A DNA stretch of 64,000 bases from assembly GCF_013085255.1 (NCBI RefSeq), contig NZ_JABFCX010000002.1, forward strand, positions 796,501-860,500, in the 5' to 3' direction. Both the position numbers and the translations under genes were made by a program. A model generated the notes under the pieces. The model saw only the letters and a program-made list of their open reading frames with translations. It was not told the origin of the DNA and searched no databases. Each line of letters begins with the position of its first letter. The first letter of the stretch is position 1. Positions 1 through 64,000 of this stretch are shown here, piece after piece. Source of the stretch: Parvularcula mediterranea. Its GTDB lineage: Bacteria > Pseudomonadota > Alphaproteobacteria > Caulobacterales > Parvularculaceae.

Positions 1-733
1 AGTCGTCGTGGGTCATGAAGAGCCTGAGCGATCCGCCTTGCGTCTCGGTCATGCAGCCGCGCACTATGGAGAAGCCCGTTGCCTGTGCAATGCGCTGGAG
101 GACGGCGAGGGTGTAGCAAGCCTCAGCACGCTGATGGAAAGTCCCCGCGAGGGTCCTGGTCAGGGCGAGCGCCGCGTAAGGCGTCTCGACGACCATGACG
201 CCATCCTTCGACAGCCAGTTCTTGGCACGGAGGAAGAAGGCCAGAGGATCTTCCATGTCCCCGAGGACAGAGATCGCCGTGATGATGTCGAATTTCTTGA
301 CGCCCATCTTCTTGAGAGCGTTCTGGCCATCGGCGGAGACGAAGTCTTCCTTGATGCCGACACCCCAGTCTTGCGGACCGGTTTCCGGCAGCGACGGGTC
401 GAGGCCAATGGGAACGATCCACCGCGGATAGGAACGTGCGAGCGTGCCCGAGCCGCAGCCGATATCCAGCGCGGTCCCGTCACGGGTGGTGAGCATTTCG
501 AGGGTCTGGTGCGCTGCGGACTTCAGGCGGAACTCGTCCGTCCACGAAGCCTCCATGGGCAGGGGCGCAGGGCGCTCCTCATAGACTTCCGCGCGCTGAA
601 GAAGCCCACAGCCCGAACGGCCTTCGTGATCGCCGCAGATAACCCAACGCACAGCATCGCCAACTTCGAAGGCGTGGGTCAGGGTCGTCCCGTGGCAGGC
701 CCGGCAGAAGCTGATCGCCGTTGCATTGGTCAT
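1..733 (-). CDS. C-methyltransferase family protein (3' part beyond window)
   Basis: Class I SAM-dependent methyltransferase, cut by the window edge so the C-terminus is missing. The reading frame is open from an ATG at 733 down to base 1. The N-terminus has a CRACH pair of cysteines followed about 25 residues later by a second cysteine pair ending CGLLQ. This matches the zinc-binding domain that precedes the catalytic domain in NovU/TylCIII-type sugar C-methyltransferases. The SAM-binding glycine loop DIGCGSGTLA lies near residue 87. A GGSLRLF motif near the cut end resembles the HGGSLR motif of the same family's C-terminal domain. A GGGA stretch sits about 8 nt before the start. The substrate, probably a nucleotide sugar or small molecule, is inference. 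Confidence 0.72.
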   Translation of the reverse strand, partial: MTNATAISFCRACHGTTLTHAFEVGDAVRWVICGDHEGRSGCGLLQRAEVYEERPAPLPMEASWTDEFRLKSAAHQTLEMLTTRDGTALDIGCGSGTLARSYPRWIVPIGLDPSLPETGPQDWGVGIKEDFVSADGQNALKKMGVKKFDIITAISVLGDMEDPLAFFLRAKNWLSKDGVMVVETPYAALALTRTLAGTFHQRAEACYTLAVLQRIAQATGFSIVRGCMTETQGGSLRLFMTHDD

Positions 734-844
734 GAACTCGTTCCCACGCGTACTCGATTGTCCGATGGGACCTTCTGCACCGGAGACGGTAAAAACGAGG
801 CTAAGTTCAGGGTTTCGAGGTGGTTAAAATGCTCAAAGCCCTCT

Positions 845-880
845 CCACAAAAGAAAAAGCCGCGGGGTCACCCGCGGCTC
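845..880 (-). terminator. Rho-independent terminator of the small gene
   Basis: On the minus strand a 9-bp perfect GC-rich stem (858-866 with 871-879, loop of 4) is followed directly by a T-rich run (CTTTTTCTTTT). It lies about 55 nt after the stop of the 24-codon ORF and before the methyltransferase gene, so it appears to close a short independent transcript. Confidence 0.8.
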
Positions 881-935
881 CGTCAGTGCCGCCACTCGCT
901 CAGGAGCGGCTCAAAAAGCACGTCATATCAACGTT

Positions 936-1010
936 TCAGAGGCGGGGCTGCCCGCGGCCCTCCACGCTGATAAACTGCCCGAGCGAACGGCTAATCATCT
1001 GACTCGACAT
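936..1010 (-). CDS. Small ORF of 24 codons with an exceptional ribosome binding site
   Basis: An unrecognised short peptide starting MSSQMISRSL and ending GQPRL, with three arginines in 24 residues and no membrane segment. The case for translation is the leader: a 12-base perfect match to the reverse complement of the 16S rRNA 3' end, with the AGGAGG core 7 nt before the ATG. A strong intrinsic terminator lies downstream, so ORF plus terminator form a self-contained transcript of roughly 200 nt. It could be a small protein, a leader peptide for something not visible here, or a dual-function small RNA. No family is assigned. Confidence 0.55.
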   Translation of the reverse strand: MSSQMISRSLGQFISVEGRGQPRL

Positions 1011-1012
1011 TC

Positions 1013-1024
1013 GATCACCTCCTT
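1013..1024 (-). promoter_or_regulatory. Extended Shine-Dalgarno, 12-nt perfect anti-SD match
   Basis: The minus strand reads AAGGAGGTGATC, the exact complement of the conserved 3' end of bacterial 16S rRNA. It lies 2 nt (core 7 nt) upstream of the ATG at 1010. Most genes here have only 4-6 matching bases, so this is an outlier. Confidence 0.75.
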
Positions 1025-1087
1025 CTTCGTTGCTGAACCTGACACGAAGGTGATGGCTCATGAGCTGCTTCGCAAGAGGAAAATCGG

Positions 1088-1115
1088 TTGAGCGTCGCGC
1101 TGTCGCGGTTACAAC
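1088..1115 (+). promoter_or_regulatory. Candidate sigma-70-type promoter for galU, possibly leaderless
   Basis: TTGAGC (1088-1093) and TACAAC (1110-1115) are separated by 16 bases. The predicted transcription start, about 7 bases after the -10 box, falls on or next to the galU ATG at 1122, and no Shine-Dalgarno sequence precedes that ATG. A leaderless mRNA is therefore plausible; this is inference from spacing only. Confidence 0.35.
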
Positions 1116-1121
1116 CGGGCC

Positions 1122-1991
1122 ATGAGCATGCGTCCCAGAAAAGCTGTCATCCCCGTCGCCGGTTTCGGCACACGGGTCCTCCCCGCCTCGAAGGCGATCC
1201 CCAAGGAGCTGCTGACCGTCGTCGACCGTCCGCTGATCCATTACATCATGGAGGAGGCCCTCGAGGCAGGGATCGAGCATCTCTGCTTCGTTACCGGGCG
1301 GGGCAAGTCCGCCATCGAGGACTATTTCGACCACCAGTATGAACTGGAGCGGACCCTCGAAAAGAAGAACAAGACCGAGATCCTGAACGCGACCCTCGAA
1401 AGCGTCCTCGACGCAGGTGCCACCAGCTTCACCCGCCAGCAGGCAGCCCTTGGCCTTGGCCATGCGGTCTGGTGCGGCCGGGATATTGTCGGGAACGAGC
1501 CCTTCGCGGTGATCCTTCCTGACGTGATCATCAAGGGGAAACCGAGGGCCCTCAAGGAGATGATGGACCGCTACGAAGATGGCGACAACATCATCGCCGT
1601 CGAGGAAGTGCCCCAGGACGAGGTCAACAAATACGGCATCATCGCGCCGAAGGGCGAGTGGAAAGACGGCGCCGTTGAGATGTCCGGCATGGTCGAGAAG
1701 CCAGACCCGGCAAGCGCGCCTTCGAACTTCTCGATCACCGGCCGCTATATCCTGCAGCCTGAGATCTTTGACCTTCTGGAAAAGCAGGGACCGGGCGCTG
1801 GCAACGAAATCCAGCTGACCGATGCCATGGCCACCCTCCTCGGCCAGCAGCGCTTCAAGGCCGTCACCTTTACCGGAGAGAGCCATGATTGCGGCTCGAT
1901 CGAGGGCTTCGTGAAGGCGAACATCGCCTTTGGCCTCGACGATCCGAAGATCGGTGAGGACCTCAAGGCTTACACAAAAGACCGCCTCTAG
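1122..1991 (+). CDS. galU: UTP--glucose-1-phosphate uridylyltransferase
   Basis: Makes UDP-glucose from UTP and glucose-1-phosphate in the cytoplasm, feeding cell-envelope polysaccharide synthesis. The 289-residue length is normal for bacterial GalU. The nucleotidyltransferase signature GFGTRVLPASKAIPKELL is at residues 14-31, with the arginine and two lysines that bind the nucleotide. The conserved GLGHAVWC and E(I)QLTDAM segments are also present. No SD precedes the ATG at 1122, and a second ATG lies two codons on (MSM). A strong terminator follows directly, so it is probably monocistronic. It may serve the polysaccharide genes near 33 kb, but that link is inference. Confidence 0.96.
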   Translation: MSMRPRKAVIPVAGFGTRVLPASKAIPKELLTVVDRPLIHYIMEEALEAGIEHLCFVTGRGKSAIEDYFDHQYELERTLEKKNKTEILNATLESVLDAGATSFTRQQAALGLGHAVWCGRDIVGNEPFAVILPDVIIKGKPRALKEMMDRYEDGDNIIAVEEVPQDEVNKYGIIAPKGEWKDGAVEMSGMVEKPDPASAPSNFSITGRYILQPEIFDLLEKQGPGAGNEIQLTDAMATLLGQQRFKAVTFTGESHDCGSIEGFVKANIAFGLDDPKIGEDLKAYTKDRL

Positions 1992-2018
1992 AGGCACCGA
2001 TCAGGCAACAGCGAAGAG

Positions 2019-2045
2019 AGCGCCCTTCCGGGGCGCTTTTTTCTT
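2019..2045 (+). terminator. Rho-independent terminator after galU
   Basis: A 7-bp stem, AGCGCCC (2019-2025) with GGGCGCT (2031-2037), with a 5-nt loop, is followed by TTTTTCTT. It starts 27 nt after the galU stop. Confidence 0.88.
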
Positions 2046-2105
2046 GGGGTACCGGCCAAAGCGAACCCTCGCCGCCGCAGGGCGTTCGTTCCGCGGAGGT
2101 TCCCG

Positions 2106-3779
2106 ATGCTTCGATATGCCCTGTCCCTTGTCCTGTTGGTGGTCGCAGCTGCCCTCTCCACTGCAGGGGCGCAGTCGTCTGAGCCCTTTGTCTTTTCCGT
2201 CGAGGAGCTGAACCCCGGCCTTGGCGAGCCGCGAATGGCGATGAACCGCTCAACGCCCCAGGCTGCCCTTGAAGCCTTCTACGCGGCAGCGGCGGACGAA
2301 GACTGGGCCTCGGCAGCCCATGTGCTGGAGCTCAGCCATCTGCCCCTGGAGGAGCAAGCTGCCAAAGGCGCGGACTATGCGGAGAAGTTCGCGCTTGTCC
2401 TTGAGCGGGGCCTGATCGTCGACTGGGCCGGACTGTCGGACAGGCCCGACGGCATCGATGAGACCGCAGCAGCCGATGCGCCGCTCGCAGGGCAGTCGCG
2501 GAGGAGCTTTGGCCTCTCCCTCGTCAACCTTCCCGATCGCCCGGTGACCTTGCGGATATCGCGGCTGAAAACCGAGAATGGCGAGCCCGTCTGGATGATC
2601 CCCAGGCAGACAGTCGAGAACATTCCCGCGCTCTATCATTTCTATGCGCCGAGCGCTTTCGAGCGCCGTCTGCCGCCCCGGCTTCTCGAGCAGGCGTTCT
2701 GGACGCTCACCTGGTGGGAGGTCATCGCCCTTCCCCTGATCCTTGTCGCGGCGTTTGGCCTTGCCTCGATCACTTGGTGGATCATGGGCCGGCTGAAGAG
2801 TACCGTCAGTGGGGTGACGATTGCGGAGCCCATGGTCGATGCCATCCGGGCACCTGCTGCGCTCCTCGTTTTCGCGGCTAGCTTTGCCTTTGTCCGAAGG
2901 ACGGCTTTCACCCTGTCCGGGGCCGTGAATGCCGTGATCGAGCCGATCGTCCTGGGCGCTGTCGTCATCGCCGCTGCTGCGCTGATCGTCCGTGTGCTGG
3001 ATGCGATCATCGAACGCCTGACACATTCGAGCGGTGTGGACATCACCCAGCCCGATGCGGAGGCGGACAGGGACTACTACACCACCCTCTCTGCCGTCAG
3101 GCGGTTCGTGCTTGTGCTGCTGTTGATCGTCGGGTCGGCGTTTGTCCTTATTCAGAGCAATCTCGATCGCTCGCTTGGCTTCTCGCTCCTCGCCTCAGCG
3201 GGGGCCATCGGTATCGTCCTGGCGTTCGCCGCGCGAGAGGCGCTTGGCAACATCATGGCGAGCCTCCAGATTGGCCTCGCGAAATCAGCGCGGATCGGTG
3301 ACGCCGTGATCTTCGGCGGCGAGCTGGCCTATGTGGAGCATATCGGCTTCACCCATGTTAGGCTCAGGACCTGGGACGACCGTAGGCTGATGACCCCGGT
3401 CAACCAGTTCGTCAGCGAGACCTTCGAGAACTGGACCAAGACCGATCCGGAAATGGGCAAATACGCCCTTCTGACGCTTGATCACGGCGCTGACGTGGAA
3501 GCTCTGCGCACGGAGTTCCAGCGCTGGGTCGATGCGCAGGACGAGGACAACCTCGTCAGGCGTGAGGACGCCAAAGTCCAGGTCACAGACCAAACCCGCG
3601 ATGGGATGGAGGTCCGCTTCCTCTTCTACGCGCCTGACAGCTCGACGGCGTGGGACCTTCATTGCGACCTGCGCGAGACGATGCTTGCAGCTGCCGCCCG
3701 CCTCGATCAGGGCATTGAACAAGGGTCAGCCTTCCTGCCCCGCGAGCGCGAGGAGAAAGCTGACCCCAAGGCTGCGTAA
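2106..3779 (+). CDS. MscS family mechanosensitive channel
   Basis: Inner-membrane small-conductance mechanosensitive channel family protein, 557 residues, larger than the minimal MscS. A signal peptide (about residues 1-22, ending STAGA) leads into a periplasmic domain of about 180 residues. Membrane segments follow near 203-225, 245-265, 278-300 and 340-385. The pore helix and MscS beta domain are recognisable in SAGAIGIVLAFAAREALGNI and the downstream GDAV / MTPVNQF / NWT blocks around residues 365-445. The C-terminal soluble domain (about 450-545) fits the alpha/beta vestibule. Likely role: release of osmolytes on hypo-osmotic shock. It converges with the glutathione transferase gene, with stops 2 nt apart. 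Confidence 0.9.
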   Translation: MLRYALSLVLLVVAAALSTAGAQSSEPFVFSVEELNPGLGEPRMAMNRSTPQAALEAFYAAAADEDWASAAHVLELSHLPLEEQAAKGADYAEKFALVLERGLIVDWAGLSDRPDGIDETAAADAPLAGQSRRSFGLSLVNLPDRPVTLRISRLKTENGEPVWMIPRQTVENIPALYHFYAPSAFERRLPPRLLEQAFWTLTWWEVIALPLILVAAFGLASITWWIMGRLKSTVSGVTIAEPMVDAIRAPAALLVFAASFAFVRRTAFTLSGAVNAVIEPIVLGAVVIAAAALIVRVLDAIIERLTHSSGVDITQPDAEADRDYYTTLSAVRRFVLVLLLIVGSAFVLIQSNLDRSLGFSLLASAGAIGIVLAFAAREALGNIMASLQIGLAKSARIGDAVIFGGELAYVEHIGFTHVRLRTWDDRRLMTPVNQFVSETFENWTKTDPEMGKYALLTLDHGADVEALRTEFQRWVDAQDEDNLVRREDAKVQVTDQTRDGMEVRFLFYAPDSSTAWDLHCDLRETMLAAAARLDQGIEQGSAFLPREREEKADPKAA

Positions 3780-3781
3780 GG

Positions 3782-4399
3782 CTAGCCGCCCGTCTTCTCC
3801 CACGCGCGCTTGAACGCTTCGCGGGAGGAGAGGCGTTCAGCATACGCCTTGATGGTCGGATAGTCGCCTAGGAGCTCAAGCCGGTCCGCCATGTGGGCGA
3901 TATAGCCATTGCCGAAGTCCGGCAGGGTCATCTCGCTGCCGAGGATATAGTCGTTTGATCCGAGCTGGTCGCGGATGTAGCCAAGATGAAGGTCCACCTC
4001 GGCCTGAGCGAACATGGAAATCAGCATGGGCTTGGGGTCCTCCGTACGCGACAGGAGGAGCTTCATCAGCAGGGGAACGAAAGCCGAGCCTTCGGAATAG
4101 TGGAGCCACTGAAGCCATTCGCCGCGCGCCTGGCCCTCGGCTGGCGGGGTGAAACGGCCGTGGGGGTTATGCTCTTCGACCAGATGCATGGCGATGGCGC
4201 CTGACTCGGCGAAGACCTCGCCGTCGATCTCGAGCACCGGCGATTTGCCCAGCGGGTGAACCTTGGCTAGCTCAGGCGGGGCGCGGCCCATCTCGTTGCG
4301 CTCGTAGATGTCGAGGTCGTAGTCGAGCCCCAGCTCTTCCAAGAGCCAGGCCATGAACACGCTGCGCCCGACGCGCAGGTGGTGAAGCTTGATGGACAT
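3782..4399 (-). CDS. Glutathione S-transferase family protein
   Basis: Cytosolic GST of 205 residues. The N-terminal thioredoxin-like domain (about 1-80) contains the cis-proline KSPVLEIDG and the glutathione-binding acidic/Ser pair in AESGAIAMHL. The C-terminal helical domain (about 90-205) includes the N-capping-box-like ILGSEMTLPDF segment. Such enzymes conjugate or isomerise electrophiles, but the class and substrate cannot be read from sequence. An AAGGAG lies about 9 nt before the ATG. It lies 69 nt downstream of tdk on the same strand. Confidence 0.9.
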   Translation of the reverse strand: MSIKLHHLRVGRSVFMAWLLEELGLDYDLDIYERNEMGRAPPELAKVHPLGKSPVLEIDGEVFAESGAIAMHLVEEHNPHGRFTPPAEGQARGEWLQWLHYSEGSAFVPLLMKLLLSRTEDPKPMLISMFAQAEVDLHLGYIRDQLGSNDYILGSEMTLPDFGNGYIAHMADRLELLGDYPTIKAYAERLSSREAFKRAWEKTGG

Positions 4400-4468
4400 G
4401 AGGCGTCTCCTTTTTGCGGAGAGACCTGAGGGTTCCGGTGCCGGGCCGCAAGAGCGAAGAGCGCCGGG

Positions 4469-5047
4469 TCAGCCCTCGTCCAGGCGTTCGAGCCAGTGCT
4501 GGCGGCAGAGCGAAAGGTAGCGCGCCTTGTCGATGCCCACCTGTGGGCCTTCCTTGGCCGCGGCGCCATCCTCCTCTACGCGCAGGTTCATCGTCGCCTT
4601 GCGACCGCAATGGCAGATGGTGCGCGCCTCGCGCAGGTCATCGGCAATGGCGAGGAGGGTTGCAGCACCCTCGAAGAGTTTGCCCTTGAAGTCCGTACGC
4701 AGACCATAGCAGAGGACAGGGATACGGAGCTCGTCACCCACCTTAGCGAGCTGCCAGACCTGATCCTCGGTAAGGAACTGCGCCTCGTCGAGGAAGGCGG
4801 CGCTGATCCCGCGCTCCTCGACCTCACGCTTCAGGCCCTCGAAGAGATCGGTCCCTGCGCGGAAGAGGTGCGCCTTTGCCTCAAGGCCGATCCGTGAGCG
4901 GATCATGCCCTCGCTCTCGTCCCCAGCATGGCCATAGGCCCAGAGGGAGACGGCCATCCCTCGCTCCTGATAGTTGTGCGCAGCCTGAAGGAGGAGCGCT
5001 GATTTGCCTGCGTTCATGGCGCTGTAGGTGAAGTAGAGCTTGGACAT
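4469..5047 (-). CDS. tdk: Thymidine kinase (type II)
   Basis: Phosphorylates thymidine to dTMP using ATP (pyrimidine salvage, cytoplasm). It has 192 residues, the usual length of the tetrameric zinc-containing class. The P-loop SAMNAGKSAL is at about residues 9-18. FLDEAQFL near residues 83-90 carries the Walker B/catalytic region. The lasso-region cysteines (CHCGRK and a later SLCRQHW) form the expected zinc site. The gene is 40 nt downstream of the potassium channel gene on the same strand. Confidence 0.95.
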   Translation of the reverse strand: MSKLYFTYSAMNAGKSALLLQAAHNYQERGMAVSLWAYGHAGDESEGMIRSRIGLEAKAHLFRAGTDLFEGLKREVEERGISAAFLDEAQFLTEDQVWQLAKVGDELRIPVLCYGLRTDFKGKLFEGAATLLAIADDLREARTICHCGRKATMNLRVEEDGAAAKEGPQVGIDKARYLSLCRQHWLERLDEG

Positions 5048-5087
5048 CCCGCCCTGCTAGCGCAGTTCTCAGCCAAGCTCCACGGGG

Positions 5088-6464
5088 TCAGCAGACGAGG
5101 TCGTTGTCCTCGAGCTCTTCTTCGCTCTCCGCATGGACCGCGAGCGCGATGCCGAAGGTGAGAATTCCGACGCGGCCTGCGATCATCAGCACAATGATGA
5201 CAAGCTTGCCAAGGTCGGATAGCTCTCCGGTCAGGCCCATTGAAAGGCCAACCGTCCCGAGCGCCGAGACGGCTTCGAAGAGGATGACATCGAGCGAGGC
5301 TCCGGCCTCGGTCAGGCCGAGGAAGAAGACAGCGAGAACGAGCAGCGTGAAGAAGAACGCGGTGGTGGCTGTCGCGGACTGAAGACGCCTCAGCGGAATA
5401 CGGCGGCCAGCGAAGGTCACATGCTTGCGCTGCTTGAGGGTGGAGCGGACAAGACCTGCCATCGCGGCGAAGGTGGTCGTCTTGAGACCCCCGCCTGTGC
5501 CTGCAGGGCTCGCCCCAATGGCCATCAGCACAAAGAGAACCACGAGACTGGAGAGGCCCATGGCGCCGATCGGATGGGTGTTGAAGCCCACGGTCGTGGA
5601 GGCCGTCATCGTCTGGAAGAACGCCGCTGTGACCCGCTCGGTGGGGCCAAGGGCGCGAAGGGATGGCTCCGTAATCAGGAGAAGCACTGTGCCGAAGACG
5701 AGGAACAGGACCGTCAGCCTGAGGATCACCTTGCTCGTGAAGCCGAGGTGGGTCTTGCCCGAGGTGAGGTTCCTCCACGCGTCGACCACGATGAGGAATC
5801 CAACTGCGCCGAGCAGCGAGAGGATCGAGAGAACCGCGTTGATCCCGACATGGTCCCTGAAGTCGACGAAGCTGTTCGAATTGAGGCTGAAGCCCGCTGT
5901 GCAGAAGGCCGAAATCGAGTGGAAGATCGCGCTCCACAACGCGTTCTCGACGTCGGCCTGAAAGAACATGGGATAGAGGGCCGCGACGCCCGCTGCCTCG
6001 CAGATCAGTGTGAAGATGATGACCGTGCGCAGGAACGTCGTCGGCCTGTAGCCGTCGGGGAGGGAGAACGCCGCCTTGGTCACCTTCTCCCTCAGCCGTG
6101 AGAGTTTGTGCTGGGTGATGAGGATCGTGAACGAGCCGATGGTCATGTAACCCACCGCGCCCGCCTGGATCAGCAGGAGGATCGTCAGCTCACCCCAGAA
6201 ACTGTAGGTCGTGCCAGGATCGACGGTGACGAGCCCGGTGGTCGACACTGCGGAAACGGCGATGAACAGGTGATCGACCGCTTCGACGGCCTGCTCGCTG
6301 GCGAAGGGCATCGCAAGGATGGCCCAGCCGACAATCATGTAGGCGCCGTAGCCAAGGACGAGCAGCTGCGCCGGCTCGGCCCGCAGGAGCGAGGCACGAA
6401 ACCCTGCGAGCGCCCGGACAAATGAATTCCGGGAGCCCGTCTCTTCAGCGTTGGCGTCAGCCAT
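5088..6464 (-). CDS. Trk/Ktr family potassium channel subunit
   Basis: Membrane subunit of a K+ uptake system, 458 residues, built from four M1-P-M2 repeats. The four selectivity-filter loops are visible: VSTTGLV, FCTAGFS, TTVGFNT and GTVGLSMG. Each keeps the filter glycine. The length and compact N-terminus fit KtrB better than TrkH. No KtrA/TrkA-type RCK-domain partner lies in this window, so its regulator must be elsewhere. It begins 31 nt after katG on the same strand, so it could be co-transcribed with it, though no functional link is known. Confidence 0.9.
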   Translation of the reverse strand: MADANAEETGSRNSFVRALAGFRASLLRAEPAQLLVLGYGAYMIVGWAILAMPFASEQAVEAVDHLFIAVSAVSTTGLVTVDPGTTYSFWGELTILLLIQAGAVGYMTIGSFTILITQHKLSRLREKVTKAAFSLPDGYRPTTFLRTVIIFTLICEAAGVAALYPMFFQADVENALWSAIFHSISAFCTAGFSLNSNSFVDFRDHVGINAVLSILSLLGAVGFLIVVDAWRNLTSGKTHLGFTSKVILRLTVLFLVFGTVLLLITEPSLRALGPTERVTAAFFQTMTASTTVGFNTHPIGAMGLSSLVVLFVLMAIGASPAGTGGGLKTTTFAAMAGLVRSTLKQRKHVTFAGRRIPLRRLQSATATTAFFFTLLVLAVFFLGLTEAGASLDVILFEAVSALGTVGLSMGLTGELSDLGKLVIIVLMIAGRVGILTFGIALAVHAESEEELEDNDLVC

Positions 6465-6495
6465 CGGTGGCGATCACTTTCTGCAAGTTTGGCCG

Positions 6496-8748
6496 TCAGG
6501 CCCGGTAGAGCGGGTTCTGAAGCTCGAACCGGTCAAGCATCATCACCTTGTGCCAGGCTGCGATAAAGTCGTGCACGAACTTCTCGTGGCCATCGTCGGC
6601 GGCATAGACCTCGCAGACCGCGCGCAGTTGTGGGCTGGCGCCGAAGACGAGGTCAGCGCGGGTAGCGTTCCAGCGCTTCTCGCCGGACTTGCGATCCTTG
6701 CCTTCGAAGAACTCTTCGCTGTCGTCGGTCTTGGACCATTTGACGTTGTGGTCGAGTATGTTGACGAAGAAGTCGTTGGTCAGCGTGCCCTTCCTGTCGG
6801 TGAAGACACCGTGGTCGGAGCCATCATAGTTTGTGTCCAGAACACGCAAGCCTCCGACCAGCGCCGTCATCTCCGGCGCCGAGAGGGTGAGGAGGTCAGC
6901 CCTGTCGACCAGCAGCCGCTCGGTCGAGACCTCGTACTTGCCGCCCAGATAGTTGCGGAAGCCATCGGCGAAGGGCTTGAGGTAGTGCATGTTCTCAGGA
7001 TCGGTCTGGTCTTCGGTGGCATCCATCCGTCCAGGGACAAAGGGGACGTCGGCTGCAACGCCTGCGTCCTTGGCTGCTTTTTCGACCGCCGTGCAGCCTG
7101 CGAGGATGATCATGTCGGCCATGGAGATACGCTTGTTGCCGGAAGCGCTGTCATTGAACGCAGACTGAATGGTTTCAAGCGCGTCGAGGACACGTTCCAG
7201 CTCGCCGGGGCGGTTCACCTCCCAGTCCTTCATTGGGCAGAGGCGAATGCGTGCACCGTTGGCGCCGCCGCGATAGTCCGTGCCGCGGAAGGTCGAGGCC
7301 GAGGCCCAGGCGGCGCTGACGAGCGCGGAGAGCGGCAGACCCGTGGCAAGGATCTTCTCCTTGAGGGAAGCCACGTCATTGTCGCTGACGGTCTCATGGT
7401 CGAGAGCGGGGATCGGGTCCTGCCAGATAAACTCTTCATCCGGAACATCGGCGCCGATGAGGCGCTGCTTCGGACCCATGTCGCGGTGGATGAGCTTATA
7501 CCACGCCTTGGCGAAGGCTTCGTCGAGCTTCGATGGGTCATCGAGGAAGCGCTCGCAGACTTTGCGGTAGGCGGGGTCTTCTTTGAGGGCGATGTCCGTG
7601 GTCATCATCATCAGGGGGTTCTCTTTCCCCTCGATGTGCGCATCGCGCGTGGTGCGGGCATCTTGACCGGGCTTCGGCTTCCACTGGATCGAGCCTGCCG
7701 GGCTTTCAGTCAGCTCCCATTCGTAGGCGAAGAGGTTCCTGAGATATTCAATGTCCCACTTGGTTGGTTCTGACGTCCACGAACCTTCGATACCGTTGGT
7801 CGTCGTATACTCAGCATTGCCCGTGCCCTTGGAGTTGAGCCAGCCAAGGTCCTGGTTTTCGATGCCTGATCCAGCAGGCGCCGGGCCGATGTAATCCTTG
7901 GGCGTTGCGCCGTGGGACTTGCCGAAGGCATGGCCGCCAGCGATGAGGGCGACGGTCTCCTCGTCATTCATCCCCATACGGCCGAAGGTGATACGGATCT
8001 CCTGCGCGGACCCCAGGACATCGGGCTTGCCGTAGGGGCCTTGCGGGTTGACGTAGATGAGGGACGACTGGGACGCAGCGAGCGGGTTTTCTAGGTCGTA
8101 GCTGTCCGTACCCGGCTTACCGACCCAGCGCTTGTCCTGGGTCTCCATCTCGAACTCTGGACCCCAGTAGGTGGCGTTGTCAGGCTCCCACGCATCGATC
8201 CTGCCGCCGCCGAAGCCGAGGGTCTTGAAGCCCATGCTTTCGAGCGCAACGTTCCCTGTAAGGATGATCAGGTCTGCCCAGGATAGCTTCGAGCCGTACT
8301 TCTTTTTGATCGGCCAGAGGAGCCTGCGGGACTTGTCTATGTTGCCATTGTCGACCCACGAGCCGATCGGCAGGAAGCGCTGCATGCCTTCCGCCGAGCC
8401 GCCGCGGCCATCCTGCACCCGGTAGGTGCCAGCGGAGTGCCAGGCCATACGGATCATCTGGGGTCCGTAGTGCCCATAGTCGGCCGGCCAGAAATCCTGG
8501 CTGTCGGTGAGAAGCGCGCGAATGTCGGCCTTCAGCGCTTCCAGATCGAGGCTGGCGAAGGCTGCGGGATAGTCGAACGCCTCGCCCATCGGGTTGGCGC
8601 GGGGGCTCTGGTCATGGAGCAGCTCCACCTGCAGCCGCTCAGGCCACCAGTCCTCGAGCCAGGGCCGCGTGCCCTCGGCGCCGCCAACGCGGTCGCTTTC
8701 AAGGCCCGGTTGGGCGCCGGTGATCGGGCATCTTGCTTCGCCGTCCAT
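6496..8748 (-). CDS. katG: Catalase-peroxidase
   Basis: Bifunctional haem catalase-peroxidase that removes hydrogen peroxide and reduces peroxides. It is full length (750 residues) with both tandem peroxidase-like domains. The distal haem pocket [11 protein letters not shown] is at residues 100-110 (Arg100, Trp103, His104). The Tyr of LIYVNPQGP and the Met of FGRMGMND complete the Met-Tyr-Trp adduct residues needed for catalase activity. The proximal haem histidine lies in [22 protein letters not shown] sits 6 nt before the ATG. No OxyR gene is adjacent. Confidence 0.98.
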
Positions 8749-8868
8749 GACAATCTCCTCCTGGTCCGCAGCGCGCTAACGCCTGAAAGGAGGTAAAGTG
8801 CGCAAACGGGGCGGCGAATAGGAATTGCCGATGCCCTCTATCGAGCAGACAGCACTCTGCCCGATGGC

Positions 8869-8890
8869 GAGGGGAGGCTGGCCTCCCCTC
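8869..8890. terminator. Perfect 10-bp inverted repeat without T-tract
   Basis: GAGGGGAGGC (8869-8878) and GCCTCCCCTC (8881-8890) form a perfect hairpin 10 nt past the stop of the VPLPA-CTERM gene. There is no T-run on either side, so it is more likely an mRNA-stabilising stem or pause site than a classical intrinsic terminator. Confidence 0.45.
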
Positions 8891-8899
8891 TCAGGAGGC

Positions 8900-10708
8900 T
8901 CAGGTTTTCCGCCGGCGCCAGCCGAAGATTGCGAGGCCAGCGGCCATCAGCGGCAGCGCGCCGGGCAGCGGGATCGCTTCTGCCGTCAGGAAGACGCTCT
9001 CACCATCGAGGAGCGTGCCGAACAGCTGGCCGAAATCGCCGCCTCGGAAGGCAAAGCCTGTCAGGCTCTCAGGGACGAGCGTGATGAAGAGGGCGAGGTT
9101 CGCAAGCTCTCCCGCCCCCAGCCCTGAAAAGAAGACATCCGAGCCTGCCCCGGGACCGAAGCCGAAATCGATATCGCTGACGCTCTGCCCGGACACGTTG
9201 GAGATCACGATGAGATCGAAGCCGGTGAAGTCAGAGCCGAAGAAGGAACTCGTGTCATCGAACCGGGTCATGCCGATAAAGTCGCCTGAAGGAAGGCCTA
9301 CGAGCGATGCGAGGAAATTCGGGTCGGTCGCATCAAAGCCGGTGAACTCCCCAAAGGTTTCCGCCCGCCCGTCGAGGTCGGGGAGGAACGGCGTTTCCTG
9401 GGTTGTCGCTGTGAACGGGTTGGTATTGCGAGGACCATCCGTGCTGACCACCCGCTGCGCCGAAGCGCTGGCGCTGCCCGTCTTTTCGTTGGCGATCTCC
9501 ACGAAGCGGCCAACTCCGCCCGGATTGTTCGAGGGGCTTGTTCCCCCTTCGGCCGAGACGCGGGCGCCGGGACCATAATCGATGATGGTTCCCTCTAGAA
9601 TCACGGTGCCGCCAGCCCCGTTGCCGCCGACACCACCTCGACCGCCGGTGCCGCCATTGCCGCCCCTCCCGCCATTACCGCCTCGACCGCCCTCGCCGAG
9701 GATACCGCCGTCATCGCCGCTTGATCCGTTTCTCCCAAGACTACCGGGGTCGCCGAACTCTCCCGAGGATCCGGGGGCACCGCCCTGGCCATTCGCATCG
9801 AGGTTGGTGCCCATGACGGTCAGCCTGCCATTCGCGGTGATCTTGAGTGCTCCGCCGCCAGCGCCGCCAGCGCCCCCGGCTCCGCCCTGTCCGCCCGTGC
9901 CGCCTTGGCCGCCGTCTCCGCCGCGACCGCCGTCGAACCCGACGGAGTTGGCTTCTCCGCCGCCTCCGCCGCCTCCACCACCGCCGCCGCCGCCGCCGCC
10001 GCCGCCTCCTCCAGCGCCGCCGCCACCACCGCCGACGAGGTTCGTACCCGTGCCGCCGTTAGAGCCTGACGCGCCTCTGCTCCCGACCGAGAAGGGTGAG
10101 CGGCCAGCATTGGCGCCACCGCCATTGCTTCCATCGTCTGCCGTGTTGCCCGAGCCGCCAGAACCGCCGCTGCCGCCTTGCGTGCCGCCGGCCCCTCCGC
10201 CGCCGGAGCCGCCGGAGCCCCCATTGTTTCCGTTAGCCCCATCCGTGCCGAAGCCACCCCGGGCCCCTGCGGAGGCAAAGCTGCTCGTCCCGCCGATGGA
10301 GCCTGATGTGCCGTTTTGAAAAGCGAGCGTGCCGCCGGAGCCGCCTCTACCGCCGCCTCCCCCCGCCGAGCCGAGGCCCCCTTGGCCGGCCACGCCACCT
10401 CTGCCGCCGCCCGCATCGATGTTGGCGGTGACACCGCTGACGCTGACATCGCCGAGCGATCTGATCTCGACGGCGCGGTTGCCGACGGTGGTGAGGTCGA
10501 TGTTCGAAAGATCGAGGTCGCCTTCGTAGATCAGGACGATGGTGTCGCCCTCGAGCCGGACCGCAGTTGGCGTCTCGAGGCCGGTGGCAGGACCGCTGGT
10601 GAGCTGGACAGTGCCCGAATTGGAATTGATCGTGACTGACGATTGGCCGAACGCAGCCGTCGGTAACAGGAGCGCGGCAGCGCCAAGCAAAGCAATTCTA
10701 AACTTCAT
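8900..10708 (-). CDS. Glycine-rich VPLPA-CTERM sorted surface protein
   Basis: Secreted or surface-anchored protein of 602 residues. A signal peptide (residues 1-22) is followed by a short beta-rich segment. Residues about 100-375 form a long low-complexity domain dominated by GGxGGxGG and by Asn/Ser, including an almost pure glycine run near residues 225-250. Residues about 400-570 form a more ordered domain. The last 26 residues carry PLPGALPL, a hydrophobic helix and the basic tail GWRRRKT, the VPLPA-CTERM variant of the PEP-CTERM sorting signal. By family knowledge such proteins are processed by an exosortase. None is encoded in this window. The translation start is set by a GAGAGGG SD 8 nt upstream. 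Function is unknown; a matrix or adhesin role is inference. Confidence 0.85.
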   Translation of the reverse strand: MKFRIALLGAAALLLPTAAFGQSSVTINSNSGTVQLTSGPATGLETPTAVRLEGDTIVLIYEGDLDLSNIDLTTVGNRAVEIRSLGDVSVSGVTANIDAGGGRGGVAGQGGLGSAGGGGGRGGSGGTLAFQNGTSGSIGGTSSFASAGARGGFGTDGANGNNGGSGGSGGGGAGGTQGGSGGSGGSGNTADDGSNGGGANAGRSPFSVGSRGASGSNGGTGTNLVGGGGGGAGGGGGGGGGGGGGGGGGGGEANSVGFDGGRGGDGGQGGTGGQGGAGGAGGAGGGALKITANGRLTVMGTNLDANGQGGAPGSSGEFGDPGSLGRNGSSGDDGGILGEGGRGGNGGRGGNGGTGGRGGVGGNGAGGTVILEGTIIDYGPGARVSAEGGTSPSNNPGGVGRFVEIANEKTGSASASAQRVVSTDGPRNTNPFTATTQETPFLPDLDGRAETFGEFTGFDATDPNFLASLVGLPSGDFIGMTRFDDTSSFFGSDFTGFDLIVISNVSGQSVSDIDFGFGPGAGSDVFFSGLGAGELANLALFITLVPESLTGFAFRGGDFGQLFGTLLDGESVFLTAEAIPLPGALPLMAAGLAIFGWRRRKT

Positions 10709-10716
10709 CGAAACAT

Positions 10717-10741
10717 CCCTCTCAATTTCGTGAGGAGAGGG
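10717..10741 (-). promoter_or_regulatory. 5' UTR hairpin that buries the SD of the VPLPA-CTERM gene
   Basis: In the minus-strand mRNA, CCCTCTC (10741-10735) pairs perfectly with GAGAGGG (10723-10717), the ribosome binding site 8 nt before the ATG. The loop is 11 nt. Translation could be controlled by melting of this stem or by a factor that opens it. Confidence 0.4.
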
Positions 10742-10878
10742 CTGCCGTTAACCTAAGTCAACGGCGTTCGGCAGCTCGGTGTTGCTGGCAAGGCTGGCGG
10801 TGCGCGCCTTGCTCCTCGCAATCGAATGATGCGCTTAGCGGATTGACCGGTTGAGGAGTGCCCCGCTACTCCCGGCCT

Positions 10879-11412
10879 ATGACAGAACGCCCCAGCTCGT
10901 ACTCTTACGAAGAACTTCTCGAATGTGGCCGCAATGGCCTTCGCGGCCCCGGCACGGCGCAGCTTCCTGTGCCGCCGATGCTCATGGCAGACCGGGTCAC
11001 CCACATCTCCGATGAGGGCGGCAATTACGGCAAGGGCCAGGTGGTTGCTGAGCTCGATATTAAGCCGGACCTTTGGTTCTTCGAATGCCACTTCCCTGGC
11101 GACCCCGTGATGCCCGGGTGCCTTGGCCTTGATGCCCTGTGGCAGCTGACAGGGTTCTTCCTGACCTGGGGCGGCAGCCCGGGCCACGGCCGTGCGCTTG
11201 GCGCAGGCCAGGTGAAGTTCTCCGGCCAGGTACGCCCTGAGAACAAGCTTGTGCGCTACGAAATCGACATCCGCCGGGCGATGCGCGGCAAATTGGTGCT
11301 TGCCATCGCAGACGGCACCATGTTCGTGGACGGCCATAAGATCTACGAAGCCAAGGACTTGCGCGTCGGGCTCTTCAGCCAGGAACAGCTTTCGGGCTCG
11401 GTCCTCGGCTAG
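10879..11412 (+). CDS. fabA: 3-hydroxydecanoyl-ACP dehydratase/isomerase
   Basis: Dehydrates 3-hydroxydecanoyl-ACP and isomerises trans-2 to cis-3-decenoyl-ACP, the branch point of anaerobic unsaturated fatty acid synthesis. The hot-dog fold has the active site [16 protein letters not shown], giving catalytic His71 and Asp85 (177-residue numbering), in line with E. coli FabA. The ATG at 10879 is preferred because it aligns with family N-termini. A GTG 21 nt upstream would add seven residues. It is followed by fabB, as in many proteobacteria. Confidence 0.96.
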
Positions 11413-11483
11413 CGTCCGGACAGTTTCGGCAGACAGTTCCAATTGCGGTGGCCCTGCCATCGCCCCATTCTTGAACGATAAGA

Positions 11484-11501
11484 GGCCCGGGCAAACGGGC
11501 C
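11484..11501 (+). other. Hairpin between fabA and fabB
   Basis: GGCCCG and CGGGCC form a 6-bp stem with a 6-nt loop in the fabA-fabB gap, with no T-tract. It may be an RNA-processing or stability element that tunes the ratio of the two enzymes; weakly supported. Confidence 0.3.
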
Positions 11502-11528
11502 CTGACCCCCGTATGTGAGGAGAACCCT

Positions 11529-12749
11529 ATGCGCCGCGTTGTGATCACTGGGATGGGCATCGTCTCATCGATTGGCAGCACTCTCGATGAAGTGACAAAG
11601 AGCCTCCGCGAGGGAATCTCGGGCATCAGCTTCTCCGACGAAATGGCCGAGCGCGGGTTCAAGTCGCAAGTCTGGGGCAAGCCGAACTGCGATGTGACCG
11701 AAGTGCTCGACAAGAAGACCCGGCGCTTCATGGGTGAAGGCGCGGCGTGGAACTACATCGCCATGCGCGACGCCATCGCCGACGCTGGCCTCGAAGAGCA
11801 CGAGATCTCCCACGAGATGACCGGCATTGTAATGGGCTCGGGCGGCCCCTCCACTGAGACGATCGTCATGGCCGCTGACAAGACCCGCGAGACGGGCAGC
11901 CCGCGCCGGATCGGGCCGACATCGGTGCCGAAAGCGATGAGCTCGACCAACTCGGCGTGTCTTGCGGTGCCCTACAAGATCAAGGGCCTCAACTATTCGA
12001 TCAGCTCGGCCTGCGCGACGTCGGTCCACTGCATTGGCCACGCCTATGAGCAGGTCGCGATGGGCAAGCAGGACGTGATCTTTGCCGGTGGCGGCGAGGA
12101 CCTCGACTGGACCCTCTGCAACATGTTCGATGCCATGGGCGCGATGTCCTCGGACTATAACGACACGCCTTCGGTGGCTTCTCGTGCGTATGACGCAGCC
12201 CGCGACGGCTTCGTCATCGCAGGCGGGGCGGCGACGGTCGTCGTTGAGTCCCTCGAACGTGCGCTTGCACGCGGCGCGAAGATCTGGGGCGAGATCGTCG
12301 GCTATATGGCGAACTCGGACGGTTATGACATGGTCGCCCCCTCAGGCGAAGGCGCTGTGCGTTGCATGAAGAAGGCCCTCGATGGCGTCAGCCAGAAGGT
12401 CGGCTACATCAACACTCACGGCACTTCGACGCCGATCGGTGACACCCGCGAAGCCGGCGCGATCAAGGAAGTCTTCGGCGAGGACTGCCCGCCCTTTGCT
12501 TCGACTAAGTCGCTGACGGGTCACTCCCTCGGCGCAGTTGGTGCGCAGGAATTGGTTTTCTCGCTCCTTCAGATGAAGGAGCGCTTCCTTGCAGCCTCGG
12601 CCAACATCTCCGAGCTCGGCGAAGAGTTCAAAGGCCTTCCTGTCCTCCGTGGGCTGAAGGAAGGCGTCGACCTTGAAGCGATCCTGACCAACAGCTTCGG
12701 CTTTGGCGGCACGAATGCCAGCCTGGTCGCTGCGAAGTACGAGGGCTAA
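11529..12749 (+). CDS. fabB: Beta-ketoacyl-ACP synthase I
   Basis: Condensing enzyme that elongates acyl-ACP with malonyl-ACP, including the cis-3-decenoyl-ACP made by FabA. The thiolase-fold catalytic set is complete: nucleophile Cys162 in SACATS, His297 in NTHGTS, Lys327, and His332 in TGHSLGAVG. It has 406 residues, the usual length. A GTGAGGAG SD precedes the ATG. The gene lies 116 nt after fabA and is followed by its own terminator-like hairpin, so the fab unit ends here and does not run on to fabI. Confidence 0.97.
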   Translation: MRRVVITGMGIVSSIGSTLDEVTKSLREGISGISFSDEMAERGFKSQVWGKPNCDVTEVLDKKTRRFMGEGAAWNYIAMRDAIADAGLEEHEISHEMTGIVMGSGGPSTETIVMAADKTRETGSPRRIGPTSVPKAMSSTNSACLAVPYKIKGLNYSISSACATSVHCIGHAYEQVAMGKQDVIFAGGGEDLDWTLCNMFDAMGAMSSDYNDTPSVASRAYDAARDGFVIAGGAATVVVESLERALARGAKIWGEIVGYMANSDGYDMVAPSGEGAVRCMKKALDGVSQKVGYINTHGTSTPIGDTREAGAIKEVFGEDCPPFASTKSLTGHSLGAVGAQELVFSLLQMKERFLAASANISELGEEFKGLPVLRGLKEGVDLEAILTNSFGFGGTNASLVAAKYEG

Positions 12750-12780
12750 CGGACTCTAGACGTCCGTAGGCGAATTTTTG

Positions 12781-12820
12781 GGGCGGGCGCAGCAGATGAT
12801 GTTGCGCCCGCCTCTTTCTT
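12781..12820 (+). terminator. Terminator after fabB
   Basis: A 10-bp stem (GGCGGGCGCA, 12782-12791, with TGCGCCCGCC, 12803-12812) is followed by TCTTTCTT. An A/T run precedes the stem. The SD of the next gene follows at once. Confidence 0.7.
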
Positions 12821-12833
12821 GGAGGAACCAGCG

Positions 12834-13691
12834 ATGAGCAAGGCTATCACCTTCCGGGCGCGGGACGGCTCCTCCCTCGAGGGCCAGCTCTTCCTGCCTG
12901 AAGCGGACCCGAAAGCGGCCGTGCTCGTGACTGCCGGTACTGGTTACAAGGCAAGGTATTATCATCCGTTTGCTGAGGCTCTCCGCGCGGCGGGGTTAGC
13001 GGTTTTGACCTATGACTGCCGGGGCATAGGGCGAAGCGCTCCTGACGACCTCAAATCGCTCCACATGCGCTACATAGACTGGGGGCGCTATGACATGCCC
13101 GCGGCTCTTGATGCGCTGGAGGAGAGCTGCCCTGGCGTCCCGCTCCTCCATGTTGGCCATTCCGTAGGCGGACACTTTGTCGGCTTCTGGGACAATCACG
13201 ACAAGGTCGCGGCACACCTCTTCATCTGCGTGGGGTCAGGCGAGATCCTCGCGCGGCCCTGGTGGAAGAACCCGCTGGAGCTTTTGTTCTGGAACGTCAT
13301 TGGCCCCGCGTCGATCGCGCGGCATGGTTATGTTCGGCAGGGAAAACTCTGGACCGGGGCGTCACTGCCAAAGGGCGTGTTTCAGGATTGGAAGCGCTGG
13401 TGCCACACCAAGGGCTATTACGCCGAGGAGCTGCGCGGACCGCTGAGGCCGCATTTCTTCGATGGCGTCACCGCGCCGATCACCAGCATGATCTATACGG
13501 ACGACATCGTCGCAACCCCGTCATCAGGGAAGTACATGCTCGGCTTCTATCCGAAGGCTGAGCATGACCTCCTCGTGCGCGCGCCGTCCGATTACGGCCT
13601 CAAGGCCATCGGCCATGGCGGCCCGTTCTCCGACAAGCTCGCGCCTGCACGGGCGGAGCTTGTCGACTGGTGCGTCGCCAAGGCTGCTTAG
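12834..13691 (+). CDS. Alpha/beta hydrolase (COG4757-like)
   Basis: Predicted serine hydrolase of 285 residues with the nucleophile elbow GHSVGG (Ser110). The oxyanion region TAGTGYKARYY lies near residues 34-44 and DCRGIGRS near residues 61-68. A histidine in the C-terminal IGHGGPFS or AEHDLL segment probably completes the triad. The pattern fits the uncharacterised COG4757 hydrolases; the substrate is unknown. The start ATG at 12834 has a GGAGG SD 8 nt upstream; a TTG 15 nt earlier would put that SD inside the gene. It shares four bases (TTAG) with the convergent App1-domain gene. Confidence 0.82.
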   Translation: MSKAITFRARDGSSLEGQLFLPEADPKAAVLVTAGTGYKARYYHPFAEALRAAGLAVLTYDCRGIGRSAPDDLKSLHMRYIDWGRYDMPAALDALEESCPGVPLLHVGHSVGGHFVGFWDNHDKVAAHLFICVGSGEILARPWWKNPLELLFWNVIGPASIARHGYVRQGKLWTGASLPKGVFQDWKRWCHTKGYYAEELRGPLRPHFFDGVTAPITSMIYTDDIVATPSSGKYMLGFYPKAEHDLLVRAPSDYGLKAIGHGGPFSDKLAPARAELVDWCVAKAA

Positions 13692-14743
13692 GCGCCGAAG
13701 CCCAGCTCTTCGGCGAAGGGGACGGCCTGCTCGAAGCTGGTGCCGACAAAGACCCTCACGGCGCGGTCTTCCATCGCGGCGAGCTTGGCCTTCTTTTCGC
13801 CGTGACGATGGTTGCCCTCGACATCGCGGATGAAGACTCCGGCAATCCGTTCAGGGAACATCTCCGCCGCCTTGGCATAGACGTCGATGTCCTTCTGCCC
13901 GTCATCACCGACGAGGAGGAACCTCCGGCGCGGATAGAGCGAAAGCAGATGCTTCACCGCCTCGGACTTATGGTCCGTATGCGCCCCGGTGATGAACTTC
14001 ACATCGTCAATGCCGTAGTCGCGGAGGAACTTCGGCCCTTTGGGAAGGCCATTCGCCTCCATGAAGCGGGTCAGGTAGCCGTAGAGGTTCCACGGGCTCG
14101 ACGAGACGTAAAAGACGGGGACGTCGCCACCGCCCGTCAGGGTGCTGAAGAGCTCCTGCGCTCCCGGTACGACCTCGCGCTCCTCAGGCGTTTCGATCAG
14201 GAGGCGCTTCCAGTTGTTGAGGAGCCGGGTCGCTCCTGTCTCCAGCAACGTATCGTCAATGTCGGTAATGACAGCGAGCCCTTCGTCCGCAGACGGCGCG
14301 AGGATCTCCGCCTCCACTGGATCAAGGTCCAATGCGGAGAGCGAGACGCGCGCGGTCTCCCAGCTCAAACGCTCAGGAAGCGGGCGGGTGTCATCGAGGA
14401 GGAGCGAGAAGTAGCCCTCATCATCGGTGATCACCTCATGGGTCTCACCAGCGAGCTCGATCTCCAGCGGGACGCCGGGCAGCTCGTCGCTCTCATAGAG
14501 GCGCAGCATGTTGCGGAGCTTGGCGAAATTGCTGTCACCGATCGAGAAGCGGTGGGGCCAGCTCTCCACCACCCGGCCCCGCAGGACGAGGCGCTCGCCT
14601 GAGCGGTAGCCGCGGTAGGGCAAGATCACCGTCTGTGCATCCTCGCCCTTGTGGAGGACGTCGTAGCGGAAGCGGTCAAGGCCGCTTTCGGCGGCGTTCA
14701 GGCCTTTGTGAGCGATCTTCTTGAGCGTCGAGCGGGCAGACAT
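13688..14743 (-). CDS. App1-type phosphatidate phosphatase domain protein
   Basis: Predicted HAD-like phosphatase of 351 residues. The N-terminal region (about 30-130) is beta-rich. The catalytic domain starts at the DIDDT motif (residues 161-165), which carries the nucleophile Asp and acid/base Asp. Further HAD motifs follow in VFYVSSSPWNLY and in LLVGDDGQKD, the latter carrying the metal-binding aspartates. This is the DUF2183/APP1 catalytic domain known from yeast phosphatidate phosphatase App1. Bacterial substrates are not settled. Confidence 0.85.
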   Translation of the reverse strand: MSARSTLKKIAHKGLNAAESGLDRFRYDVLHKGEDAQTVILPYRGYRSGERLVLRGRVVESWPHRFSIGDSNFAKLRNMLRLYESDELPGVPLEIELAGETHEVITDDEGYFSLLLDDTRPLPERLSWETARVSLSALDLDPVEAEILAPSADEGLAVITDIDDTLLETGATRLLNNWKRLLIETPEEREVVPGAQELFSTLTGGGDVPVFYVSSSPWNLYGYLTRFMEANGLPKGPKFLRDYGIDDVKFITGAHTDHKSEAVKHLLSLYPRRRFLLVGDDGQKDIDVYAKAAEMFPERIAGVFIRDVEGNHRHGEKKAKLAAMEDRAVRVFVGTSFEQAVPFAEELGFGA

Positions 14744-14961
14744 GAAACCTCCTCAGGGATTGGTTCTCTCTGAACCAACACGGTCGGCCCGGTGCCAATT
14801 CGCCGGGGCGAGGGGCCGAGGCGAAAGATGGCTCGAATGTGAAGTTCCCTACTCGGGTACCATTAGGGTTAAGGGGCCCACGGAGTTTTTCTCCGGCAGC
14901 TTCGGCAAGGCTTCAGGAACCCCCGGTAGCGTGCCGGTTCTGATCTCTTGAGGGTTCCGCC

Positions 14962-15861
14962 ATGCTCGTCTCCATCCGCAACGCTGCCGGTATCGGTGCC
15001 ATGATGATTGGCCTCACGGGCTGCTACGAAGATCTCTTCGAGTTCGATGGCCTCTCCGATGAAGGCACCCCCGGCGGCGAGGTGGTGCCGGGGGTTTCAG
15101 CGACGATTGACGGTGTGGTGGTCAAAGGCTTTGCCTATTGCGATGTCATCGCCCGTGATCCTCAGGGTACGGCGCTGTCAGACACCTCGTTCAAGCCTGC
15201 GGGCATTGTGGTGGGGCAGGACAATGCTTTTAACGAAGTCATTCCCCAGCCGACCGCGGCGGACGTGGCCTTCACCCTCACCATTGAGGACTATGTGGGC
15301 CCGGTGATCGTCGAGGCGACGGACTGCACTTATGAGGACGAGACGACGTCGTTCGCGGCCGAGATCCCGATGCTCCGTGCTGTGATCAATATTCCGGAGG
15401 CGGGCGGCAATCTCGACCTTTCCGTCACGCCGCTCACCGAAGCGGCCTACCACATCGCCGTGGCGCGCGCTGACGGCGTGGTTCAGGGCATGACATCAGG
15501 CGGCGTCGATGCTGCCTACCGGCTCGTGACCAATGCCTTCGCAGCGGGCGATGCGTTCGATCCGATGACGACGGTCCCTGCGGTGGCCAGCCTCGATACA
15601 TCGGCCGGCGCGACCGAAGGCGAGATCTTCTATGGCCTCGTCCTCGCAGCGTTCTCAGGCGCGGCGGACAGGCGGGACGAGCTCTTCACCGGGCTTGCCG
15701 ATGACCTGACGTCCGAGGGACTGAGGAACTACTACGAGATCCTCCAGGGCGGCGCGGCGACCTTTGACGCTTCCCAGCGCAACCGCACGGGCCGGGCGGC
15801 TTCGGAAGTCATCGGCGAGGTCGTGGAAGCGGCCCTTGGCCCTGTCCCTTCGGCGCCCTGA
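14962..15861 (+). CDS. Putative secreted lipoprotein
   Basis: 299 residues. The N-terminal hydrophobic stretch ends in the lipobox LTGC at about residues 18-21, so the mature protein would start at Cys21 and be lipid-anchored. It is acidic and contains paired cysteines (residues about 59 and 121) that could form a disulfide. No domain is recognised. A GAGGG SD precedes the ATG. It sits 68 nt upstream of fabI on the same strand and may be co-transcribed, though nothing suggests a shared role. Confidence 0.7.
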   Translation: MLVSIRNAAGIGAMMIGLTGCYEDLFEFDGLSDEGTPGGEVVPGVSATIDGVVVKGFAYCDVIARDPQGTALSDTSFKPAGIVVGQDNAFNEVIPQPTAADVAFTLTIEDYVGPVIVEATDCTYEDETTSFAAEIPMLRAVINIPEAGGNLDLSVTPLTEAAYHIAVARADGVVQGMTSGGVDAAYRLVTNAFAAGDAFDPMTTVPAVASLDTSAGATEGEIFYGLVLAAFSGAADRRDELFTGLADDLTSEGLRNYYEILQGGAATFDASQRNRTGRAASEVIGEVVEAALGPVPSAP

Positions 15862-15929
15862 TCCTCTGACCTTGGCGAAACCTCCGGTGGGCGCTATCGC
15901 ACGGGGCGAAGCATCACTGGAGAGACGCC

Positions 15930-16745
15930 ATGAGCGACGAGACCCACTTCCCCGAAGGCACCCTGATGAAGGGCCGCAAGGTCGTCGTTATGGGGGTCGC
16001 CAACAAGAACTCCATCGCATGGGCTATTGCCCAGCAGCTCGCGGCACAAGGCGCGGAGTTGGCTTTCACGTACATCGAAGCGATGGAAAAGCGGGTGCGC
16101 CCGCTGGCCGATGAGCTCGGCGTTAAGCTGATGATCCACGCTGACGTCACCTCGGACGAGTCGATGGAAGCGGCCTTTGGCACGATCAAGGACGAGTGGG
16201 GCGAACTCCACGGCCTCGTCCACGCGATCGCTTTCTCGGACAAGGACGAGCTCAAGGGCTCCTTCGTTGAGAACACGAGCCGCGAGAACTTCGCGCGGTC
16301 GATGGATATCTCCGCGTTCAGCTTCGTTGATGCGGCCCGCCGTGCTGCGCCGATGATGGCGCCGGGCGGCTCGATGGTCACCCTCACCTATTTGGGCTCC
16401 GAACGCGTGATCCCGAGCTACAATGTCATGGGCGTCGCCAAGGCCGCGCTTGAAGCCTCCACCCGCTACATCGCCCGGGACTTGGGGCCAAAGGGCATCC
16501 GCGTGAACGCGATTTCGGCGGGCGCGATCAAGACCCTGTCGCTTGGCGGCATCACCGGCGGTCGGTCGCTTCTCTCCGAAGGCCGCAAATGGGCCCCCCT
16601 GCGCGAGGACACCGATCCGGCAGGCGTCGCAGGCTGCGCGCTCTACCTTTTGTCCGACCTCGGAAAGTCGATCACCGGCGAGAACCTGCACGTCGACGCA
16701 GGCTTCCACATTGTAGGCTTCCCGGATGTCGAGGACGAGGGCTGA
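15930..16745 (+). CDS. fabI: Enoyl-ACP reductase (NADH type)
   Basis: Reduces the trans-2 double bond of enoyl-ACP in the last step of each fatty acid elongation round. It is a 271-residue SDR-fold protein with FabI signatures: MGVANKNSIAWAIA at the cofactor-binding site, and Tyr154, Tyr164 and Lys171 in YLGSERVIPSYNVMGVAK. The terminal HVDAGFHIVG is also typical. GGAGAG precedes the ATG. In related genomes a FabI gene often follows fabA-fabB directly. Here three unrelated genes intervene. Confidence 0.95.
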   Translation: MSDETHFPEGTLMKGRKVVVMGVANKNSIAWAIAQQLAAQGAELAFTYIEAMEKRVRPLADELGVKLMIHADVTSDESMEAAFGTIKDEWGELHGLVHAIAFSDKDELKGSFVENTSRENFARSMDISAFSFVDAARRAAPMMAPGGSMVTLTYLGSERVIPSYNVMGVAKAALEASTRYIARDLGPKGIRVNAISAGAIKTLSLGGITGGRSLLSEGRKWAPLREDTDPAGVAGCALYLLSDLGKSITGENLHVDAGFHIVGFPDVEDEG

Positions 16746-16753
16746 GCCTCGTC

Positions 16754-16784
16754 CGTCATCCCGGGCTTGATCCGGGATCCATCG
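16754..16784. repeat. Intergenic palindromic repeat
   Basis: Contains ATCCCGGGCTTGATCCGGGAT, an imperfect inverted repeat of the GTCATCCCGG...CCGGGATCCA type widely scattered between alphaproteobacterial genes. It shares the 12-mer TCCGGGATCCAT with the element at 19250-19340. Confidence 0.6.
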
Positions 16785-16794
16785 AAAGAAGATG

Positions 16795-16819
16795 AGGGCC
16801 CTGCGGGGCCCTTTTTCTT
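16795..16819 (+). terminator. Terminator after fabI
   Basis: AGGGCCC and GGGCCCT form a 7-bp stem with a TGCG tetraloop, followed by TTTTCTT. It overlaps the end of the convergent DUF4149-like gene by 2 nt. Confidence 0.85.
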
Positions 16820-17234
16820 ACCCCGCAATCCGCGCCAGCACGCCGCCTGCGATCAGGAACTGTGCCGTGGTCACGGCTAGGATGAAGCGGCGTCCACGGA
16901 TGAACTTCTGACCTGAGGCCGTATCGCCATCCATCTGCATGTCGCGCCAGCCGAGGACCTGCGGGAGGGCGACCTGGCGCAGGATGATCGAGGTGAGCGA
17001 GATCGCTGCGAGGCCCGTGGCCTGAAGCGGCTGCTCCCAGCTCGAAAACGCGCCGAGTCCTGCCGTGATGATGATGAACAGGAAGTAGCGCGGGATCAGC
17101 TTACGGAGGAAATCCGAAGCGCTGTCGCCATCGAGAACTTTGAACGTGGTTGGCCCGATGACGGTGGCAAAGAACAGGATCGCGCCGAACACGGACCCTG
17201 TAAACAAGGCACGGAAGATTTCTTGACTGAGCAT
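16818..17234 (-). CDS. DUF4149-like four-helix membrane protein
   Basis: 138 residues with four predicted membrane helices (about 8-28, 48-65, 72-90 and 118-136). The N-terminal LFTGSVFGAILFFATVIGPTTF and the following FLRKLIPRYF resemble the DUF4149/TMEM205-like family, whose function is unknown. Its ATG shares one base with the stop of the upstream SDR gene (TAATG), so translation is probably coupled. Confidence 0.65.
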   Translation of the reverse strand: MLSQEIFRALFTGSVFGAILFFATVIGPTTFKVLDGDSASDFLRKLIPRYFLFIIITAGLGAFSSWEQPLQATGLAAISLTSIILRQVALPQVLGWRDMQMDGDTASGQKFIRGRRFILAVTTAQFLIAGGVLARIAG

Positions 17235-17992
17235 TACGCACCCCTCGAGATAGCGAACGGCCCGAAGGCTTGACAGACGGGCATGATCTCCACCCGGTTG
17301 ATATTAATGTGCGGCGGCAGGAGCAGCGTGTCGCAGATGACCCGCGCGATATCCGCGGCTGTCAGGTGCTCCGTACCCTCATAGACCTTCGCAGCCTTCT
17401 CCTTGTCGCCCTGGAAGCGCACTTCGGAGAACTCGGTCTCGGTGAGGCCCGGCTCGACGGACGTCACCCGCACCTTCGAGCCTGTAAGATCGGCCCGGAG
17501 ATTGAGCGAGAACTGGGTGACGAACGCCTTGGTCGCTCCGTACACGTTGCCGCCCGGATAGGGGTAGGAGCCAGCCACCGATGAGATGTTGATGATGTCG
17601 GCCCGCTTCATCGGCTTCATCTTGGGCAGCATCGCCCGGGTGAGGTGGACGACACCCCGGCAGTTGGTGTCGATCATCCGGTCCCAGTCATCGAGCTCCG
17701 CTTCGGCGGCACCGGAGAGCCCAAGCGCGAGCCCTGCATTGTTGACGAGGATGTCCGGCGTCTCGCTCAGGTCGCTGACGAAGTCTCGCACAGCCTCCAC
17801 ATCGGTCATGTCGAGCCGCGCCACGCGCAAATTCTCGCCCACCCGGCTCTTCAGCGCTTCGAGCCGCTCGAACCGCCTGCCGGTACCGATCACCTGGCAG
17901 CCAAGGCCGATCAGACGCTCCACGGTCGCTTCGCCGATCCCTGAAGTGGCCCCCGTGACCAGCGCGAGGCGGCCTTTCATGTCGTCACTCAT
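17234..17992 (-). CDS. SDR family NADP-dependent oxidoreductase (YdfG-like)
   Basis: Short-chain dehydrogenase of 252 residues. The cofactor motif TGATSGIG is at residues 14-21, NNAG at about 84-87 and the catalytic Tyr-x3-Lys in YGATKAF near residue 153. The MIDTNCRGV and VRVTSVEPG segments are typical of the YdfG/3-hydroxy acid dehydrogenase subgroup, suggesting oxidation of small hydroxy acids. The basic Arg after the first beta-alpha unit (GTGRRFERL) suggests NADP(H). AGAGGAAA forms the SD. Confidence 0.88.
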   Translation of the reverse strand: MSDDMKGRLALVTGATSGIGEATVERLIGLGCQVIGTGRRFERLEALKSRVGENLRVARLDMTDVEAVRDFVSDLSETPDILVNNAGLALGLSGAAEAELDDWDRMIDTNCRGVVHLTRAMLPKMKPMKRADIINISSVAGSYPYPGGNVYGATKAFVTQFSLNLRADLTGSKVRVTSVEPGLTETEFSEVRFQGDKEKAAKVYEGTEHLTAADIARVICDTLLLPPHININRVEIMPVCQAFGPFAISRGA

Positions 17993-18049
17993 GCAGTTTC
18001 CTCTGGATGATGGGTTGTAACGCTGGCCCTTGGTGTCAATCTGTTAACC

Positions 18050-19225
18050 ATGGCAGCCCTCATTCGTATTCTTCTCTTTATCCCTAGGCTTATCGGCCGT
18101 CTCTTCGGACAAGGCGGCACCGCGGTGCGCAAGGCCAGCGGCAATCTCGTCGCCGATGCTGCCAGCGCTGACGAAGCCGTCGAAACGACGCCGACCAAGC
18201 CCTACACCTTCCTCTTTCGCGAGATCGGCCGCCCGAGGCTACCCGTCGTTGCAGCGTCGGAGTTCGGCCTCGATGCCGCACGGCAGCTGGTGAAGGATTC
18301 CGACACCTACTTCTCGCGCCCCTTCTCGCTCTTCCCGGCGGGCTCCCTCTTCTATGAGGAGGTCGAGCGGCAGGAGCTGGAGGCCCAGCTCGGCGTTGGC
18401 TCAGGCACCGAGGATGCAGGTTTTGCCATCTGGACGACGGAGTTCCGAAAGGTCCTGAACGACAATGCCCGGCGGCTCCTCCTCTGGTACACACCGATGA
18501 TTGCCTTTGCGGCGGCCGCGTTTGCGCTCCTCGTCCATGACATGATGCCCGCGGCAGAGGTCGAGCTGCCTTACATTGGTGCCCGCTCGGCGCAGGTGCT
18601 GGCATGGCCGATCGCGGCGTTCGTGGGCCTCGTGCTCCTGATGCTGGTCTATCAGTGGCCCTATAAGTTCGCGCAGCAGCGCAACCTGCTCGGCTTCGAC
18701 AACACGATCACCAGCCGGTTCTCCCAGGTGAACCAGAACTTCCAGGTGGCCAAGCGCCAGGCCCTGAACGTCGAGCGCAATAAGCGGATGAACCAGGTCG
18801 ATGAGCTGAAGGAAGAGGCCGCGACCTGGACCCTCGCCTATCACTGGCTGGCCCAAAGGCTCCTTCTGTCCGAGCGGCTGGTGAGGAACCAGATGTACCA
18901 GGCGAACCGCAACGCGACGCTTTACTCTGCAGGCGGATTTGTCCTGACTGTCGCGATTATCAGTGTTGGCGCTTACGTTTCTTCGGTCCTGTTCCCTGAG
19001 CGCGCTGGTGAGGAGTTCGCAATTGCGGTGGGCTCAGGCTTCATCTTCGCCGCGACCGGCTACCTTCTCGCGATGGCAGGCGTGGCGGGCGAGACCCGGC
19101 GGGTGCTTGAAGACAATGAGTGGTTCCGCTTCTCAAGGATCGAGCTCGACCGCGCGGTGGCGGAACATGTCGGCGAAGACAAGCTCCAGATCATCACGTT
19201 CCGCGACCGGAACAGGTTGGAGTAG
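18050..19225 (+). CDS. Uncharacterised four-helix membrane protein with coiled-coil segment
   Basis: 391 residues, no family recognised. Predicted membrane helices lie in two pairs: near residues 143-165 and 186-206, then 290-312 and 322-342. The stretch between the pairs (about 215-275) is rich in Gln, Asn, Glu, Lys and Arg and may form a coiled coil. The first 60 residues have a short hydrophobic start. No SD precedes the ATG at 18050, so the start is uncertain and the message may be leaderless. It is divergent from the SDR gene. Confidence 0.6.
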   Translation: MAALIRILLFIPRLIGRLFGQGGTAVRKASGNLVADAASADEAVETTPTKPYTFLFREIGRPRLPVVAASEFGLDAARQLVKDSDTYFSRPFSLFPAGSLFYEEVERQELEAQLGVGSGTEDAGFAIWTTEFRKVLNDNARRLLLWYTPMIAFAAAAFALLVHDMMPAAEVELPYIGARSAQVLAWPIAAFVGLVLLMLVYQWPYKFAQQRNLLGFDNTITSRFSQVNQNFQVAKRQALNVERNKRMNQVDELKEEAATWTLAYHWLAQRLLLSERLVRNQMYQANRNATLYSAGGFVLTVAIISVGAYVSSVLFPERAGEEFAIAVGSGFIFAATGYLLAMAGVAGETRRVLEDNEWFRFSRIELDRAVAEHVGEDKLQIITFRDRNRLE

Positions 19226-19249
19226 CAGGGCGCGCGCCTCCTCCCGTTT

Positions 19250-19340
19250 TCCCGGAATTCGCGAGAGCGAATATCCGGGACCCATGGATTGAACTATCCG
19301 CCCTCGGAACAGTCGATGATCTCGGGCCATGGATCCCGGA
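19250..19340. repeat. Compound palindromic repeat between convergent genes
   Basis: TCCCGGAATTCGC and GCGAAT-A-TCCGGGA form a long hairpin with a GAGA loop (about 19250-19280). A second inverted pair, TCCGGGACCCATGG and CCATGGATCCCGGA (about 19275-19288 and 19327-19340, one mismatch), encloses 38 nt. The core matches the repeat at 16754-16784. It lies between the ends of two converging genes and may act as a bidirectional terminator. Confidence 0.6.
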
Positions 19341-19374
19341 AAAGTGCTTGCGCGCCTCCCGGGAGAGCGGTGCC

Positions 19375-21318
19375 CTAGGCCTCGATATCCAAAAGCTGCG
19401 CACCCTTGGCGGCACTGTCGCCCTTCTTGAAGTGAACCGCAGTCACCCTGCCCGCTTCGGGAGCCTTGATGACGGTCTCCATCTTCATGGCCTCAAGGGT
19501 CATCAGCGGCTGGCCAGCTTCGACCTCATCGCCTTCGGAGACCATGACGCCCGTCACCGTCGCAGGCATGGGCGAGGACAGAGCCGCAGCCGCCGCATCG
19601 GCAGCCCCCGCTTCGGAGAAGGGATCAAAGAGCGGCACACGGATCGTCTCACCGGACGCGATCAGGAAAACCGCGTGGCCGTCTGACCAACCCCATTCGA
19701 CATCGACCGCTTCCTCGCCGTCAGTGATGACGAAGGCTTCGCCTGAGCCAGAAACCCGGACAGAGGTTTCCTCCCCATCGATCTCGGCTGACCATCCGCC
19801 GTCACGGTCGAGAAGCCTCACCGTGGCAGGCTTACGGTCGCGGACAAGAGTCACGCTCGCCTCTGCAGGGCCGTTCATGCGGAAGCCGAGCGCCCGGTCG
19901 AGGGGCCTGCCTTCAGAGGCATAGGTGATCGCAGCAGCGACCAGCACAGCGTCGGAGATGTCCTTCGCGCCGCTTGCGAGGTCATGGTCGGTGAGAAACT
20001 TCGTGGTCGGAGGAGCTTCCCTGAACTCAGGGTGCCTCAGGATACGGACGAGGAAGTCTCGGTTGGTGACGAGCCCCCCAATATCCGCCGCCGACAGCGC
20101 GCTGGCGAGGGCGTCGACGGCCTCGGCTCTGTTCGAGCCATAGGTGATGACCTTGGCGATCATCGGGTCGTAGAACGGCGTGATCGTGTCGCCCGGTGTG
20201 ACGCCCGTGTCGAGGCGGAGGATGCCGTCGTCATCGCCAAACTCAAAGCGGGTCAGGCGACCGATTTGGGGAAGATAGTTCTCCTCAGGATCCTCAGCAT
20301 AAAGACGGGCCTCGACGGCGTGGCCCTGCGGCTCGATCTCATCCTGACGCAGGGGAATCTCTTCGCCGTAAGCGACCCGCAGTTGCCATTCGACGAGGTC
20401 GAGGCCGGTGATTTCCTCCGTCACCGGATGTTCGACCTGGAGGCGGGTGTTCATCTCCATGAAGTAGACGCCTTCGTCGCCATCATAGAGGAACTCAACG
20501 GTGCCCGCGCCGACATAGTCGACAGCCTTGCCCGCCTCGACCGCGGCGCGGTGGAACTCTGCCCGCACATGGTCGGGCAGGTTGGGCGCAGGGGCTTCCT
20601 CGATCACTTTCTGGTAGCGTCTCTGCACGGAGCAGTCGCGCTCGAAAAGGTGGACGACATTGCCGTGGGTGTCGCCGAAAATCTGGATCTCCACGTGACG
20701 CGGGGCGCCGAGGAACTTCTCCACGATGAAGCGGTCATCGCCGAAGGCCGACACGGCTTCGCGCTTGGCGCTCTCGAGCTCGCCTTCAAGGTCCTTCTCC
20801 TCGTTGACGATCCGCATCCCCTTGCCGCCGCCGCCAGCGGCCGCCTTCAGGAGGACAGGATAGCCGATCCGCTCGGCCTCGGCCCTAAATGTATCCGTAG
20901 ACTGATCTTCGCCCTGATAGCCGGGGAGCATCGGAACGCCCGCCTCGCCCATCAGCTGCTTGGCCCGGGCCTTGGAGCCCATCGCTTCGATCGTGTGGGG
21001 CTTTGGCCCGACAAAGGCGATGCCCGCCTCGTCGCAAGCGCGGCTGAAGCCTGCGTTCTCTGAAAGGAAGCCGTAGCCCGGGTGGATCGCCTCGGCGCCC
21101 ACTTCCTTCGTAATACGGATGATCTCGTCTGCCCGGAGATAGCTCTCCGCAGCGGGCGGCGGCCCTAGCCGGACCGCTTCATCAGCCATCCGCACAAAGA
21201 GCGCTTGAGCGTCGGCGTCGGAGTAGACCGCGACCGTCTTGATACCCATACGGCGCGCCGTCTTGATGACCCGGCAGGCAATCTCGCCCCTGTTGGCGAT
21301 GAGGAGTTTCTTGAACAT
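19375..21318 (-). CDS. mccA: Methylcrotonoyl-CoA carboxylase biotin-containing subunit
   Basis: Biotin carboxylase/carrier subunit of an acyl-CoA carboxylase, 647 residues. It has the N-terminal biotin carboxylase signature LLIANRGEIACRV, an ATP-grasp glycine-rich loop AAGGGGKGMR near residue 160, and catalytic-region FMEMNTRLQVEHPVTE. The C-terminal carrier domain has EAMKME, with biotinylated Lys612. It begins 9 nt after the carboxyltransferase gene, whose stop overlaps this gene's SD. The isovaleryl-CoA dehydrogenase nearby points to 3-methylcrotonyl-CoA (leucine degradation) as substrate. Propionyl-CoA or geranyl-CoA carboxylase is less likely. Confidence 0.9.
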   Translation of the reverse strand: MFKKLLIANRGEIACRVIKTARRMGIKTVAVYSDADAQALFVRMADEAVRLGPPPAAESYLRADEIIRITKEVGAEAIHPGYGFLSENAGFSRACDEAGIAFVGPKPHTIEAMGSKARAKQLMGEAGVPMLPGYQGEDQSTDTFRAEAERIGYPVLLKAAAGGGGKGMRIVNEEKDLEGELESAKREAVSAFGDDRFIVEKFLGAPRHVEIQIFGDTHGNVVHLFERDCSVQRRYQKVIEEAPAPNLPDHVRAEFHRAAVEAGKAVDYVGAGTVEFLYDGDEGVYFMEMNTRLQVEHPVTEEITGLDLVEWQLRVAYGEEIPLRQDEIEPQGHAVEARLYAEDPEENYLPQIGRLTRFEFGDDDGILRLDTGVTPGDTITPFYDPMIAKVITYGSNRAEAVDALASALSAADIGGLVTNRDFLVRILRHPEFREAPPTTKFLTDHDLASGAKDISDAVLVAAAITYASEGRPLDRALGFRMNGPAEASVTLVRDRKPATVRLLDRDGGWSAEIDGEETSVRVSGSGEAFVITDGEEAVDVEWGWSDGHAVFLIASGETIRVPLFDPFSEAGAADAAAAALSSPMPATVTGVMVSEGDEVEAGQPLMTLEAMKMETVIKAPEAGRVTAVHFKKGDSAAKGAQLLDIEA

Positions 21319-21327
21319 CGTCTTCTC

Positions 21328-22926
21328 CTACATCCGGAACACGCCGAAGCGTGTCTCGTCGATTGGGGCATGGAGGGCTGTACGGAGGGAAAGAGCCACG
21401 ACCCTTCGCGTATCGGCGGGGTCGATGATGCCGTCATCCCAGAGGCGGGCGGTCGAGTAGTAGGGCGAGCCTTCCTCCTCGAACTGGTCCTCGATGGGTT
21501 TCTTGAAGGCGTTGCGCTCTTCCTCCGTCCACGTCTTGCCTTTGGCTTCCATGGCGTCTTCGCGCACCGTGGCGAGCACGTTGGCCGCGGCCGAGCCGCC
21601 CATGACCGATATGCGGGCGTTGGGCCACATGAAGAGGAAACGCGGCTGGTAGGCCCTGCCGCACATGCCGTAGTTGCCTGCCCCGTAGGAGCCGCCGACC
21701 ACCACGGTGATCTTCGGCACGTTGGCGCAGGAGACAGCCGTCACGAGCTTCGCGCCATGCTTGGCGATGCCGCCATGCTCCGCGTCCTTGCCGACCATGA
21801 AGCCAGTGATGTTCTGAAGAAACAGGAGCGGGATCTTCCGTGCACAGCATAGCTCGATGAAGTGCGCGCCCTTCTGGGCGCTTTCGGCGAAGAGGACGCC
21901 ATTGTTGCCGAGGATGCCGACCGGCATGCCCTCGATCTCGGCAAAGCCGCAAACGAGGGTCTCGCCGAAGCGGGCCTTGAATTCCTGGAAGTGCGAGCCA
22001 TCGGTGATCCGTGCAATGATCTCCTTGACATCGAAGGGACGGCGCAAATCCGTCTCCGCCGTGCCGCGCAGCTCATGGCGCGGATAGAGCGGATCGTCAT
22101 ACTCGCCATGCTCAGGCTCAGTGTGCGGAAGGGTGCTGACGATCTCCCGCGCGAGCGCAAGGCCGTGGCGGTCATTCTCTGCGAGATGGTCCGAGACGCC
22201 AGAGATGCGGGTATGGACGTCGCCGCCGCCCAGCTCCTCTGCGCTCACCGCTTCGCCGGTGGCTGCCTTCACGAGGGGCGGGCCAGCGAGGAAGATGGTG
22301 CCCTGCTCCTTTACGATGACGGTCTCGTCGGACATGGCCGGGACATAGGCGCCGCCAGCGGTCGATGATCCGTGGACGACGGAGATCTGGGGGATTCCCT
22401 TGGCGCTCATCCGTGCCTGGTTGTAGAAGATGCGGCCAAAATCATCCTTGTCTGGAAAGACCTCCGCCTGCATCGGCAGGAAGGCGCCGCCCGACTCCAC
22501 GAGGTAGATGCAGGGGAGGTTGTTCTCCTCGGCGATCTCCTGGGCGCGCAGGTGCTTCTTCACTGTCATCGGGTGGTAGGTTCCGCCCTTCACCGTCGGA
22601 TCGTTCGCCGCGATGAGGCAGAGCCGCCCCTCGACCACGCCGACGCCGGAAACGATGCCCGCCCCGTGGATGTCGCCCGAGTACATGCCGTTGGCGGCGA
22701 GCTGGCCGACTTCGAGAAAGTCAGAGCCCGGATCGATCAGTGCTTCGACGCGCTCCCGCGCCAGCATCTTGCCGCGGGATTTGTGGCGGGCATTGCGCTC
22801 TTCGCCGCCGCCCTGGCGCGCTTCGGCGACCTTCTCGGCCAGCGTCTCAAGCAGAGGCTGCATCTCAGAGAGCCTGCGGCGGTAGTCTTCGCTCGCAGGC
22901 TCGAGTTTCGTCTCGATGATCGGCAC
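21328..22926 (-). CDS. mccB: Methylcrotonoyl-CoA carboxylase carboxyltransferase subunit
   Basis: Transfers CO2 from carboxybiotin to 3-methylcrotonyl-CoA, giving 3-methylglutaconyl-CoA. The crotonase-fold carboxyltransferase halves are clear. MCC-type blocks include [34 protein letters not shown] and the oxyanion-hole segment [14 protein letters not shown] start at 22926 with a GAGGGAG SD gives 532 residues, the family length. An upstream in-frame ATG would add 36 unlikely residues. It is the first gene of the mccB-mccA unit. Confidence 0.92.
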
Positions 22927-23207
22927 TGGAGCTCCCTCGTGTGGATTGTCTTTTGAGTGGCGAACTAGAGCATTTCCGCGCTTTTGCCAGCCTGCGCCCG
23001 GCAGGAGCGCGATAGGAGATGCATATCGTTTCAAGCCTCCAAGAAGGGGCAGGCAAGGGGCGGATTACCGCCAACGGGGCTATCCTTGCGCAGCTATTGG
23101 CCACGGCTTTCGGCGGTGCGGCCCCCGGCTCGATCTGCGCACGTCAGGGCGGTCTTGCCTCCGCCCACTCCATCTGTTCCAGTGCTCAGTAATAAAAGGG
23201 GCAAATC

Positions 23208-24068
23208 ATGTTGAAATCTTGGAGCTTCGCGCTGGCAGCGAGCGTCGGCCTCATGGCATGCGCGACGAACGACATCGACACCAGCGAGACGGCAGGAACT
23301 GCACAAGACCCGCTCGCGGCTGTCCGCGCTGAGCTGGGGAACGTCAGCGGCGCCACGATCCGCGAGGCAAACGACATCGCGCAGCTCGTTTCGGCGCCGC
23401 TGCCCCGGCCTGATTTCTCCGACTGGAGCCCTCCTGCCAACGTTCATGAGCGCTTCACGGGGATGCTTGGCGACGGAGGCCTCGCAATCCCCGTCAGCGC
23501 CGCGCCGGAGGACTTCTTCCAGGTGACGCAGGCGGGTCTTCTTCACAAGCCGAGCGGGCTTCTCTGCACTGAGGCCATCGGGTTCAGGCCTGAGGGCGGC
23601 GAGGAGCAGACCCTCACTGTCCAACAGGTGAGGATCTTTGCCCAGGACGGCTCCGACGTCGGTTGTGATTACATGTCCGAAGAAGGGGAGCTGCTCTACA
23701 CCATCTTCGCTTCGAGATGGCCTGATGTCAGCGTGGATGAGCACGCTCAGGGCGTCCTCAACGGCATCGTTCAAACGTTCCCGAACCTCGCTGTCCGCGA
23801 AACGAGCGTGATCGTAAACGAGCCAGAATTCTCGACCGACCTCCTCGGCAAGACCGTCGGAGCTGGCTTCTCCTTCGCATTCGACGATGGCCGGGAGGGC
23901 GCCACGGCGTTCTACCTGACCAAGGTCGGGGATTGGCACATCAAGGCGCGAGCAACATCCATGCCTGACAACCAGCTTTTCATGGTGGTCGCCTCGGCCA
24001 TCCAGCAGCTCGAAGTGAGCCTTGTGCTGTCGCATCAGATGGTTGGCAGGCTGTCGAACAGCATTTGA
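23208..24068 (+). CDS. Putative lipoprotein of unknown function
   Basis: 286 residues. The signal sequence ends LMAC at residues 15-18, followed by an Asn/Asp/Thr-rich linker, so it should be an exported lipid-anchored protein. The remainder looks soluble and acidic. It has two cysteines (in LLCTEAIGF and VGCDYM) that could pair. No known domain. It lies between the divergent mccB and the co-directional ivd gene with 171 nt before ivd, so a role in leucine catabolism is not implied. Confidence 0.65.
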   Translation: MLKSWSFALAASVGLMACATNDIDTSETAGTAQDPLAAVRAELGNVSGATIREANDIAQLVSAPLPRPDFSDWSPPANVHERFTGMLGDGGLAIPVSAAPEDFFQVTQAGLLHKPSGLLCTEAIGFRPEGGEEQTLTVQQVRIFAQDGSDVGCDYMSEEGELLYTIFASRWPDVSVDEHAQGVLNGIVQTFPNLAVRETSVIVNEPEFSTDLLGKTVGAGFSFAFDDGREGATAFYLTKVGDWHIKARATSMPDNQLFMVVASAIQQLEVSLVLSHQMVGRLSNSI

Positions 24069-24239
24069 CGGCTTCCAACCATCCTCGCCGCACTGCAGCG
24101 AAAAACTGAGCTGGCAGGCAACAGATGCATAGCAGTTTCCTGCTGAGGGCTTCGGTGAAAAGCCACGGAGCCGCATTGCCCGTCGCGGGATAAAGCCTCA
24201 GAAGGCAGCGGAGAACAACGCCCCTTCGGAGGACCCGTC

Positions 24240-25412
24240 ATGCTTGCCAACAGCTTTCAAGGAATGAGCTTCGGACTGCCCGAGGAAATCGAGGAAGTGC
24301 GCGGCATGGTGGCCCGCTTCGTCGATGACCGGATCGCGCCGATCGCTGCCGAAACCGACGAGAAGAACGACTTTCCCGCCCACCTCTGGAAGGAGCTCGG
24401 CGATATCGGCGTCCTCGGCATCACCGTGCCGGAAGAGCATGGCGGCGCTGGCCTTGGCTACCTTGCCCATGCGGTGGTGATGGAAGAGATCTCGCGCGGT
24501 TCGGCCTCGATCGGCCTTTCCTATGGCGCGCACTCGAACCTCTGCGTGAACCAGATCGCGCTCAATGGCTCGGCTGAGCAGAAGGAGAAATACCTCCCCA
24601 AGCTCATCTCCGGTGAGCATGTCGGCGCGCTCGCCATGTCCGAACCGGGTGCAGGCTCCGATGTCGTTTCCATGAAGCTCCGTGCGGAGAAGAAGGGCGA
24701 CAAGTATATCCTCAACGGCAACAAGATGTGGATCACCAATGGTCCGAACGCGGATACTCTGGTCGTCTATGCCAAGACCGATCCCGAGGCTGGTCCCCGC
24801 GGCATCACAGCATTCCTGATCGAGAAGGATTTCCCGGGCTTCTCCACGGCGCAAAAGCTCGACAAGCTCGGTATGCGCGGCTCGAACACCTGCGAGCTCG
24901 TGTTTGAGGATTGCGAAGTGCCTGAGTCCCAGGTCATGGGCGGCCTTGGCGAAGGTGTCCGTGTGCTGATGTCCGGCCTCGACTACGAACGTGCCGTGCT
25001 GGCCGCTGGCCCTATCGGCATCATGCGCGCGGCGATGGATGTCTCCCTCGCCTACGTCCATGAGCGCAAGCAGTTCGGCCAAGCCATTGGCGAGTTCCAG
25101 CTGGTTCAAGGTAAGATTGCTGACATGTATTCGACCATGAATGCCTGCCGCGCCTACGTCTACGCTGTGAACGCCGCCTGTGACCGTGGCGAGACCACCC
25201 GCCAGGACGCAGCGGGCGTCATTCTGTATGCGGCGGAAAAGGCGACGCAGGTCGCACTTGATGCCATCCAGCTTCTCGGCGGCAATGGCTACATCAATGA
25301 GTATCCCACCGGCCGCCTCCTGCGTGATGCGAAGCTCTATGAGATCGGCGCTGGTACCTCAGAAGTGCGCCGTATGCTGATCGGGCGTGAGCTCTTCAAG
25401 CTGACGAGCTAA
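24240..25412 (+). CDS. ivd: Isovaleryl-CoA dehydrogenase
   Basis: FAD-dependent oxidation of isovaleryl-CoA to 3-methylcrotonyl-CoA, electrons passing to ETF. It has 390 residues with the acyl-CoA dehydrogenase motifs [13 protein letters not shown] and [13 protein letters not shown]. The catalytic Glu250 lies in [12 protein letters not shown]. Glutamate in this helix-G position is the hallmark of isovaleryl-CoA dehydrogenases; most relatives have it near the C-terminus. GGAGG SD. It supplies the substrate of the carboxylase encoded on the opposite strand. Confidence 0.94.
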
Positions 25413-25415
25413 GCC

Positions 25416-26321
25416 TTGCCGACCCTTCTCGGGCGGCTGGCCCGGCTCATCGGCCGCGACCGTCAGGCTCAGAACGCCCTGTCGGTCCGGCTGCGGAGCG
25501 TCTTCCCGCATAAGGGTTATCGCGAGCATCAGCGGGTGCCCCTCTGGCACCCGGCGGTGCCGTTCGTTCTGATTACCTCCCAGCGGGCCGGTTCGACCAT
25601 GGGCACGGCCTGGTTCCTCCACCATGCGGGACTGCTTGAGGAGGCGAAGGCGCACGATCCCTTCGTTCATCGTTTCGAGCAGGAAGTTTTTCTTCGGCAG
25701 GCGGACTATTTCGACGGACTTGAGAGCGCATTGGCTGATAAGCCTGTTTTCAAGTTGGTGCGCGAGCCCGGCGCCCGGGCCTTCTCCAGCTACCTCCACC
25801 TCCATTCCCTCGAAGCCGCAAAGGAAGGCGATCACCGCCAGGCCCTCCGCAGGCAGATCATGAAGGCTTGCGGGCTGGATCCGGCGCCTGAGACACCCCT
25901 GCCCTTCGAAGCGTTCCTCAGATGGCTTGCCACCGCCGACCATGACCGCCTCGACGGGCATGAAGCACGGCAGGTGAACGCCTATGAGGACAGCCTGCCC
26001 GGCGGATTGCCTGAGCCGATCAAGCTGGAGGATGCCTCGCGCCTCCTGCCCGAGATCGAGGAGCGGTTGGGCCTGCCTGTGTCAGGGCAGAGCCAGCTTC
26101 AGGCCTTTGGCGCTTCGGCCCACTATGTCGAAAAAACCGGTGACGATGCGCAGATCGAAGAAATCCTCCGTGAGGGGATCAGCCTTCCCCGCTCCGGCAA
26201 GATGCCCGTCATCGAAACGCGTAGCCTGCGCGCCTTCCCTGAAGCGCACGCGGCGCTCATCGAAGGCTTCGAAGCGGACTATCTCCGCTTCGGCTACCCG
26301 CGTTACCTGAAACAGGACTGA
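25416..26321 (+). CDS. Sulfotransferase-like protein
   Basis: 301 residues. The N-terminal ITSQRAGSTMGTAWF (about residues 54-68) matches the 5'-phosphosulfate loop of PAPS-dependent sulfotransferases. KLVREPGARAFSSYLHL (about 111-127) matches the 3'-phosphate binding motif with its Arg and Ser. The acceptor is unknown. The best start is a TTG only 3 nt after the ivd stop codon, without an obvious separate SD, so expression probably depends on ivd translation. The C-terminus converges with the bkd E2 gene, 7 nt away. Confidence 0.7.
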   Translation: MPTLLGRLARLIGRDRQAQNALSVRLRSVFPHKGYREHQRVPLWHPAVPFVLITSQRAGSTMGTAWFLHHAGLLEEAKAHDPFVHRFEQEVFLRQADYFDGLESALADKPVFKLVREPGARAFSSYLHLHSLEAAKEGDHRQALRRQIMKACGLDPAPETPLPFEAFLRWLATADHDRLDGHEARQVNAYEDSLPGGLPEPIKLEDASRLLPEIEERLGLPVSGQSQLQAFGASAHYVEKTGDDAQIEEILREGISLPRSGKMPVIETRSLRAFPEAHAALIEGFEADYLRFGYPRYLKQD

Positions 26322-26328
26322 TCCGCCC

Positions 26329-28002
26329 TCAGACGAACAGCGTTGCCGGATATTCCAGATACGCCTTCAGGCGCTGCACGAACTCGGCAGCTTCGTAGCC
26401 GTCGATGATGCGGTGATCGAAGCTCGAGGAGAGGTTCATGATCTTCCGCGCCTCGACCTGACCGTTGGCGTTGAAGCGCGGCAGGGTCTGAATCTTGTTC
26501 GGGCCGACGATCGCGACCTCCGGCCGGTTGATGATCGGCGTGGTGGTGACGCCGCCGATGGGGCCAAGGGAGGTAATGGTGATGGTCGAGCCGGACAGCT
26601 CCTCGCGCTTGGCCGTACCGTCGCGGGCCGCGCCTGAGAGGCGGACGACTTCCTCGGCCATGTCCCAGACGGAGAGCGTTTCCGCGTGGCGCATGACGGG
26701 GACCATGAGCCCATTGTCCGTCTGCGTCGCAACGCCGATATGGGCCGCGCCAAAGCGATTAATGATGCCCGCTTCGTCGTCATACTGAGCGTTCATCTGC
26801 GGGAAGTCTTCGAGGGTCCTGACCATCGCCTTGATGAAGAAAGGCAGCACGGTGAGCTTGGGCTGGTCAGCCCTTCGCACCTTGTTCATGTGCTGGCGCA
26901 GCTCTTCGGTCGCCGTCATGTCGACCTCGTCGACATAGGTGATGTGCGGGATGTGGCGCTTGGCCTCCTGCATCTTCTCGGCGATCTTGCGGCGAAGGCC
27001 GATGACCTTGATCTCCTCGACGTCCGTGTTCGGAGCGATGCTGGCGCCAGCGGGGGCTGCGGGCGCCCGGGAGAAGGCGTCGAGGTCCTCGTGGGTGATG
27101 CGGCCTTCGGGGCCGGAGCCTGCGACCTCGGCGAGATCGATGCCCTTGGTCATGGCCCGTGCACGGACGGCCGGAGCGGCAAGAGGCTTGCCGTCGCGCT
27201 TCACCGGCACGCGGCGCGGCGCGGAGGCTGCGGCAGGGGCAGCGTCGGGGCCGTCGGCGAGGACGGCTGCGCGTGCGAGTTCGGCTGGGTTCTCGGTCGG
27301 CTTGGCGCGGGGCGCGGCTGGCGTGGGCGCAGGGGCGGCAGGTTTCTCTTCCTTCGGCGCTTCCGCAGCGGGCGCGCTCGGGGCGGAAGCAGCTCCTCCG
27401 CTCACGGAGAGCTTGATGATCTCCGCACCCACCGCGACCGTGTCGCCCGGGGCAGCGCCGATCCATGTGACGGTCCCTGTGCGGGGGCTCGGGATTTCGA
27501 CGGTGGCCTTGTCGGTCATGACATCGGCGAGGTTCTGGTCGGGCTCGACCTTGTCGCCGACGGCGATGTGCAGCTCCACGATCTCGGCTTCGGTCACACC
27601 CTCGCCGACGTCAGGGAGCTTGATGACGTATTCGGAAGAACCGCTGGAGGCCTCGGGCGCAGGGGCGGGCGCAATATCGCCAGCCTCGGCGGCCTGCATC
27701 CGGTCCATGGGCTGCTCAGCAGGTGCTTCTTCTGCCTGCGGAGCTTCGGCAGAACCCTCGCCGCCCATCTCGATCTTGATGATCTCCGCGCCCACAGCGA
27801 CCGTGTCGCCCGGTTCGGCGCCGATCCAGACGACCTTGCCCTTGCGGGGGCTCGGCACCTCGACGGTGGCCTTGTCGGTCATCACGTCGACGAGGTTCTG
27901 GTCAGGTTCGACCATGTCACCGACCGCGACGTGCAGCTCCACGAACTCCGCCTCGGTCACGCCCTCGCCCACATCGGGCAACTTGATGGTGTAGGTGGTC
28001 AT
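26329..28002 (-). CDS. bkdB: Branched-chain 2-oxoacid dehydrogenase E2 (dihydrolipoyl acyltransferase)
   Basis: Core acyltransferase of the branched-chain 2-oxoacid dehydrogenase complex, 557 residues. It has two tandem lipoyl domains (about 1-80 and 123-205), each with the DKATVE site (Lys44 and Lys165). A Pro/Ala-rich linker leads to a peripheral E1/E3-binding domain near 255-300, then the catalytic domain with the terminal SFDHRIIDG (His and Asp). Two lipoyl domains are more than the single one in Pseudomonas BkdB. Its ATG overlaps the stop of the 65-codon gene (ATGA). No E3 gene follows. Confidence 0.93.
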   Translation of the reverse strand: MTTYTIKLPDVGEGVTEAEFVELHVAVGDMVEPDQNLVDVMTDKATVEVPSPRKGKVVWIGAEPGDTVAVGAEIIKIEMGGEGSAEAPQAEEAPAEQPMDRMQAAEAGDIAPAPAPEASSGSSEYVIKLPDVGEGVTEAEIVELHIAVGDKVEPDQNLADVMTDKATVEIPSPRTGTVTWIGAAPGDTVAVGAEIIKLSVSGGAASAPSAPAAEAPKEEKPAAPAPTPAAPRAKPTENPAELARAAVLADGPDAAPAAASAPRRVPVKRDGKPLAAPAVRARAMTKGIDLAEVAGSGPEGRITHEDLDAFSRAPAAPAGASIAPNTDVEEIKVIGLRRKIAEKMQEAKRHIPHITYVDEVDMTATEELRQHMNKVRRADQPKLTVLPFFIKAMVRTLEDFPQMNAQYDDEAGIINRFGAAHIGVATQTDNGLMVPVMRHAETLSVWDMAEEVVRLSGAARDGTAKREELSGSTITITSLGPIGGVTTTPIINRPEVAIVGPNKIQTLPRFNANGQVEARKIMNLSSSFDHRIIDGYEAAEFVQRLKAYLEYPATLFV

Positions 28003-28196
28003 GGTCTTTGCTCTTCGCTGATTTTTTTGGCGAGAAAATATCCGCCCACAAACAAGATGGCAGCTATGCCGAGCAAGCTACCCGTTAGGACGATCCACAT
28101 GTGGGGCGCCACCAAATAGAATATGAGGCCGAAGCTGCAGAGGAGCGAACCCCAAACCTTGGCGAGGTTCACTAGGATCCATCGCCACTCTTGCAT
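27999..28196 (-). CDS. Small two-helix membrane protein embedded in the bkd operon
   Basis: 65 residues, starting MQEWRWILVN. Two hydrophobic segments (about 15-33 and 36-55) and a charged tail (KKISEEQRP) predict an inner-membrane hairpin protein. It is coupled at both ends. Its ATG shares one base with the E1 beta stop (TGATG), and its stop shares four bases with the E2 start (ATGA). It would therefore be made together with the complex. No family is recognised. The neat coupling argues that it is real, but its role in the complex is unknown. Confidence 0.68.
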   Translation of the reverse strand: MQEWRWILVNLAKVWGSLLCSFGLIFYLVAPHMWIVLTGSLLGIAAILFVGGYFLAKKISEEQRP

Positions 28197-29233
28197 CACT
28201 TCGCCTCGACAACCTTCTTCAGCGCGTCGCCCACCCGTTTCGGGCCGGGGAAGTAGGTCCATTCCTGCGCGTGGGGGTACGGTGTATCCCAGCCGGTGAC
28301 GCGGACGATCGGTGCTTCGAGATGATAGAAGCAGCGCTCCTGGACGAGGCTCATCAGCTCGCCGCCGAAGCCTGAGGTCTTGGTGGCTTCGTGCACGATG
28401 ACGCAGCGGCCGGTTTTCTTGACCGAGGCTTCGATCGCCTCGAGGTCGAGGGGGATCAGCGAGCGGAGGTCGATGATCTCGGCGTCAACGCCGCTTTCGG
28501 CCTGGGCAGCTTCGCAGACATGGACCATGTTGCCGTAGCAGAGGACGGTGACGTCCTTCCCTGCACGGACGGTTTTAGCCTTGCCGAGCGGGACGGTGTA
28601 GTAGCCCTCGGGCACCTTGCCGTCCTCATGGTCCTTCCAGCCCTTGAGCGCGCGGTCGTGGTAGCCTTCGAAGGGGCCATTGTAGAGGCGCTTGGGCTCA
28701 AGGAAGATCACCGGGTCCGGGTCCTCGATCGAGGCGAGGAGAAGGCCCTTGGCGTCATAGGGGTTCGACGGGATCACCACCTTCAGGCCGCAGACATGGG
28801 TGAAGATCGCTTCGGGCGATTGGGAGTGGGTCTGCCCGCCATAGATGCCGCCGCCGGTCGGTGTACGGATCACGATGGGGCAGGTGAACTCGCCATTGGA
28901 GCGATAGCGCATCCGCGCCGCTTCCTGGCTGATCTGGTCGTAGGCGGGAGTGATATAGTCCGCAAACTGAATTTCGATAACAGGCTTCAGGCCATAGGCG
29001 GCCATGCCGATGCCGGTGCCGACAATGCCGCTCTCAGCGATGGGGCTGTCGAAGCAGCGGTTCGCGCCGTACTTCTCCTGGAGGCCAGCGGTGCAGCGGA
29101 AGACGCCGCCGAAATAGCCGGCGTCCTCGCCAAAGACGACGACATCGTCATCGCGCTCCATCGCGACGTCGTGGGCGTCGCGGATGGCTTCGATCATGTT
29201 CATCGAGCGGGTGTTGGAAAGCGTCTCGCTCAT
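28196..29233 (-). CDS. bkdA2: Branched-chain 2-oxoacid dehydrogenase E1 beta
   Basis: Beta subunit of the thiamine-dependent decarboxylase of the complex, 345 residues. Transketolase pyrimidine-binding domain motifs include VVVFGEDAGYFGGVFR and FNTPIAE-like FDSPIAESGIVGTGIGMA. The C-terminal transketolase domain includes IIDLRSLIPLDLEAI. The start ATG at 29233 lies 4 nt after the E1 alpha stop; an upstream in-frame start would overlap E1 alpha and add basic residues. Acts on the 2-oxoacids of Leu, Ile and Val. Confidence 0.93.
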   Translation of the reverse strand: MSETLSNTRSMNMIEAIRDAHDVAMERDDDVVVFGEDAGYFGGVFRCTAGLQEKYGANRCFDSPIAESGIVGTGIGMAAYGLKPVIEIQFADYITPAYDQISQEAARMRYRSNGEFTCPIVIRTPTGGGIYGGQTHSQSPEAIFTHVCGLKVVIPSNPYDAKGLLLASIEDPDPVIFLEPKRLYNGPFEGYHDRALKGWKDHEDGKVPEGYYTVPLGKAKTVRAGKDVTVLCYGNMVHVCEAAQAESGVDAEIIDLRSLIPLDLEAIEASVKKTGRCVIVHEATKTSGFGGELMSLVQERCFYHLEAPIVRVTGWDTPYPHAQEWTYFPGPKRVGDALKKVVEAK

Positions 29234-29237
29234 CGGA

Positions 29238-30503
29238 TCAGAACCCCGCTTCTTTTTTCTGCTCAAGGAGACGGCCGGGCATCTCCTCATAGACTTTCTC
29301 GAACATCTTGGCGGGGTCAGCGCCCTCGCCTGCGTGGACGAGGCCGACCTCTTCGGCGCGGTTTTCGGCTTCGCGCATTTCCTTTTCGGCAGCCTCTTCC
29401 AAGGCCGCGATCTCTTCGTCAGTCATCAGGCCACTGACGGTCATGTGCTGCTTGAGGCGGTCAAGCGGATCACCGAGGGGCCAGCTGCCGAGCTCTTCCT
29501 TCGGACGGTACTTGGTCGGATCATCCGAGGTGGAGTGCGCGCCGCCGCGATACGTCAGGAACTCAATCGCCACCGCGCCGAGACCTGCCCGCGCACGCTC
29601 CGCCGCGAGGCGGGTGGCGGCGATCACTGCGATGATGTCATTGCCGTCGACGCGGAGGGCCGGGAGGCCATAGCTCGCCATTCTGGTGGCGAAGGTGTTC
29701 TTGTCAGCGCCTGCGAACGCCGAAGTGGTCGAGATTGCCCACTGATTGTTCACGACACTGAGGATCACCGGCGCACGATAAACGGAGGCGAAGAGGTTGC
29801 CCTGGTGCCAATCGCCTTCTGCGGTCGCGCCGTCGCCGATATAGGCCATCGCGATCTTGTCGTCGCCCTTGATGGCCGAGGCCATGGCCCAGCCAACAGC
29901 CTGCGGCCACTGGGTGCCGAGATTGCCGGAGATGGTGAAGAAGCCATTGTCCTTGAACGAGTAGAGGACCGGGAGCTGCTTGCCCTCCAGCGGGTCCTTC
30001 TTGTTCGAGTAGATCTGGTTCATCATCGCCTCGGGGTCGATCCCGTTGACGAAGAGGATCCCCTGCTGACGGTAGGTCGGGAAGTGCATGTCCCCGTCAC
30101 GAAGCGCGAGGGCACAGCCCACCGCGATCGCTTCCTCGCCGAGGCACTGCATGTAGAAGCTGGTCTTGCCCTGGCGCTGGGCCCGCATCATCCGCTGGTC
30201 GAAGGCGCGGGTGCGGATCATGGCGGTGAGGGCTTCTTTCAAATCCTCTTCGGAGACCATCGAAGCCCAGTCGCCATGGGCCTTGCCGTCCATGTCGAGA
30301 ACGCGGAGCAGGCCGTCATGGAAGGGCTCGAACGCCTCCACCGGGGCTTCAGCGTCCAAAAGCGGCAGCTTGCCCGGCTCACCGAAGTCGAAGTTCGAGA
30401 AGTCTGGGGCCTCGCCCGGGCGTGCCGGGGGCTGGGGAACGCGGAAGCCGCGGTCAGAGGTCTTTGATCCCGTCATGTTTTCCGCATCCGCGAAGCCGTC
30501 CAT
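29238..30503 (-). CDS. bkdA1: Branched-chain 2-oxoacid dehydrogenase E1 alpha
   Basis: Alpha subunit of E1, 421 residues, binding thiamine diphosphate through GDGATAEGDWHQ...VVNNQWAIST. The GGAHSTSDD phosphorylation-loop-like segment is characteristic of branched-chain rather than pyruvate enzymes. A 75-residue N-terminal extension is also typical of this type. It is the first gene of bkdA1-bkdA2-orf65-bkdB. The first ATG (30503) is taken; a second Met nine codons later is possible. Confidence 0.93.
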   Translation of the reverse strand: MDGFADAENMTGSKTSDRGFRVPQPPARPGEAPDFSNFDFGEPGKLPLLDAEAPVEAFEPFHDGLLRVLDMDGKAHGDWASMVSEEDLKEALTAMIRTRAFDQRMMRAQRQGKTSFYMQCLGEEAIAVGCALALRDGDMHFPTYRQQGILFVNGIDPEAMMNQIYSNKKDPLEGKQLPVLYSFKDNGFFTISGNLGTQWPQAVGWAMASAIKGDDKIAMAYIGDGATAEGDWHQGNLFASVYRAPVILSVVNNQWAISTTSAFAGADKNTFATRMASYGLPALRVDGNDIIAVIAATRLAAERARAGLGAVAIEFLTYRGGAHSTSDDPTKYRPKEELGSWPLGDPLDRLKQHMTVSGLMTDEEIAALEEAAEKEMREAENRAEEVGLVHAGEGADPAKMFEKVYEEMPGRLLEQKKEAGF

Positions 30504-30712
30504 TCCCGTTCACTCCCAAGAATTTCCACGCCAGCTATTGCCAGAAACGTCCGCCCACGTCAGCGGTTCAACCCTGTGAAATCTCCGCGAGCGGCGCGAC
30601 TTTCCTTCGCGGTTGGGTGGGACATCACGCTGAATCCATCCCGCACTGCACCCATGAACCCATCGCATGTGCCCCGTGTTGCCTTTTCAACCAGCAACTA
30701 CGGAGACCGGCC

Positions 30713-31846
30713 ATGTCACAATCACTGCGCGAAGATGTCATCGAGCAGCTCACGCCGTTCCTGCCCGATCCCAAGCCAAACGGCGAGCTTCCCGAAGCTC
30801 GGACACTCTCCCTCCTCTTTCCCACCCCCGATGTCGATGGGAACCAGGAGAAGTGGGATCTCATCAAGAAGAACCTTTTGAGCGCCCTCGATAATGAGGA
30901 CCTGGCGCCAAAGGCCCAGCGCGAAGCCGTGTCCGGCATCGTCACCAGCCTCTCGCGCTCCGACCTGCCGCCGGGCGGCTTCGCGGTCTTCAGCGACGGC
31001 GAGAACACCCGCTACTTCGCCCTGCAGAGGCGTCCCGAGCCGCAGCTTTCCTTCGATAGCGCGCCCCTCACCGCTGCTGTCCTTGCCGATGCACAGGAAA
31101 GCCGCCGCTTCTGGCTGGCGGCCCTGGACGTCGAGGACCCAAGGCTCTTCCAGGTGACCGACGGCGTGATCGAGGACCGGACCCCTTCGGAGGTCATGAC
31201 CCTTTCTGAGCAGATGAAGATCACCGAGCCCATGGGCGCCGTGATCTGGCATTCGTCAGGCTCGGTGAAGCGCTCAGGCGCCCCGGCCAAGTTCCACGCT
31301 CTTGGTTCCGCGACGGAAGACGTGAAGAAGGACGACATCCAAAATGTCCTCACCGCCTTCGGCAACCAGATCGCCGACCGGGTGAAGGATCAGGACACGC
31401 TGATCATCGCAGGCGGCCCCGCCCGGTGCGGCCATTTCCGCGAGACCTTCAGCCACCAGAGCCTTCTCGACCGGGAGATCCATGCTGCCGGCGAAGGCCT
31501 CGATCAGGACGAGCTTCTCTCGAAAGCCTACGCGATCCTCAGCGAAGAAGCCGAAGCCGGGATCAAGGACGAGCTCGACAATCTCGACCTCTCCGACCCG
31601 ATCCGGGGGATCAACGATATCCGCACCGCGAGCCTGCGCGGCCAGATCGAGACGCTGATCATTTCGCCCGAGAGGCTCGGCCTGACGGAAGGCGAAGATG
31701 AGCTGATGGACGTGTCTTCAGCGCCTAATCAAGGCCTGATGGATCGGTCGGTTGCGATGGCCTACACGCTGAAAAATGGCGGCAGCCTCATCCTCTCGGC
31801 AGAAGCGTCGAAGGATGGCGCGGTTGCGAGCAAGCGCTTCGGCTGA
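30713..31846 (+). CDS. Bacterial eRF1-like (baeRF family) protein
   Basis: 377 residues. The middle and C-terminal pattern matches the bacterial archaeo-eukaryotic release factor (baeRF) superfamily: DGENTRYFALQRRPEP, FGNQIADRV, TLIIAGGPARCGHFRE, a GQIETLIISPERLGL strand, and the final EDELMDVSS...AYTLKNGGSLIL block. These proteins resemble eRF1 domains 2 and 3. They are thought to act on ribosomes, tRNA or peptidyl release, but the family is poorly characterised. I see no clear GGQ-like loop. The ATG at 30713 with GGAGACC upstream is preferred over longer in-frame starts. Divergent from bkdA1. Confidence 0.6.
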   Translation: MSQSLREDVIEQLTPFLPDPKPNGELPEARTLSLLFPTPDVDGNQEKWDLIKKNLLSALDNEDLAPKAQREAVSGIVTSLSRSDLPPGGFAVFSDGENTRYFALQRRPEPQLSFDSAPLTAAVLADAQESRRFWLAALDVEDPRLFQVTDGVIEDRTPSEVMTLSEQMKITEPMGAVIWHSSGSVKRSGAPAKFHALGSATEDVKKDDIQNVLTAFGNQIADRVKDQDTLIIAGGPARCGHFRETFSHQSLLDREIHAAGEGLDQDELLSKAYAILSEEAEAGIKDELDNLDLSDPIRGINDIRTASLRGQIETLIISPERLGLTEGEDELMDVSSAPNQGLMDRSVAMAYTLKNGGSLILSAEASKDGAVASKRFG

Positions 31847-31951
31847 ACCTGAGGCACGAACTGAACATTACAGAAAGTCCATGTTTGGTTTCATTGAAGG
31901 GTCTTCTGGCCATTCCCATTGTTGAGTCTCGATAAAGGGAGAGGAAACACC

Positions 31952-32590
31952 ATGAAGACCCTCAGTGCTCTTGGCGTCAGCGCAGCCGCTTTGCTTGCGG
32001 TGTCCAGTCAGGCTTCCGCAGAAGAAGTGACGTTCGATGAGACGGGCTTCACCAAAGTCGTCGCGACCGCCGGCGTCGATGTCTATGTCGCGGTCGGCTC
32101 GGCGTTCTCCGTCACCATGGAGACCAAGGGCGACCCCGATCAGGCGCGCGTTTCCAAGAGCGGTGACACGCTGACCCTCAGCCGCGAAGGCTGGAAGGGC
32201 ATGAATCTCGGCCGCTCGGCCAAGCTCGTCTACCGGGTGACCATGCCGTCGTTCGAAGGCGGTGAGTCCAAGGCTGGATCGGACCTCTTCATTGAAGGCA
32301 TTTCCGGCGGCGTCATCTATCTCGATTCAAGCGCAGGCTCGGACATCGTGGCATCGGGCACCTGTGACGAACTCGATGCCGAGGCCTCTTCGGGCTCGGA
32401 TATCGAAGCCTTCGACCTCGTCTGCAAAGAGGTCACCGCACGCGCATCGAGCGGTGCGGACATCGAAGTGACGGCCACGGGCAGCGTCAATGCCAAGGCA
32501 TCGAGCGGCGCTGACGTCACGGTCCGGGGCAATCCCGACAAGATCGACTCCCGGGACTCCAGCGGCGGGTCCGTCAGGGTGCAAAGCTAG
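31952..32590 (+). CDS. GIN-domain (DUF2807) secreted protein
   Basis: 212 residues. The signal peptide ends SSQASA near residue 23. The rest is a beta-helix-like repeat domain. From about residue 105, stretches such as AGSDIVASG, SSGSDIEAF, SSGADIEVT and SSGADVTVR recur every 15-20 residues, the pattern of the DUF2807/GIN putative adhesin-head domain. The AGGAAA SD supports the ATG at 31952. A strong terminator follows, so it is a single-gene unit. Function unknown; envelope or periplasmic location inferred. Confidence 0.8.
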   Translation: MKTLSALGVSAAALLAVSSQASAEEVTFDETGFTKVVATAGVDVYVAVGSAFSVTMETKGDPDQARVSKSGDTLTLSREGWKGMNLGRSAKLVYRVTMPSFEGGESKAGSDLFIEGISGGVIYLDSSAGSDIVASGTCDELDAEASSGSDIEAFDLVCKEVTARASSGADIEVTATGSVNAKASSGADVTVRGNPDKIDSRDSSGGSVRVQS

Positions 32591-32622
32591 GCGAAGCGCA
32601 CGCCCTAGATGTTTGAGAAACA

Positions 32623-32655
32623 AAGCCGCCCGGCTCTCGGGCGGCTTTTTCTTTG
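32623..32655 (+). terminator. Terminator after the GIN-domain gene
   Basis: AAGCCGCCC (32623-32631) and GGGCGGCTT (32639-32647) form a 9-bp stem with a 7-nt loop, followed by TTTCTTTGG. Confidence 0.88.
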
Positions 32656-32911
32656 GTTTTCCATCACAAGTGAGCGAAATCTTTCCCTTGGGACTTGTAA
32701 ACTGCGGTTTCTGGCTGTGCTTCGCGTCTTTTCGCGTTAGTCTGATCTTAGCGAGGAATGCCTGATCTGTGGGGGATTGGGCGCTAGGCCAGAGCATGAG
32801 GGAAACCCCTTGGCTCTACCTCTTAGAGGGGGATACGGCATGGCGATTGCAAGCATAAGGCGAGGTGGGCCCATAGTGGGACCGCGCACCCTCGTGAAGT
32901 GAGACCGTAGA
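32656..32911 (+). other. Upstream region of the polysaccharide genes
   Basis: This 256-base stretch holds no ORF with coding character. A possible weak stem (AGGG-AAA-CCCT near 32798-32810, flanked by GCCA/TGGC) is the only structure seen. No convincing -35/-10 pair or SD could be placed; the promoter of the following gene probably lies here. Confidence 0.4.
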
Positions 32912-34540
32912 ATGGAACGCTACAGCATCAATGACCTGATCAGGATCGGCCTCCGCCGCTTCTTCTGGGTCTTTATCCCGTTCACGATCATGCTGGCTGT
33001 GGGCCTCGTGGCCCTCAATGAAGTGCCTGCGCGTTACCAGTCGAAAGCGACCCTGATCGTTGCTGACCAGCAGGTTTCCGAGACCCTTGTTCAGTCCGCG
33101 ATCCAGGCCCTCGCCCAGGATCGCCTTGAGACGATCAAGCAGCAGGTCCGGGCCCGGGACAATGTCATCGCTCTCGCCCAGCAATTCGACCTCTTCGACC
33201 GCCAGTCGAAACAGCCTTTCTCGGCGCAGGTGGCCGATGTCCGCAACGACATCAGGATCTCGATCGAGAAAGTCTCGACCCGCCGTCGCAACCAGCCCAC
33301 CACCATCACCTTCGAAATCGGCTTCGTGCATGAAAACCCGCGCACCGCGTTCCGTGTCGCGAACCAGCTCGTCACCGACTTCCTCGACCAGAACGTCGAA
33401 AGCCGGATCGAAGCCGCCGAAGGCACCGCGGTCTTCTTCCGCGACGAAGCCCGCGATCTCCGCCGCCAGCTTGCCGATGTCCGCCAGGAGATCGCCGCCG
33501 TCCGCGAGGAGAACCCAGGCCTCACCCCGGACGCCGCAGACCTGACCCTGTCGCTCGTCCAGCGCCTGACCCAGGAGATCGACCGCGCCGAGGAGCGGAT
33601 CGAAGCCAGCAACGCCGAGCTCAGCCTGGTGCGCATGCAGCAGCCTCTCATCATCGATGCCAATGAGCGTGGTGACCTCGAGCGCGTGACCCTGCGCGAG
33701 AAGCGCCGTCAGCTCTCCGCGCTGCGCAGCCAGTATACCGACAGCTACCCTGAAGTGATCCGCGTGCAGGCTGAGGTCCTCGACCTTGAAGCCCGGCTCG
33801 ATCCCGATGCCTATGTCGCGCGCGCCAACGAGATCCTCGCAGACCTCAACGGCCGTATCGCCAACCGCGAGGGTCTTTCGACACGCGAGCTCCAAGAGAT
33901 GCGTGAGCGCCGCGACCGCGTCACCCAGCAGCTTGCCGAGGTGCGCCGCACCGGTGGTGACCAGAGCCTCGCCCGCCTCCAGTTCGAAACCAACGAAGCA
34001 ACGATCCTCCAGCGCCTGCGGGTTTACACCGAGCGCCTTGAGAGCCTTCGTACCGAGCTTGATGAGGTCGAAGGCCGTCTTGTCCAGATGCCTGCTGTCG
34101 CCGCCCAGATCGGCGCTCTCAAGAGCGATGAGAGCCGGATTATCCGCGCCCTCGACGAGTCCGTGGACAAGCTGGCCGAGGCCGAGCGTTCGGAGAACCT
34201 CGAAGAGCAACAGAAGGCCGAGCGGGTCGAGATCCTCGAGAGCCCGGTCATGCCTGACGTGCCGACCTCGCCGAACAAGCCGCAAGCTGCGGTCATGATC
34301 GCCGGTGTCGCTGGCGGTATCGCAGGTGCCCTCGGGCTTCTCCCGATCTTCCTCTTCCCCCGCATCGATTCAGGGCGCCAGCTTGGCCAGTCCCTGCCCG
34401 GTGTGACCGTGGTCGAGGTCCCCGAAATCATTGACGAAGAAGAGCAGAAGTTCCGCCGCATGGTCCTCATCGCCCTCGTGGCGCTGTCGATCCTGCTGAC
34501 GGCAGCCTGCGCCTTCCTCGCCTACAAGGTGCTCGTCTGA
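32912..34540 (+). CDS. Wzz-like polysaccharide chain-length determinant
   Basis: Inner-membrane polysaccharide co-polymerase, 542 residues. A membrane helix near residues 17-37 starts the Wzz domain. A very long periplasmic helical region (about 55-440) with heptad-like Arg/Glu/Leu coiled coils follows. The Pro-rich VMPDVPTSPNKP motif (residues about 438-449) precedes two more helices (about 452-475 and 517-540). The motif before a C-terminal helix is the Wzz/PCP signature. The arrangement resembles the chain-length proteins of exosortase-type exopolysaccharide loci. The tyrosine-kinase-like partner follows 52 nt later. Confidence 0.87.
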   Translation: MERYSINDLIRIGLRRFFWVFIPFTIMLAVGLVALNEVPARYQSKATLIVADQQVSETLVQSAIQALAQDRLETIKQQVRARDNVIALAQQFDLFDRQSKQPFSAQVADVRNDIRISIEKVSTRRRNQPTTITFEIGFVHENPRTAFRVANQLVTDFLDQNVESRIEAAEGTAVFFRDEARDLRRQLADVRQEIAAVREENPGLTPDAADLTLSLVQRLTQEIDRAEERIEASNAELSLVRMQQPLIIDANERGDLERVTLREKRRQLSALRSQYTDSYPEVIRVQAEVLDLEARLDPDAYVARANEILADLNGRIANREGLSTRELQEMRERRDRVTQQLAEVRRTGGDQSLARLQFETNEATILQRLRVYTERLESLRTELDEVEGRLVQMPAVAAQIGALKSDESRIIRALDESVDKLAEAERSENLEEQQKAERVEILESPVMPDVPTSPNKPQAAVMIAGVAGGIAGALGLLPIFLFPRIDSGRQLGQSLPGVTVVEVPEIIDEEEQKFRRMVLIALVALSILLTAACAFLAYKVLV

Positions 34541-34592
34541 TGAGCGCCGCATGTGATCACTCCAGCACGACCGGCAGAGGGGCCGGCATGGG

Positions 34593-35507
34593 ATGGACGA
34601 TATGAGCAGCGATAAACCGGCGAGCCAGAGCCCGCTCGAAGAAGCGATGGCCAAGATCGCAAGGCCCGACTTCGGCGCCATCAACGCGCCGACGCCGCCT
34701 GCGCCTGATCTCTCAGCCGCCGCGGAGCGCCGCGAGACCGGCAAGGTCATCCCGGCGACGGGCTTCGGCGACGCCAAGCCGCGCCGCAGGGCCTCGGACC
34801 GCTCCGGCGACCTGTCCCGCTTCCCGCACTCCGATGCCGACTTTGCCCGCTTCGAAGAGCGCTTCGGCATGGGCCCCGGCCAGCGGACTGCGTTCGACAG
34901 CGCCTTCCGGATCGTCAGGACGAACGTTCTCCAGCGCCTCAAAGACAGTGGCGGCCAGATCGTCGGCATCACCTCGCCGACCGCACGGAACGGCAAGACG
35001 GTCTGCTCGATCCACCTGGCCCGCGCCTGTGCGCGCCGGCCTGAGCAGACAACGGTGCTGGCGGACCTCAACCTTCAGAGGCCTCTGCTCGCAGGCTATC
35101 TCGATGCGCGCGACTTCCGTTCGGGCATCGGCTTCTTCCGCGGCGAAGGCCGGGCTGAGGACTATCTGACCCGCGTGGCAGGCAGCAATCTCCTGCTGTT
35201 CCTGTCGGACAGGGCGACGTCGCAGAGCGCCGAGCTTCTGGCATCCAAACGCCTCGGTCACGCCCTCGGAGCATTCCGGGACGTAGGGCCGAACACGGTG
35301 GTGGTGGTGAACCTGCCGCCGATCCTTGGCTCGGACGACGTTCTGACGATCATGCCCGAGCTTGACGGTGTGGTGCTGGTCGCTGAGGCCGGTCAGTCGG
35401 CCTTCGGCGAAGTGGAGGAGGCCGCAAGGCTGATCCCGAAGGAGAAGCTTCTCTGCGCCATCCTCAACAAGGCCAAGGGTGTCGAGTCGGCGGAGACCGC
35501 CGACTGA
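34593..35507 (+). CDS. Degenerate BY-kinase/CpsD-like P-loop protein
   Basis: 304 residues; cytosolic partner expected for the preceding Wzz-like protein. A disordered N-terminus of about 95 residues leads to the FRIVRTNV segment, typical before the kinase core. The P-loop is TARNGKTV (Lys135, Thr136), lacking the usual GEGKS/T form. Walker A' is VLADLNLQRP. Walker B is VVVVNLPPIL, with Asn240 where active kinases have Asp. The C-terminus has no tyrosine cluster. It may therefore bind nucleotide without autophosphorylating. The start could be the ATG at 34593 or the one three codons later. Confidence 0.78.
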   Translation: MDDMSSDKPASQSPLEEAMAKIARPDFGAINAPTPPAPDLSAAAERRETGKVIPATGFGDAKPRRRASDRSGDLSRFPHSDADFARFEERFGMGPGQRTAFDSAFRIVRTNVLQRLKDSGGQIVGITSPTARNGKTVCSIHLARACARRPEQTTVLADLNLQRPLLAGYLDARDFRSGIGFFRGEGRAEDYLTRVAGSNLLLFLSDRATSQSAELLASKRLGHALGAFRDVGPNTVVVVNLPPILGSDDVLTIMPELDGVVLVAEAGQSAFGEVEEAARLIPKEKLLCAILNKAKGVESAETAD

Positions 35508-35527
35508 CCGCTTGATAGGCCGAGGCC

Positions 35528-36067
35528 TTAGGCTTCGGCTGGACCTTCCGGTGCCGGACCGGTGGTGACGCCAGGCGCAGCCTGCGGGGCTTGACCCTGA
35601 CGCTGCATGCGCTGGTGCTGGTACATCCCAAGGAAGTCGAGCGGCTCGAGGAGCAGCGGCTGGAAGCCGCCGTCACGGCTCGACTGGGCCACGATCTGAC
35701 GCACGAACGGGAACAGCATGTGCGGCGCGTCGACGAGCAGGAGCGGCTCGAGACGATCCTCGGGGACGTTCTCGATCAGGAACAGGCCCGCATAGTTCAC
35801 TTCGCAGACATAGATGATGTTGCCGTCGCGGCGTGCCGTGGCGGAGCAGCTGAGCTCGACCTCGAAACGGTTCTGGCCGAGGGCCCGGCCGTTCACGTCC
35901 ACCGAGACTTCCATCTGCGGCGCGGCGAGGTTCTGGCCGAGGCTGGCCGGAGCCGCCGGGCTCTCGAAGGACAGGTCCTTCAGGTACTGGGTCAGGACCC
36001 GCATCGAAGGCTGGCCGCCTTCGGCAGGCTGGGGTTGAGGTTGAGGCTCTTGAGGCGTCTCGGACAT
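35528..36067 (-). CDS. secB: Protein-export chaperone SecB
   Basis: Tetrameric cytosolic chaperone that holds preproteins unfolded and hands them to SecA. The SecB core runs from about residue 25 to 155, with LTQYLKDLSFE, MEVSVDVNGR, VEVELSCSATA-like VELSCSATARR and ENVPEDRLEPLLLVDAPHMLFPFVR. The tails are Gln/Pro-rich (PQPQPQP) and Ala/Pro-rich. ATG at 36067 gives 179 residues, the usual alphaproteobacterial size; a longer in-frame start adds 21 unlikely residues. Confidence 0.95.
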   Translation of the reverse strand: MSETPQEPQPQPQPAEGGQPSMRVLTQYLKDLSFESPAAPASLGQNLAAPQMEVSVDVNGRALGQNRFEVELSCSATARRDGNIIYVCEVNYAGLFLIENVPEDRLEPLLLVDAPHMLFPFVRQIVAQSSRDGGFQPLLLEPLDFLGMYQHQRMQRQGQAPQAAPGVTTGPAPEGPAEA

Positions 36068-36168
36068 GGAGGCTCCACGCGGGAAATCGTTGCAAAGCGG
36101 CGGGCTACACGCGGGGGCGGGGAACGGCAAGACCTGCGCCCCTGACCTGCCGACCGAAGCCGCCGAGG

Positions 36169-36561
36169 CTAGCGGTTGATGATGATCACCTTGCCGTTTT
36201 CCTGGGCGCGCTTGAGGCGCCGCAAGGCGTAACGGGCCGCTGCGTGCCTCAGCGGAGGCACGAGCAGGAGGAAGCCGATCCCGTCGGTAACAAAGCCCGG
36301 CGTCAGGAGAAGCGGCGCCGCCACGAGAAGCGCTGCTCCATCGACCACCGATGCGACCGGGGGCTGCCCCGCCGCCATGTCAGCGCGGAGCTGGTTCATG
36401 GTCGAGAGCCCCTGCCGCTTGATCAGGAAGGTGCCGAGCGCAGCCGTGCCGATGGTCAGCCCGATGACAGGAATGATCCCGAAGGCCATCGCTCCCTGGA
36501 TAAGAAGCGTGATCTCGATGATCGGCATGAGCACGAGGGCGACGAAGAAAATCAGGGCCAA
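36169..36561 (-). CDS. fxsA: FxsA family membrane protein
   Basis: Small integral membrane protein named for suppressing F-plasmid exclusion of phage T7 in E. coli; physiological role unclear. The N-terminal ALVLMPIIEITLLIQ, the central TAALGTFLIKRQGL, and LLTPGFVTDGIGFLLLVPPLR are strong family motifs. A TTG at 36561 is chosen because a perfect AGGAGG lies 6 nt upstream and the protein then begins at the first helix as in relatives (130 residues). An ATG at 36612 would add 17 polar residues and leave the SD internal. Divergent from the Tim44-like gene. Confidence 0.88.
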   Translation of the reverse strand: MALIFFVALVLMPIIEITLLIQGAMAFGIIPVIGLTIGTAALGTFLIKRQGLSTMNQLRADMAAGQPPVASVVDGAALLVAAPLLLTPGFVTDGIGFLLLVPPLRHAAARYALRRLKRAQENGKVIIINR

Positions 36562-36743
36562 GAGGGGCCTCCTTTGCTCGCCAACAGGTGGGGCATTCTG
36601 GTCGCCTTGCAAAGAGGTTGAGGAACGTTCATCCCCAATGCTGCGCGACAGGCGCGCAGCGGGTGGCGAGAACGCCTGTTGTTCATATGTGTTTCAAGGT
36701 GAGGCCGCTATGCTGGTCTCGTTCTCAAGCCACCAGGACCGGT

Positions 36744-37376
36744 ATGGATTTGACGCTCATCATCTTCGCCGCGCTCGCTCTGTTCCTGAGCTACAGGCTG
36801 TTCAACGTGCTCGGCACCCGCGGCGGGCATGAGCCTGATGAGCATGAGCGCCCCGTGCTGCGCCCTGTTCCGTCGAACGACGTGGACGAGGAGCGCGCCC
36901 CTGAGGAGCAGGCTACGGTCACTCCGCGCGAGGACCTTCCCGCCTGGGCCCAGACGGCGCGCGAGCATATTCCTGACTTCGAGCCCAAATCGTTCCTCGA
37001 GGGCGCATCGGCTGCCTATGAGATGATCGTCGAGGCCTACTCGGCTGGCGATATCTCCGACGTTCGGGCTTTCCTCGATCCCGAGGTAGCCAAGAGCTTC
37101 GAGGTCGCCATCGACGGGCGTCAGCAGGCTGGCCAATCGGTGGAGCTGACCTTTGTCGGCGTCGAGAAGCCTGACGTCGTCTCGCTCGAAAAGAGCGATG
37201 AAGAGCTGCGCGCCGAGGTCGCCTTCAAGTCTGAGCAAGTCCGCGCTGTTCTGGGTGCCGACGATGAGGTCGTCGAGGGCAGCCGCGAGCAGGTGATCAC
37301 TGTCACCGACCGCTGGACCTTCGCTAAACCTGCGCGCTCGAACGATCCCAACTGGACCCTCGTCGCCACCGGCTGA
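36744..37376 (+). CDS. Tim44/TimA domain protein
   Basis: 210 residues. One N-terminal membrane helix (about 2-19) is followed by an acidic linker (about 25-75) and a Tim44-like domain (about 85-205). Typical family blocks are FLEGASAAYEMIVEAYSAGD, LRAEVAF-like EEVAFKSE and the final TDRWTFAKPARSNDPNWTLVATG. In alphaproteobacteria this protein family is linked to envelope protein assembly or maintenance. Neighbours secB, fxsA, mltA and smr are its standard companions. Confidence 0.9.
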   Translation: MDLTLIIFAALALFLSYRLFNVLGTRGGHEPDEHERPVLRPVPSNDVDEERAPEEQATVTPREDLPAWAQTAREHIPDFEPKSFLEGASAAYEMIVEAYSAGDISDVRAFLDPEVAKSFEVAIDGRQQAGQSVELTFVGVEKPDVVSLEKSDEELRAEVAFKSEQVRAVLGADDEVVEGSREQVITVTDRWTFAKPARSNDPNWTLVATG

Positions 37377-37405
37377 CGCCTTTCTTTCTGAAGAGGAGAC
37401 CATCC

Positions 37406-38527
37406 GTGAGAAGAGCTTTTCTCCTTGCGGCCGTCGCCGCGTCCTGCTCGATGCCGGGCCGCGAGCCGCCGCCTTTCGAGCGGATGCCTGTTTCCGAGAT
37501 CAGCGGTTTTCAGTCTGCTGATCTTCTTCCTGCCGCGCGGGTCATGGTGTCGAGCTGCCACTGGCTGACCGAGAAGACGCCGTCACTCGGCACCAATGCC
37601 GACTGGCAGCCTGTCTGTGACGAGGCGGCTACACTCACGACCGAAGAAGAGGCTCGCACCTATTTCGAGACGCGCTTTGATGCCGTGAAGCTCGAAGGCG
37701 GCGAAGGACTGGTCACAGGCTATTTTGAACCAGTCTTCAATGCACGGACCGATGCTAGCGCACCCTTCACCGCGCCGGTGCTCGCGAGGCCCGATGACCT
37801 CGTTGCCGTGGACCTTGGCAGCTTCCGGGATGACCTCAGTGGCCGCCGCATTGCTGGCCGGGTCGAGAATGGTCGGCTTGTCCCTTATGCGGACCGCGAG
37901 GAAATCGACATCGCTCCGCCCTCGGATGTTCCGGTCCTCGGCTACATGCAACCTGATGACCTGTTCTTCCTCCAGATCCAGGGCTCCGGCGTCCTCGATT
38001 TCGGCGAGAAGGCCCGGCGCATCGGTTACGCAGCCCAGAACGGACACCCCTACAAAGCCATCGGCAAGACCCTCGTCGAGGAAGGGCACATGCCCCTCGA
38101 AGAGGTGACGATGCAGTCAATCCGACAATGGCTGGCGGACGCGTCCCCCGAGGAAGCAGCGCGGGTCAGGGCAACCAACCCCAGCTATGTCTTCTTCATC
38201 GACCGGGGTGAAGCCTCCGGCGACGAAGGCCCGCTGGGCACGGCTGCCGTTCCTCTGACCACAGATGTTTCTGTGGCCGTAGACAGGACCCGCATCCCCT
38301 TGGGTGCGCCCGTCTTCCTTCAGGGCGCTGACGAGGTCATCGAGCTTAATCGCCTCACCATCGCCCAGGACACGGGCGGCGCGATCAGGGGGCCGGGCCG
38401 TGTCGACCTCTTCCTTGGCCGCGGTGACGAGGCCGGCGAGACCGCAGGTCGCCTCAAGCTTGAAACAGCGATCACAGTCCTCATCCCGAAGACAGTCCGC
38501 CTGCCTGGCGAAGACGCCGGAGTATGA
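37406..38527 (+). CDS. mltA: Membrane-bound lytic transglycosylase A
   Basis: Cleaves the glycan backbone of peptidoglycan with formation of 1,6-anhydro-muramic acid. It has 373 residues: a short signal-like N-terminus with a Cys at residue 14, the MltA domain (GLVTGYFEPVF, LFFLQIQGSGVL) and a C-terminal 3D domain. The catalytic Asp lies in AQDTGGAIRGPGRVDLFLG. The GTG at 37406 has a GAGGAGA SD. Its stop overlaps the next start by four bases (ATGA), so smr translation is coupled. Confidence 0.95.
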   Translation: MRRAFLLAAVAASCSMPGREPPPFERMPVSEISGFQSADLLPAARVMVSSCHWLTEKTPSLGTNADWQPVCDEAATLTTEEEARTYFETRFDAVKLEGGEGLVTGYFEPVFNARTDASAPFTAPVLARPDDLVAVDLGSFRDDLSGRRIAGRVENGRLVPYADREEIDIAPPSDVPVLGYMQPDDLFFLQIQGSGVLDFGEKARRIGYAAQNGHPYKAIGKTLVEEGHMPLEEVTMQSIRQWLADASPEEAARVRATNPSYVFFIDRGEASGDEGPLGTAAVPLTTDVSVAVDRTRIPLGAPVFLQGADEVIELNRLTIAQDTGGAIRGPGRVDLFLGRGDEAGETAGRLKLETAITVLIPKTVRLPGEDAGV

Positions 38528-39057
38528 GGAAGGGCCGGGATCTGACGGGTACGGAGCGCAAGCTCTGGAACTCCGTGGCGCGCACTGTCGCGCCTTTGCC
38601 TGAGCGCAAGATCCCCGGCCTGCCTGAAACGAAAGAGCCTGACCTCGCCCTGCCCGCGCCGAACCCGATCCGCGGCGAGACCAGGGTCGCGCCCGTCATG
38701 CCAAGGCGCTCACCGCTCCAGCCAGCCGACCCCCAGCGGGAAAAGCTCGTCGCGCGGGGGCGCCTGCCTATCGACGCTGTCCTCGACCTTCACGGCCTGA
38801 GGCAGACCGAGGCCGATAAGCGGACCACCGCCTTCATCACCCGCGCTGCGCTTCTGGGGCACAGGGTCCTCCTCGTGATCACCGGTAAGGGCTCAAAGGA
38901 AGGCGAGCAGGGCCGCGGGGTCCTCAAGAAGCGCTTTCTTCAAGGGATCGAGATGGGCCATTTCGGCGGCGCAGTTTCTTCTGTCCGGCAAGCTCACCAG
39001 CGCCACGGCGGGGCCGGCGCATTTTACGTCTTCCTCCGCGCGCCCAAGAAGCGTTAG
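38524..39057 (+). CDS. Smr domain protein
   Basis: 177 residues with a C-terminal Smr (small MutS-related) domain of about 85 residues. LDLHGLRQTEA (about 87-97) carries the conserved HG pair, and VITGKGSKEGEQG (about 118-130) matches the TGKG motif of nicking endonuclease or RNA-cleaving Smr proteins. The first 70 residues are a basic, Pro-rich tail. Standing alone after mltA is its usual alphaproteobacterial setting; the function is not established. Confidence 0.9.
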   Translation: MRKGRDLTGTERKLWNSVARTVAPLPERKIPGLPETKEPDLALPAPNPIRGETRVAPVMPRRSPLQPADPQREKLVARGRLPIDAVLDLHGLRQTEADKRTTAFITRAALLGHRVLLVITGKGSKEGEQGRGVLKKRFLQGIEMGHFGGAVSSVRQAHQRHGGAGAFYVFLRAPKKR

Positions 39058-39117
39058 TGCGTCACAAAAGCGTCGCGCTCCTTCCCTAAGCGCGAGGGCA
39101 GCAAGGAAGGCGCTGAC

Positions 39118-40455
39118 ATGCTGGGTCTCGAAATCTGGGCGATCATTGGTTTTAGCTTCGCGGCCTACGCAGTCGTCGGGAACGACGCGCTGCAGACCCT
39201 CGGCACGTTCATCAACTCGAACCGCTCGCGTCACTGGACGGTGCTGTTCGGCTTTGCTGGCGCAATTCTCGTTGCGACCTTCACCTATGGCTGGATCGTC
39301 AATGGCGGCGACCCTTCCTATGGCCGCCTTGCCAACACGGCGAAGTATCCGCCCATCGCGATCGAGTGGTACCACTGCCTGCCGCCCCTGATGCTGGTGC
39401 TGATCACCCGCCTCGGCATTCCAGTCTCCACGAGCTTCATGGTGCTGACGATCTTTGCGACCGTCGCTGGGCTCGGCTCGATGATCGAGAAGTCGCTGAT
39501 CGGCTACGCGCTGGCTTTTGCGATTGGCCTTGGCGTCTGGGTGGTGATCGGCCGGACCCTCGAGAAATGGTTCGAGAACTCCGAACTCGACAGCTTCGTC
39601 CCCATCGGCCTGATTGGTGCGGTCGGCAGCGCCTTCTTCCTCGCCCAGTATCACCTCTTCGGCACCATCGAAGAGCCCAACGTCATGTGGACGGGCATCG
39701 GCATCTCGGTCGTCGTCGAGGCGGCAGCGATTTTCCTCGCCTTCACGCGGTCGCGTGGCCTTTATTGGGTGGTCACCCAATGGGCCACGACCGGGTATCT
39801 CTGGGCCGTATGGCTGATCCAGGACTTCGCCAACATCTTCGTCTTCCTGCCGCGGGAGCTTTCGGCGGTGCAGGGCTTCATGGCGATGGGCATCATCCTG
39901 TTCTTCCTGCTCATCACCTTCGCCAATGCGGGTGGTCCGGTTCAGCGGATCCTGCGGACCAAGACCAACGTCGTGGACATCCGCTCAGCGACGATCATCG
40001 ACTTCATCTACGCCTCGCTCCTGTTCTTCTTCAAAGAGCTTTCGGACATCCCAATGTCGACGACTTGGGTCTTCCTGGGCCTCATCGCGGGCCGGGAGTA
40101 CGGTTTTGCGCTGGTCCGCTCGTCAACGCGGATGACCCGAACGGTGATCGACACGGCGGAAGACATCGCCAAGGCATTCGTCGGCATCGTGGTCTCGATC
40201 GACCTCGCCGTCGGCCTGCCCTTGATCGCCCAGCAGATCGCAGGCGATGCCGTCAGCTTCTCTGATGCTTTCCCGAATTCAGGCTTCATGTGGTTCGTGC
40301 TCGTCACCAACGCAGCCCTGATCCCGGTCTGCCTCTTCGCCTTTTCCAAGCCCGAGGATGATGTCGAACACAGGCGCAGGAACTTCGCCCTCGCCATCGT
40401 CACCCTCCTGATCCTCGTCCTCGGCGCGACCTTCGTCCTGCCGGTGCTGAAGTAG
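39118..40455 (+). CDS. Divergent PiT-like multipass membrane transporter
   Basis: 445 residues with about 11 membrane helices. Two repeats resemble inorganic phosphate transporters of the PiT family. The first has VVGNDALQTLGTFINS (compare the GANDxAN...GT motif) and GIPVSTSFMVLTIFATV (compare PVSTTH...). The second has FANAGGPVQRILRT and SDIPMSTTWVFLGLIAGRE. The ordinary PiT aspartate/asparagine and histidine positions are only partly kept, so the substrate may not be phosphate. I would call it PiT-like with an unknown ion. No PhoU-like partner is adjacent. Confidence 0.6.
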   Translation: MLGLEIWAIIGFSFAAYAVVGNDALQTLGTFINSNRSRHWTVLFGFAGAILVATFTYGWIVNGGDPSYGRLANTAKYPPIAIEWYHCLPPLMLVLITRLGIPVSTSFMVLTIFATVAGLGSMIEKSLIGYALAFAIGLGVWVVIGRTLEKWFENSELDSFVPIGLIGAVGSAFFLAQYHLFGTIEEPNVMWTGIGISVVVEAAAIFLAFTRSRGLYWVVTQWATTGYLWAVWLIQDFANIFVFLPRELSAVQGFMAMGIILFFLLITFANAGGPVQRILRTKTNVVDIRSATIIDFIYASLLFFFKELSDIPMSTTWVFLGLIAGREYGFALVRSSTRMTRTVIDTAEDIAKAFVGIVVSIDLAVGLPLIAQQIAGDAVSFSDAFPNSGFMWFVLVTNAALIPVCLFAFSKPEDDVEHRRRNFALAIVTLLILVLGATFVLPVLK

Positions 40456-40560
40456 GCGAGAGGCCTAGACTCTCCCTGCTCCTTCTGCTCTATGCCGCTC
40501 TTCCCGCGCGTGCCTGGCCCACGGCATTGCCTCGGCGCGCCTGAAGTCAAGGAGATGAAA

Positions 40561-40761
40561 ATGCCCAAGATGAAGACCAAGTCGGGCGCCAAGAAGCGCT
40601 TCAAGGTGACCGGCACCGGCAAGATCATGGCTGGCTCGACCGGTAAGCGCCACGGCATGATCAAACGCACGAACAAGCAGATCCGCCAGAAGCGGGGCAT
40701 GGAACCGATGGCCAAGTGCGATCAGACCATCGTCAAAAAGTACATGCCGTACGCACGCTAA
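40561..40761 (+). CDS. rpmI: 50S ribosomal protein L35
   Basis: 66-residue basic protein beginning [18 protein letters not shown], a near-diagnostic L35 sequence. AAGGAG lies 8 nt before the ATG. infC, which commonly precedes rpmI, is absent; the gene upstream is the PiT-like transporter. It forms an operon with rplT, 14 nt downstream. Confidence 0.98.
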
Positions 40762-40775
40762 GGAGGCTCTGAGAC

Positions 40776-41135
40776 ATGTCACGCGTCAAAGGGGGCCCCG
40801 CGTCCCACGCCCGTCACCGCAAGATCATCAAGGCTGCCAAGGGTTACTATGGCCGCCGGAAGAACACCTTCCGCATTGCCAACCAGGCAGTGGAGAAGGC
40901 CGGTCAGTACGCCTATCGCGACCGCAAGAACCGCAAGCGCGAGTTTCGCAAGCTGTGGATCCAGCGGATCAATGCTGCGGCACGCCTTCACGGCATGACC
41001 TACTCGACCTTCATCAACGGCCTGACCAAGGCCGGCATTGAAGTCGATCGCAAGATGCTCGCCGACATCGCAGCCCGTGAGCCCCAGGCTTTCGAAGCGA
41101 TTGCCGAGCAGGCGAAGAAAGCCCTCGCCGCCTAA
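40776..41135 (+). CDS. rplT: 50S ribosomal protein L20
   Basis: 119 residues, full length, with hallmark segments [21 protein letters not shown] and [18 protein letters not shown]. It binds 23S rRNA early in large-subunit assembly. AAGGAGG SD. A strong terminator follows. Confidence 0.98.
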
Positions 41136-41163
41136 GGGCGAGCTTTCGAGCAGTAGAACAACG

Positions 41164-41196
41164 AAGCCCGTCTGGCCCAGCCAGGCGGGCTTTTTC
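41164..41196 (+). terminator. Terminator after rplT
   Basis: AGCCCG-T-CTGGC and GCCAG-GCGGGCT pair across a CCA loop and are followed by TTTTTCG. It closes the rpmI-rplT operon. Confidence 0.88.
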
Positions 41197-41245
41197 GTCG
41201 CCGCACCTGTGCTAGCCTTGGCTTCGGGCAGTTGGGGCAGGTCTG

Positions 41246-41765
41246 ATGGGCATACTCTGGAAATGGGTCTTCGCGCCTGTCGGATTTCTTCTCACGCTAG
41301 CCAGCCTTGTCGTAGCGGTGCTTACCTTCGCCGGGGGTCCTCGAGACAGACATCTGGCTTGAGGAAGACGCATTCGAAATCTGGATCGAGAGGGCGTCTG
41401 AGCCCATCACCATCGAAGAGGTTTTCAGGATCCCCTCCTCGACTGGAGAGCGCGACCTTCTCGTCGCGAAGCGGGGCGATTTCGCGTCCATTGCGGTTGT
41501 GGCGCCGGGTGAGCTGTTGAGCCCCGACGGCTATTACGGCCTTCTTGTCACCTGGAACGGTGATCCTGAGACCTTTCCCCTCGACGTGAGCTGGCAGTCC
41601 GATGAGGTCATCCGCTTCGCCTACTGCAATCCCGCGCCGCTCTTCGCCGCCATCAAGCCAAGGAGCACGGTGGGCGTTGTCTATGCCGAATATGTCCGCA
41701 AGCCGGACTGCCGGACCATCAATGTCGAGAACAATCTGGACGAGGTCCCCATTCCGGTCTTTTAG
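41246..41765 (+). pseudogene. Frameshifted membrane-anchored ORF (G-tract indel)
   Basis: An ATG at 41246 opens an N-terminal hydrophobic helix (GFLLTLASLVVAVLTFAG) that runs into a stop at 41362. A second frame continues without stops from 41316 to 41765, reading VLETDIWLEEDAFEIWIER and then a plausible soluble domain. The two frames join exactly at a run of five Gs (41333-41337). Removing one G restores a single ORF of 172 codons with one membrane anchor and an extracytoplasmic domain containing two cysteines. It may be a recent inactivation, a phase-variable tract, programmed slippage or a sequencing error. No known family. Confidence 0.62.
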
Positions 41766-41768
41766 ATC

Positions 41769-43250
41769 CTAGCCGCCGGCAGCCTGACGCGTTTCGGGCC
41801 TTGGAGCTTCCTCCTCCGGCACAGGGGTCAAAGGCAGGACGAGGGTGAAGGTGCTCCCCTCACCCACCTCGCTGTCGAGCTTCATCCAACCGCCCATCAG
41901 CTCTGAAAGCTCCCGGCAGATGGCGAGGCCGAGGCCAGACCCTCCGTGGACGGAGGTGACCTCCGGCGAGGATTGCTCGAAGCGCTCGAAGAGACGCCTT
42001 GCATCCTCCGGCGTGATGCCGGGCCCGGTGTCGGCGACTTTGACATGGAAGAAGCCATCGCTTTCGATACCGATGGAAAGGGTGACCTGACCCCCCTTGG
42101 TGAACTTCACCGCGTTGCCGATCAGGTTGTTGGCGATCTGCTGCAGGCGGCCTTCGTCGAGGAAGAGTTGCGGCGGCATCTCCTCGTCGACCCGGGCGAT
42201 AAGCTCCAGCCCCTTGGCTTCCGCCTTAGCCGCAAAGAAGTCAGCGCAGCGTTCGGCGAACCCGCGCACATCGCAGGCGACGGGTGACAGGGTCAGCATC
42301 CCCTCCTGCAGCCGCTCGAGATCGAGAATGTCATCGACGAGGCCAGCCACCTGCTTGCTCGCGTTCCTGGCAAGGCCAAGCAGCCGCTCCTGATCAGGGC
42401 GAAGATCCTGGTTCATGAGAAGGTCGAGATAGCCCGTCAGGACCGTCAGCGGGGTCCGCATGTCATGGCCGAGATTTGCGAAGAGGTCCGTCCTTGCACG
42501 CAGGAGGCTCTCCACCTTGGCCCGCGAGGCCTCCTCGGAAGCCAGGACCCGGCGGAGCTCTTCATCGGCCCGCTTGAGCTTCGCCTCGGTGGCGCGGTGG
42601 GCGGCAAGGGTACTCGTGACTGCCCGCTGGGCCGGGCGAAAGATCGTCATCCATTCGATCGCCAGGATGAGAAGGGCCAGAGCAAAGGTCAGGTTGCTGA
42701 TGAGGGCCAGCTGATCCACCCGGGCATCGGCACGGGACTGCAGCGTCCTGACCACACCGTCGAGCCGCGTCAGCAAGGCATCGGTCCGCTCGATGTTGCT
42801 GAGGCGACCAAGCGCGGCGCTCCGCCTCCGGGAAAGAGGCTGTCGCGCCGCGAAGACGTCGTCGAGGAAAGCCTTGACCTCCTGATCGAGGGACGGAGAG
42901 CCCGAGAAATAGATGGTTCGCCTCTCCGCCGCGCCCTCAAGGCTCAAGCCGAGGTCACCGCCGGTGCTGAGCGCGTTGTGAGACCGCTCGAAAAGCGCGA
43001 CCGCCTCGTCGAGGGCCTGCGCCTCGGCAGGAGAGACGCCGTTGCGGCTCTCCCGAAGGACGAGGCTGAGGATCCGCTGCTGCAGCATACGCTGCCGCCC
43101 ACTCATGTTGATGAGAGCTGCCTGCTCTTCTCCGGCTTTGATCGAATAGATCGACAGCCCGTGGCTGATCGACAGAAGGACGGCAATGAGGCCGAGCGCC
43201 ACGACATAGCGGCGCCAGAGGGTGTCGGGATTGGTGAGAAAGGCGGGCAT
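41769..43250 (-). CDS. Sensor histidine kinase with PilJ/NarX-like sensor domain
   Basis: 493 residues. Two membrane helices (about 14-34 and 182-200) flank a periplasmic helical domain beginning MSGRQRMLQQRI, the motif of the NarX/PilJ type-IV-pilus-like sensor domain. The cytoplasmic part has a HisKA box LGHDMRTPL with phospho-acceptor His262, N box IGNAVKFT, G1 ADTGPGI and G2 GSGLGLAI. It lacks a receiver domain and no response regulator gene is adjacent. ATG at 43250 is preferred over an upstream TTG. It converges with the frameshifted ORF. Confidence 0.88.
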   Translation of the reverse strand: MPAFLTNPDTLWRRYVVALGLIAVLLSISHGLSIYSIKAGEEQAALINMSGRQRMLQQRILSLVLRESRNGVSPAEAQALDEAVALFERSHNALSTGGDLGLSLEGAAERRTIYFSGSPSLDQEVKAFLDDVFAARQPLSRRRSAALGRLSNIERTDALLTRLDGVVRTLQSRADARVDQLALISNLTFALALLILAIEWMTIFRPAQRAVTSTLAAHRATEAKLKRADEELRRVLASEEASRAKVESLLRARTDLFANLGHDMRTPLTVLTGYLDLLMNQDLRPDQERLLGLARNASKQVAGLVDDILDLERLQEGMLTLSPVACDVRGFAERCADFFAAKAEAKGLELIARVDEEMPPQLFLDEGRLQQIANNLIGNAVKFTKGGQVTLSIGIESDGFFHVKVADTGPGITPEDARRLFERFEQSSPEVTSVHGGSGLGLAICRELSELMGGWMKLDSEVGEGSTFTLVLPLTPVPEEEAPRPETRQAAGG

Positions 43251-43404
43251 GCAACTGTTCCGGCTCAACAACCTTAAGTTGAACAGCTAAACCCTAAGGA
43301 AAGGTGAGACGGGCCTGCGGCGCTCTGGCGTCATCGCCTGTTGAAGCGGGGCGGTGGCGCTGGCATACGCGGCCGAACGCCGACGCCATAACCCGAAGAC
43401 CGCC

Positions 43405-44463
43405 ATGACACTCGAAGCCGATATTGCCTCCCTCGAGGAGGAGCTGAACGCGAAGATCGCCGCTGCTGAAGACGAGCGAACCCTTGAGGATGTGCGGGTC
43501 TCGGCACTGGGCAAGAAGGGCGTCGTCTCGGAGAAGATGAAGACCCTCGGGAAGATGAGCCCTGAGGAGCGCCAGGTCGCAGGCCCTGCCCTCAACGGCC
43601 TCAAAGCCCGGATCGCTGACGCCATTGGCGCGCGCAAAGTGGTGCTGGAAGAGGCTGCGCTGGCCGAGAAGCTCGAGGCCGAGCGGGTCGATGTCTCCCT
43701 CCCCGTCGCTCCTCAGCAGGTCGGCAAGTTGCACCCGATCACCAAGGTCTTCGCGGAGGTCGCGGAAATCTTCGCCGCCATGGGCTTCGAGGTCCGGGAA
43801 GGGCCGGACATTGAGGACGACTTCCACAATTTCACGGCGCTGAACTTCCCGCCAGAGCACCCGGCGCGCGAAATGCACGACACCTTCTTCTTCCCGCCCA
43901 AGGAAGGCGGCGAGAAGATGGTCCTCCGCACACACACCTCTCCGGTGCAGGTCCGCACCATGATGGAAGAGAAACCGCCGATTCGCGTTATCGCGCCTGG
44001 CCGCACCTTCCGCTGCGACAGTGACCAGACCCACACGCCGATGTTCCACCAGGTCGAAGGCCTCGTCATCGACAAAGAGACCCACATGGGCCACCTCAAG
44101 GGCACGCTCGAAGCGTTCTGCCGCGAGTTCTTCGATGTGAAGCAGCTCAAGACCCGCTTCCGCCCCCACTTCTTTCCGTTCACGGAGCCTTCGGCCGAGA
44201 TGGATGTCGGCTATGAGCGCGACGGCGCAGTGGTGAAGATCGGCCAGGGCGAGGATTGGATGGAGATCCTCGGCTGCGGCATGGTGCATCCGAACGTGCT
44301 GAAAGCCTGTGGTCTGGACCCTGACGAATATCAGGGCTTCGCGTTCGGCATGGGCGTCGATCGCCTCGCCATGCTGAAATACGGCATCCCGGACCTCCGC
44401 CCCTTCTTCTCCGGCGACCAGCGCTGGATCGAGCATTACGGCTTCCAGCCGCACGAGGTCTGA
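43405..44463 (+). CDS. pheS: Phenylalanyl-tRNA synthetase alpha subunit
   Basis: Catalytic subunit charging tRNA-Phe, 352 residues. An N-terminal coiled-coil tRNA-binding region (about 1-95) is followed by the class II core, with [17 protein letters not shown], motif 2 [21 protein letters not shown] and motif 3 [13 protein letters not shown]. The ATG at 43405 (MTLEADI) fits the family start; a GTG 51 nt upstream is possible. pheT follows after a thioesterase gene. Confidence 0.96.
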
Positions 44464-44464
44464 G

Positions 44465-44857
44465 ATGTCCGAAGAGAAACCTGAAGGCGAGCTGACCGTC
44501 CGGGTCCAGCCTATGCCGGCGGACCTCAACTCAGCTGGCGATGTCTTCGGCGGATGGGTGATGAGCCAGATGGACCTCGGCTCCTCCGTTCTCGCCGTCC
44601 GCCGTGCCAAGTCGCGCGTGGCCACGGTTGCCGTGGACTCGATGCACTTCGTCCGCCCCGTGCGCGTCGGCGACGTCTTCAACTGTTATTGCCGGATCGT
44701 CCGTGAGGGGAAGACCTCCATTACGATCAAGGTCGAAGCCTGGGTCGAGCGGAAGGGCACTTTCCGCCTCGAAAAAGTGACCGAGGCCGACTTCACCTTC
44801 GTGGCCCTGGACGACCTTGGCCGCCCGACCCCTATCCCTGCGGAGAAATCCGAATGA
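44465..44857 (+). CDS. YciA-like acyl-CoA thioesterase
   Basis: Hot-dog fold thioesterase of 130 residues. NSAGDVFGGWVMSQMDLG (about 19-36) is the core of the YciA/acyl-CoA hydrolase family, including the Asn and Asp of the active site. VDSMHFVRPVRVGDV follows. It would hydrolyse acyl-CoAs; chain-length preference cannot be read. It begins 1 nt after the pheS stop and overlaps the pheT start (ATGA), so it is tightly built into the pheST operon. Confidence 0.9.
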   Translation: MSEEKPEGELTVRVQPMPADLNSAGDVFGGWVMSQMDLGSSVLAVRRAKSRVATVAVDSMHFVRPVRVGDVFNCYCRIVREGKTSITIKVEAWVERKGTFRLEKVTEADFTFVALDDLGRPTPIPAEKSE

Positions 44858-47232
44858 AATTCACGCTGAGCTGGCTCAAGGATCATCTCGACACGGACGC
44901 CTCCCTCGATCAAATCATCGAGACGATGGTCAAGGTCGGCCTCGAAGTGGAGGAAGTCATCGATCCGTCAGAGGCCCTCGCGCCCGTCACCGTTGGCTAC
45001 GTCAAGCATGCCGAGCCTCATCCGGATGCTGATCGCCTGCGCGTCTGCAAGGTCGATACGAAGGACGGCGAGATGCAGATCGTCTGCGGTGCGCCCAATG
45101 CCCGCGAAGGCATCCGCGTCGCCTATGCCCCGGTGGGTGCCTACATTCCCGGCATCGACGTGACGCTGTCCAAGGCGAAGATCCGCGGCGTCGAGAGCTT
45201 CGGCATGATGTGCTCAAGCCGTGAGCTGGAGCTCGGCGACGATCATGACGGCATCATGGAGCTGCCCGAGGCCGAGGTCGGCACCCCGCTCGCCGATGTC
45301 GTGGGGCCGCTCGATCCGGTCATCGATTTCGAAGTCACGCCAAACCGTCCGGACACGAACGGCGTCCGCGCCATCGCCCGCGACCTCGCGGCGGAAGGCC
45401 TCGGTACGCTGAAGCCCTTAGAAGTCCCTGAGGTCGAGGCTTCCTTCGACCAGCCTGTGACGGTGATCACGGAAGCGCCGGACGCCTGCCCAGCATTCGG
45501 CGCACTGACGATCCGCGGCCTCAAGAACGGTCCGTCCCCTGAATGGCTGCAGCAGCGGCTCAAGGCGATTGGCCTTCGGCCCATCAACATGCTCGTCGAT
45601 GTGACGAACTTCCTGTCCTATGACGCCGCCCGCCCGCTCCACGTCTATGACATCAAGAAGCTCAACGGCGGTGTCCACGCCCGCATGGGCAAGGTTGGTG
45701 AGAGCTTCGAGGCCCTCAACGACAAGGAGTACGCCGTCGACGAGACCATGTGCGTCATTGCTGACGACGAAAACGTTCTCGGCCTTGGCGGCATCATGGG
45801 CGGCACGTCTTCGGGCTGCGATGAGACGACCACGGATGTTCTGATCGAGAGCGCCTATTTCGACCCGCTGACGATCGCCAAGACCGGCCGCAAGCTGAGC
45901 CTGACGTCCGACGCGCGCTACCGCTTCGAGCGGGGCATCGACCCTGCGTCGATCGAGGATGGCCTGAAGCGCGCAGCCGCCATGATCCTCGAGACTTGCG
46001 GCGGCGAAGCTTCCTCCATCACCATCGCCGGCACCCCGCCGGTCGAGGAAAAGACGGTCAGCTATCCACCTGCGGAAGTCACGCGCCTGACCGGCATGGA
46101 CGTGCCCGAAAGCCGTCAGGAGGAAATCCTCTCGGCCCTCGGTTTCGAGGTCTCCCGCGGCGGCACCTGGGACGTGAAAGTCCCGACCTGGCGCCCTGAT
46201 GTCGAAGGCAAGGCCGACATTGCCGAGGAAGTGGCCAGGGTCCACGGCCTCGACAATCTGCCTACGGATGTCCTGCCGCGTCTCGGTGATGCCCCGCGTC
46301 GCCAGCCTGCGCTTTCGGAGATCCGCGCCGACGCCGCCCGTCGGGCATGCGCAGGGATTGGCCTCATGGAGGCTGTGACCTGGGCGTTCACGGATGAAGA
46401 GGGAGCCGCGCGGTTCGCTGAGCAGCCGAAGGAGATCCATCTCCTGAACCCGATTTCGTCGGATCTTTCGGTGATGCGCCCAACGCCGCTTCCGAACCTC
46501 CTTCTGGCCGCCTCGCGCAACGCAGCCCGCGGCGCAGAGAGCGTCCGCCTTTTCGAAGTAGGCGGTGCGTATACGGACAACACACCGAAGGGCCAGCGCA
46601 CGGTTGCAACAGGCCTCCTCTGGGGTGCAGGGGTCCGCGACTGGCAAGGCAGCACCGATGAGCCCTCCGTGTTCGATGCGAAGGCCGCAGCACTCTCCGT
46701 CCTCGAAGCCATCGGCGCACCTGCGTCACGTCTCATGGTCTTCTCCGATCCTCTGCCGGGCTACCACCCGACCCGATCGGGGCAGCTGCGGCTTGGTCCT
46801 AAGAACACCCTCGCAAGGTTCGGTGAGCTCCACCCCTCTGTGGCCAAGGCCTATGACCTGCCCGGTCGCACTGCGATCTTCGAAGTCGAGCTCGATGCCG
46901 TCCCGCCTGCCAAGAACAAGGGCGCGACCAAGCCAGCCTTAGGTCTGCCCGAGCTGATGCCCGTGCGCCGCGACTTCGCCTTCCTCTACCCGGCCGAGAA
47001 ACCTGCGAGTGATCTGGTCAAAGCGATCCAGGGCGCGGATAAGGCGCTGATCGACGATGTCCGCCTCTTCGACGTTTATGTCGGCAAGGGCGTCCCTGAA
47101 GGCCAGCGCTCCCTCGCCATCGAAGTGGTGCTCCAGCCCAACAAAGAGACCCTGACGGACAAGGACATCGAGGCGGTTTCCGCCAGGATCGTCGCTGCCG
47201 CCGAGAAGCAAGGAGGCAGCTTGCGCGGCTGA
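44854..47232 (+). CDS. pheT: Phenylalanyl-tRNA synthetase beta subunit
   Basis: 792 residues, full length. Domains in order: N-terminal B1/tRNA-binding OB domain (HPDADRLRVCKVD), B3/B4 editing domain (CPAFGALTIRGLKN), B5 (about 400-475), the inactive class II core, and the C-terminal ferredoxin-like anticodon-binding domain (PVRRDFAFL...IEVVLQP). Start overlaps the thioesterase stop. tRNA-Thr lies 28 nt downstream. Confidence 0.97.
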   Translation: MKFTLSWLKDHLDTDASLDQIIETMVKVGLEVEEVIDPSEALAPVTVGYVKHAEPHPDADRLRVCKVDTKDGEMQIVCGAPNAREGIRVAYAPVGAYIPGIDVTLSKAKIRGVESFGMMCSSRELELGDDHDGIMELPEAEVGTPLADVVGPLDPVIDFEVTPNRPDTNGVRAIARDLAAEGLGTLKPLEVPEVEASFDQPVTVITEAPDACPAFGALTIRGLKNGPSPEWLQQRLKAIGLRPINMLVDVTNFLSYDAARPLHVYDIKKLNGGVHARMGKVGESFEALNDKEYAVDETMCVIADDENVLGLGGIMGGTSSGCDETTTDVLIESAYFDPLTIAKTGRKLSLTSDARYRFERGIDPASIEDGLKRAAAMILETCGGEASSITIAGTPPVEEKTVSYPPAEVTRLTGMDVPESRQEEILSALGFEVSRGGTWDVKVPTWRPDVEGKADIAEEVARVHGLDNLPTDVLPRLGDAPRRQPALSEIRADAARRACAGIGLMEAVTWAFTDEEGAARFAEQPKEIHLLNPISSDLSVMRPTPLPNLLLAASRNAARGAESVRLFEVGGAYTDNTPKGQRTVATGLLWGAGVRDWQGSTDEPSVFDAKAAALSVLEAIGAPASRLMVFSDPLPGYHPTRSGQLRLGPKNTLARFGELHPSVAKAYDLPGRTAIFEVELDAVPPAKNKGATKPALGLPELMPVRRDFAFLYPAEKPASDLVKAIQGADKALIDDVRLFDVYVGKGVPEGQRSLAIEVVLQPNKETLTDKDIEAVSARIVAAAEKQGGSLRG

Positions 47233-47260
47233 CAAGCTTGCGCTAGCTGCCCCTCCTCAA

Positions 47261-47336
47261 GCCGCATTAGCTCAGGTGGTAGAGCATCTCATTCGTAATG
47301 AGGAGGTCGCTGGTTCGAGTCCGGCATGCGGCACCA
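47261..47336 (+). tRNA. tRNA-Thr (anticodon CGT)
   Basis: A complete 76-nt cloverleaf: acceptor GCCGCAT pairs with ATGCGGC. The D arm reads TTAGCTCAGGTGGTAGAGCA, the anticodon loop TTCGTAA, and the T arm is GCTGGTTCGAGTCCGGC. CCA is genome-encoded. The anticodon CGT reads ACG, so threonine. Confidence 0.95.
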
Positions 47337-47399
47337 TTCGCTTCCGGTCGCGCAAAGCGCGATCAAAAGGTCCGGGGGACCTTTTCAAGGAAGCGAATG
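47335..47399 (+). repeat. Three-way-junction palindrome abutting tRNA-Thr
   Basis: An outer 11-bp perfect stem pairs 47335-47345 with 47389-47399. Inside it are two further hairpins back to back: GGTCGCGC-AAA-GCGCGATC (47346-47364) and AAAAGGTCC-GGG-GGACCTTTT (47365-47385). Only CAA (47386-47388) is left unpaired at the junction. The outer stem begins inside the tRNA CCA end. It could be a tRNA-processing or termination structure, a mobile palindromic element, or a stable small RNA. Confidence 0.7.
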
Positions 47400-47920
47400 C
47401 CCCGGCAGGGGCTGTCCTCCGCTTCCCCTAGAATAAGTTGTTGTCTGCCTCGCGCGCGAAAGGCGTGGCGACTCTTTACGCGAAGCATTTCCTTGCGGCC
47501 GCGTGTCCATCAGCGACCCTCCGTAAGAAGCGGCCCCCATCCCTTAACGCGTTCGTTGACGCCTTCACGCCGCATTCTAGGCAAAATGTGGGGAGAGCAG
47601 GCTTTTTGCGGGCGCTCAGCCAAAGCACAGCCCCGATCATGCCTCAGATAGTACTTGAACCGGGCAAATGAGGCAGGGCCTTGGCTAGCGGCCCGACTCT
47701 GAAAAAGCCACGTTTTCAGATATCAGTATTTCTCCCGAAAAGAGACAGATTATTTTCTGGTCTATTTTGGAACAGACGCTGAAAACCCAAGAAATACACC
47801 GAAAATTCGAAGATATTTCTTTCTAGGTTAACCGCTGTTAGTCAAGTTTATTAGAACGATTTTACGAGACTTCGCCGCAATCTGTGCCCCGGGAACGAAC
47901 CAATTCCGAGGGGAATGACT
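47400..47920 (+). other. Non-coding, partly AT-rich region upstream of the autotransporter
   Basis: About 520 bases with no convincing ORF. A GCCCC-GGCA-GGGGC hairpin lies at its start (47399-47412). From about 47700 the sequence becomes markedly AT-rich compared with the rest of the window. It contains an 8-bp inverted repeat, AAGAAATA (47789-47796) and TATTTCTT (47814-47821). The promoter and control region of the protease gene are probably here, but no clear -35/-10 pair was found. Confidence 0.5.
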
Positions 47921-50851
47921 ATGTGGCGTAAAACACTGCTCACCACCGTCGCCGGCGCCGCCATCGTGGCCAGCCCTGCACTCGCACAAGCAGAAGAGCC
48001 GCGCTTTGAACCACGCTTTGGAGACATCCAGGCGTTCAGCGGCGACTTCCACGCCTTCTACCTCGACATCTCTCCCTTCATGGGGGACCTGCAGCCGTTC
48101 ATGGGTGACATTCAGGCCTTTGGCCGGGACTTCCACCCGTTCCTCGGCGACATCACGCCTTTCTACGGCAGCGTCAGCCCGCTCTGGGGCAATATCGAGC
48201 CTTTCTGGGGTGTCGATATCCAGCCCTTCGCCGGTGACCTTCATGCCTTCTGGGGCGACCTGACGGCCTTCCGCCTCGATATCCAACCCTTCATGGGCGA
48301 CATCCAGCCGTTCTTCGGCGACATCCACGCGTTCGAGGACAACCTCCGCAACATCGGCGACTACTGGGCCGCTGCCGGTCCGGCATGGGGTGAGATCTAC
48401 GCTGAGTGGACCCGCCTCCGTGACGCTGGTGCCAGCAAGGCCGAGTGGGAAGACTTCGAGCGCAACTATCTCGACCCGTTCTTCGCCGAGGCTGAAGCGG
48501 TCTGGGGCGATGCCCTTGGCAGCAAATGGAACGGCACGCTCAAGGACCTGCTCGACGAGTACGGCATCGACCTGCGCCGTGAGCAGAACATGGCCAATGT
48601 CGATGGCGCGACGCTGTCGGAGTTTTTCCTCGCCTATTACGACAGCCTGATGGCCACCGCAGGGATCGACATGGTCGATCACTGGATGCCGATGATCAAC
48701 TGGCGCCCGTCCATTACCCAGGACCAGGGCATGGGTGTCGGTGCCGACATCGGCCTGATCGACGCGCGCATTCTCCCAGAAGAAACCGCGATCGAGTACA
48801 TCCAGCAGGCTGGCGGTCACGAGGGTGCGCCGAGCATCCACGGCGCTGCAGTCGCGAGCATCATGGCCGCTCGCCATGATGGCCAGGGTGTGATGGGTAT
48901 CGCACCTGGCGCTACGGTCCACGCCTACAACCCGTTCGATCACACCGGCACGGCAAGCGCGAGCGATGTTGCGCAAGGTGTCCGCGACCTCGCCCACCGC
49001 GGCGTTGGCGTCATCAACATGTCCCTCGGTGTCCCGGGCTATACCCTGCACCAGGACATCGCCGACATGCTGACCACGCCGAACCTGTCGAGCGTCGAGG
49101 GTCGTGTCGTCATCGTCACCGCGGCTGGTAATGACGGTGTTGCTCAGACCGACGACATCGACTGGGACCACCGCGGCATCAGCCACGAGAGCCTCCTCGT
49201 TGTCGGCTCGGTGGGCCTGACGGGTGAGATCTCGAGCTTCTCGAACACGCCGGGCACGGCCTGCATCAACGTTCGCGGCGGTGACTGCGGCGTCGGTGAG
49301 CGCCTGATGGACCGCTTCCTGGTTGCACCTGGCGAGCTGATCCTCGTTTCGGACAATGCCGGCGGCACGACCCGCGCTTCGGGCACCTCGTTCGCAGCAC
49401 CGATGGTCACAGGCACGATCGCGCTCATTCAGGACTACTGGCCCTGGATGAACCGCCACGCTGAAACCACCGCCGACATCATCCTGCAGACCGCCACCGA
49501 TCTTGGCGAAGCAGGCGTCGACGAAGTCTATGGCCACGGCCTCCTCAACGTCGAAGCGGCCCTGTCGCCGCTCAACTTCAACGACCTCGTCATCTATCTC
49601 GATGATGGCGTTAGCGGGTGGAACAACACCGCTGCCGTGGACCTCGCAGCCGCTGCGATCGATCCGGGCCAGCTTGATCTCTGGGAAGCCTCGGGCGCAT
49701 CGATCTACGCCTACGAGTTCGTCGGAGACACGTTCCGCGACTTCGAAATTCCGCTCTCGACCCTCCTTCACGGCCAGCAGGGCATCTTCGAGAACTACCA
49801 GCGTCACGTGCAGCGCCAGATGATGCAGTGGGCCAACAAGTCTTCGCAGCACATGGCTGCAACCCAGACCCTGGCCGCGAACGACTTCTGGTCGCTTGAG
49901 TTCACCCAAGACGGCACCACCCAGGGCGGAGGCATGCTGACCTTCACGAGCCAAGACCGCGGCATCCGCATGGTCGCCGGTCTCGGCAACCAGATGCAGG
50001 GCCTCTCGACCGTCAACGGCTTCGATGGCGTCAGCGACTATGAAGTCACCACCGGCGGCGCGAACCCGATGCTGGGTCTCGCTTCGGGTGGCGGCTACGC
50101 AGCCCTGTCCTTCGAGCTCGACAAAGCGCTGACCATGACCTTCGGGTACACCGGCACGCCGCTGGAGCAGGTCCAAGTCGACCAACGCACGGGCCTCGAG
50201 ATGGATGGTGATGCTCTCTTCGGCCGCCGCGATGCCCTCGCAGCAACGGCAGAGCTCGCCTTCCAGGCCACCGAGAAACTGCGCGTCGGTGCGGCTGTCA
50301 CCAGCCTCAACGAAGAGCGCTCGGCGCTTGGCTCGGCTGGCGCAGGTGCCCTTTCGATGACCGAAGACGCCCTGACCACGGGTCTCACCATGTCGGCCGT
50401 CTATGACCTAACCAGCCGGATCAGCCTCGCTGCCAGCGCCACGGGTGCCCGCACGAACGAGACGGATACGGCGAACGGTGGCCTTGGCGTTGCCGATCAG
50501 GGCCTCGACAGCTCGGCCTTCCAAGTGAAGGCGGACGTCTTCCGTCTCCTCTCGGAGCGTGACCGCCTGACCCTCTCGGCCGCCCAGCCGCTGCGTGTCG
50601 AGGACGGTGCCATGCGCTTCACCTCGGTCCAGGTCACCGACCGTACGACCGGCGATACCGGTCTCGCCAGCGACGACTGGCAACTGGGTCAGGGTCCCCG
50701 CCATCTCGCCTTCGAGGCCGACTATTCGGTCAGCTCCGAAGACAATCGTTGGCAGCTTGGCGTCTATTCTCGCTTCGACCTTAACGATGTCGATATCCAA
50801 GGGCGCTTTAATGAGCTCTCCGCCGGAGCCCGCATTGCGGTGACCTTCTAA
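47921..50851 (+). CDS. S8 (subtilisin) autotransporter serine protease with heptad repeat domain
   Basis: 976 residues. The signal peptide ends PALAQA near residue 24, followed by 15 tandem heptads (residues 34-139). The subtilisin-like protease has its triad at Asp281 (GLIDARI), His307 (IHGAAVASI) and Ser490 (ASGTSFAAPMV). The last approximately 270 residues show amphipathic beta strands ending GARIAVTF with a terminal Phe, as in an autotransporter barrel. The ATG at 47921 is chosen because GAGGGG lies 7 nt upstream; the ATG at 47915 is too close to it. The protein should be secreted and display or release its protease. A histidine kinase gene follows 24 nt later. Confidence 0.88.
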   Translation: MWRKTLLTTVAGAAIVASPALAQAEEPRFEPRFGDIQAFSGDFHAFYLDISPFMGDLQPFMGDIQAFGRDFHPFLGDITPFYGSVSPLWGNIEPFWGVDIQPFAGDLHAFWGDLTAFRLDIQPFMGDIQPFFGDIHAFEDNLRNIGDYWAAAGPAWGEIYAEWTRLRDAGASKAEWEDFERNYLDPFFAEAEAVWGDALGSKWNGTLKDLLDEYGIDLRREQNMANVDGATLSEFFLAYYDSLMATAGIDMVDHWMPMINWRPSITQDQGMGVGADIGLIDARILPEETAIEYIQQAGGHEGAPSIHGAAVASIMAARHDGQGVMGIAPGATVHAYNPFDHTGTASASDVAQGVRDLAHRGVGVINMSLGVPGYTLHQDIADMLTTPNLSSVEGRVVIVTAAGNDGVAQTDDIDWDHRGISHESLLVVGSVGLTGEISSFSNTPGTACINVRGGDCGVGERLMDRFLVAPGELILVSDNAGGTTRASGTSFAAPMVTGTIALIQDYWPWMNRHAETTADIILQTATDLGEAGVDEVYGHGLLNVEAALSPLNFNDLVIYLDDGVSGWNNTAAVDLAAAAIDPGQLDLWEASGASIYAYEFVGDTFRDFEIPLSTLLHGQQGIFENYQRHVQRQMMQWANKSSQHMAATQTLAANDFWSLEFTQDGTTQGGGMLTFTSQDRGIRMVAGLGNQMQGLSTVNGFDGVSDYEVTTGGANPMLGLASGGGYAALSFELDKALTMTFGYTGTPLEQVQVDQRTGLEMDGDALFGRRDALAATAELAFQATEKLRVGAAVTSLNEERSALGSAGAGALSMTEDALTTGLTMSAVYDLTSRISLAASATGARTNETDTANGGLGVADQGLDSSAFQVKADVFRLLSERDRLTLSAAQPLRVEDGAMRFTSVQVTDRTTGDTGLASDDWQLGQGPRHLAFEADYSVSSEDNRWQLGVYSRFDLNDVDIQGRFNELSAGARIAVTF
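48020..48337 (+). repeat. Fifteen tandem heptads, consensus GD[IL]xPFx, in the protease
   Basis: Residues 34-139 of the autotransporter read as 14 seven-residue units plus one eight-residue unit, for example GDIQAFS, GDFHAFY, GDLQPFM and GDIQPFF. Each has Phe or Leu at position 6 and usually Asp at 2. DNA units of 21 nt have diverged, so this is an old coding repeat rather than a recent expansion. Confidence 0.9.
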
Positions 50852-50875
50852 GCGGACCTTGAGGGAACGAGGCAC

Positions 50876-53872
50876 ATGGTCGGACTGAGAGCCATACGGC
50901 GGGGGAAGCGCTGCGTGATCGCGCTCACCCTTGCGTGTGCCCTCGGCCCGGCCATCGCTTTTGAAGGGAAGGCTCCGGAGCAGCCCTCCGAGCCTTCCGC
51001 GCTTGAGCAGAGCTTCGATGACCTGATCGCCACGGCCAAGACGTCCATGATGGGCGCTCCGTCCGAGGCCATGACCGCCGCCGAAGCCAGCTACGCCATC
51101 GCTTCCAGCATGACTGGCGAGCAGCAGACCGTTGCCATGGCGACGGCACTTTGGCTGAAATCCGAAGCCGCCATGCGGGTTGGCCAGCCAGAAGAGGGCC
51201 TGAAGGCCGTTCGCGAAGGTCTGGCGCTTTTGGAGAATGTCGAGGGCGAAACTGTCCTCAAGGCCGACCTCACCCTGTCGCTTGGCCGGCTTGCGGGACG
51301 CCTGTCCCAGGCCAAGCTCGCCGTGACGAGCTTCTTTGAGGCCCACGAGCTTTTCGTCGAAGTTGGCAATGCCCGGAAGGAAAGCCTCGCGCTCCAGTCG
51401 CTTGGCTCGATCTACCGGGACGCCAAAAGCTACGACAAGGCGATCGAGTTCTTCCGCCGCGCCGCAGAGGTCTATCAGGGCGACGACATTGTCCGCCTGT
51501 CGATCGAGAACAATGTCGGCAATATCCTTCGGGATACGGATCGCTACGACGAGGCCCGTCCCTACTTCGACCGGGCCCTCGCGATTGCCGAGGAAATGGG
51601 CAGCGACATCCTTGTCGCCCGTGTGCTGACGAACATGGCTCAGCTGGAGCTTGAATCGGGCCGTTATCAGCGCTCCCACGACCATGTGGACCGTGCCGCC
51701 AAGCTTCTCCAGACACCCGAAGGGAAGCATTGGGCGCGGTTCGTCCTCGCGACCGATGCCGATCTCGCGCTGATCGCTGGGCAGGATATGTCAGCCCTCG
51801 CCTCAATCGAGCAGGCGCTCGACGGCGTTGCCCTTGGCGAGACGACTATGTCCTTCAAGGAGGTCCACGAAACCGCCGCGCGCGTCTACGCAGCCGTTGG
51901 CGAGTGGGAGAAAGCCTTCATCCACCAGCGCCACTTCAAGCGTCTGTCGGACGAAGCGCTTTCCATTGCCGCCTCGTCAAACCTTGCTCTTCTGGGTGCT
52001 GAATTTCAGTTTGCCGAGCAGGAGCTCGCGATCCAGCGCCTGCGCAATGAAAAGCTCGAAAGCGCCGCGAAGCTGAACGAAGTCGAGGAACGTCAACAGA
52101 CCCAGCAGTTCATCATCACGAGCGGCAGCCTTGTCATCCTTCTGGTGCTTGGTGTCGTGGCCTTTGTCCTGCGAACCCAGCGCAAGGTCGCCGGCATCAA
52201 CAACGAGCTTTCCACCACCGTCGAGCAGCTCAGCACCGAGATCGAGCGCCGCGAGAAGATGGAGCAGGACCTCATCGAGGCCAAGGAGAAGGCAGAAGAT
52301 GCCGACCGGATGAAGTCGGCCTTCCTTGCCACCATGAGCCATGAGCTCCGCACGCCAATGAACGGCATTCTGGGCTTCACGGAAGTCCTTCTCGGCTCCG
52401 ACCTCAGCGATGAGCAGCGTGAGCAGGTGGAAATCATCGACCAGTCCTCAGGGTCGCTTCTGACGCTGATCAACGATATTCTCGACCTGAGCCAGCTGGA
52501 AGCCGGCAAGTTCAACCTGCGTGAGGGCGATTTCGACCCGCGGGTGACGGCAGAGAACGCCGTGAAACTCCTCCGCGCCAAGGCGCAGGAGAAGCATCTC
52601 GACCTGGTGGTCTCGATCGGCAGCGACGTTCCGGTCAAGGCCTATGGCGACGAAGACCGCCTGCGCCAGATCCTCCTCAATCTTGTCGGCAACGCCGTGA
52701 AGTTCACCGAAAAGGGTGCGGTCTTCCTCGAGGTTACCCGCGGTGAAGCGGAGGGATCCCTGCACTTTGCCGTGCGCGACACGGGCGTCGGCATCCCGCA
52801 GGACAAGATCGACATTCTCTTCGACCGCTTCAGCCAGATCGATGGCGAGCTGACGCGCAAGCAGGCGGGCTCCGGCCTTGGCCTTGCCATCTGCAAGGAG
52901 CTGACCGCCGCCATGGGTGGCGACATTGGCTGCTCCTCGATCGAAGGCAAAGGCAGCACGTTCTACTTCACCGCGAAGCTTCTGACGGACACGGATGAAG
53001 CACCTGCGGACAGGCCGCTCGAAGGCCAGAAGGTCTTCATCCTCGACAGCTTCAACCAACGCCGCGAAGCCATCGTCGACATGGCGAAACGCACAGGCGC
53101 AGAGCCCGTCTGCTTCCGCACCCGCGCCGACGCAGCCGCTGGCCTCAAAGAGGTCATGGGCAAAGAGGACGCCCCCGTCGCGGTGCTGATTGGCGACGCC
53201 ATCGAGCATGACGACACCAGAACCTGGATCGCCAATCTCCAGGTCGAGGGCATCCTCGATGCTTCTAAAACCATCGCCTACGGACTGATCGACCAGCGCC
53301 TCGCGGACGTTGCCGAGATCATCCTCGAGCAGCCGATCACGGACCGCAATGTTCGCGCGGCGGTCCTGAACGTCGCTGGCGAGGCCGCACCGAAGCGCGC
53401 AGCGACGCCTGCAGGCTCAGCCATGGGCTCAGGCGCTATCGCCACCGTCGATGACACGCTTGCCCAAAAGAAGGTCCTCGTGGTCGACGACGTGGTCGCG
53501 AACCGGAAGCTCGTGGAGTGCATCCTCAAGCAGCTGGGCGTCACCTGCGCCTTTGCGGAGAATGGCCAGGAGGCGATCGAGCTCGCCGGGACCGAAACCT
53601 TCGGGATTATCCTGATGGATGTCTACATGCCCGTAATGGGCGGCATCGATGCGGCAAGAACCATTTCCAGCGGACATGGCCCCAATGCCAACACCCCGAT
53701 CTTCGCGCTGACGGCTTCGGCCTCGCTTGAGGAACAGGGCGAGGCGCGCAAAGCGGGAATGCGCGGCATCCTGACGAAACCGCTCGACGTGGCAGCGCTC
53801 AAGAAGACCGTGATCAGCTGCCTCAAGGGCGAAGACGCTGCGGGCACGAAGGCGGCCCCCAAAACGGCCTGA
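50876..53872 (+). CDS. TPR-containing hybrid sensor histidine kinase
   Basis: 998 residues. A signal/anchor sequence (about 10-29) is followed by a probably periplasmic TPR-like helical sensor (about 60-380). A membrane helix (about 414-432) and a coiled coil come next. HisKA follows, with His489 in MSHELRTPMNG, then HATPase (GNAVKFT, DTGVGIP, GSGLGLAI). A receiver-like domain without obvious acidic pocket starts near Lys719, as in BarA-type kinases. A true receiver with Asp915 (ILMDVYMPVMGG) and its Lys in ILTKPLD ends the protein. No output regulator is adjacent. It follows the protease gene closely. Confidence 0.9.
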   Translation: MVGLRAIRRGKRCVIALTLACALGPAIAFEGKAPEQPSEPSALEQSFDDLIATAKTSMMGAPSEAMTAAEASYAIASSMTGEQQTVAMATALWLKSEAAMRVGQPEEGLKAVREGLALLENVEGETVLKADLTLSLGRLAGRLSQAKLAVTSFFEAHELFVEVGNARKESLALQSLGSIYRDAKSYDKAIEFFRRAAEVYQGDDIVRLSIENNVGNILRDTDRYDEARPYFDRALAIAEEMGSDILVARVLTNMAQLELESGRYQRSHDHVDRAAKLLQTPEGKHWARFVLATDADLALIAGQDMSALASIEQALDGVALGETTMSFKEVHETAARVYAAVGEWEKAFIHQRHFKRLSDEALSIAASSNLALLGAEFQFAEQELAIQRLRNEKLESAAKLNEVEERQQTQQFIITSGSLVILLVLGVVAFVLRTQRKVAGINNELSTTVEQLSTEIERREKMEQDLIEAKEKAEDADRMKSAFLATMSHELRTPMNGILGFTEVLLGSDLSDEQREQVEIIDQSSGSLLTLINDILDLSQLEAGKFNLREGDFDPRVTAENAVKLLRAKAQEKHLDLVVSIGSDVPVKAYGDEDRLRQILLNLVGNAVKFTEKGAVFLEVTRGEAEGSLHFAVRDTGVGIPQDKIDILFDRFSQIDGELTRKQAGSGLGLAICKELTAAMGGDIGCSSIEGKGSTFYFTAKLLTDTDEAPADRPLEGQKVFILDSFNQRREAIVDMAKRTGAEPVCFRTRADAAAGLKEVMGKEDAPVAVLIGDAIEHDDTRTWIANLQVEGILDASKTIAYGLIDQRLADVAEIILEQPITDRNVRAAVLNVAGEAAPKRAATPAGSAMGSGAIATVDDTLAQKKVLVVDDVVANRKLVECILKQLGVTCAFAENGQEAIELAGTETFGIILMDVYMPVMGGIDAARTISSGHGPNANTPIFALTASASLEEQGEARKAGMRGILTKPLDVAALKKTVISCLKGEDAAGTKAAPKTA

Positions 53873-53995
53873 CCCCAGCTTTTTCCTTGCATTGCGGACG
53901 AACCGGCGCCTAGCTGCTGCATCGCAGAAGAGCGACAGCATTTTTACGAAGTTTTGCTCTCCTGCGCGTGGTGTTTCTACGAAAGAGAGAGGTCA

Positions 53996-55195
53996 ATGCG
54001 CCGTTTTCCTGCCCTTGAGGGTCTTCCGCCTTACGTCTTCGCCGAAATCAACAGGCTCAAGGCGGCGGCAGCGGCGGCGGGTCAGGACATTCTCGACCTC
54101 GGCATGGGCAATCCCGACCTCCAGCCGCCGCGGGTGGTGCTTGAAGCCCTGAGCGAGGCCGTCGAGCGCGAAGACGCGCACCGCTATTCGGATAGCCGCG
54201 GCATCCTCGAGCTGAGGCAGGCCAAGGCGCGCTACTATGAGCGGCGCTTCGGCGTGAAGCTTGATCCTGAGACAGAGATCATCGCGACGCTTGGCTCCAA
54301 AGAGGGCTTCGCCACCCTCGCGCGGACGATCACCGCGCCGGGCGATACCGCGCTCGTGCCTGCGCCGTGCTACCCGATCCACGCGTTCGCCTTCATCATG
54401 GCGTCAGGCGCGGTGACGGGCCTGCCTGCGCATCCGGGTGACGAGCTTCTGCGGGCCGCAGAGGAAGCCATTCGTATGGCTCCCCGGAAGCCCATTGCGA
54501 TGGTGCTCAACTATCCTTCGAACCCGCTGACCGTCACAGCGGACATCGAGTTCTACCGCGAGGCCGTGGCTTTCGCGAAGAAGCACGACATTCTTCTGTT
54601 GTCTGATCTTGCGTACTCGGAGATCTATTTCGGTGACACACCGCCGCCTTCGATCTTCGAGGTGGAGGGTGCCAAAGACATCGCCGTGGAGTTCACCTCC
54701 ATGTCCAAGACGTTCTCGATGGCTGGCTGGCGCCTGGGCTTTGCAGCCGGCGCCCCCCACGTCATCGGCGCGATGGCCAAGGTGAAGTCTTATCTCGACT
54801 ATGGCGGCTTTGAACCGATGCAGCACGCCGCCATCCGCGCCCTCGACCATTCCGAAAGCGCAGGCGCAGACGTCCGTGCACGGTACGAATCTCGTCGTGA
54901 TGCGCTGATAGCAGGCTTCGCCGACGCCGGGGTCGATGTGCCTGCACCCGATGCGACCATGTTCGTCTGGATGCCGCTGCCTGAAGACTTCGAAGGCGGG
55001 TCTGTCGCGTTCGCCGAGCATGCACTCAAGACGGTCGGCGTGGCCGTAAGCCCCGGCGTGGGCTTTGGTCCGTCTGGTGAGGATCACATGCGCCTCGCCC
55101 TGATTGCCGATGAAGACCGCCTGCGCGAGGCAGCAGGGCGGCTGGCTGGCCTTTATCCCGCCGCCGCCAAGCCCCGCATCGTCAGCAACGGCTAG
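53996..55195 (+). CDS. AlaC-like pyridoxal-phosphate aminotransferase
   Basis: Class I/II aminotransferase of 399 residues. The N-terminal LPPYVFAEINRLK and DLGMGNPDLQPP closely follow the AlaC (YfdZ) glutamate-pyruvate aminotransferase subgroup. The PLP lysine lies in SMSKTFSMAGWRLGF, and NYPSNPL carries the Asn. The likely reaction is alanine formation from pyruvate and glutamate; related enzymes include LL-diaminopimelate aminotransferases. The ATG at 53996 with AGAGAG upstream is preferred to one 42 nt earlier. Confidence 0.88.
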   Translation: MRRFPALEGLPPYVFAEINRLKAAAAAAGQDILDLGMGNPDLQPPRVVLEALSEAVEREDAHRYSDSRGILELRQAKARYYERRFGVKLDPETEIIATLGSKEGFATLARTITAPGDTALVPAPCYPIHAFAFIMASGAVTGLPAHPGDELLRAAEEAIRMAPRKPIAMVLNYPSNPLTVTADIEFYREAVAFAKKHDILLLSDLAYSEIYFGDTPPPSIFEVEGAKDIAVEFTSMSKTFSMAGWRLGFAAGAPHVIGAMAKVKSYLDYGGFEPMQHAAIRALDHSESAGADVRARYESRRDALIAGFADAGVDVPAPDATMFVWMPLPEDFEGGSVAFAEHALKTVGVAVSPGVGFGPSGEDHMRLALIADEDRLREAAGRLAGLYPAAAKPRIVSNG

Positions 55196-55198
55196 GCG

Positions 55199-55978
55199 TC
55201 AGCGCCAGGGCACGACCTTGTTCTCTACGTCGTGCCCGACATCCGCGTGGCCGAGAAACGGGATCTCGCCGCACGCACAGTGGGCCCTGACAATTTCCTC
55301 TGCCGTCTGACCAAAGTCGATGTCGTTCTCGGGCACCATGTTGATCCGGCCGAGCTTCAGCCCCTTCACGCCAGCCAGCCTCCCGCTGGAAAATGCCGTG
55401 AAGAGCATGCGGTCGATCGCGTAGAGATGCTCATCCACCTCTTCAATGATGAGCGTGCGGCCATTGAGGTCCGGGAGGTAAGGCGTCGCCACGAGCGATG
55501 CAAGAACAGCAAGGTTCAGAACGACCGCTGGCTCTTCCGCTTGCCCGCTCGACAGGAACATCAGGCACTGTTCGATGGCCTTCTCGCCCCCATCACGAAG
55601 AACGTCGCCAAGCATAGAGCCGTGTACGGAATGCCCAATGCCATTCCTATCAAGAGCCGCGAGCAGATAGCCGCCATCGCTATAGCCAAGATAAGTCTTG
55701 GCCTCCGCCGCTTCCCCGAGCTGAGGGAGAACCCGGTCGAGGATCCGGCAAGCGCCATACCCTCCGCGTGCAAACCATATGGCATCAAAGCTTGGATCGT
55801 TCGCCGCACTGACAAAGGCGTCGGCGCGCGCCTGATCGCTTCCGGCAAAATGGCCCTCCGCAAGGAAACACCGGGGGTCGATGACGAGCTCGACACCCGC
55901 CTTCCGGGCGAGCGCCTCGACCTCTTCGGCTGCCTCCTGAGGCAGCGAACGGCTGGGGGCAACGACCGCGACCCGCAT
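55199..55978 (-). CDS. S66 family (LD-carboxypeptidase-like) peptidase
   Basis: 259 residues. ARGGYGACRIL and nucleophile Ser in LGYSDGGYLL match the S66 LD-carboxypeptidase/MccF family. The later EEVDEHLYAIDRML supplies the Glu, and GHADVGHD near the C-terminus the His. LdcA releases the terminal D-Ala of murein tetrapeptides during recycling. Its ATG shares one base with the stop of the upstream Mur ligase gene (TGATG), a pairing that supports a recycling role. The usual P-x-S start is replaced by VVAPSRSL. Confidence 0.88.
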   Translation of the reverse strand: MRVAVVAPSRSLPQEAAEEVEALARKAGVELVIDPRCFLAEGHFAGSDQARADAFVSAANDPSFDAIWFARGGYGACRILDRVLPQLGEAAEAKTYLGYSDGGYLLAALDRNGIGHSVHGSMLGDVLRDGGEKAIEQCLMFLSSGQAEEPAVVLNLAVLASLVATPYLPDLNGRTLIIEEVDEHLYAIDRMLFTAFSSGRLAGVKGLKLGRINMVPENDIDFGQTAEEIVRAHCACGEIPFLGHADVGHDVENKVVPWR

Positions 55979-57357
55979 CAGCCCTGCTCGACCCGTGCAA
56001 GGAGCTCATGAGCGAAAACCGTGAGGCTGTCGTCACGCGCGCCCATGACGACAAGCGCCGAGCCCGCGCCTCCTCTCGGCGTGAAGCCGGAACGCTCCTC
56101 CGTATAGTGCGCATCGCGGCCAGCAGCGGCGATGGCCTCGACCATGCGCTCCGCATCATCAGTCTTGGTTACCGTGCCGCCGAAGAATGCAGGGCGCGAA
56201 ACCGTCAGCCTGTCTTCAGACCTCAGGGCCGAAGCGAAAGCCTCCTCATAAAGAGACCGGAAGCTCTTGAGGGGCCCATAGCCGTGGGGCTGGTAATAGA
56301 TATCGAGCTGCCCGAAGTGATGTGTCAGTGCACGGATGGATGCCGCGATCTTATCGGGATTATGGGCGAAGTCATCGATGACCGTCACGCCCTTGGCTTC
56401 CCCGATTTGCTGGAGCCGGCGCGCAGAACCACGGAAGTCCGACAGCGCCTCGCAGGCCTCGGCCACCGAGACCCCAAGCTCACGCGCCGCAGCGATCGCC
56501 GCCAGCGCATTGCCGACGTTGAAGGCGCCAATAAGCGGCATACGGAGCGCCGAAGTCTCCTCACCCGCGACGATGTCCGCCTCGAGCCCTCCGGCAGTGC
56601 GCGCGACGTTCCGCGCGAAGATGTCGGCTTCACCCTCAAGGGAGACCGTGACCGCCTTCCCAGGCGGAAGCGCTTTGGCAATCACGCGCACGGGCTCGCT
56701 ATCGATGCCGAGCACCACCTTGCCGGAACGCTCGGCGAACCCTCCGAAAAGCTCTTTCAGCTCGGCCATAGGCTTGTGGTCTTCGGAGACGTTGAGAACG
56801 ACGCCTACGGAAGGATCATAGCGAGCAATCGAGCCATCGCTTTCGTCGACCTCGCAGATAAACGGCCCTTCTCCCCGTTGCCAGGCAGAGGCACGGCCTT
56901 CCGTATCAAGATTGTTCAGCATGGGCGCGCCGTTCACGACCGAAGGTGCGCACCCTGCCTTGGTGAGGATATGCGCCAGCATGGCGGTCGTGGTGGACTT
57001 GCCGCTGGTGCCTGCAATCCCGCAGCTCACGGTGGCCGCGTTGCAGGTCTCCGCCAGAAGCTCCGCCCGGATCATATGGCGAAGGCCCATGGCCCGCGCC
57101 GCCTCGACGTCGGGGATGATCGCTTCAACGGCAGAAGAGGTGACGAGGATCTGGTCCTCTGACCTGATGCCTGAGCCGTCCTGCTTGTAGGTCGTGATGC
57201 CCGCTTCGTTCAGGCGCTTTTCGACCTCGGGCGCCCTGCCCTGGTCGAAGGCGCGGTCAGACCCCTCGACCGCCGCACCGCCTGCATGAAGGAAGCGCGC
57301 GAGGGGCAGCATGCCACTGCCACCAATGCCGCAGAAAAAGTACCGGCGCTCAGCCAT
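55978..57357 (-). CDS. Mur ligase family protein (Mpl/MurC-like)
   Basis: 459 residues with three Mur ligase domains. The N-terminal Rossmann region is CGIGGSGMLPLARFL. The ATP-binding loop is AGTSGKSTTT, where MurC/Mpl normally read GTHGKTT. EVDESDG and VVLNVSEDH are in the central domain. The C-terminal ligand-binding domain has DDFAHNPDKI. Because it is coupled to an LD-carboxypeptidase gene, the best guess is Mpl-like reuse of tripeptide by ligation to UDP-MurNAc. The altered loop and the HNPDK motif (HHPT in Mpl) leave the exact substrate open. Confidence 0.8.
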   Translation of the reverse strand: MAERRYFFCGIGGSGMLPLARFLHAGGAAVEGSDRAFDQGRAPEVEKRLNEAGITTYKQDGSGIRSEDQILVTSSAVEAIIPDVEAARAMGLRHMIRAELLAETCNAATVSCGIAGTSGKSTTTAMLAHILTKAGCAPSVVNGAPMLNNLDTEGRASAWQRGEGPFICEVDESDGSIARYDPSVGVVLNVSEDHKPMAELKELFGGFAERSGKVVLGIDSEPVRVIAKALPPGKAVTVSLEGEADIFARNVARTAGGLEADIVAGEETSALRMPLIGAFNVGNALAAIAAARELGVSVAEACEALSDFRGSARRLQQIGEAKGVTVIDDFAHNPDKIAASIRALTHHFGQLDIYYQPHGYGPLKSFRSLYEEAFASALRSEDRLTVSRPAFFGGTVTKTDDAERMVEAIAAAGRDAHYTEERSGFTPRGGAGSALVVMGARDDSLTVFAHELLARVEQG

Positions 57358-57549
57358 CTGGAAACTCCCGTCTGAGCCGTGAGAAAACTTCTCTCAGGAT
57401 CGCGCGCAAGGTCAATGATCAGGTTAAAAAGCTGCGGCGCCACCGCCTCAGACCGGTCGACATGCCCGGCGCGAAGGGACCGCACCGGCTTGCCGCAAGA
57501 AACAGGAAAATGGCGGAGATGGACGGAGAGACTCCAGACCTCGCCTCCC

Positions 57550-57567
57550 AAGCGACCGACGGGTCGC
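57550..57567. other. Hairpin between tRNA-Ser and the Mur ligase gene
   Basis: AGCGACC and GGTCGCT form a perfect 7-bp stem with a GACG tetraloop, extendable by CCC/GGG past a bulge. It lies about 50 nt past the 3' end of tRNA-Ser (minus strand) without a T-run. The rest of the 260-base gap holds no gene. Confidence 0.45.
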
Positions 57568-57618
57568 TGGGCGGCCAGCCCGCCCCATCGGAGGGCCTCT
57601 GGCCCGCGAGATTAAAAA

Positions 57619-57708
57619 TGGCGGAGAGAGAGGGATTCGAACCCTCGGAACGCTTGCGCGCTCAACGGTTTTCGAGACCGCCCCGTTCGACCACTCCGGC
57701 ACCTCTCC
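57619..57708 (-). tRNA. tRNA-Ser (anticodon CGA)
   Basis: 90 nt with the long variable arm of class II tRNAs. Acceptor GGAGAGG pairs with the 3' strand, the anticodon loop reads CTCGAAA, the T loop GGTTCGAATCC, and CCA is encoded. Anticodon CGA reads TCG, so serine. Confidence 0.95.
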
Positions 57709-57822
57709 ACGGGAAGCGGCGTGACTAAAGGAAGGTCATGGCGCTTGGCAAGGGGGATAATCGCTGAATCGTGCCGCATCCGGCGCTTGGAACGACCGTG
57801 CTTTTGCGCCTATGGGGAAGGC

Positions 57823-58287
57823 ATGAAGCATTTTCGTCTCGTCGCCAGCGCCCTGACCGTCCTTTTCCTTGCTGCATGTGCGAGTTCGGGGGCCTACAAG
57901 GCCGCCGACGGTAGCAAATACGGCTATACGGACCAGCGGGTTGAGACAGGCCGCTACCGCGTCACCTACACGGCGCGCTCCGCGGAAGTGGCCGAGAACG
58001 GCGCCCTGAGGCGCGCGGCCGAGATCACGCTTCGGGACAACTACTCCTATTTCACCGTCGTCAGCCGCGATCTTGATCGCCGCAGAACGGGCGGCGGCTC
58101 TTCGGTCGGCATTGGCGGTTCCACCGGCTCGCGCAGGACAGGCGTCGGCGTTGGGATCAATGTCCCGCTCGGCGGCGGCGGCGAGGACGTGACCGTCCGG
58201 ATGGAAATCTCGCTGGGCAAGGGCGACAAGCCCCAAGGCCCGCAAAGCTATGACGCGCGCAGCGTCCTCGACAATCTCCGCGGCTGA
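57823..58287 (+). CDS. CC0125/CC1285-like lipoprotein
   Basis: 154 residues with lipobox LAAC at residues 16-19, so a lipid-anchored envelope protein. The segment GYTDQRVETGRYRVTYT, then NGALRRAAEITL followed by a YFTVVSRD strand, fits the Caulobacter-type CC0125/CC1285 lipoproteins of unknown function. A Gly/Ser/Arg-rich loop (about 87-120) separates two beta strands. GGGGAAGG SD at the ATG. It lies 35 nt before zwf. Confidence 0.8.
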   Translation: MKHFRLVASALTVLFLAACASSGAYKAADGSKYGYTDQRVETGRYRVTYTARSAEVAENGALRRAAEITLRDNYSYFTVVSRDLDRRRTGGGSSVGIGGSTGSRRTGVGVGINVPLGGGGEDVTVRMEISLGKGDKPQGPQSYDARSVLDNLRG

Positions 58288-58322
58288 ACCGCCGCCCTGT
58301 TCTTGTAGGGATTAAGACCACC

Positions 58323-59774
58323 ATGGCCATGGCCGATACCTTCGTTCTCTTCGGCGCGACGGGCGATCTCGCACGCCGGATGCTCTTCCCATCCCTCTAT
58401 TTTCTCCACGCCGAGGGCCATCTCGAAGAGAAGACACGCATCATCGCCTGCGCCCGGTCGGCGCGGGAGAAGCAGGCCTTCCGCGAGGAAGTCGCCGCCA
58501 TGGTCTGCGAGCGGGCCGATGGCGCGCAAAGCGACGTCGTGGAAGCCTTTACCAAGCGCATCCACTATCTCGCGATCGATGTGACGACGCCCGAGGGCTA
58601 TGGTGAGCTCGCCGCAGCGATCAGAGCCGATGGCGGGGGCAAGGAGGTGGTCTTCTACCTCTCCACCTCGCCCTCGATCTTCGGCGAGGTCTGCCGGGGT
58701 CTCAAGGCACAAGGCCTTTCCGAAGCGCCCCACCGCTGCGTCGTCGAGAAGCCCATCGGCTACGACCTCGAGAGTAACATCCGCATTAACGAGACCGTCG
58801 CCCAGTCCTTCTCTGAGGAGCGGACGTTCCGTATCGACCATTATCTTGGCAAGGAGACGGTCCAGAACCTCATCGCCCTCAGATTCGGCAACCGGATCTT
58901 CGAGCCGCTCTGGAACTCCGAGACCATCGAAAGCGTCCAGATCTCGATTGCGGAAACCCTGGGCGCGGAAGGTCGTGGCGGTTATTACGACGAGTACGGC
59001 GCGATGCGAGACATGATGCAGAACCATCTGGTTCAGCTCCTGTGCCTTGTCGCGATGGAGCCGCCTTCAAGCCTTTCCGCTGAAGCCATCCGCAACGAGA
59101 AGGTGAAGGTCCTTCGCAGCCTCGCTCCGATTACAGAAGAAAACGTCGAGGCCAAGACCATTCGGGGTCAGTATACGGAGGGCTTCGACCCGGACGGCGG
59201 CAAAGCCGCCTCCTACAAGGCCGATGTCGAGAACGAGGAGACCGACACCGAGACTTACGTCGGCGTCGCGGCGGAGATCCAGAACTGGCGCTGGGCGGGC
59301 GTTCCCTTCTACCTCGAGACCGGCAAGCGTATGGCGGAGCGGAAGACCCAGGTGGTCATCGCCTTCAAGCCCGTGCCGCACTCGATCTTTGGCGGTGATG
59401 CGAGCAACAATGAGCTGCACATCATCCTTCAGCCTGAAGAGCGCATAACGCTGCAGATCATGAACAAGAAGCCCGGTATCTCCGCAGACGGAATGCCGCT
59501 CGAAGAACTTCCGCTGAACCTGTCGCTCGTCGAGCGCAACAATGGCGCCCGCCGGCGCATCGCTTACGAGCAGCTGATCCTCGATGCACTGACCAACAAC
59601 CCCTCCCTCTTCGTCCAGCGGGACGAGCAGGAAGCGTCGTGGAAATGGATCGACGCCATCGCCAAGGCATGGAGCGACCGGGGCGTCAGCGCCAAGCCCT
59701 ACCGCGCAGGCACCAATGGTCCGTCTGCAAAGCATGTTCTGACCGAAAGAAACGGGCACAGCTGGTATGAATGA
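58323..59774 (+). CDS. zwf: Glucose-6-phosphate 1-dehydrogenase
   Basis: Oxidises glucose-6-phosphate to 6-phosphogluconolactone with NAD(P)+, the first step of the Entner-Doudoroff route. It has 483 residues. The nucleotide-binding LFGATGDLARRML is at the N-terminus, with the active-site RIDHYLGKE and VVEKPIG in the middle. Overlaps pgl by eight bases, so translation is coupled. Confidence 0.97.
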   Translation: MAMADTFVLFGATGDLARRMLFPSLYFLHAEGHLEEKTRIIACARSAREKQAFREEVAAMVCERADGAQSDVVEAFTKRIHYLAIDVTTPEGYGELAAAIRADGGGKEVVFYLSTSPSIFGEVCRGLKAQGLSEAPHRCVVEKPIGYDLESNIRINETVAQSFSEERTFRIDHYLGKETVQNLIALRFGNRIFEPLWNSETIESVQISIAETLGAEGRGGYYDEYGAMRDMMQNHLVQLLCLVAMEPPSSLSAEAIRNEKVKVLRSLAPITEENVEAKTIRGQYTEGFDPDGGKAASYKADVENEETDTETYVGVAAEIQNWRWAGVPFYLETGKRMAERKTQVVIAFKPVPHSIFGGDASNNELHIILQPEERITLQIMNKKPGISADGMPLEELPLNLSLVERNNGARRRIAYEQLILDALTNNPSLFVQRDEQEASWKWIDAIAKAWSDRGVSAKPYRAGTNGPSAKHVLTERNGHSWYE

Positions 59775-60429
59775 TCTCACCACCTTCGACACCCGCGTGA
59801 CGCTCATCGAGCGGTGTGCTGAACACCTCGCTTCCGCTATCAAAGCCGCCATCGAAAAGAACGGCGTCGCGCGCGTTGCACTCTCAGGCGGCAGCACGCC
59901 GGGGCCGGTCTACGAGCTTCTCTCCCGCGACAACAGCGTCGACTGGCCCAAGGTCGAGGTCACTCTGGCTGACGAGCGCCTGACGCCCCCGGGCCACGAA
60001 GCCAGCAACGAGACGCTGGTGCGGAAGACCCTTCTCCAGAACGAGGGCGCGAAGGCGAGCTTCTTCCATCTGGACGATCAGCGAGCTGACTTCCCGAAGC
60101 TCGATGTCGTCTTTCTTGGCATGGGCCCGGACGGTCACTTCGCCTCGCTGTTTCCCGGCGCGGCGGAGCTCCCTGCCGCCCTCGCTGGCGATGCGCCTGA
60201 TGTCATGCGCGTCGTCCCTGACCCCATGCCCGCCCACGCACCGTTCGAGCGTGCGACCCTGTCACTCCGCGCGATCCTCGAGACACCGACGCTCCTTCTC
60301 GCCATCACCGGCGACGAGAAGCGCGCCGTCTTCGAAGAGGCGCAGCAGCCGGGGCCAGCCGAGGAGCTTCCTATCCGTGCACTCCTCCGTGCCGAGCACC
60401 CAAACCTCTCCATCTACTGGGCACACTGA
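59767..60429 (+). CDS. pgl: 6-phosphogluconolactonase
   Basis: Hydrolyses 6-phosphogluconolactone to 6-phosphogluconate. It has 220 residues (DevB-type). ALSGGSTPGPVYELL binds phosphate, TLADERLTPP and FLGMGPDGHFASLFPG hold the active-site Asp/His, and LLAITGDEKR is near the end. The 5' end lies inside zwf. Confidence 0.96.
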   Translation: MNDLTTFDTRVTLIERCAEHLASAIKAAIEKNGVARVALSGGSTPGPVYELLSRDNSVDWPKVEVTLADERLTPPGHEASNETLVRKTLLQNEGAKASFFHLDDQRADFPKLDVVFLGMGPDGHFASLFPGAAELPAALAGDAPDVMRVVPDPMPAHAPFERATLSLRAILETPTLLLAITGDEKRAVFEEAQQPGPAEELPIRALLRAEHPNLSIYWAH

Positions 60430-60450
60430 AGATTCCCGAAGGAGGCCATC

Positions 60451-62232
60451 ATGGCACTCACTGTCGCTGATATCGTCCGCCGCATTGAAGAGCGCAGCAA
60501 GGACAGCCGCGCCGCCTATCTCGAGAAGATCAAGGCCATGTCCGGCAAGCCCCGGCGCGAAGGTCTCGCCTGCGGCAACCTCGCCCACGGCTTCGCAGCA
60601 GCCGAGGCAGGCGACAAGCTCCGCATGCGCACGGGCGGTAAGAACATCGGCATTGTCACCTCCTATAATGACATGCTCTCCGCCCACGCTCCGTTCAAGG
60701 ACTATCCCGACCAGATCAAGGACGCTGCCCGCAAGGCTGGCGGCACGGCTCAGGTCGCAGGCGGCACCCCCGCCATGTGCGACGGCGTCACCCAAGGGCA
60801 AGACGGCATGGAGCTCTCGCTCTTCAGCCGCGATGTCATCGCGATGGCCACCGGCGTTGCCCTGACCCACGATATGTTCGACGCAGCCCTCTGCCTCGGC
60901 GTCTGCGACAAGATCATCCCCGGGCTTCTGATGGGTGCATTGAGCTTTGGCCATCTGCCGATCATGATGGTCCCGGCGGGTCCCATGACCTCCGGCCTGC
61001 CCAACAAGGAAAAAGCCCGCATCCGCGGCCTCTACGCGCAAGGCAAGATAGGGCGCGACGAGCTTCTCGAAGGCGAGATGGCGTCCTACCACAGCCAGGG
61101 GACCTGCACCTTCTACGGCACGGCGAACACCAATCAGATGATGATGGAGATGATGGGCCTGCACCTGCCCTCCGCCGCCTTCGTCAATCCGGGCACGCCA
61201 CTGAGAGAGGCCCTGACGCGCCGCGTGGCCGAGCACGTCCTGACCATGGATGAGGACCGCGCCCTCGGCCATATCGTCAGTGCAGGGAGCATCGTCAACG
61301 GCATCGTCGGCCTTCTGGCGACAGGCGGCTCGACCAACCACACGCTCCACATCCCCGCCCTTGCACGCTCGGCTGGCGTCATCCTCACCTGGCAGGACTT
61401 CGCCGACCTCTCCTCGATCGTGCCCCTCCTCGCGCGGGTCTATCCGAACGGCGCGGCCGACGTGAACCACTTCCACGCGTCAGGCGGCATGGCCTTCATC
61501 GTGCGGGAGCTCCTCGAGAACGATCTTCTGTGCAATGACGTCATGACGGCGATGGGTCCCGGCATGGAAGCCTACACCCGCGAGCCCTTCCTCGATGGCG
61601 ACGAGGTCGTCTGGAAGGCTGGCGCCACGAAGAGCCTCAACGAAGATATCCTCCGTCCCGTGAGCAAACCCTTCGCGGCGCAGGGCGGGCTTAAGCTCCT
61701 CAAGGGCAATCTTGGGGAGAGCGTCATCAAGGTCTCCGCCGTTGACCCGAAGAACCGCAAGGTCCACGCGCCTGCCGTCGTGTTCGAGGACCAGGACGAC
61801 TTCCTCACCGCCTTCAAGGCTGGCGAGCTCGAGAAGGACTTCGTCGCCGTCGTCCGCTTCCAGGGTCCCGCCGCCAACGGCATGCCGGAGCTCCACAAGC
61901 TCTCGCCTGCTCTGGGCGTTCTTCAGGACAAGGGCTTCAAGGTCGCCCTCCTCACCGACGGCCGCATGTCGGGCGCCAGCGGCAAGACCCCTGCTGCCAT
62001 CCACGTGACGCCCGAGGCCCTGCGCGATGGCCCCATCGGCAAGGTCCAGGACGGCGACATAATCCTTCTCGATGCGGAGGAAGGGAAACTTGAAGTCGAG
62101 GCCGACCTTTCAGGCCGCGAGCAGGCCCGCCACCAGCGCAACAGCCATGACGGCCTCGGCCGCGAGATGTTTGCGCCGCTCAGGGCTGCCGTCAGCCCGG
62201 CCAATGAAGGTGCCTGCACCCTCTTCGGTTAG
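60451..62232 (+). CDS. edd: 6-phosphogluconate dehydratase
   Basis: Iron-sulfur enzyme of the Entner-Doudoroff pathway giving 2-keto-3-deoxy-6-phosphogluconate. It has 593 residues. ILVD/Edd signatures include [23 protein letters not shown] and GSTNHTLH, together with [32 protein letters not shown], 21 nt after pgl. The next enzymes expected (KDPG aldolase, glucokinase) are not adjacent. It converges with the MATE gene, sharing TTAG. Confidence 0.96.
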
Positions 62233-63575
62233 TCCGCTTCCGGACTTTTACGCTTGAGAATGACAAAGGCGAGGATCGCAACCAGCGCTCCCGCCACCAC
62301 ATTCGTCGCGGCGATTGCGAACCATGCGGCCCAGGGCGGACCAAGCGTGGTCGCCAGCCAGACCGCAGGCACGTAGAGGACAAAGCTCCTCAGGATCGTG
62401 AAGAAGAGCCCGACCAGCGCCCGGTCGATCGCATTGAACGCAGCGCTCGCATTGATGACGATGCCGTAGCCACCAAGGCTCAGCCCCACCACGACGAGAT
62501 AGCTCTGGGCGATGTTCTGGACGACGCTATCGTCCGAGAACAGAGCAACCAGCGGCTCTGCCAGGAAGAAAAAGCTTGCCCCAAGCGTCAGGCCGCACAG
62601 CACCACGAAGATGAACGTGTCGCGCATCGCAGCGCCTGTCCGCTCCGGCTTCCCCTTGCCCCAGTTCTGCCCTGCCACCGGGCCGATGGCGCTCGACAAA
62701 GCCAGCATCGGGATCGTCGTCATGGTCTCGATCCGGGTCGCAACGCCAAAGGCCGCCACCGCCTCGTTGCCATAAGCTGCAAGGAACGCCGTCACCACGC
62801 TCATGGAGAAGGGGTTGATCATGTTGCTGCCCGCAGCAGGGGCACCAACCTTCAGGATGTTGCCTGCGGACGTTATGAAGCCCGAAACGCTCGGCAGTTC
62901 GAGGGTAAGTAGCTTCTCACGAAAGATCAGCAAGCTGAGCGCTCCGGCGAGCATAGCGATCCGCCCGCCAAGCGCCGCCCATGCCGCACCCTCAACTCCC
63001 AGCTCCGGCACGGGCCCCATCCCGAAGATAAAGACCGGGTTCAGCGCGACGTTCACCAGCGCCGAGAGGACCATCATGGCGCTTGGCCCTGTGCTGTCAC
63101 CATTCGCGCGGATGAGACCCAGCCCCACCATAGGCACAGCTAGCAGCGGTACACCGATGAACCAGATGCGCATGTAGTCGACGATCATATCGAGGACCGC
63201 GCCCTCCGCCCCTAAAAGCGCAAAAAGCGGTCGCGCGAGGACGAACCCCGCCGCTGCCACGAGCGACACGATGACCAGGGAGAGGATCAGGCTCTCTGTC
63301 GCGAGGCGCTTCACCCGCTCGGTATCGCCCCTGCCGATGGCGCGGCTTGCGACCGACGTCGCACCCGCCGACATGCCGATGGCGAGGCTGGTGATCGTCA
63401 GGACGACAGGGAAGGTGAAGCTGATCGCCGCGAGCTCATCGGTACCCAGCTGGCCGAGGAAGTAGGTATCAGCGAGGCTCACCGACAGAACCGCCGCAAC
63501 CCCCACCACCATAGGCAGGCCAAGCCGGGCCAGGTGCCCTGCGACCGATCCTTCGGTCAGATCACGAGACGCCAC
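62229..63575 (-). CDS. MATE family efflux transporter
   Basis: 448 residues with about 12 membrane helices in two six-helix halves. [23 protein letters not shown] at the start of the first half and the matching [20 protein letters not shown] in the second are typical of the MATE/DinF family. It exports organic cations or drugs using H+ or Na+, but the substrate is unknown. The stop overlaps that of edd. The start ATG lies 17 nt from a GAGCAGCG stretch, weak as an SD. Confidence 0.9.
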
Positions 63576-63670
63576 GGACGCTGCTCCTCACATGGTTGGA
63601 GGCTCTAGGTATGCCTTTTTGAGGACCGAACCAATCAGCGAAGGCTGCATGGCAGTTTTGAGCCTTGGTG

Positions 63671-64000
63671 TCAGGCCGCTTCCTCGGAGATCCATTTCTT
63701 GATCTTGGCGAGGATCGCGTCCTGGCGCAGGGGCTTGGCGACATAGTCGTCCATGCCTGCCTCACGGCAGCGCTTCTTATCCTCTTCCATCGCATGGGCA
63801 GTCGCTGCGATGATCGGTACACGGCCAAAGCTGGTCTCGCGCTCATAGGCGCGGATGGCCTTAGTCGCCTCAAGACCGTCCATCTCCGGCATGGAGACAT
63901 CCATGATGATGAGGTCGGGACGCTCTTCCTTGAACTTCTCGACGGCGATCTTGCCATTGTCGGCAATCTCGATCTCGAAACCGAGACCCGCAATCATGTT
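63671..64000 (-). CDS. Receiver-domain protein (N-terminus beyond window)
   Basis: Partial: 110 codons visible, open at the window edge. The Asp phospho-acceptor is in IIMDVSMPEMDG, the Thr/Ala switch in PIIAATAHAM and the conserved Lys in YVAKPL. The frame reads through a Met (63997) without stopping, and the sequence starts mid-domain. It is therefore either a response regulator or, more likely given its closing position after the Lys motif, the C-terminal receiver of a hybrid kinase. Confidence 0.85.
   Translation of the reverse strand, partial: NMIAGLGFEIEIADNGKIAVEKFKEERPDLIIMDVSMPEMDGLEATKAIRAYERETSFGRVPIIAATAHAMEEDKKRCREAGMDDYVAKPLRQDAILAKIKKWISEEAA

Follow-up and report, generated by a model that had tools for sequence, protein, structure and literature searches.

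The 77 nt at 47336-47412 of the window (the whole stretch of DNA analysed, 64 kb in length) are probably one member of a structured, non-autonomous, MITE-like or REP-like repeat family dispersed through marine alphaproteobacterial genomes, whose copies would be placed in trans at tRNA 3′ ends and at the apices of hairpins. At the level of sequence, comparison among genomes establishes its multicopy state, the retention of its fold, its exact placement at tRNA ends, one clean empty site, and the nesting of copies within one another. What appears to be new is a small dispersed bacterial palindromic element in which a three-way-junction fold is combined with an exact, strand-specific position at the CCA end of tRNAs; no description of the element was found in the open-licence literature searched. 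It provides a natural experiment on how strong structure abutting the CCA is tolerated during tRNA maturation, and an instance of a small mobile element that appears to be guided less by sequence than by structure.

Anatomy of the unit behind tRNA-Thr(CGT)

The tRNA gene and the parts of the element, all on the + strand, are as follows.

47261..47336, + strand: tRNA-Thr(CGT) gene with encoded CCA, host of the element (ARAGORN; Rfam RF00005, 66.8 bits)
47336..47412, + strand: 77-nt element in its ATTC...GAAT form, from A76 of the tRNA to the end of the GGCA hairpin (model R1, 96.1 bits)
47336..47345, + strand: 5′ strand of the outer stem, partner 47389-47398, with an optional 11th pair C47335-G47399 (folding, covariation)
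47346..47364, + strand: hairpin 1, 8 bp in the window copy, loop 47354-47356 (folding, covariation)
47365..47385, + strand: hairpin 2, 9 bp, loop 47374-47376, its apex being the nesting place of another copy in genome G020 (folding, nesting)
47389..47398, + strand: 3′ strand of the outer stem (folding)
47399..47412, + strand: terminal hairpin GCCCC-GGCA-GGGGC (alignment, covariation, folding)

The boundaries of the element were taken from alignment A1, which holds 18 copies from six genomes (G000, the genome of the window, with G003, G005, G015, G018, and G037), and from a 75-nt empty site in Aquisalinus. Covariance model R1 was built from the same 18 copies, 14 of which have the ATTC/ATTT tRNA form, and R1 may therefore favour such matches. 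The window copy is the top-scoring R1 copy in its own genome, but it is itself a member of the training set. RNA folding reproduced the structure given in an earlier note on this DNA, namely an 11-bp outer stem (47335-47345 with 47389-47399) around two hairpins (8 and 9 bp, each with a loop of 3 nt), with three unpaired bases at the junction. The fold of 86 nt reached −44.7 kcal/mol (z −5.45) with none of 200 shuffles equally good, and 79 nt folded as single-stranded DNA gave z −7.51, again with none of 200 shuffles as good. The outer stem is an 11-nt pair of 100% complementarity, one of 23 inverted pairs in the window at a minimum length of 11 and a distance limit of 120. The earlier note had drawn the structure at 47335-47399; its three-way junction was correct, but the conserved hairpin at 47399-47412 had been missed, and the unit runs from 47336 to 47412. 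G47399 is both the last base of the stem and the first base of the terminal hairpin, and only A76 is common to the tRNA and the 77-nt unit. The Rfam/structure scan proposed in that note gave no Rfam 15 family for the element, either with the window at gathering score or with 47250-47480 and ten loci at permissive E-values, where only tRNA and weak, implausible matches were returned. Further downstream in the window, 47915-50851 holds a 978-aa frame in which N-terminal PFxGDIxxF-like aromatic repeats followed by an apparent subtilase and autotransporter region were recognised by eye.

Strong G+C hairpins directly behind a tRNA gene could be read as its intrinsic, possibly bidirectional, transcription terminator, and two observations speak for this: in the window copy, the G+C core of hairpin 2 is preceded by an A-run and followed by a T-run, and a hairpin with a T-run that resembles an ordinary terminator by eye stands behind the corresponding tRNA-Thr in the congener G003. 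A terminator nevertheless seems very improbable. No terminator-like site was found by pattern scan on the + strand between 47100 and 48000, and the orientation of the hairpin-2 arms is not conserved: among the 31 tRNA-linked copies that could be scored (4 of 35 fell outside the apex pattern), the 3′ arm carries a T-run in 18, an A-run in 12, and a mixed run in 1. Termination has no support at the level of sequence patterns. A home-made scan, in which some rows were mislabelled (L002 and L005 among them) and which is not relied on, failed to distinguish tRNAs with the element (18 of 64 marked within 200 nt) from those without it (13 of 59).

Copy number, spread, and conservation of the fold

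BLAST searches with the element found close copies in its own genome (3.21 Mb), where R1 gave 13 matches, two of them overlapping on opposite strands, and hence 12 places, 4 of which are at intact tRNA ends (Thr, Leu, Tyr, and Val). Across this genome and 60 relatives, copies were detected by R1 in 31 of the 61; by family, positive genomes number 23 of 37 in f1, 5 of 6 in f2, and 3 of 6 in f5, with 0 of 6 in both f3 and f4. Copy number was highest in G003 (37 copies), which is grouped in one genus with the window genome and G005, the names P. maris for G003 and P. lutaonensis for G005 being inferred. The search for copies in the genome and its relatives that the earlier note had proposed was thus positive. 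In a thin sample of the class, for which strict filters were used and few candidates were scored per genome, 4 of 337 genomes were R1-positive; two of these, G182 and G196, lie outside the order, and the copies in G182 stand behind tRNA-Leu(GAG) and tRNA-Pro(CGG). A pattern scan of named genomes demanded ACC before the element, so its set is biased towards tRNAs; it returned 52 stretches, in 46 of which (counted as loci) an R1 copy was confirmed. The confirmed genomes belong to Henriciella, Maricaulis, Parvularcula, Aquisalinus, Marinicauda, Robiginitomaculum, Hyphobacterium, and less precisely named bins, and the six stretches without an R1 copy come from Bradyrhizobium, Devosia, genome bins of Verrucomicrobia, Sphingobacteriales, and Bacilli, and Caballeronia. 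The window copy had no match in a plasmid collection. Among viral contigs, 93 stretches fit a short pattern, and a model search of 80 of these gave one copy (in L285), too few to suggest a phage vehicle.

When the junction is drawn as in the earlier note, 89.5% of the cells in A1 are paired and the covariation score is 0.407, compared with 0.138 for shuffled alignments; when two bases are moved from hairpin 1 to hairpin 2, these values become 92.4% and 0.482 (0.146 shuffled). The shifted junction fits the family better, which suggests that the junction may migrate. Alignment A2 comprises 110 distinct model matches that were fitted to the model and hence lean towards it; 92.3% of its cells are paired, and its covariation score of 0.580 compares with 0.152 after shuffling and 0.059-0.123 with slid partners. 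Two-sided changes occur at 31 of its 32 pairs, a positive answer to the covariation check set out in the earlier note. Alignment A3, made of 50 matches from the pattern-scan loci, gave 92.1% paired cells, two-sided changes at 23 of 32 pairs, and a score of 0.500 as opposed to 0.140. The outer stem holds the one exception, an unpaired GTAG-like/CGGA-like internal loop that is found in many copies and leaves 66, 39, and 63 of the 110 unpaired at three pairs. In A1, some stretches of the hairpin-2 apex and the terminal hairpin show almost no sequence variation. In two loci of one genus (L094 in G029 and L098 in G025), tRNA-linked copies were seen with another sequence in place of the terminal GGCA hairpin.

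The strand that folds was approached through the balance of G-U pairs and A-C mismatches. With the internal loop and the apex column excluded, this balance is 22:5 in the tRNA copies of A2 and 41:14 in its other copies, and in A3 it is 29:18 (p 0.14, not significant). The apex column was dropped only after a frequent C-A mismatch had been seen there in one form, and keeping this column gives 64:29 in A2 and 29:33 in A3. A yardstick of 65 tRNAs showed 4.68% G-U; ARAGORN marks standard pairs only, and hence there is no A-C rate for comparison. Taken as they stand, these counts modestly favour the tRNA strand as the folding strand, and either RNA or single-stranded DNA would be compatible with them.

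Placement at tRNA 3′ ends and within other palindromes

In a rescan of 99 loci from ten element-rich genomes, chosen among the matches listed, 113 R1 matches were obtained. Of these, 35 directly adjoin the 3′ end of an intact tRNA gene and share its strand, and no antisense copy at a tRNA end was found among the 113; the offset from A76 is 0 in 28 cases, 1 in 6, and 2 in 1. Nine further matches lie behind ACC or ACCA without an intact tRNA, including one in which the tRNA is cut by the contig end (L196) and one behind a displaced tRNA-Leu(CAG) end (L204), and the remaining 69 have neither an intact tRNA nor ACC(A) before them. There are 37-43 tRNA matches per genome (eight of ten genomes checked), except for 27 in the fragmented G012, and the window genome has 39, of which 4 carry the element. 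With ~40 tRNAs per genome, only a minority of them is therefore occupied, and the occupied tRNAs differ from species to species. Given ~40 tRNA matches in ~3 Mb and 35 of 113 copies abutting one, chance would be negligible, a judgement made from these proportions rather than from a computed null. In A2 and A3 pooled, 67 of 153 distinct copies are tRNA-linked and stand behind 15 isoacceptors, led by Leu(CAA) with 10, Thr(CGT) and Leu(TAG) with 9 each, and Ala(GGC) with 7, a set that is biased by the ACC selection of A3. The CCA is preceded by A at 34 of the 35 tRNA-linked copies in A2. The tRNA-linked copies start in two ways: 28 of 35 share A76 (ATTC and variants), and 7 of 35, mostly from one genus (G012 and G020), start with CTTC behind the CCA. 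Among the non-tRNA matches, 60 of 78 start with CT.

Other repeats were also noticed at tRNA ends. A second repeat, roughly TCTCACGGCGCG...GCGCCTCCGATGGGGCGG, was seen by eye behind several Parvularcula tRNAs whether the element is present or not (L011, which is the tRNA-Thr of G003, downstream of position 1576, and the tRNA loci of L045, L046, L040, and L055), and is perhaps a separate tRNA-trailer module. The CCA of tRNA-Thr and of tRNA-Tyr in L022 and L053 (G018) is followed directly by a palindrome of another kind, TTTTTCGAG...CTCGAAAAA.

tRNA 3′ ends are the usual entry point of integrases that read one tRNA sequence, and the location of the element at such an end would suit a recombination site, or a scar left by a genomic island or by an integrase that targets tRNAs, as would two duplicated tRNA ends: in G057 a repeat of the tRNA-Leu(CAG) 3′ end lies ~12 kb off and is followed by the element, and in G020 the 3′ end of tRNA-Trp is duplicated in front of an element. 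However, the 27-nt repeat of G057 ends exactly at the CCA, so that the element, which lies outside the repeat, looks like a displaced passenger. An integrase with one tRNA sequence as its target would not be expected to leave a single unit behind 15 isoacceptors, the tRNA-Thr end occurs only once within the 64-kb window, and the 69 of 113 matches away from both intact tRNAs and ACC(A) also argue against such a site. The recombination site proposed among the candidates of the earlier note thus found no support, and we regard it as scarcely probable. The ~12 kb of G057 between the intact tRNA-Leu(CAG) and the 27-nt repeat of its 3′ end (G057:C1:113084-125049), in which an rhs-like gene was recognised by eye, resembles an island that entered at the tRNA and would have displaced the element beyond it.

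Away from tRNAs, the flanks of 67 copies are mutually complementary, with a mean of 4.69 versus 3.48 (sd 0.24) in within-genome permutations, 0 of 300 of which reached this value; the set includes nested copies and repeated P. maris contexts, so the copies are not all independent. Judged by their flanks, many non-tRNA copies sit inside another palindrome, and many others do not. Two places in G020 show one copy set precisely into the hairpin-2 apex of another, the first behind tRNA-Tyr and the second behind the duplicated tRNA-Trp end, and G012 has a similar composite near tRNA-Leu(TAA). In L117, L126, L157, and L158, 3′ halves that start near the hairpin-2 apex were seen by eye downstream of tRNA-linked copies.

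Several copies are associated with genes. The rhs-like genes of several genera contain copies, sense or antisense, near a conserved YDP...DPIG stretch; those recognised by eye are L102 (G040:C1:1275000-1283500), L101 and L088 (G028), L075 (G014), L096 (G017), and L237 (G196). Open frames run across the antisense copies in the rhs-like frames of G040, and the sense copy of G014 contains a stop (by eye). At the apparent 3′ end of groEL, a copy supplies the last codons and the stop in L114 (G037), L208 (G057), and L086 (G033), again by eye. A copy was also observed at the same place in L065 (G000) and L195 (G005), the 3′ end of apparently the same gene (..GGGTCACGATGCAGATG), the element sequences being different. 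Such places common to species also fit vertical retention with selection.

The presence or absence of copies was compared at corresponding tRNAs. At tRNA-Val(GAC), A. luteolus (G015) has the tRNA, the element, and the flank, whereas A. flavus (G049) is without exactly 75 nt; the two species agree at 93% over 102 nt in the tRNA region and at 86% over 300 nt in the flank, and no target-site duplication is visible at this filled/empty pair, the one clean site. At tRNA-Ala(GGC), A. luteolus has an extra element between the CCA and an older element that it has in common with A. flavus, and the flank behind is unchanged. The tRNA-Thr(CGT) of A. flavus permits no simple comparison, the matching flank lying ~1 kb from the tRNA in A. 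luteolus. None of 8 congeners has the element directly behind the CCA of the tRNA-Thr(CGT) of the window, but in one of them (G008) a copy lies behind ACC 66 nt downstream of the corresponding tRNA, and the locus is therefore not simply empty there. Mean identity between tRNA-linked copies is 0.681 within a genome (58 pairs), 0.662 at the same tRNA in congeners (8 pairs), and 0.629 at different tRNAs in congeners (77 pairs). In 16 of 35 cases the copy most similar to a tRNA-linked one comes from the same genome, with 3.4 expected. Identity within a genome is thus hardly above that at the same tRNA in congeners, and no significance test was applied to the two values; the clustering by genome would fit spread or gene conversion alike. 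The clean empty site at tRNA-Val(GAC) favours spread over gene conversion, as a single pair that could also reflect a precise loss in A. flavus. With its copies, its covariation, and these cases of presence and absence, the mobile palindromic element that the earlier note had listed as one candidate gained support.

The same observations bear on a role in the transcript. The element could be a structured 3′ trailer RNA that dispersed in ancient times, was homogenised by gene conversion, and is kept because it protects or times the 3′ maturation of tRNAs and the 3′ ends of mRNAs (groEL and other genes). The compensatory evolution of the fold, the apparent folding of the tRNA strand (G-U against A-C 22:5 and 41:14), and the copies at the apparent groEL 3′ end of G033, G037, and G057 are as such a trailer would have them, and joint folding of tRNA and element yields two separate domains. 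A trailer kept for its function is harder to reconcile with the occupation of a minority of tRNAs (4 of 39 tRNA matches in the window genome) in a set that varies by species, with 0 of 8 congeners having the element directly behind tRNA-Thr, or with the clean absence at the tRNA-Val of A. flavus; furthermore, the G-U bias is weak in A3 (29:18, p 0.14), and some copies are antisense inside rhs-like frames. We therefore consider a trailer RNA of this kind unlikely, although it deserves to be weighed.

For the dispersed mobile repeat that we prefer, the folded single strand would be the substrate recognised by an activity acting in trans, and new copies would be placed at helix ends and apices, with tRNA 3′ ends as a preferred class. 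A tRNA-linked copy would then probably join the 3′ trailer of the pre-tRNA and be tolerated there. We put forward, as a tentative suggestion, that the insertion machinery may read tRNA 3′ ends as a class (many isoacceptors, the same base, the same strand) together with hairpin apices, and not a DNA target sequence; such an element would leave no target duplication and could nest in its own apex. If this were true, folded single strands (DNA, or RNA itself) would be recognised by an enzyme new to such a purpose.

Comparison with known repeats and candidate partners

REP sequences, described in PMC8266576 as palindromes of 20-50 nt after a conserved tetranucleotide that is mostly GTAG, are mobilised in REP/REPIN systems with RAYT (TnpA-REP), and the element resembles them in being short, multicopy, hairpin-forming, and non-coding, with a folded single strand as the presumed substrate. 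Many non-tRNA copies also have a GTAG-like tetranucleotide near their start. The differences are that the element has 77 nt, with a three-way junction and an extra hairpin, instead of the 20-50-nt palindrome of that description (PMC8266576), that its tetranucleotide falls within the outer stem and is missing from the window copy, that many copies stand exactly at tRNA ends, and that its own genome has no Y1 transposase match. An identity with REP/RAYT was rejected on account of the multibranched 77-nt unit, the lack of GTAG in the window copy, and the lack of a Y1 match in the genome.

The Rickettsia palindromic elements are alphaproteobacterial palindromes of 100-150 bp that, in passages of PMC2229807 and PMC3767692, are described as intergenic and also as lying in open frame inside genes, to which the copies in rhs-like frames may be compared. 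They are set apart by that description, with other hosts, another fold, and no tRNA-end habit in those passages. The CIR, reportedly the Caulobacter/Brucella intergenic repeats of Chen and Shapiro 2003, are likewise alphaproteobacterial intergenic repeats with conserved secondary structure. According to PMC2229807 they have a linker between two arms and carry GANTC in a loop or close to one, whereas the element has one closing stem around two hairpins. GANTC occurs in 6 of 113 and 13 of 50 copies and is absent from the window copy; identity with CIR, as described there, was rejected for this absence and for the different anatomy.

In the tyrT operon of E. coli, the rtT repeats include a portion of the tRNA and are not known to occur beyond that operon; the element is similarly tied to tRNA 3′ ends, but contains only A76 and is dispersed. 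The attC sites of integrons have the R′/L′ cores GTTRRRY ... RYYYAAC, and an attC site was rejected, either core being found in 0 of 18, 3 of 113, and 0 of 50 copies and absent from the window copy. Bacterial MITEs (Correia/NEMIS, RUP, and ERIC) are, like the element, small, non-coding, dispersed, and strongly base-paired. Most of them have a terminal TA and target-site duplications according to PMC2229807, and the element differs in having no visible target-site duplication at one filled/empty pair; a classical TA-type MITE was rejected on this one clean site. In broader terms, the element is MITE-like in being multicopy, non-coding, structured, and present or absent at orthologous sites (one clean site and one added copy).

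RAYT/Y1, IS110, and reverse transcriptase were considered as mobilising partners, and none of the three families tracks the element. The Y1 transposase domain PF01797 was found in 3 of 61 genomes, 2 of them among the 31 with R1 matches, and had no match at an E-value of 1e-5 in the own genome or in G003. PF02371 (IS110) was found in 4 of 9 element-bearing genomes versus 3 of 10 without R1 matches, and PF00078 (reverse transcriptase) in 3 of 9 versus 1 of 10. One copy in the own genome (L066, G000:C2:499083-499159) lies beside a stretch that resembles, by eye, the C terminus of a RAYT transposase, in a genome in which PF01797 has no match. Among the matches listed, at least five short GIY-YIG matches were located within ~300 bp of copies in four genomes (G003:C18:19671, G057:C14:507, G057:C10:650, G049:C1:1343329, and G015:C1:467157). 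The own genome has one GIY-YIG match only, inside a 658-aa frame of UvrC size, which we take to be UvrC, and many short GIY-YIG genes elsewhere have no adjoining element. The GIY-YIG neighbours of copies are of more than one type by eye and vary in orientation; it is possible, as a lead only, that GIY-YIG genes are partners or co-residents of the element.
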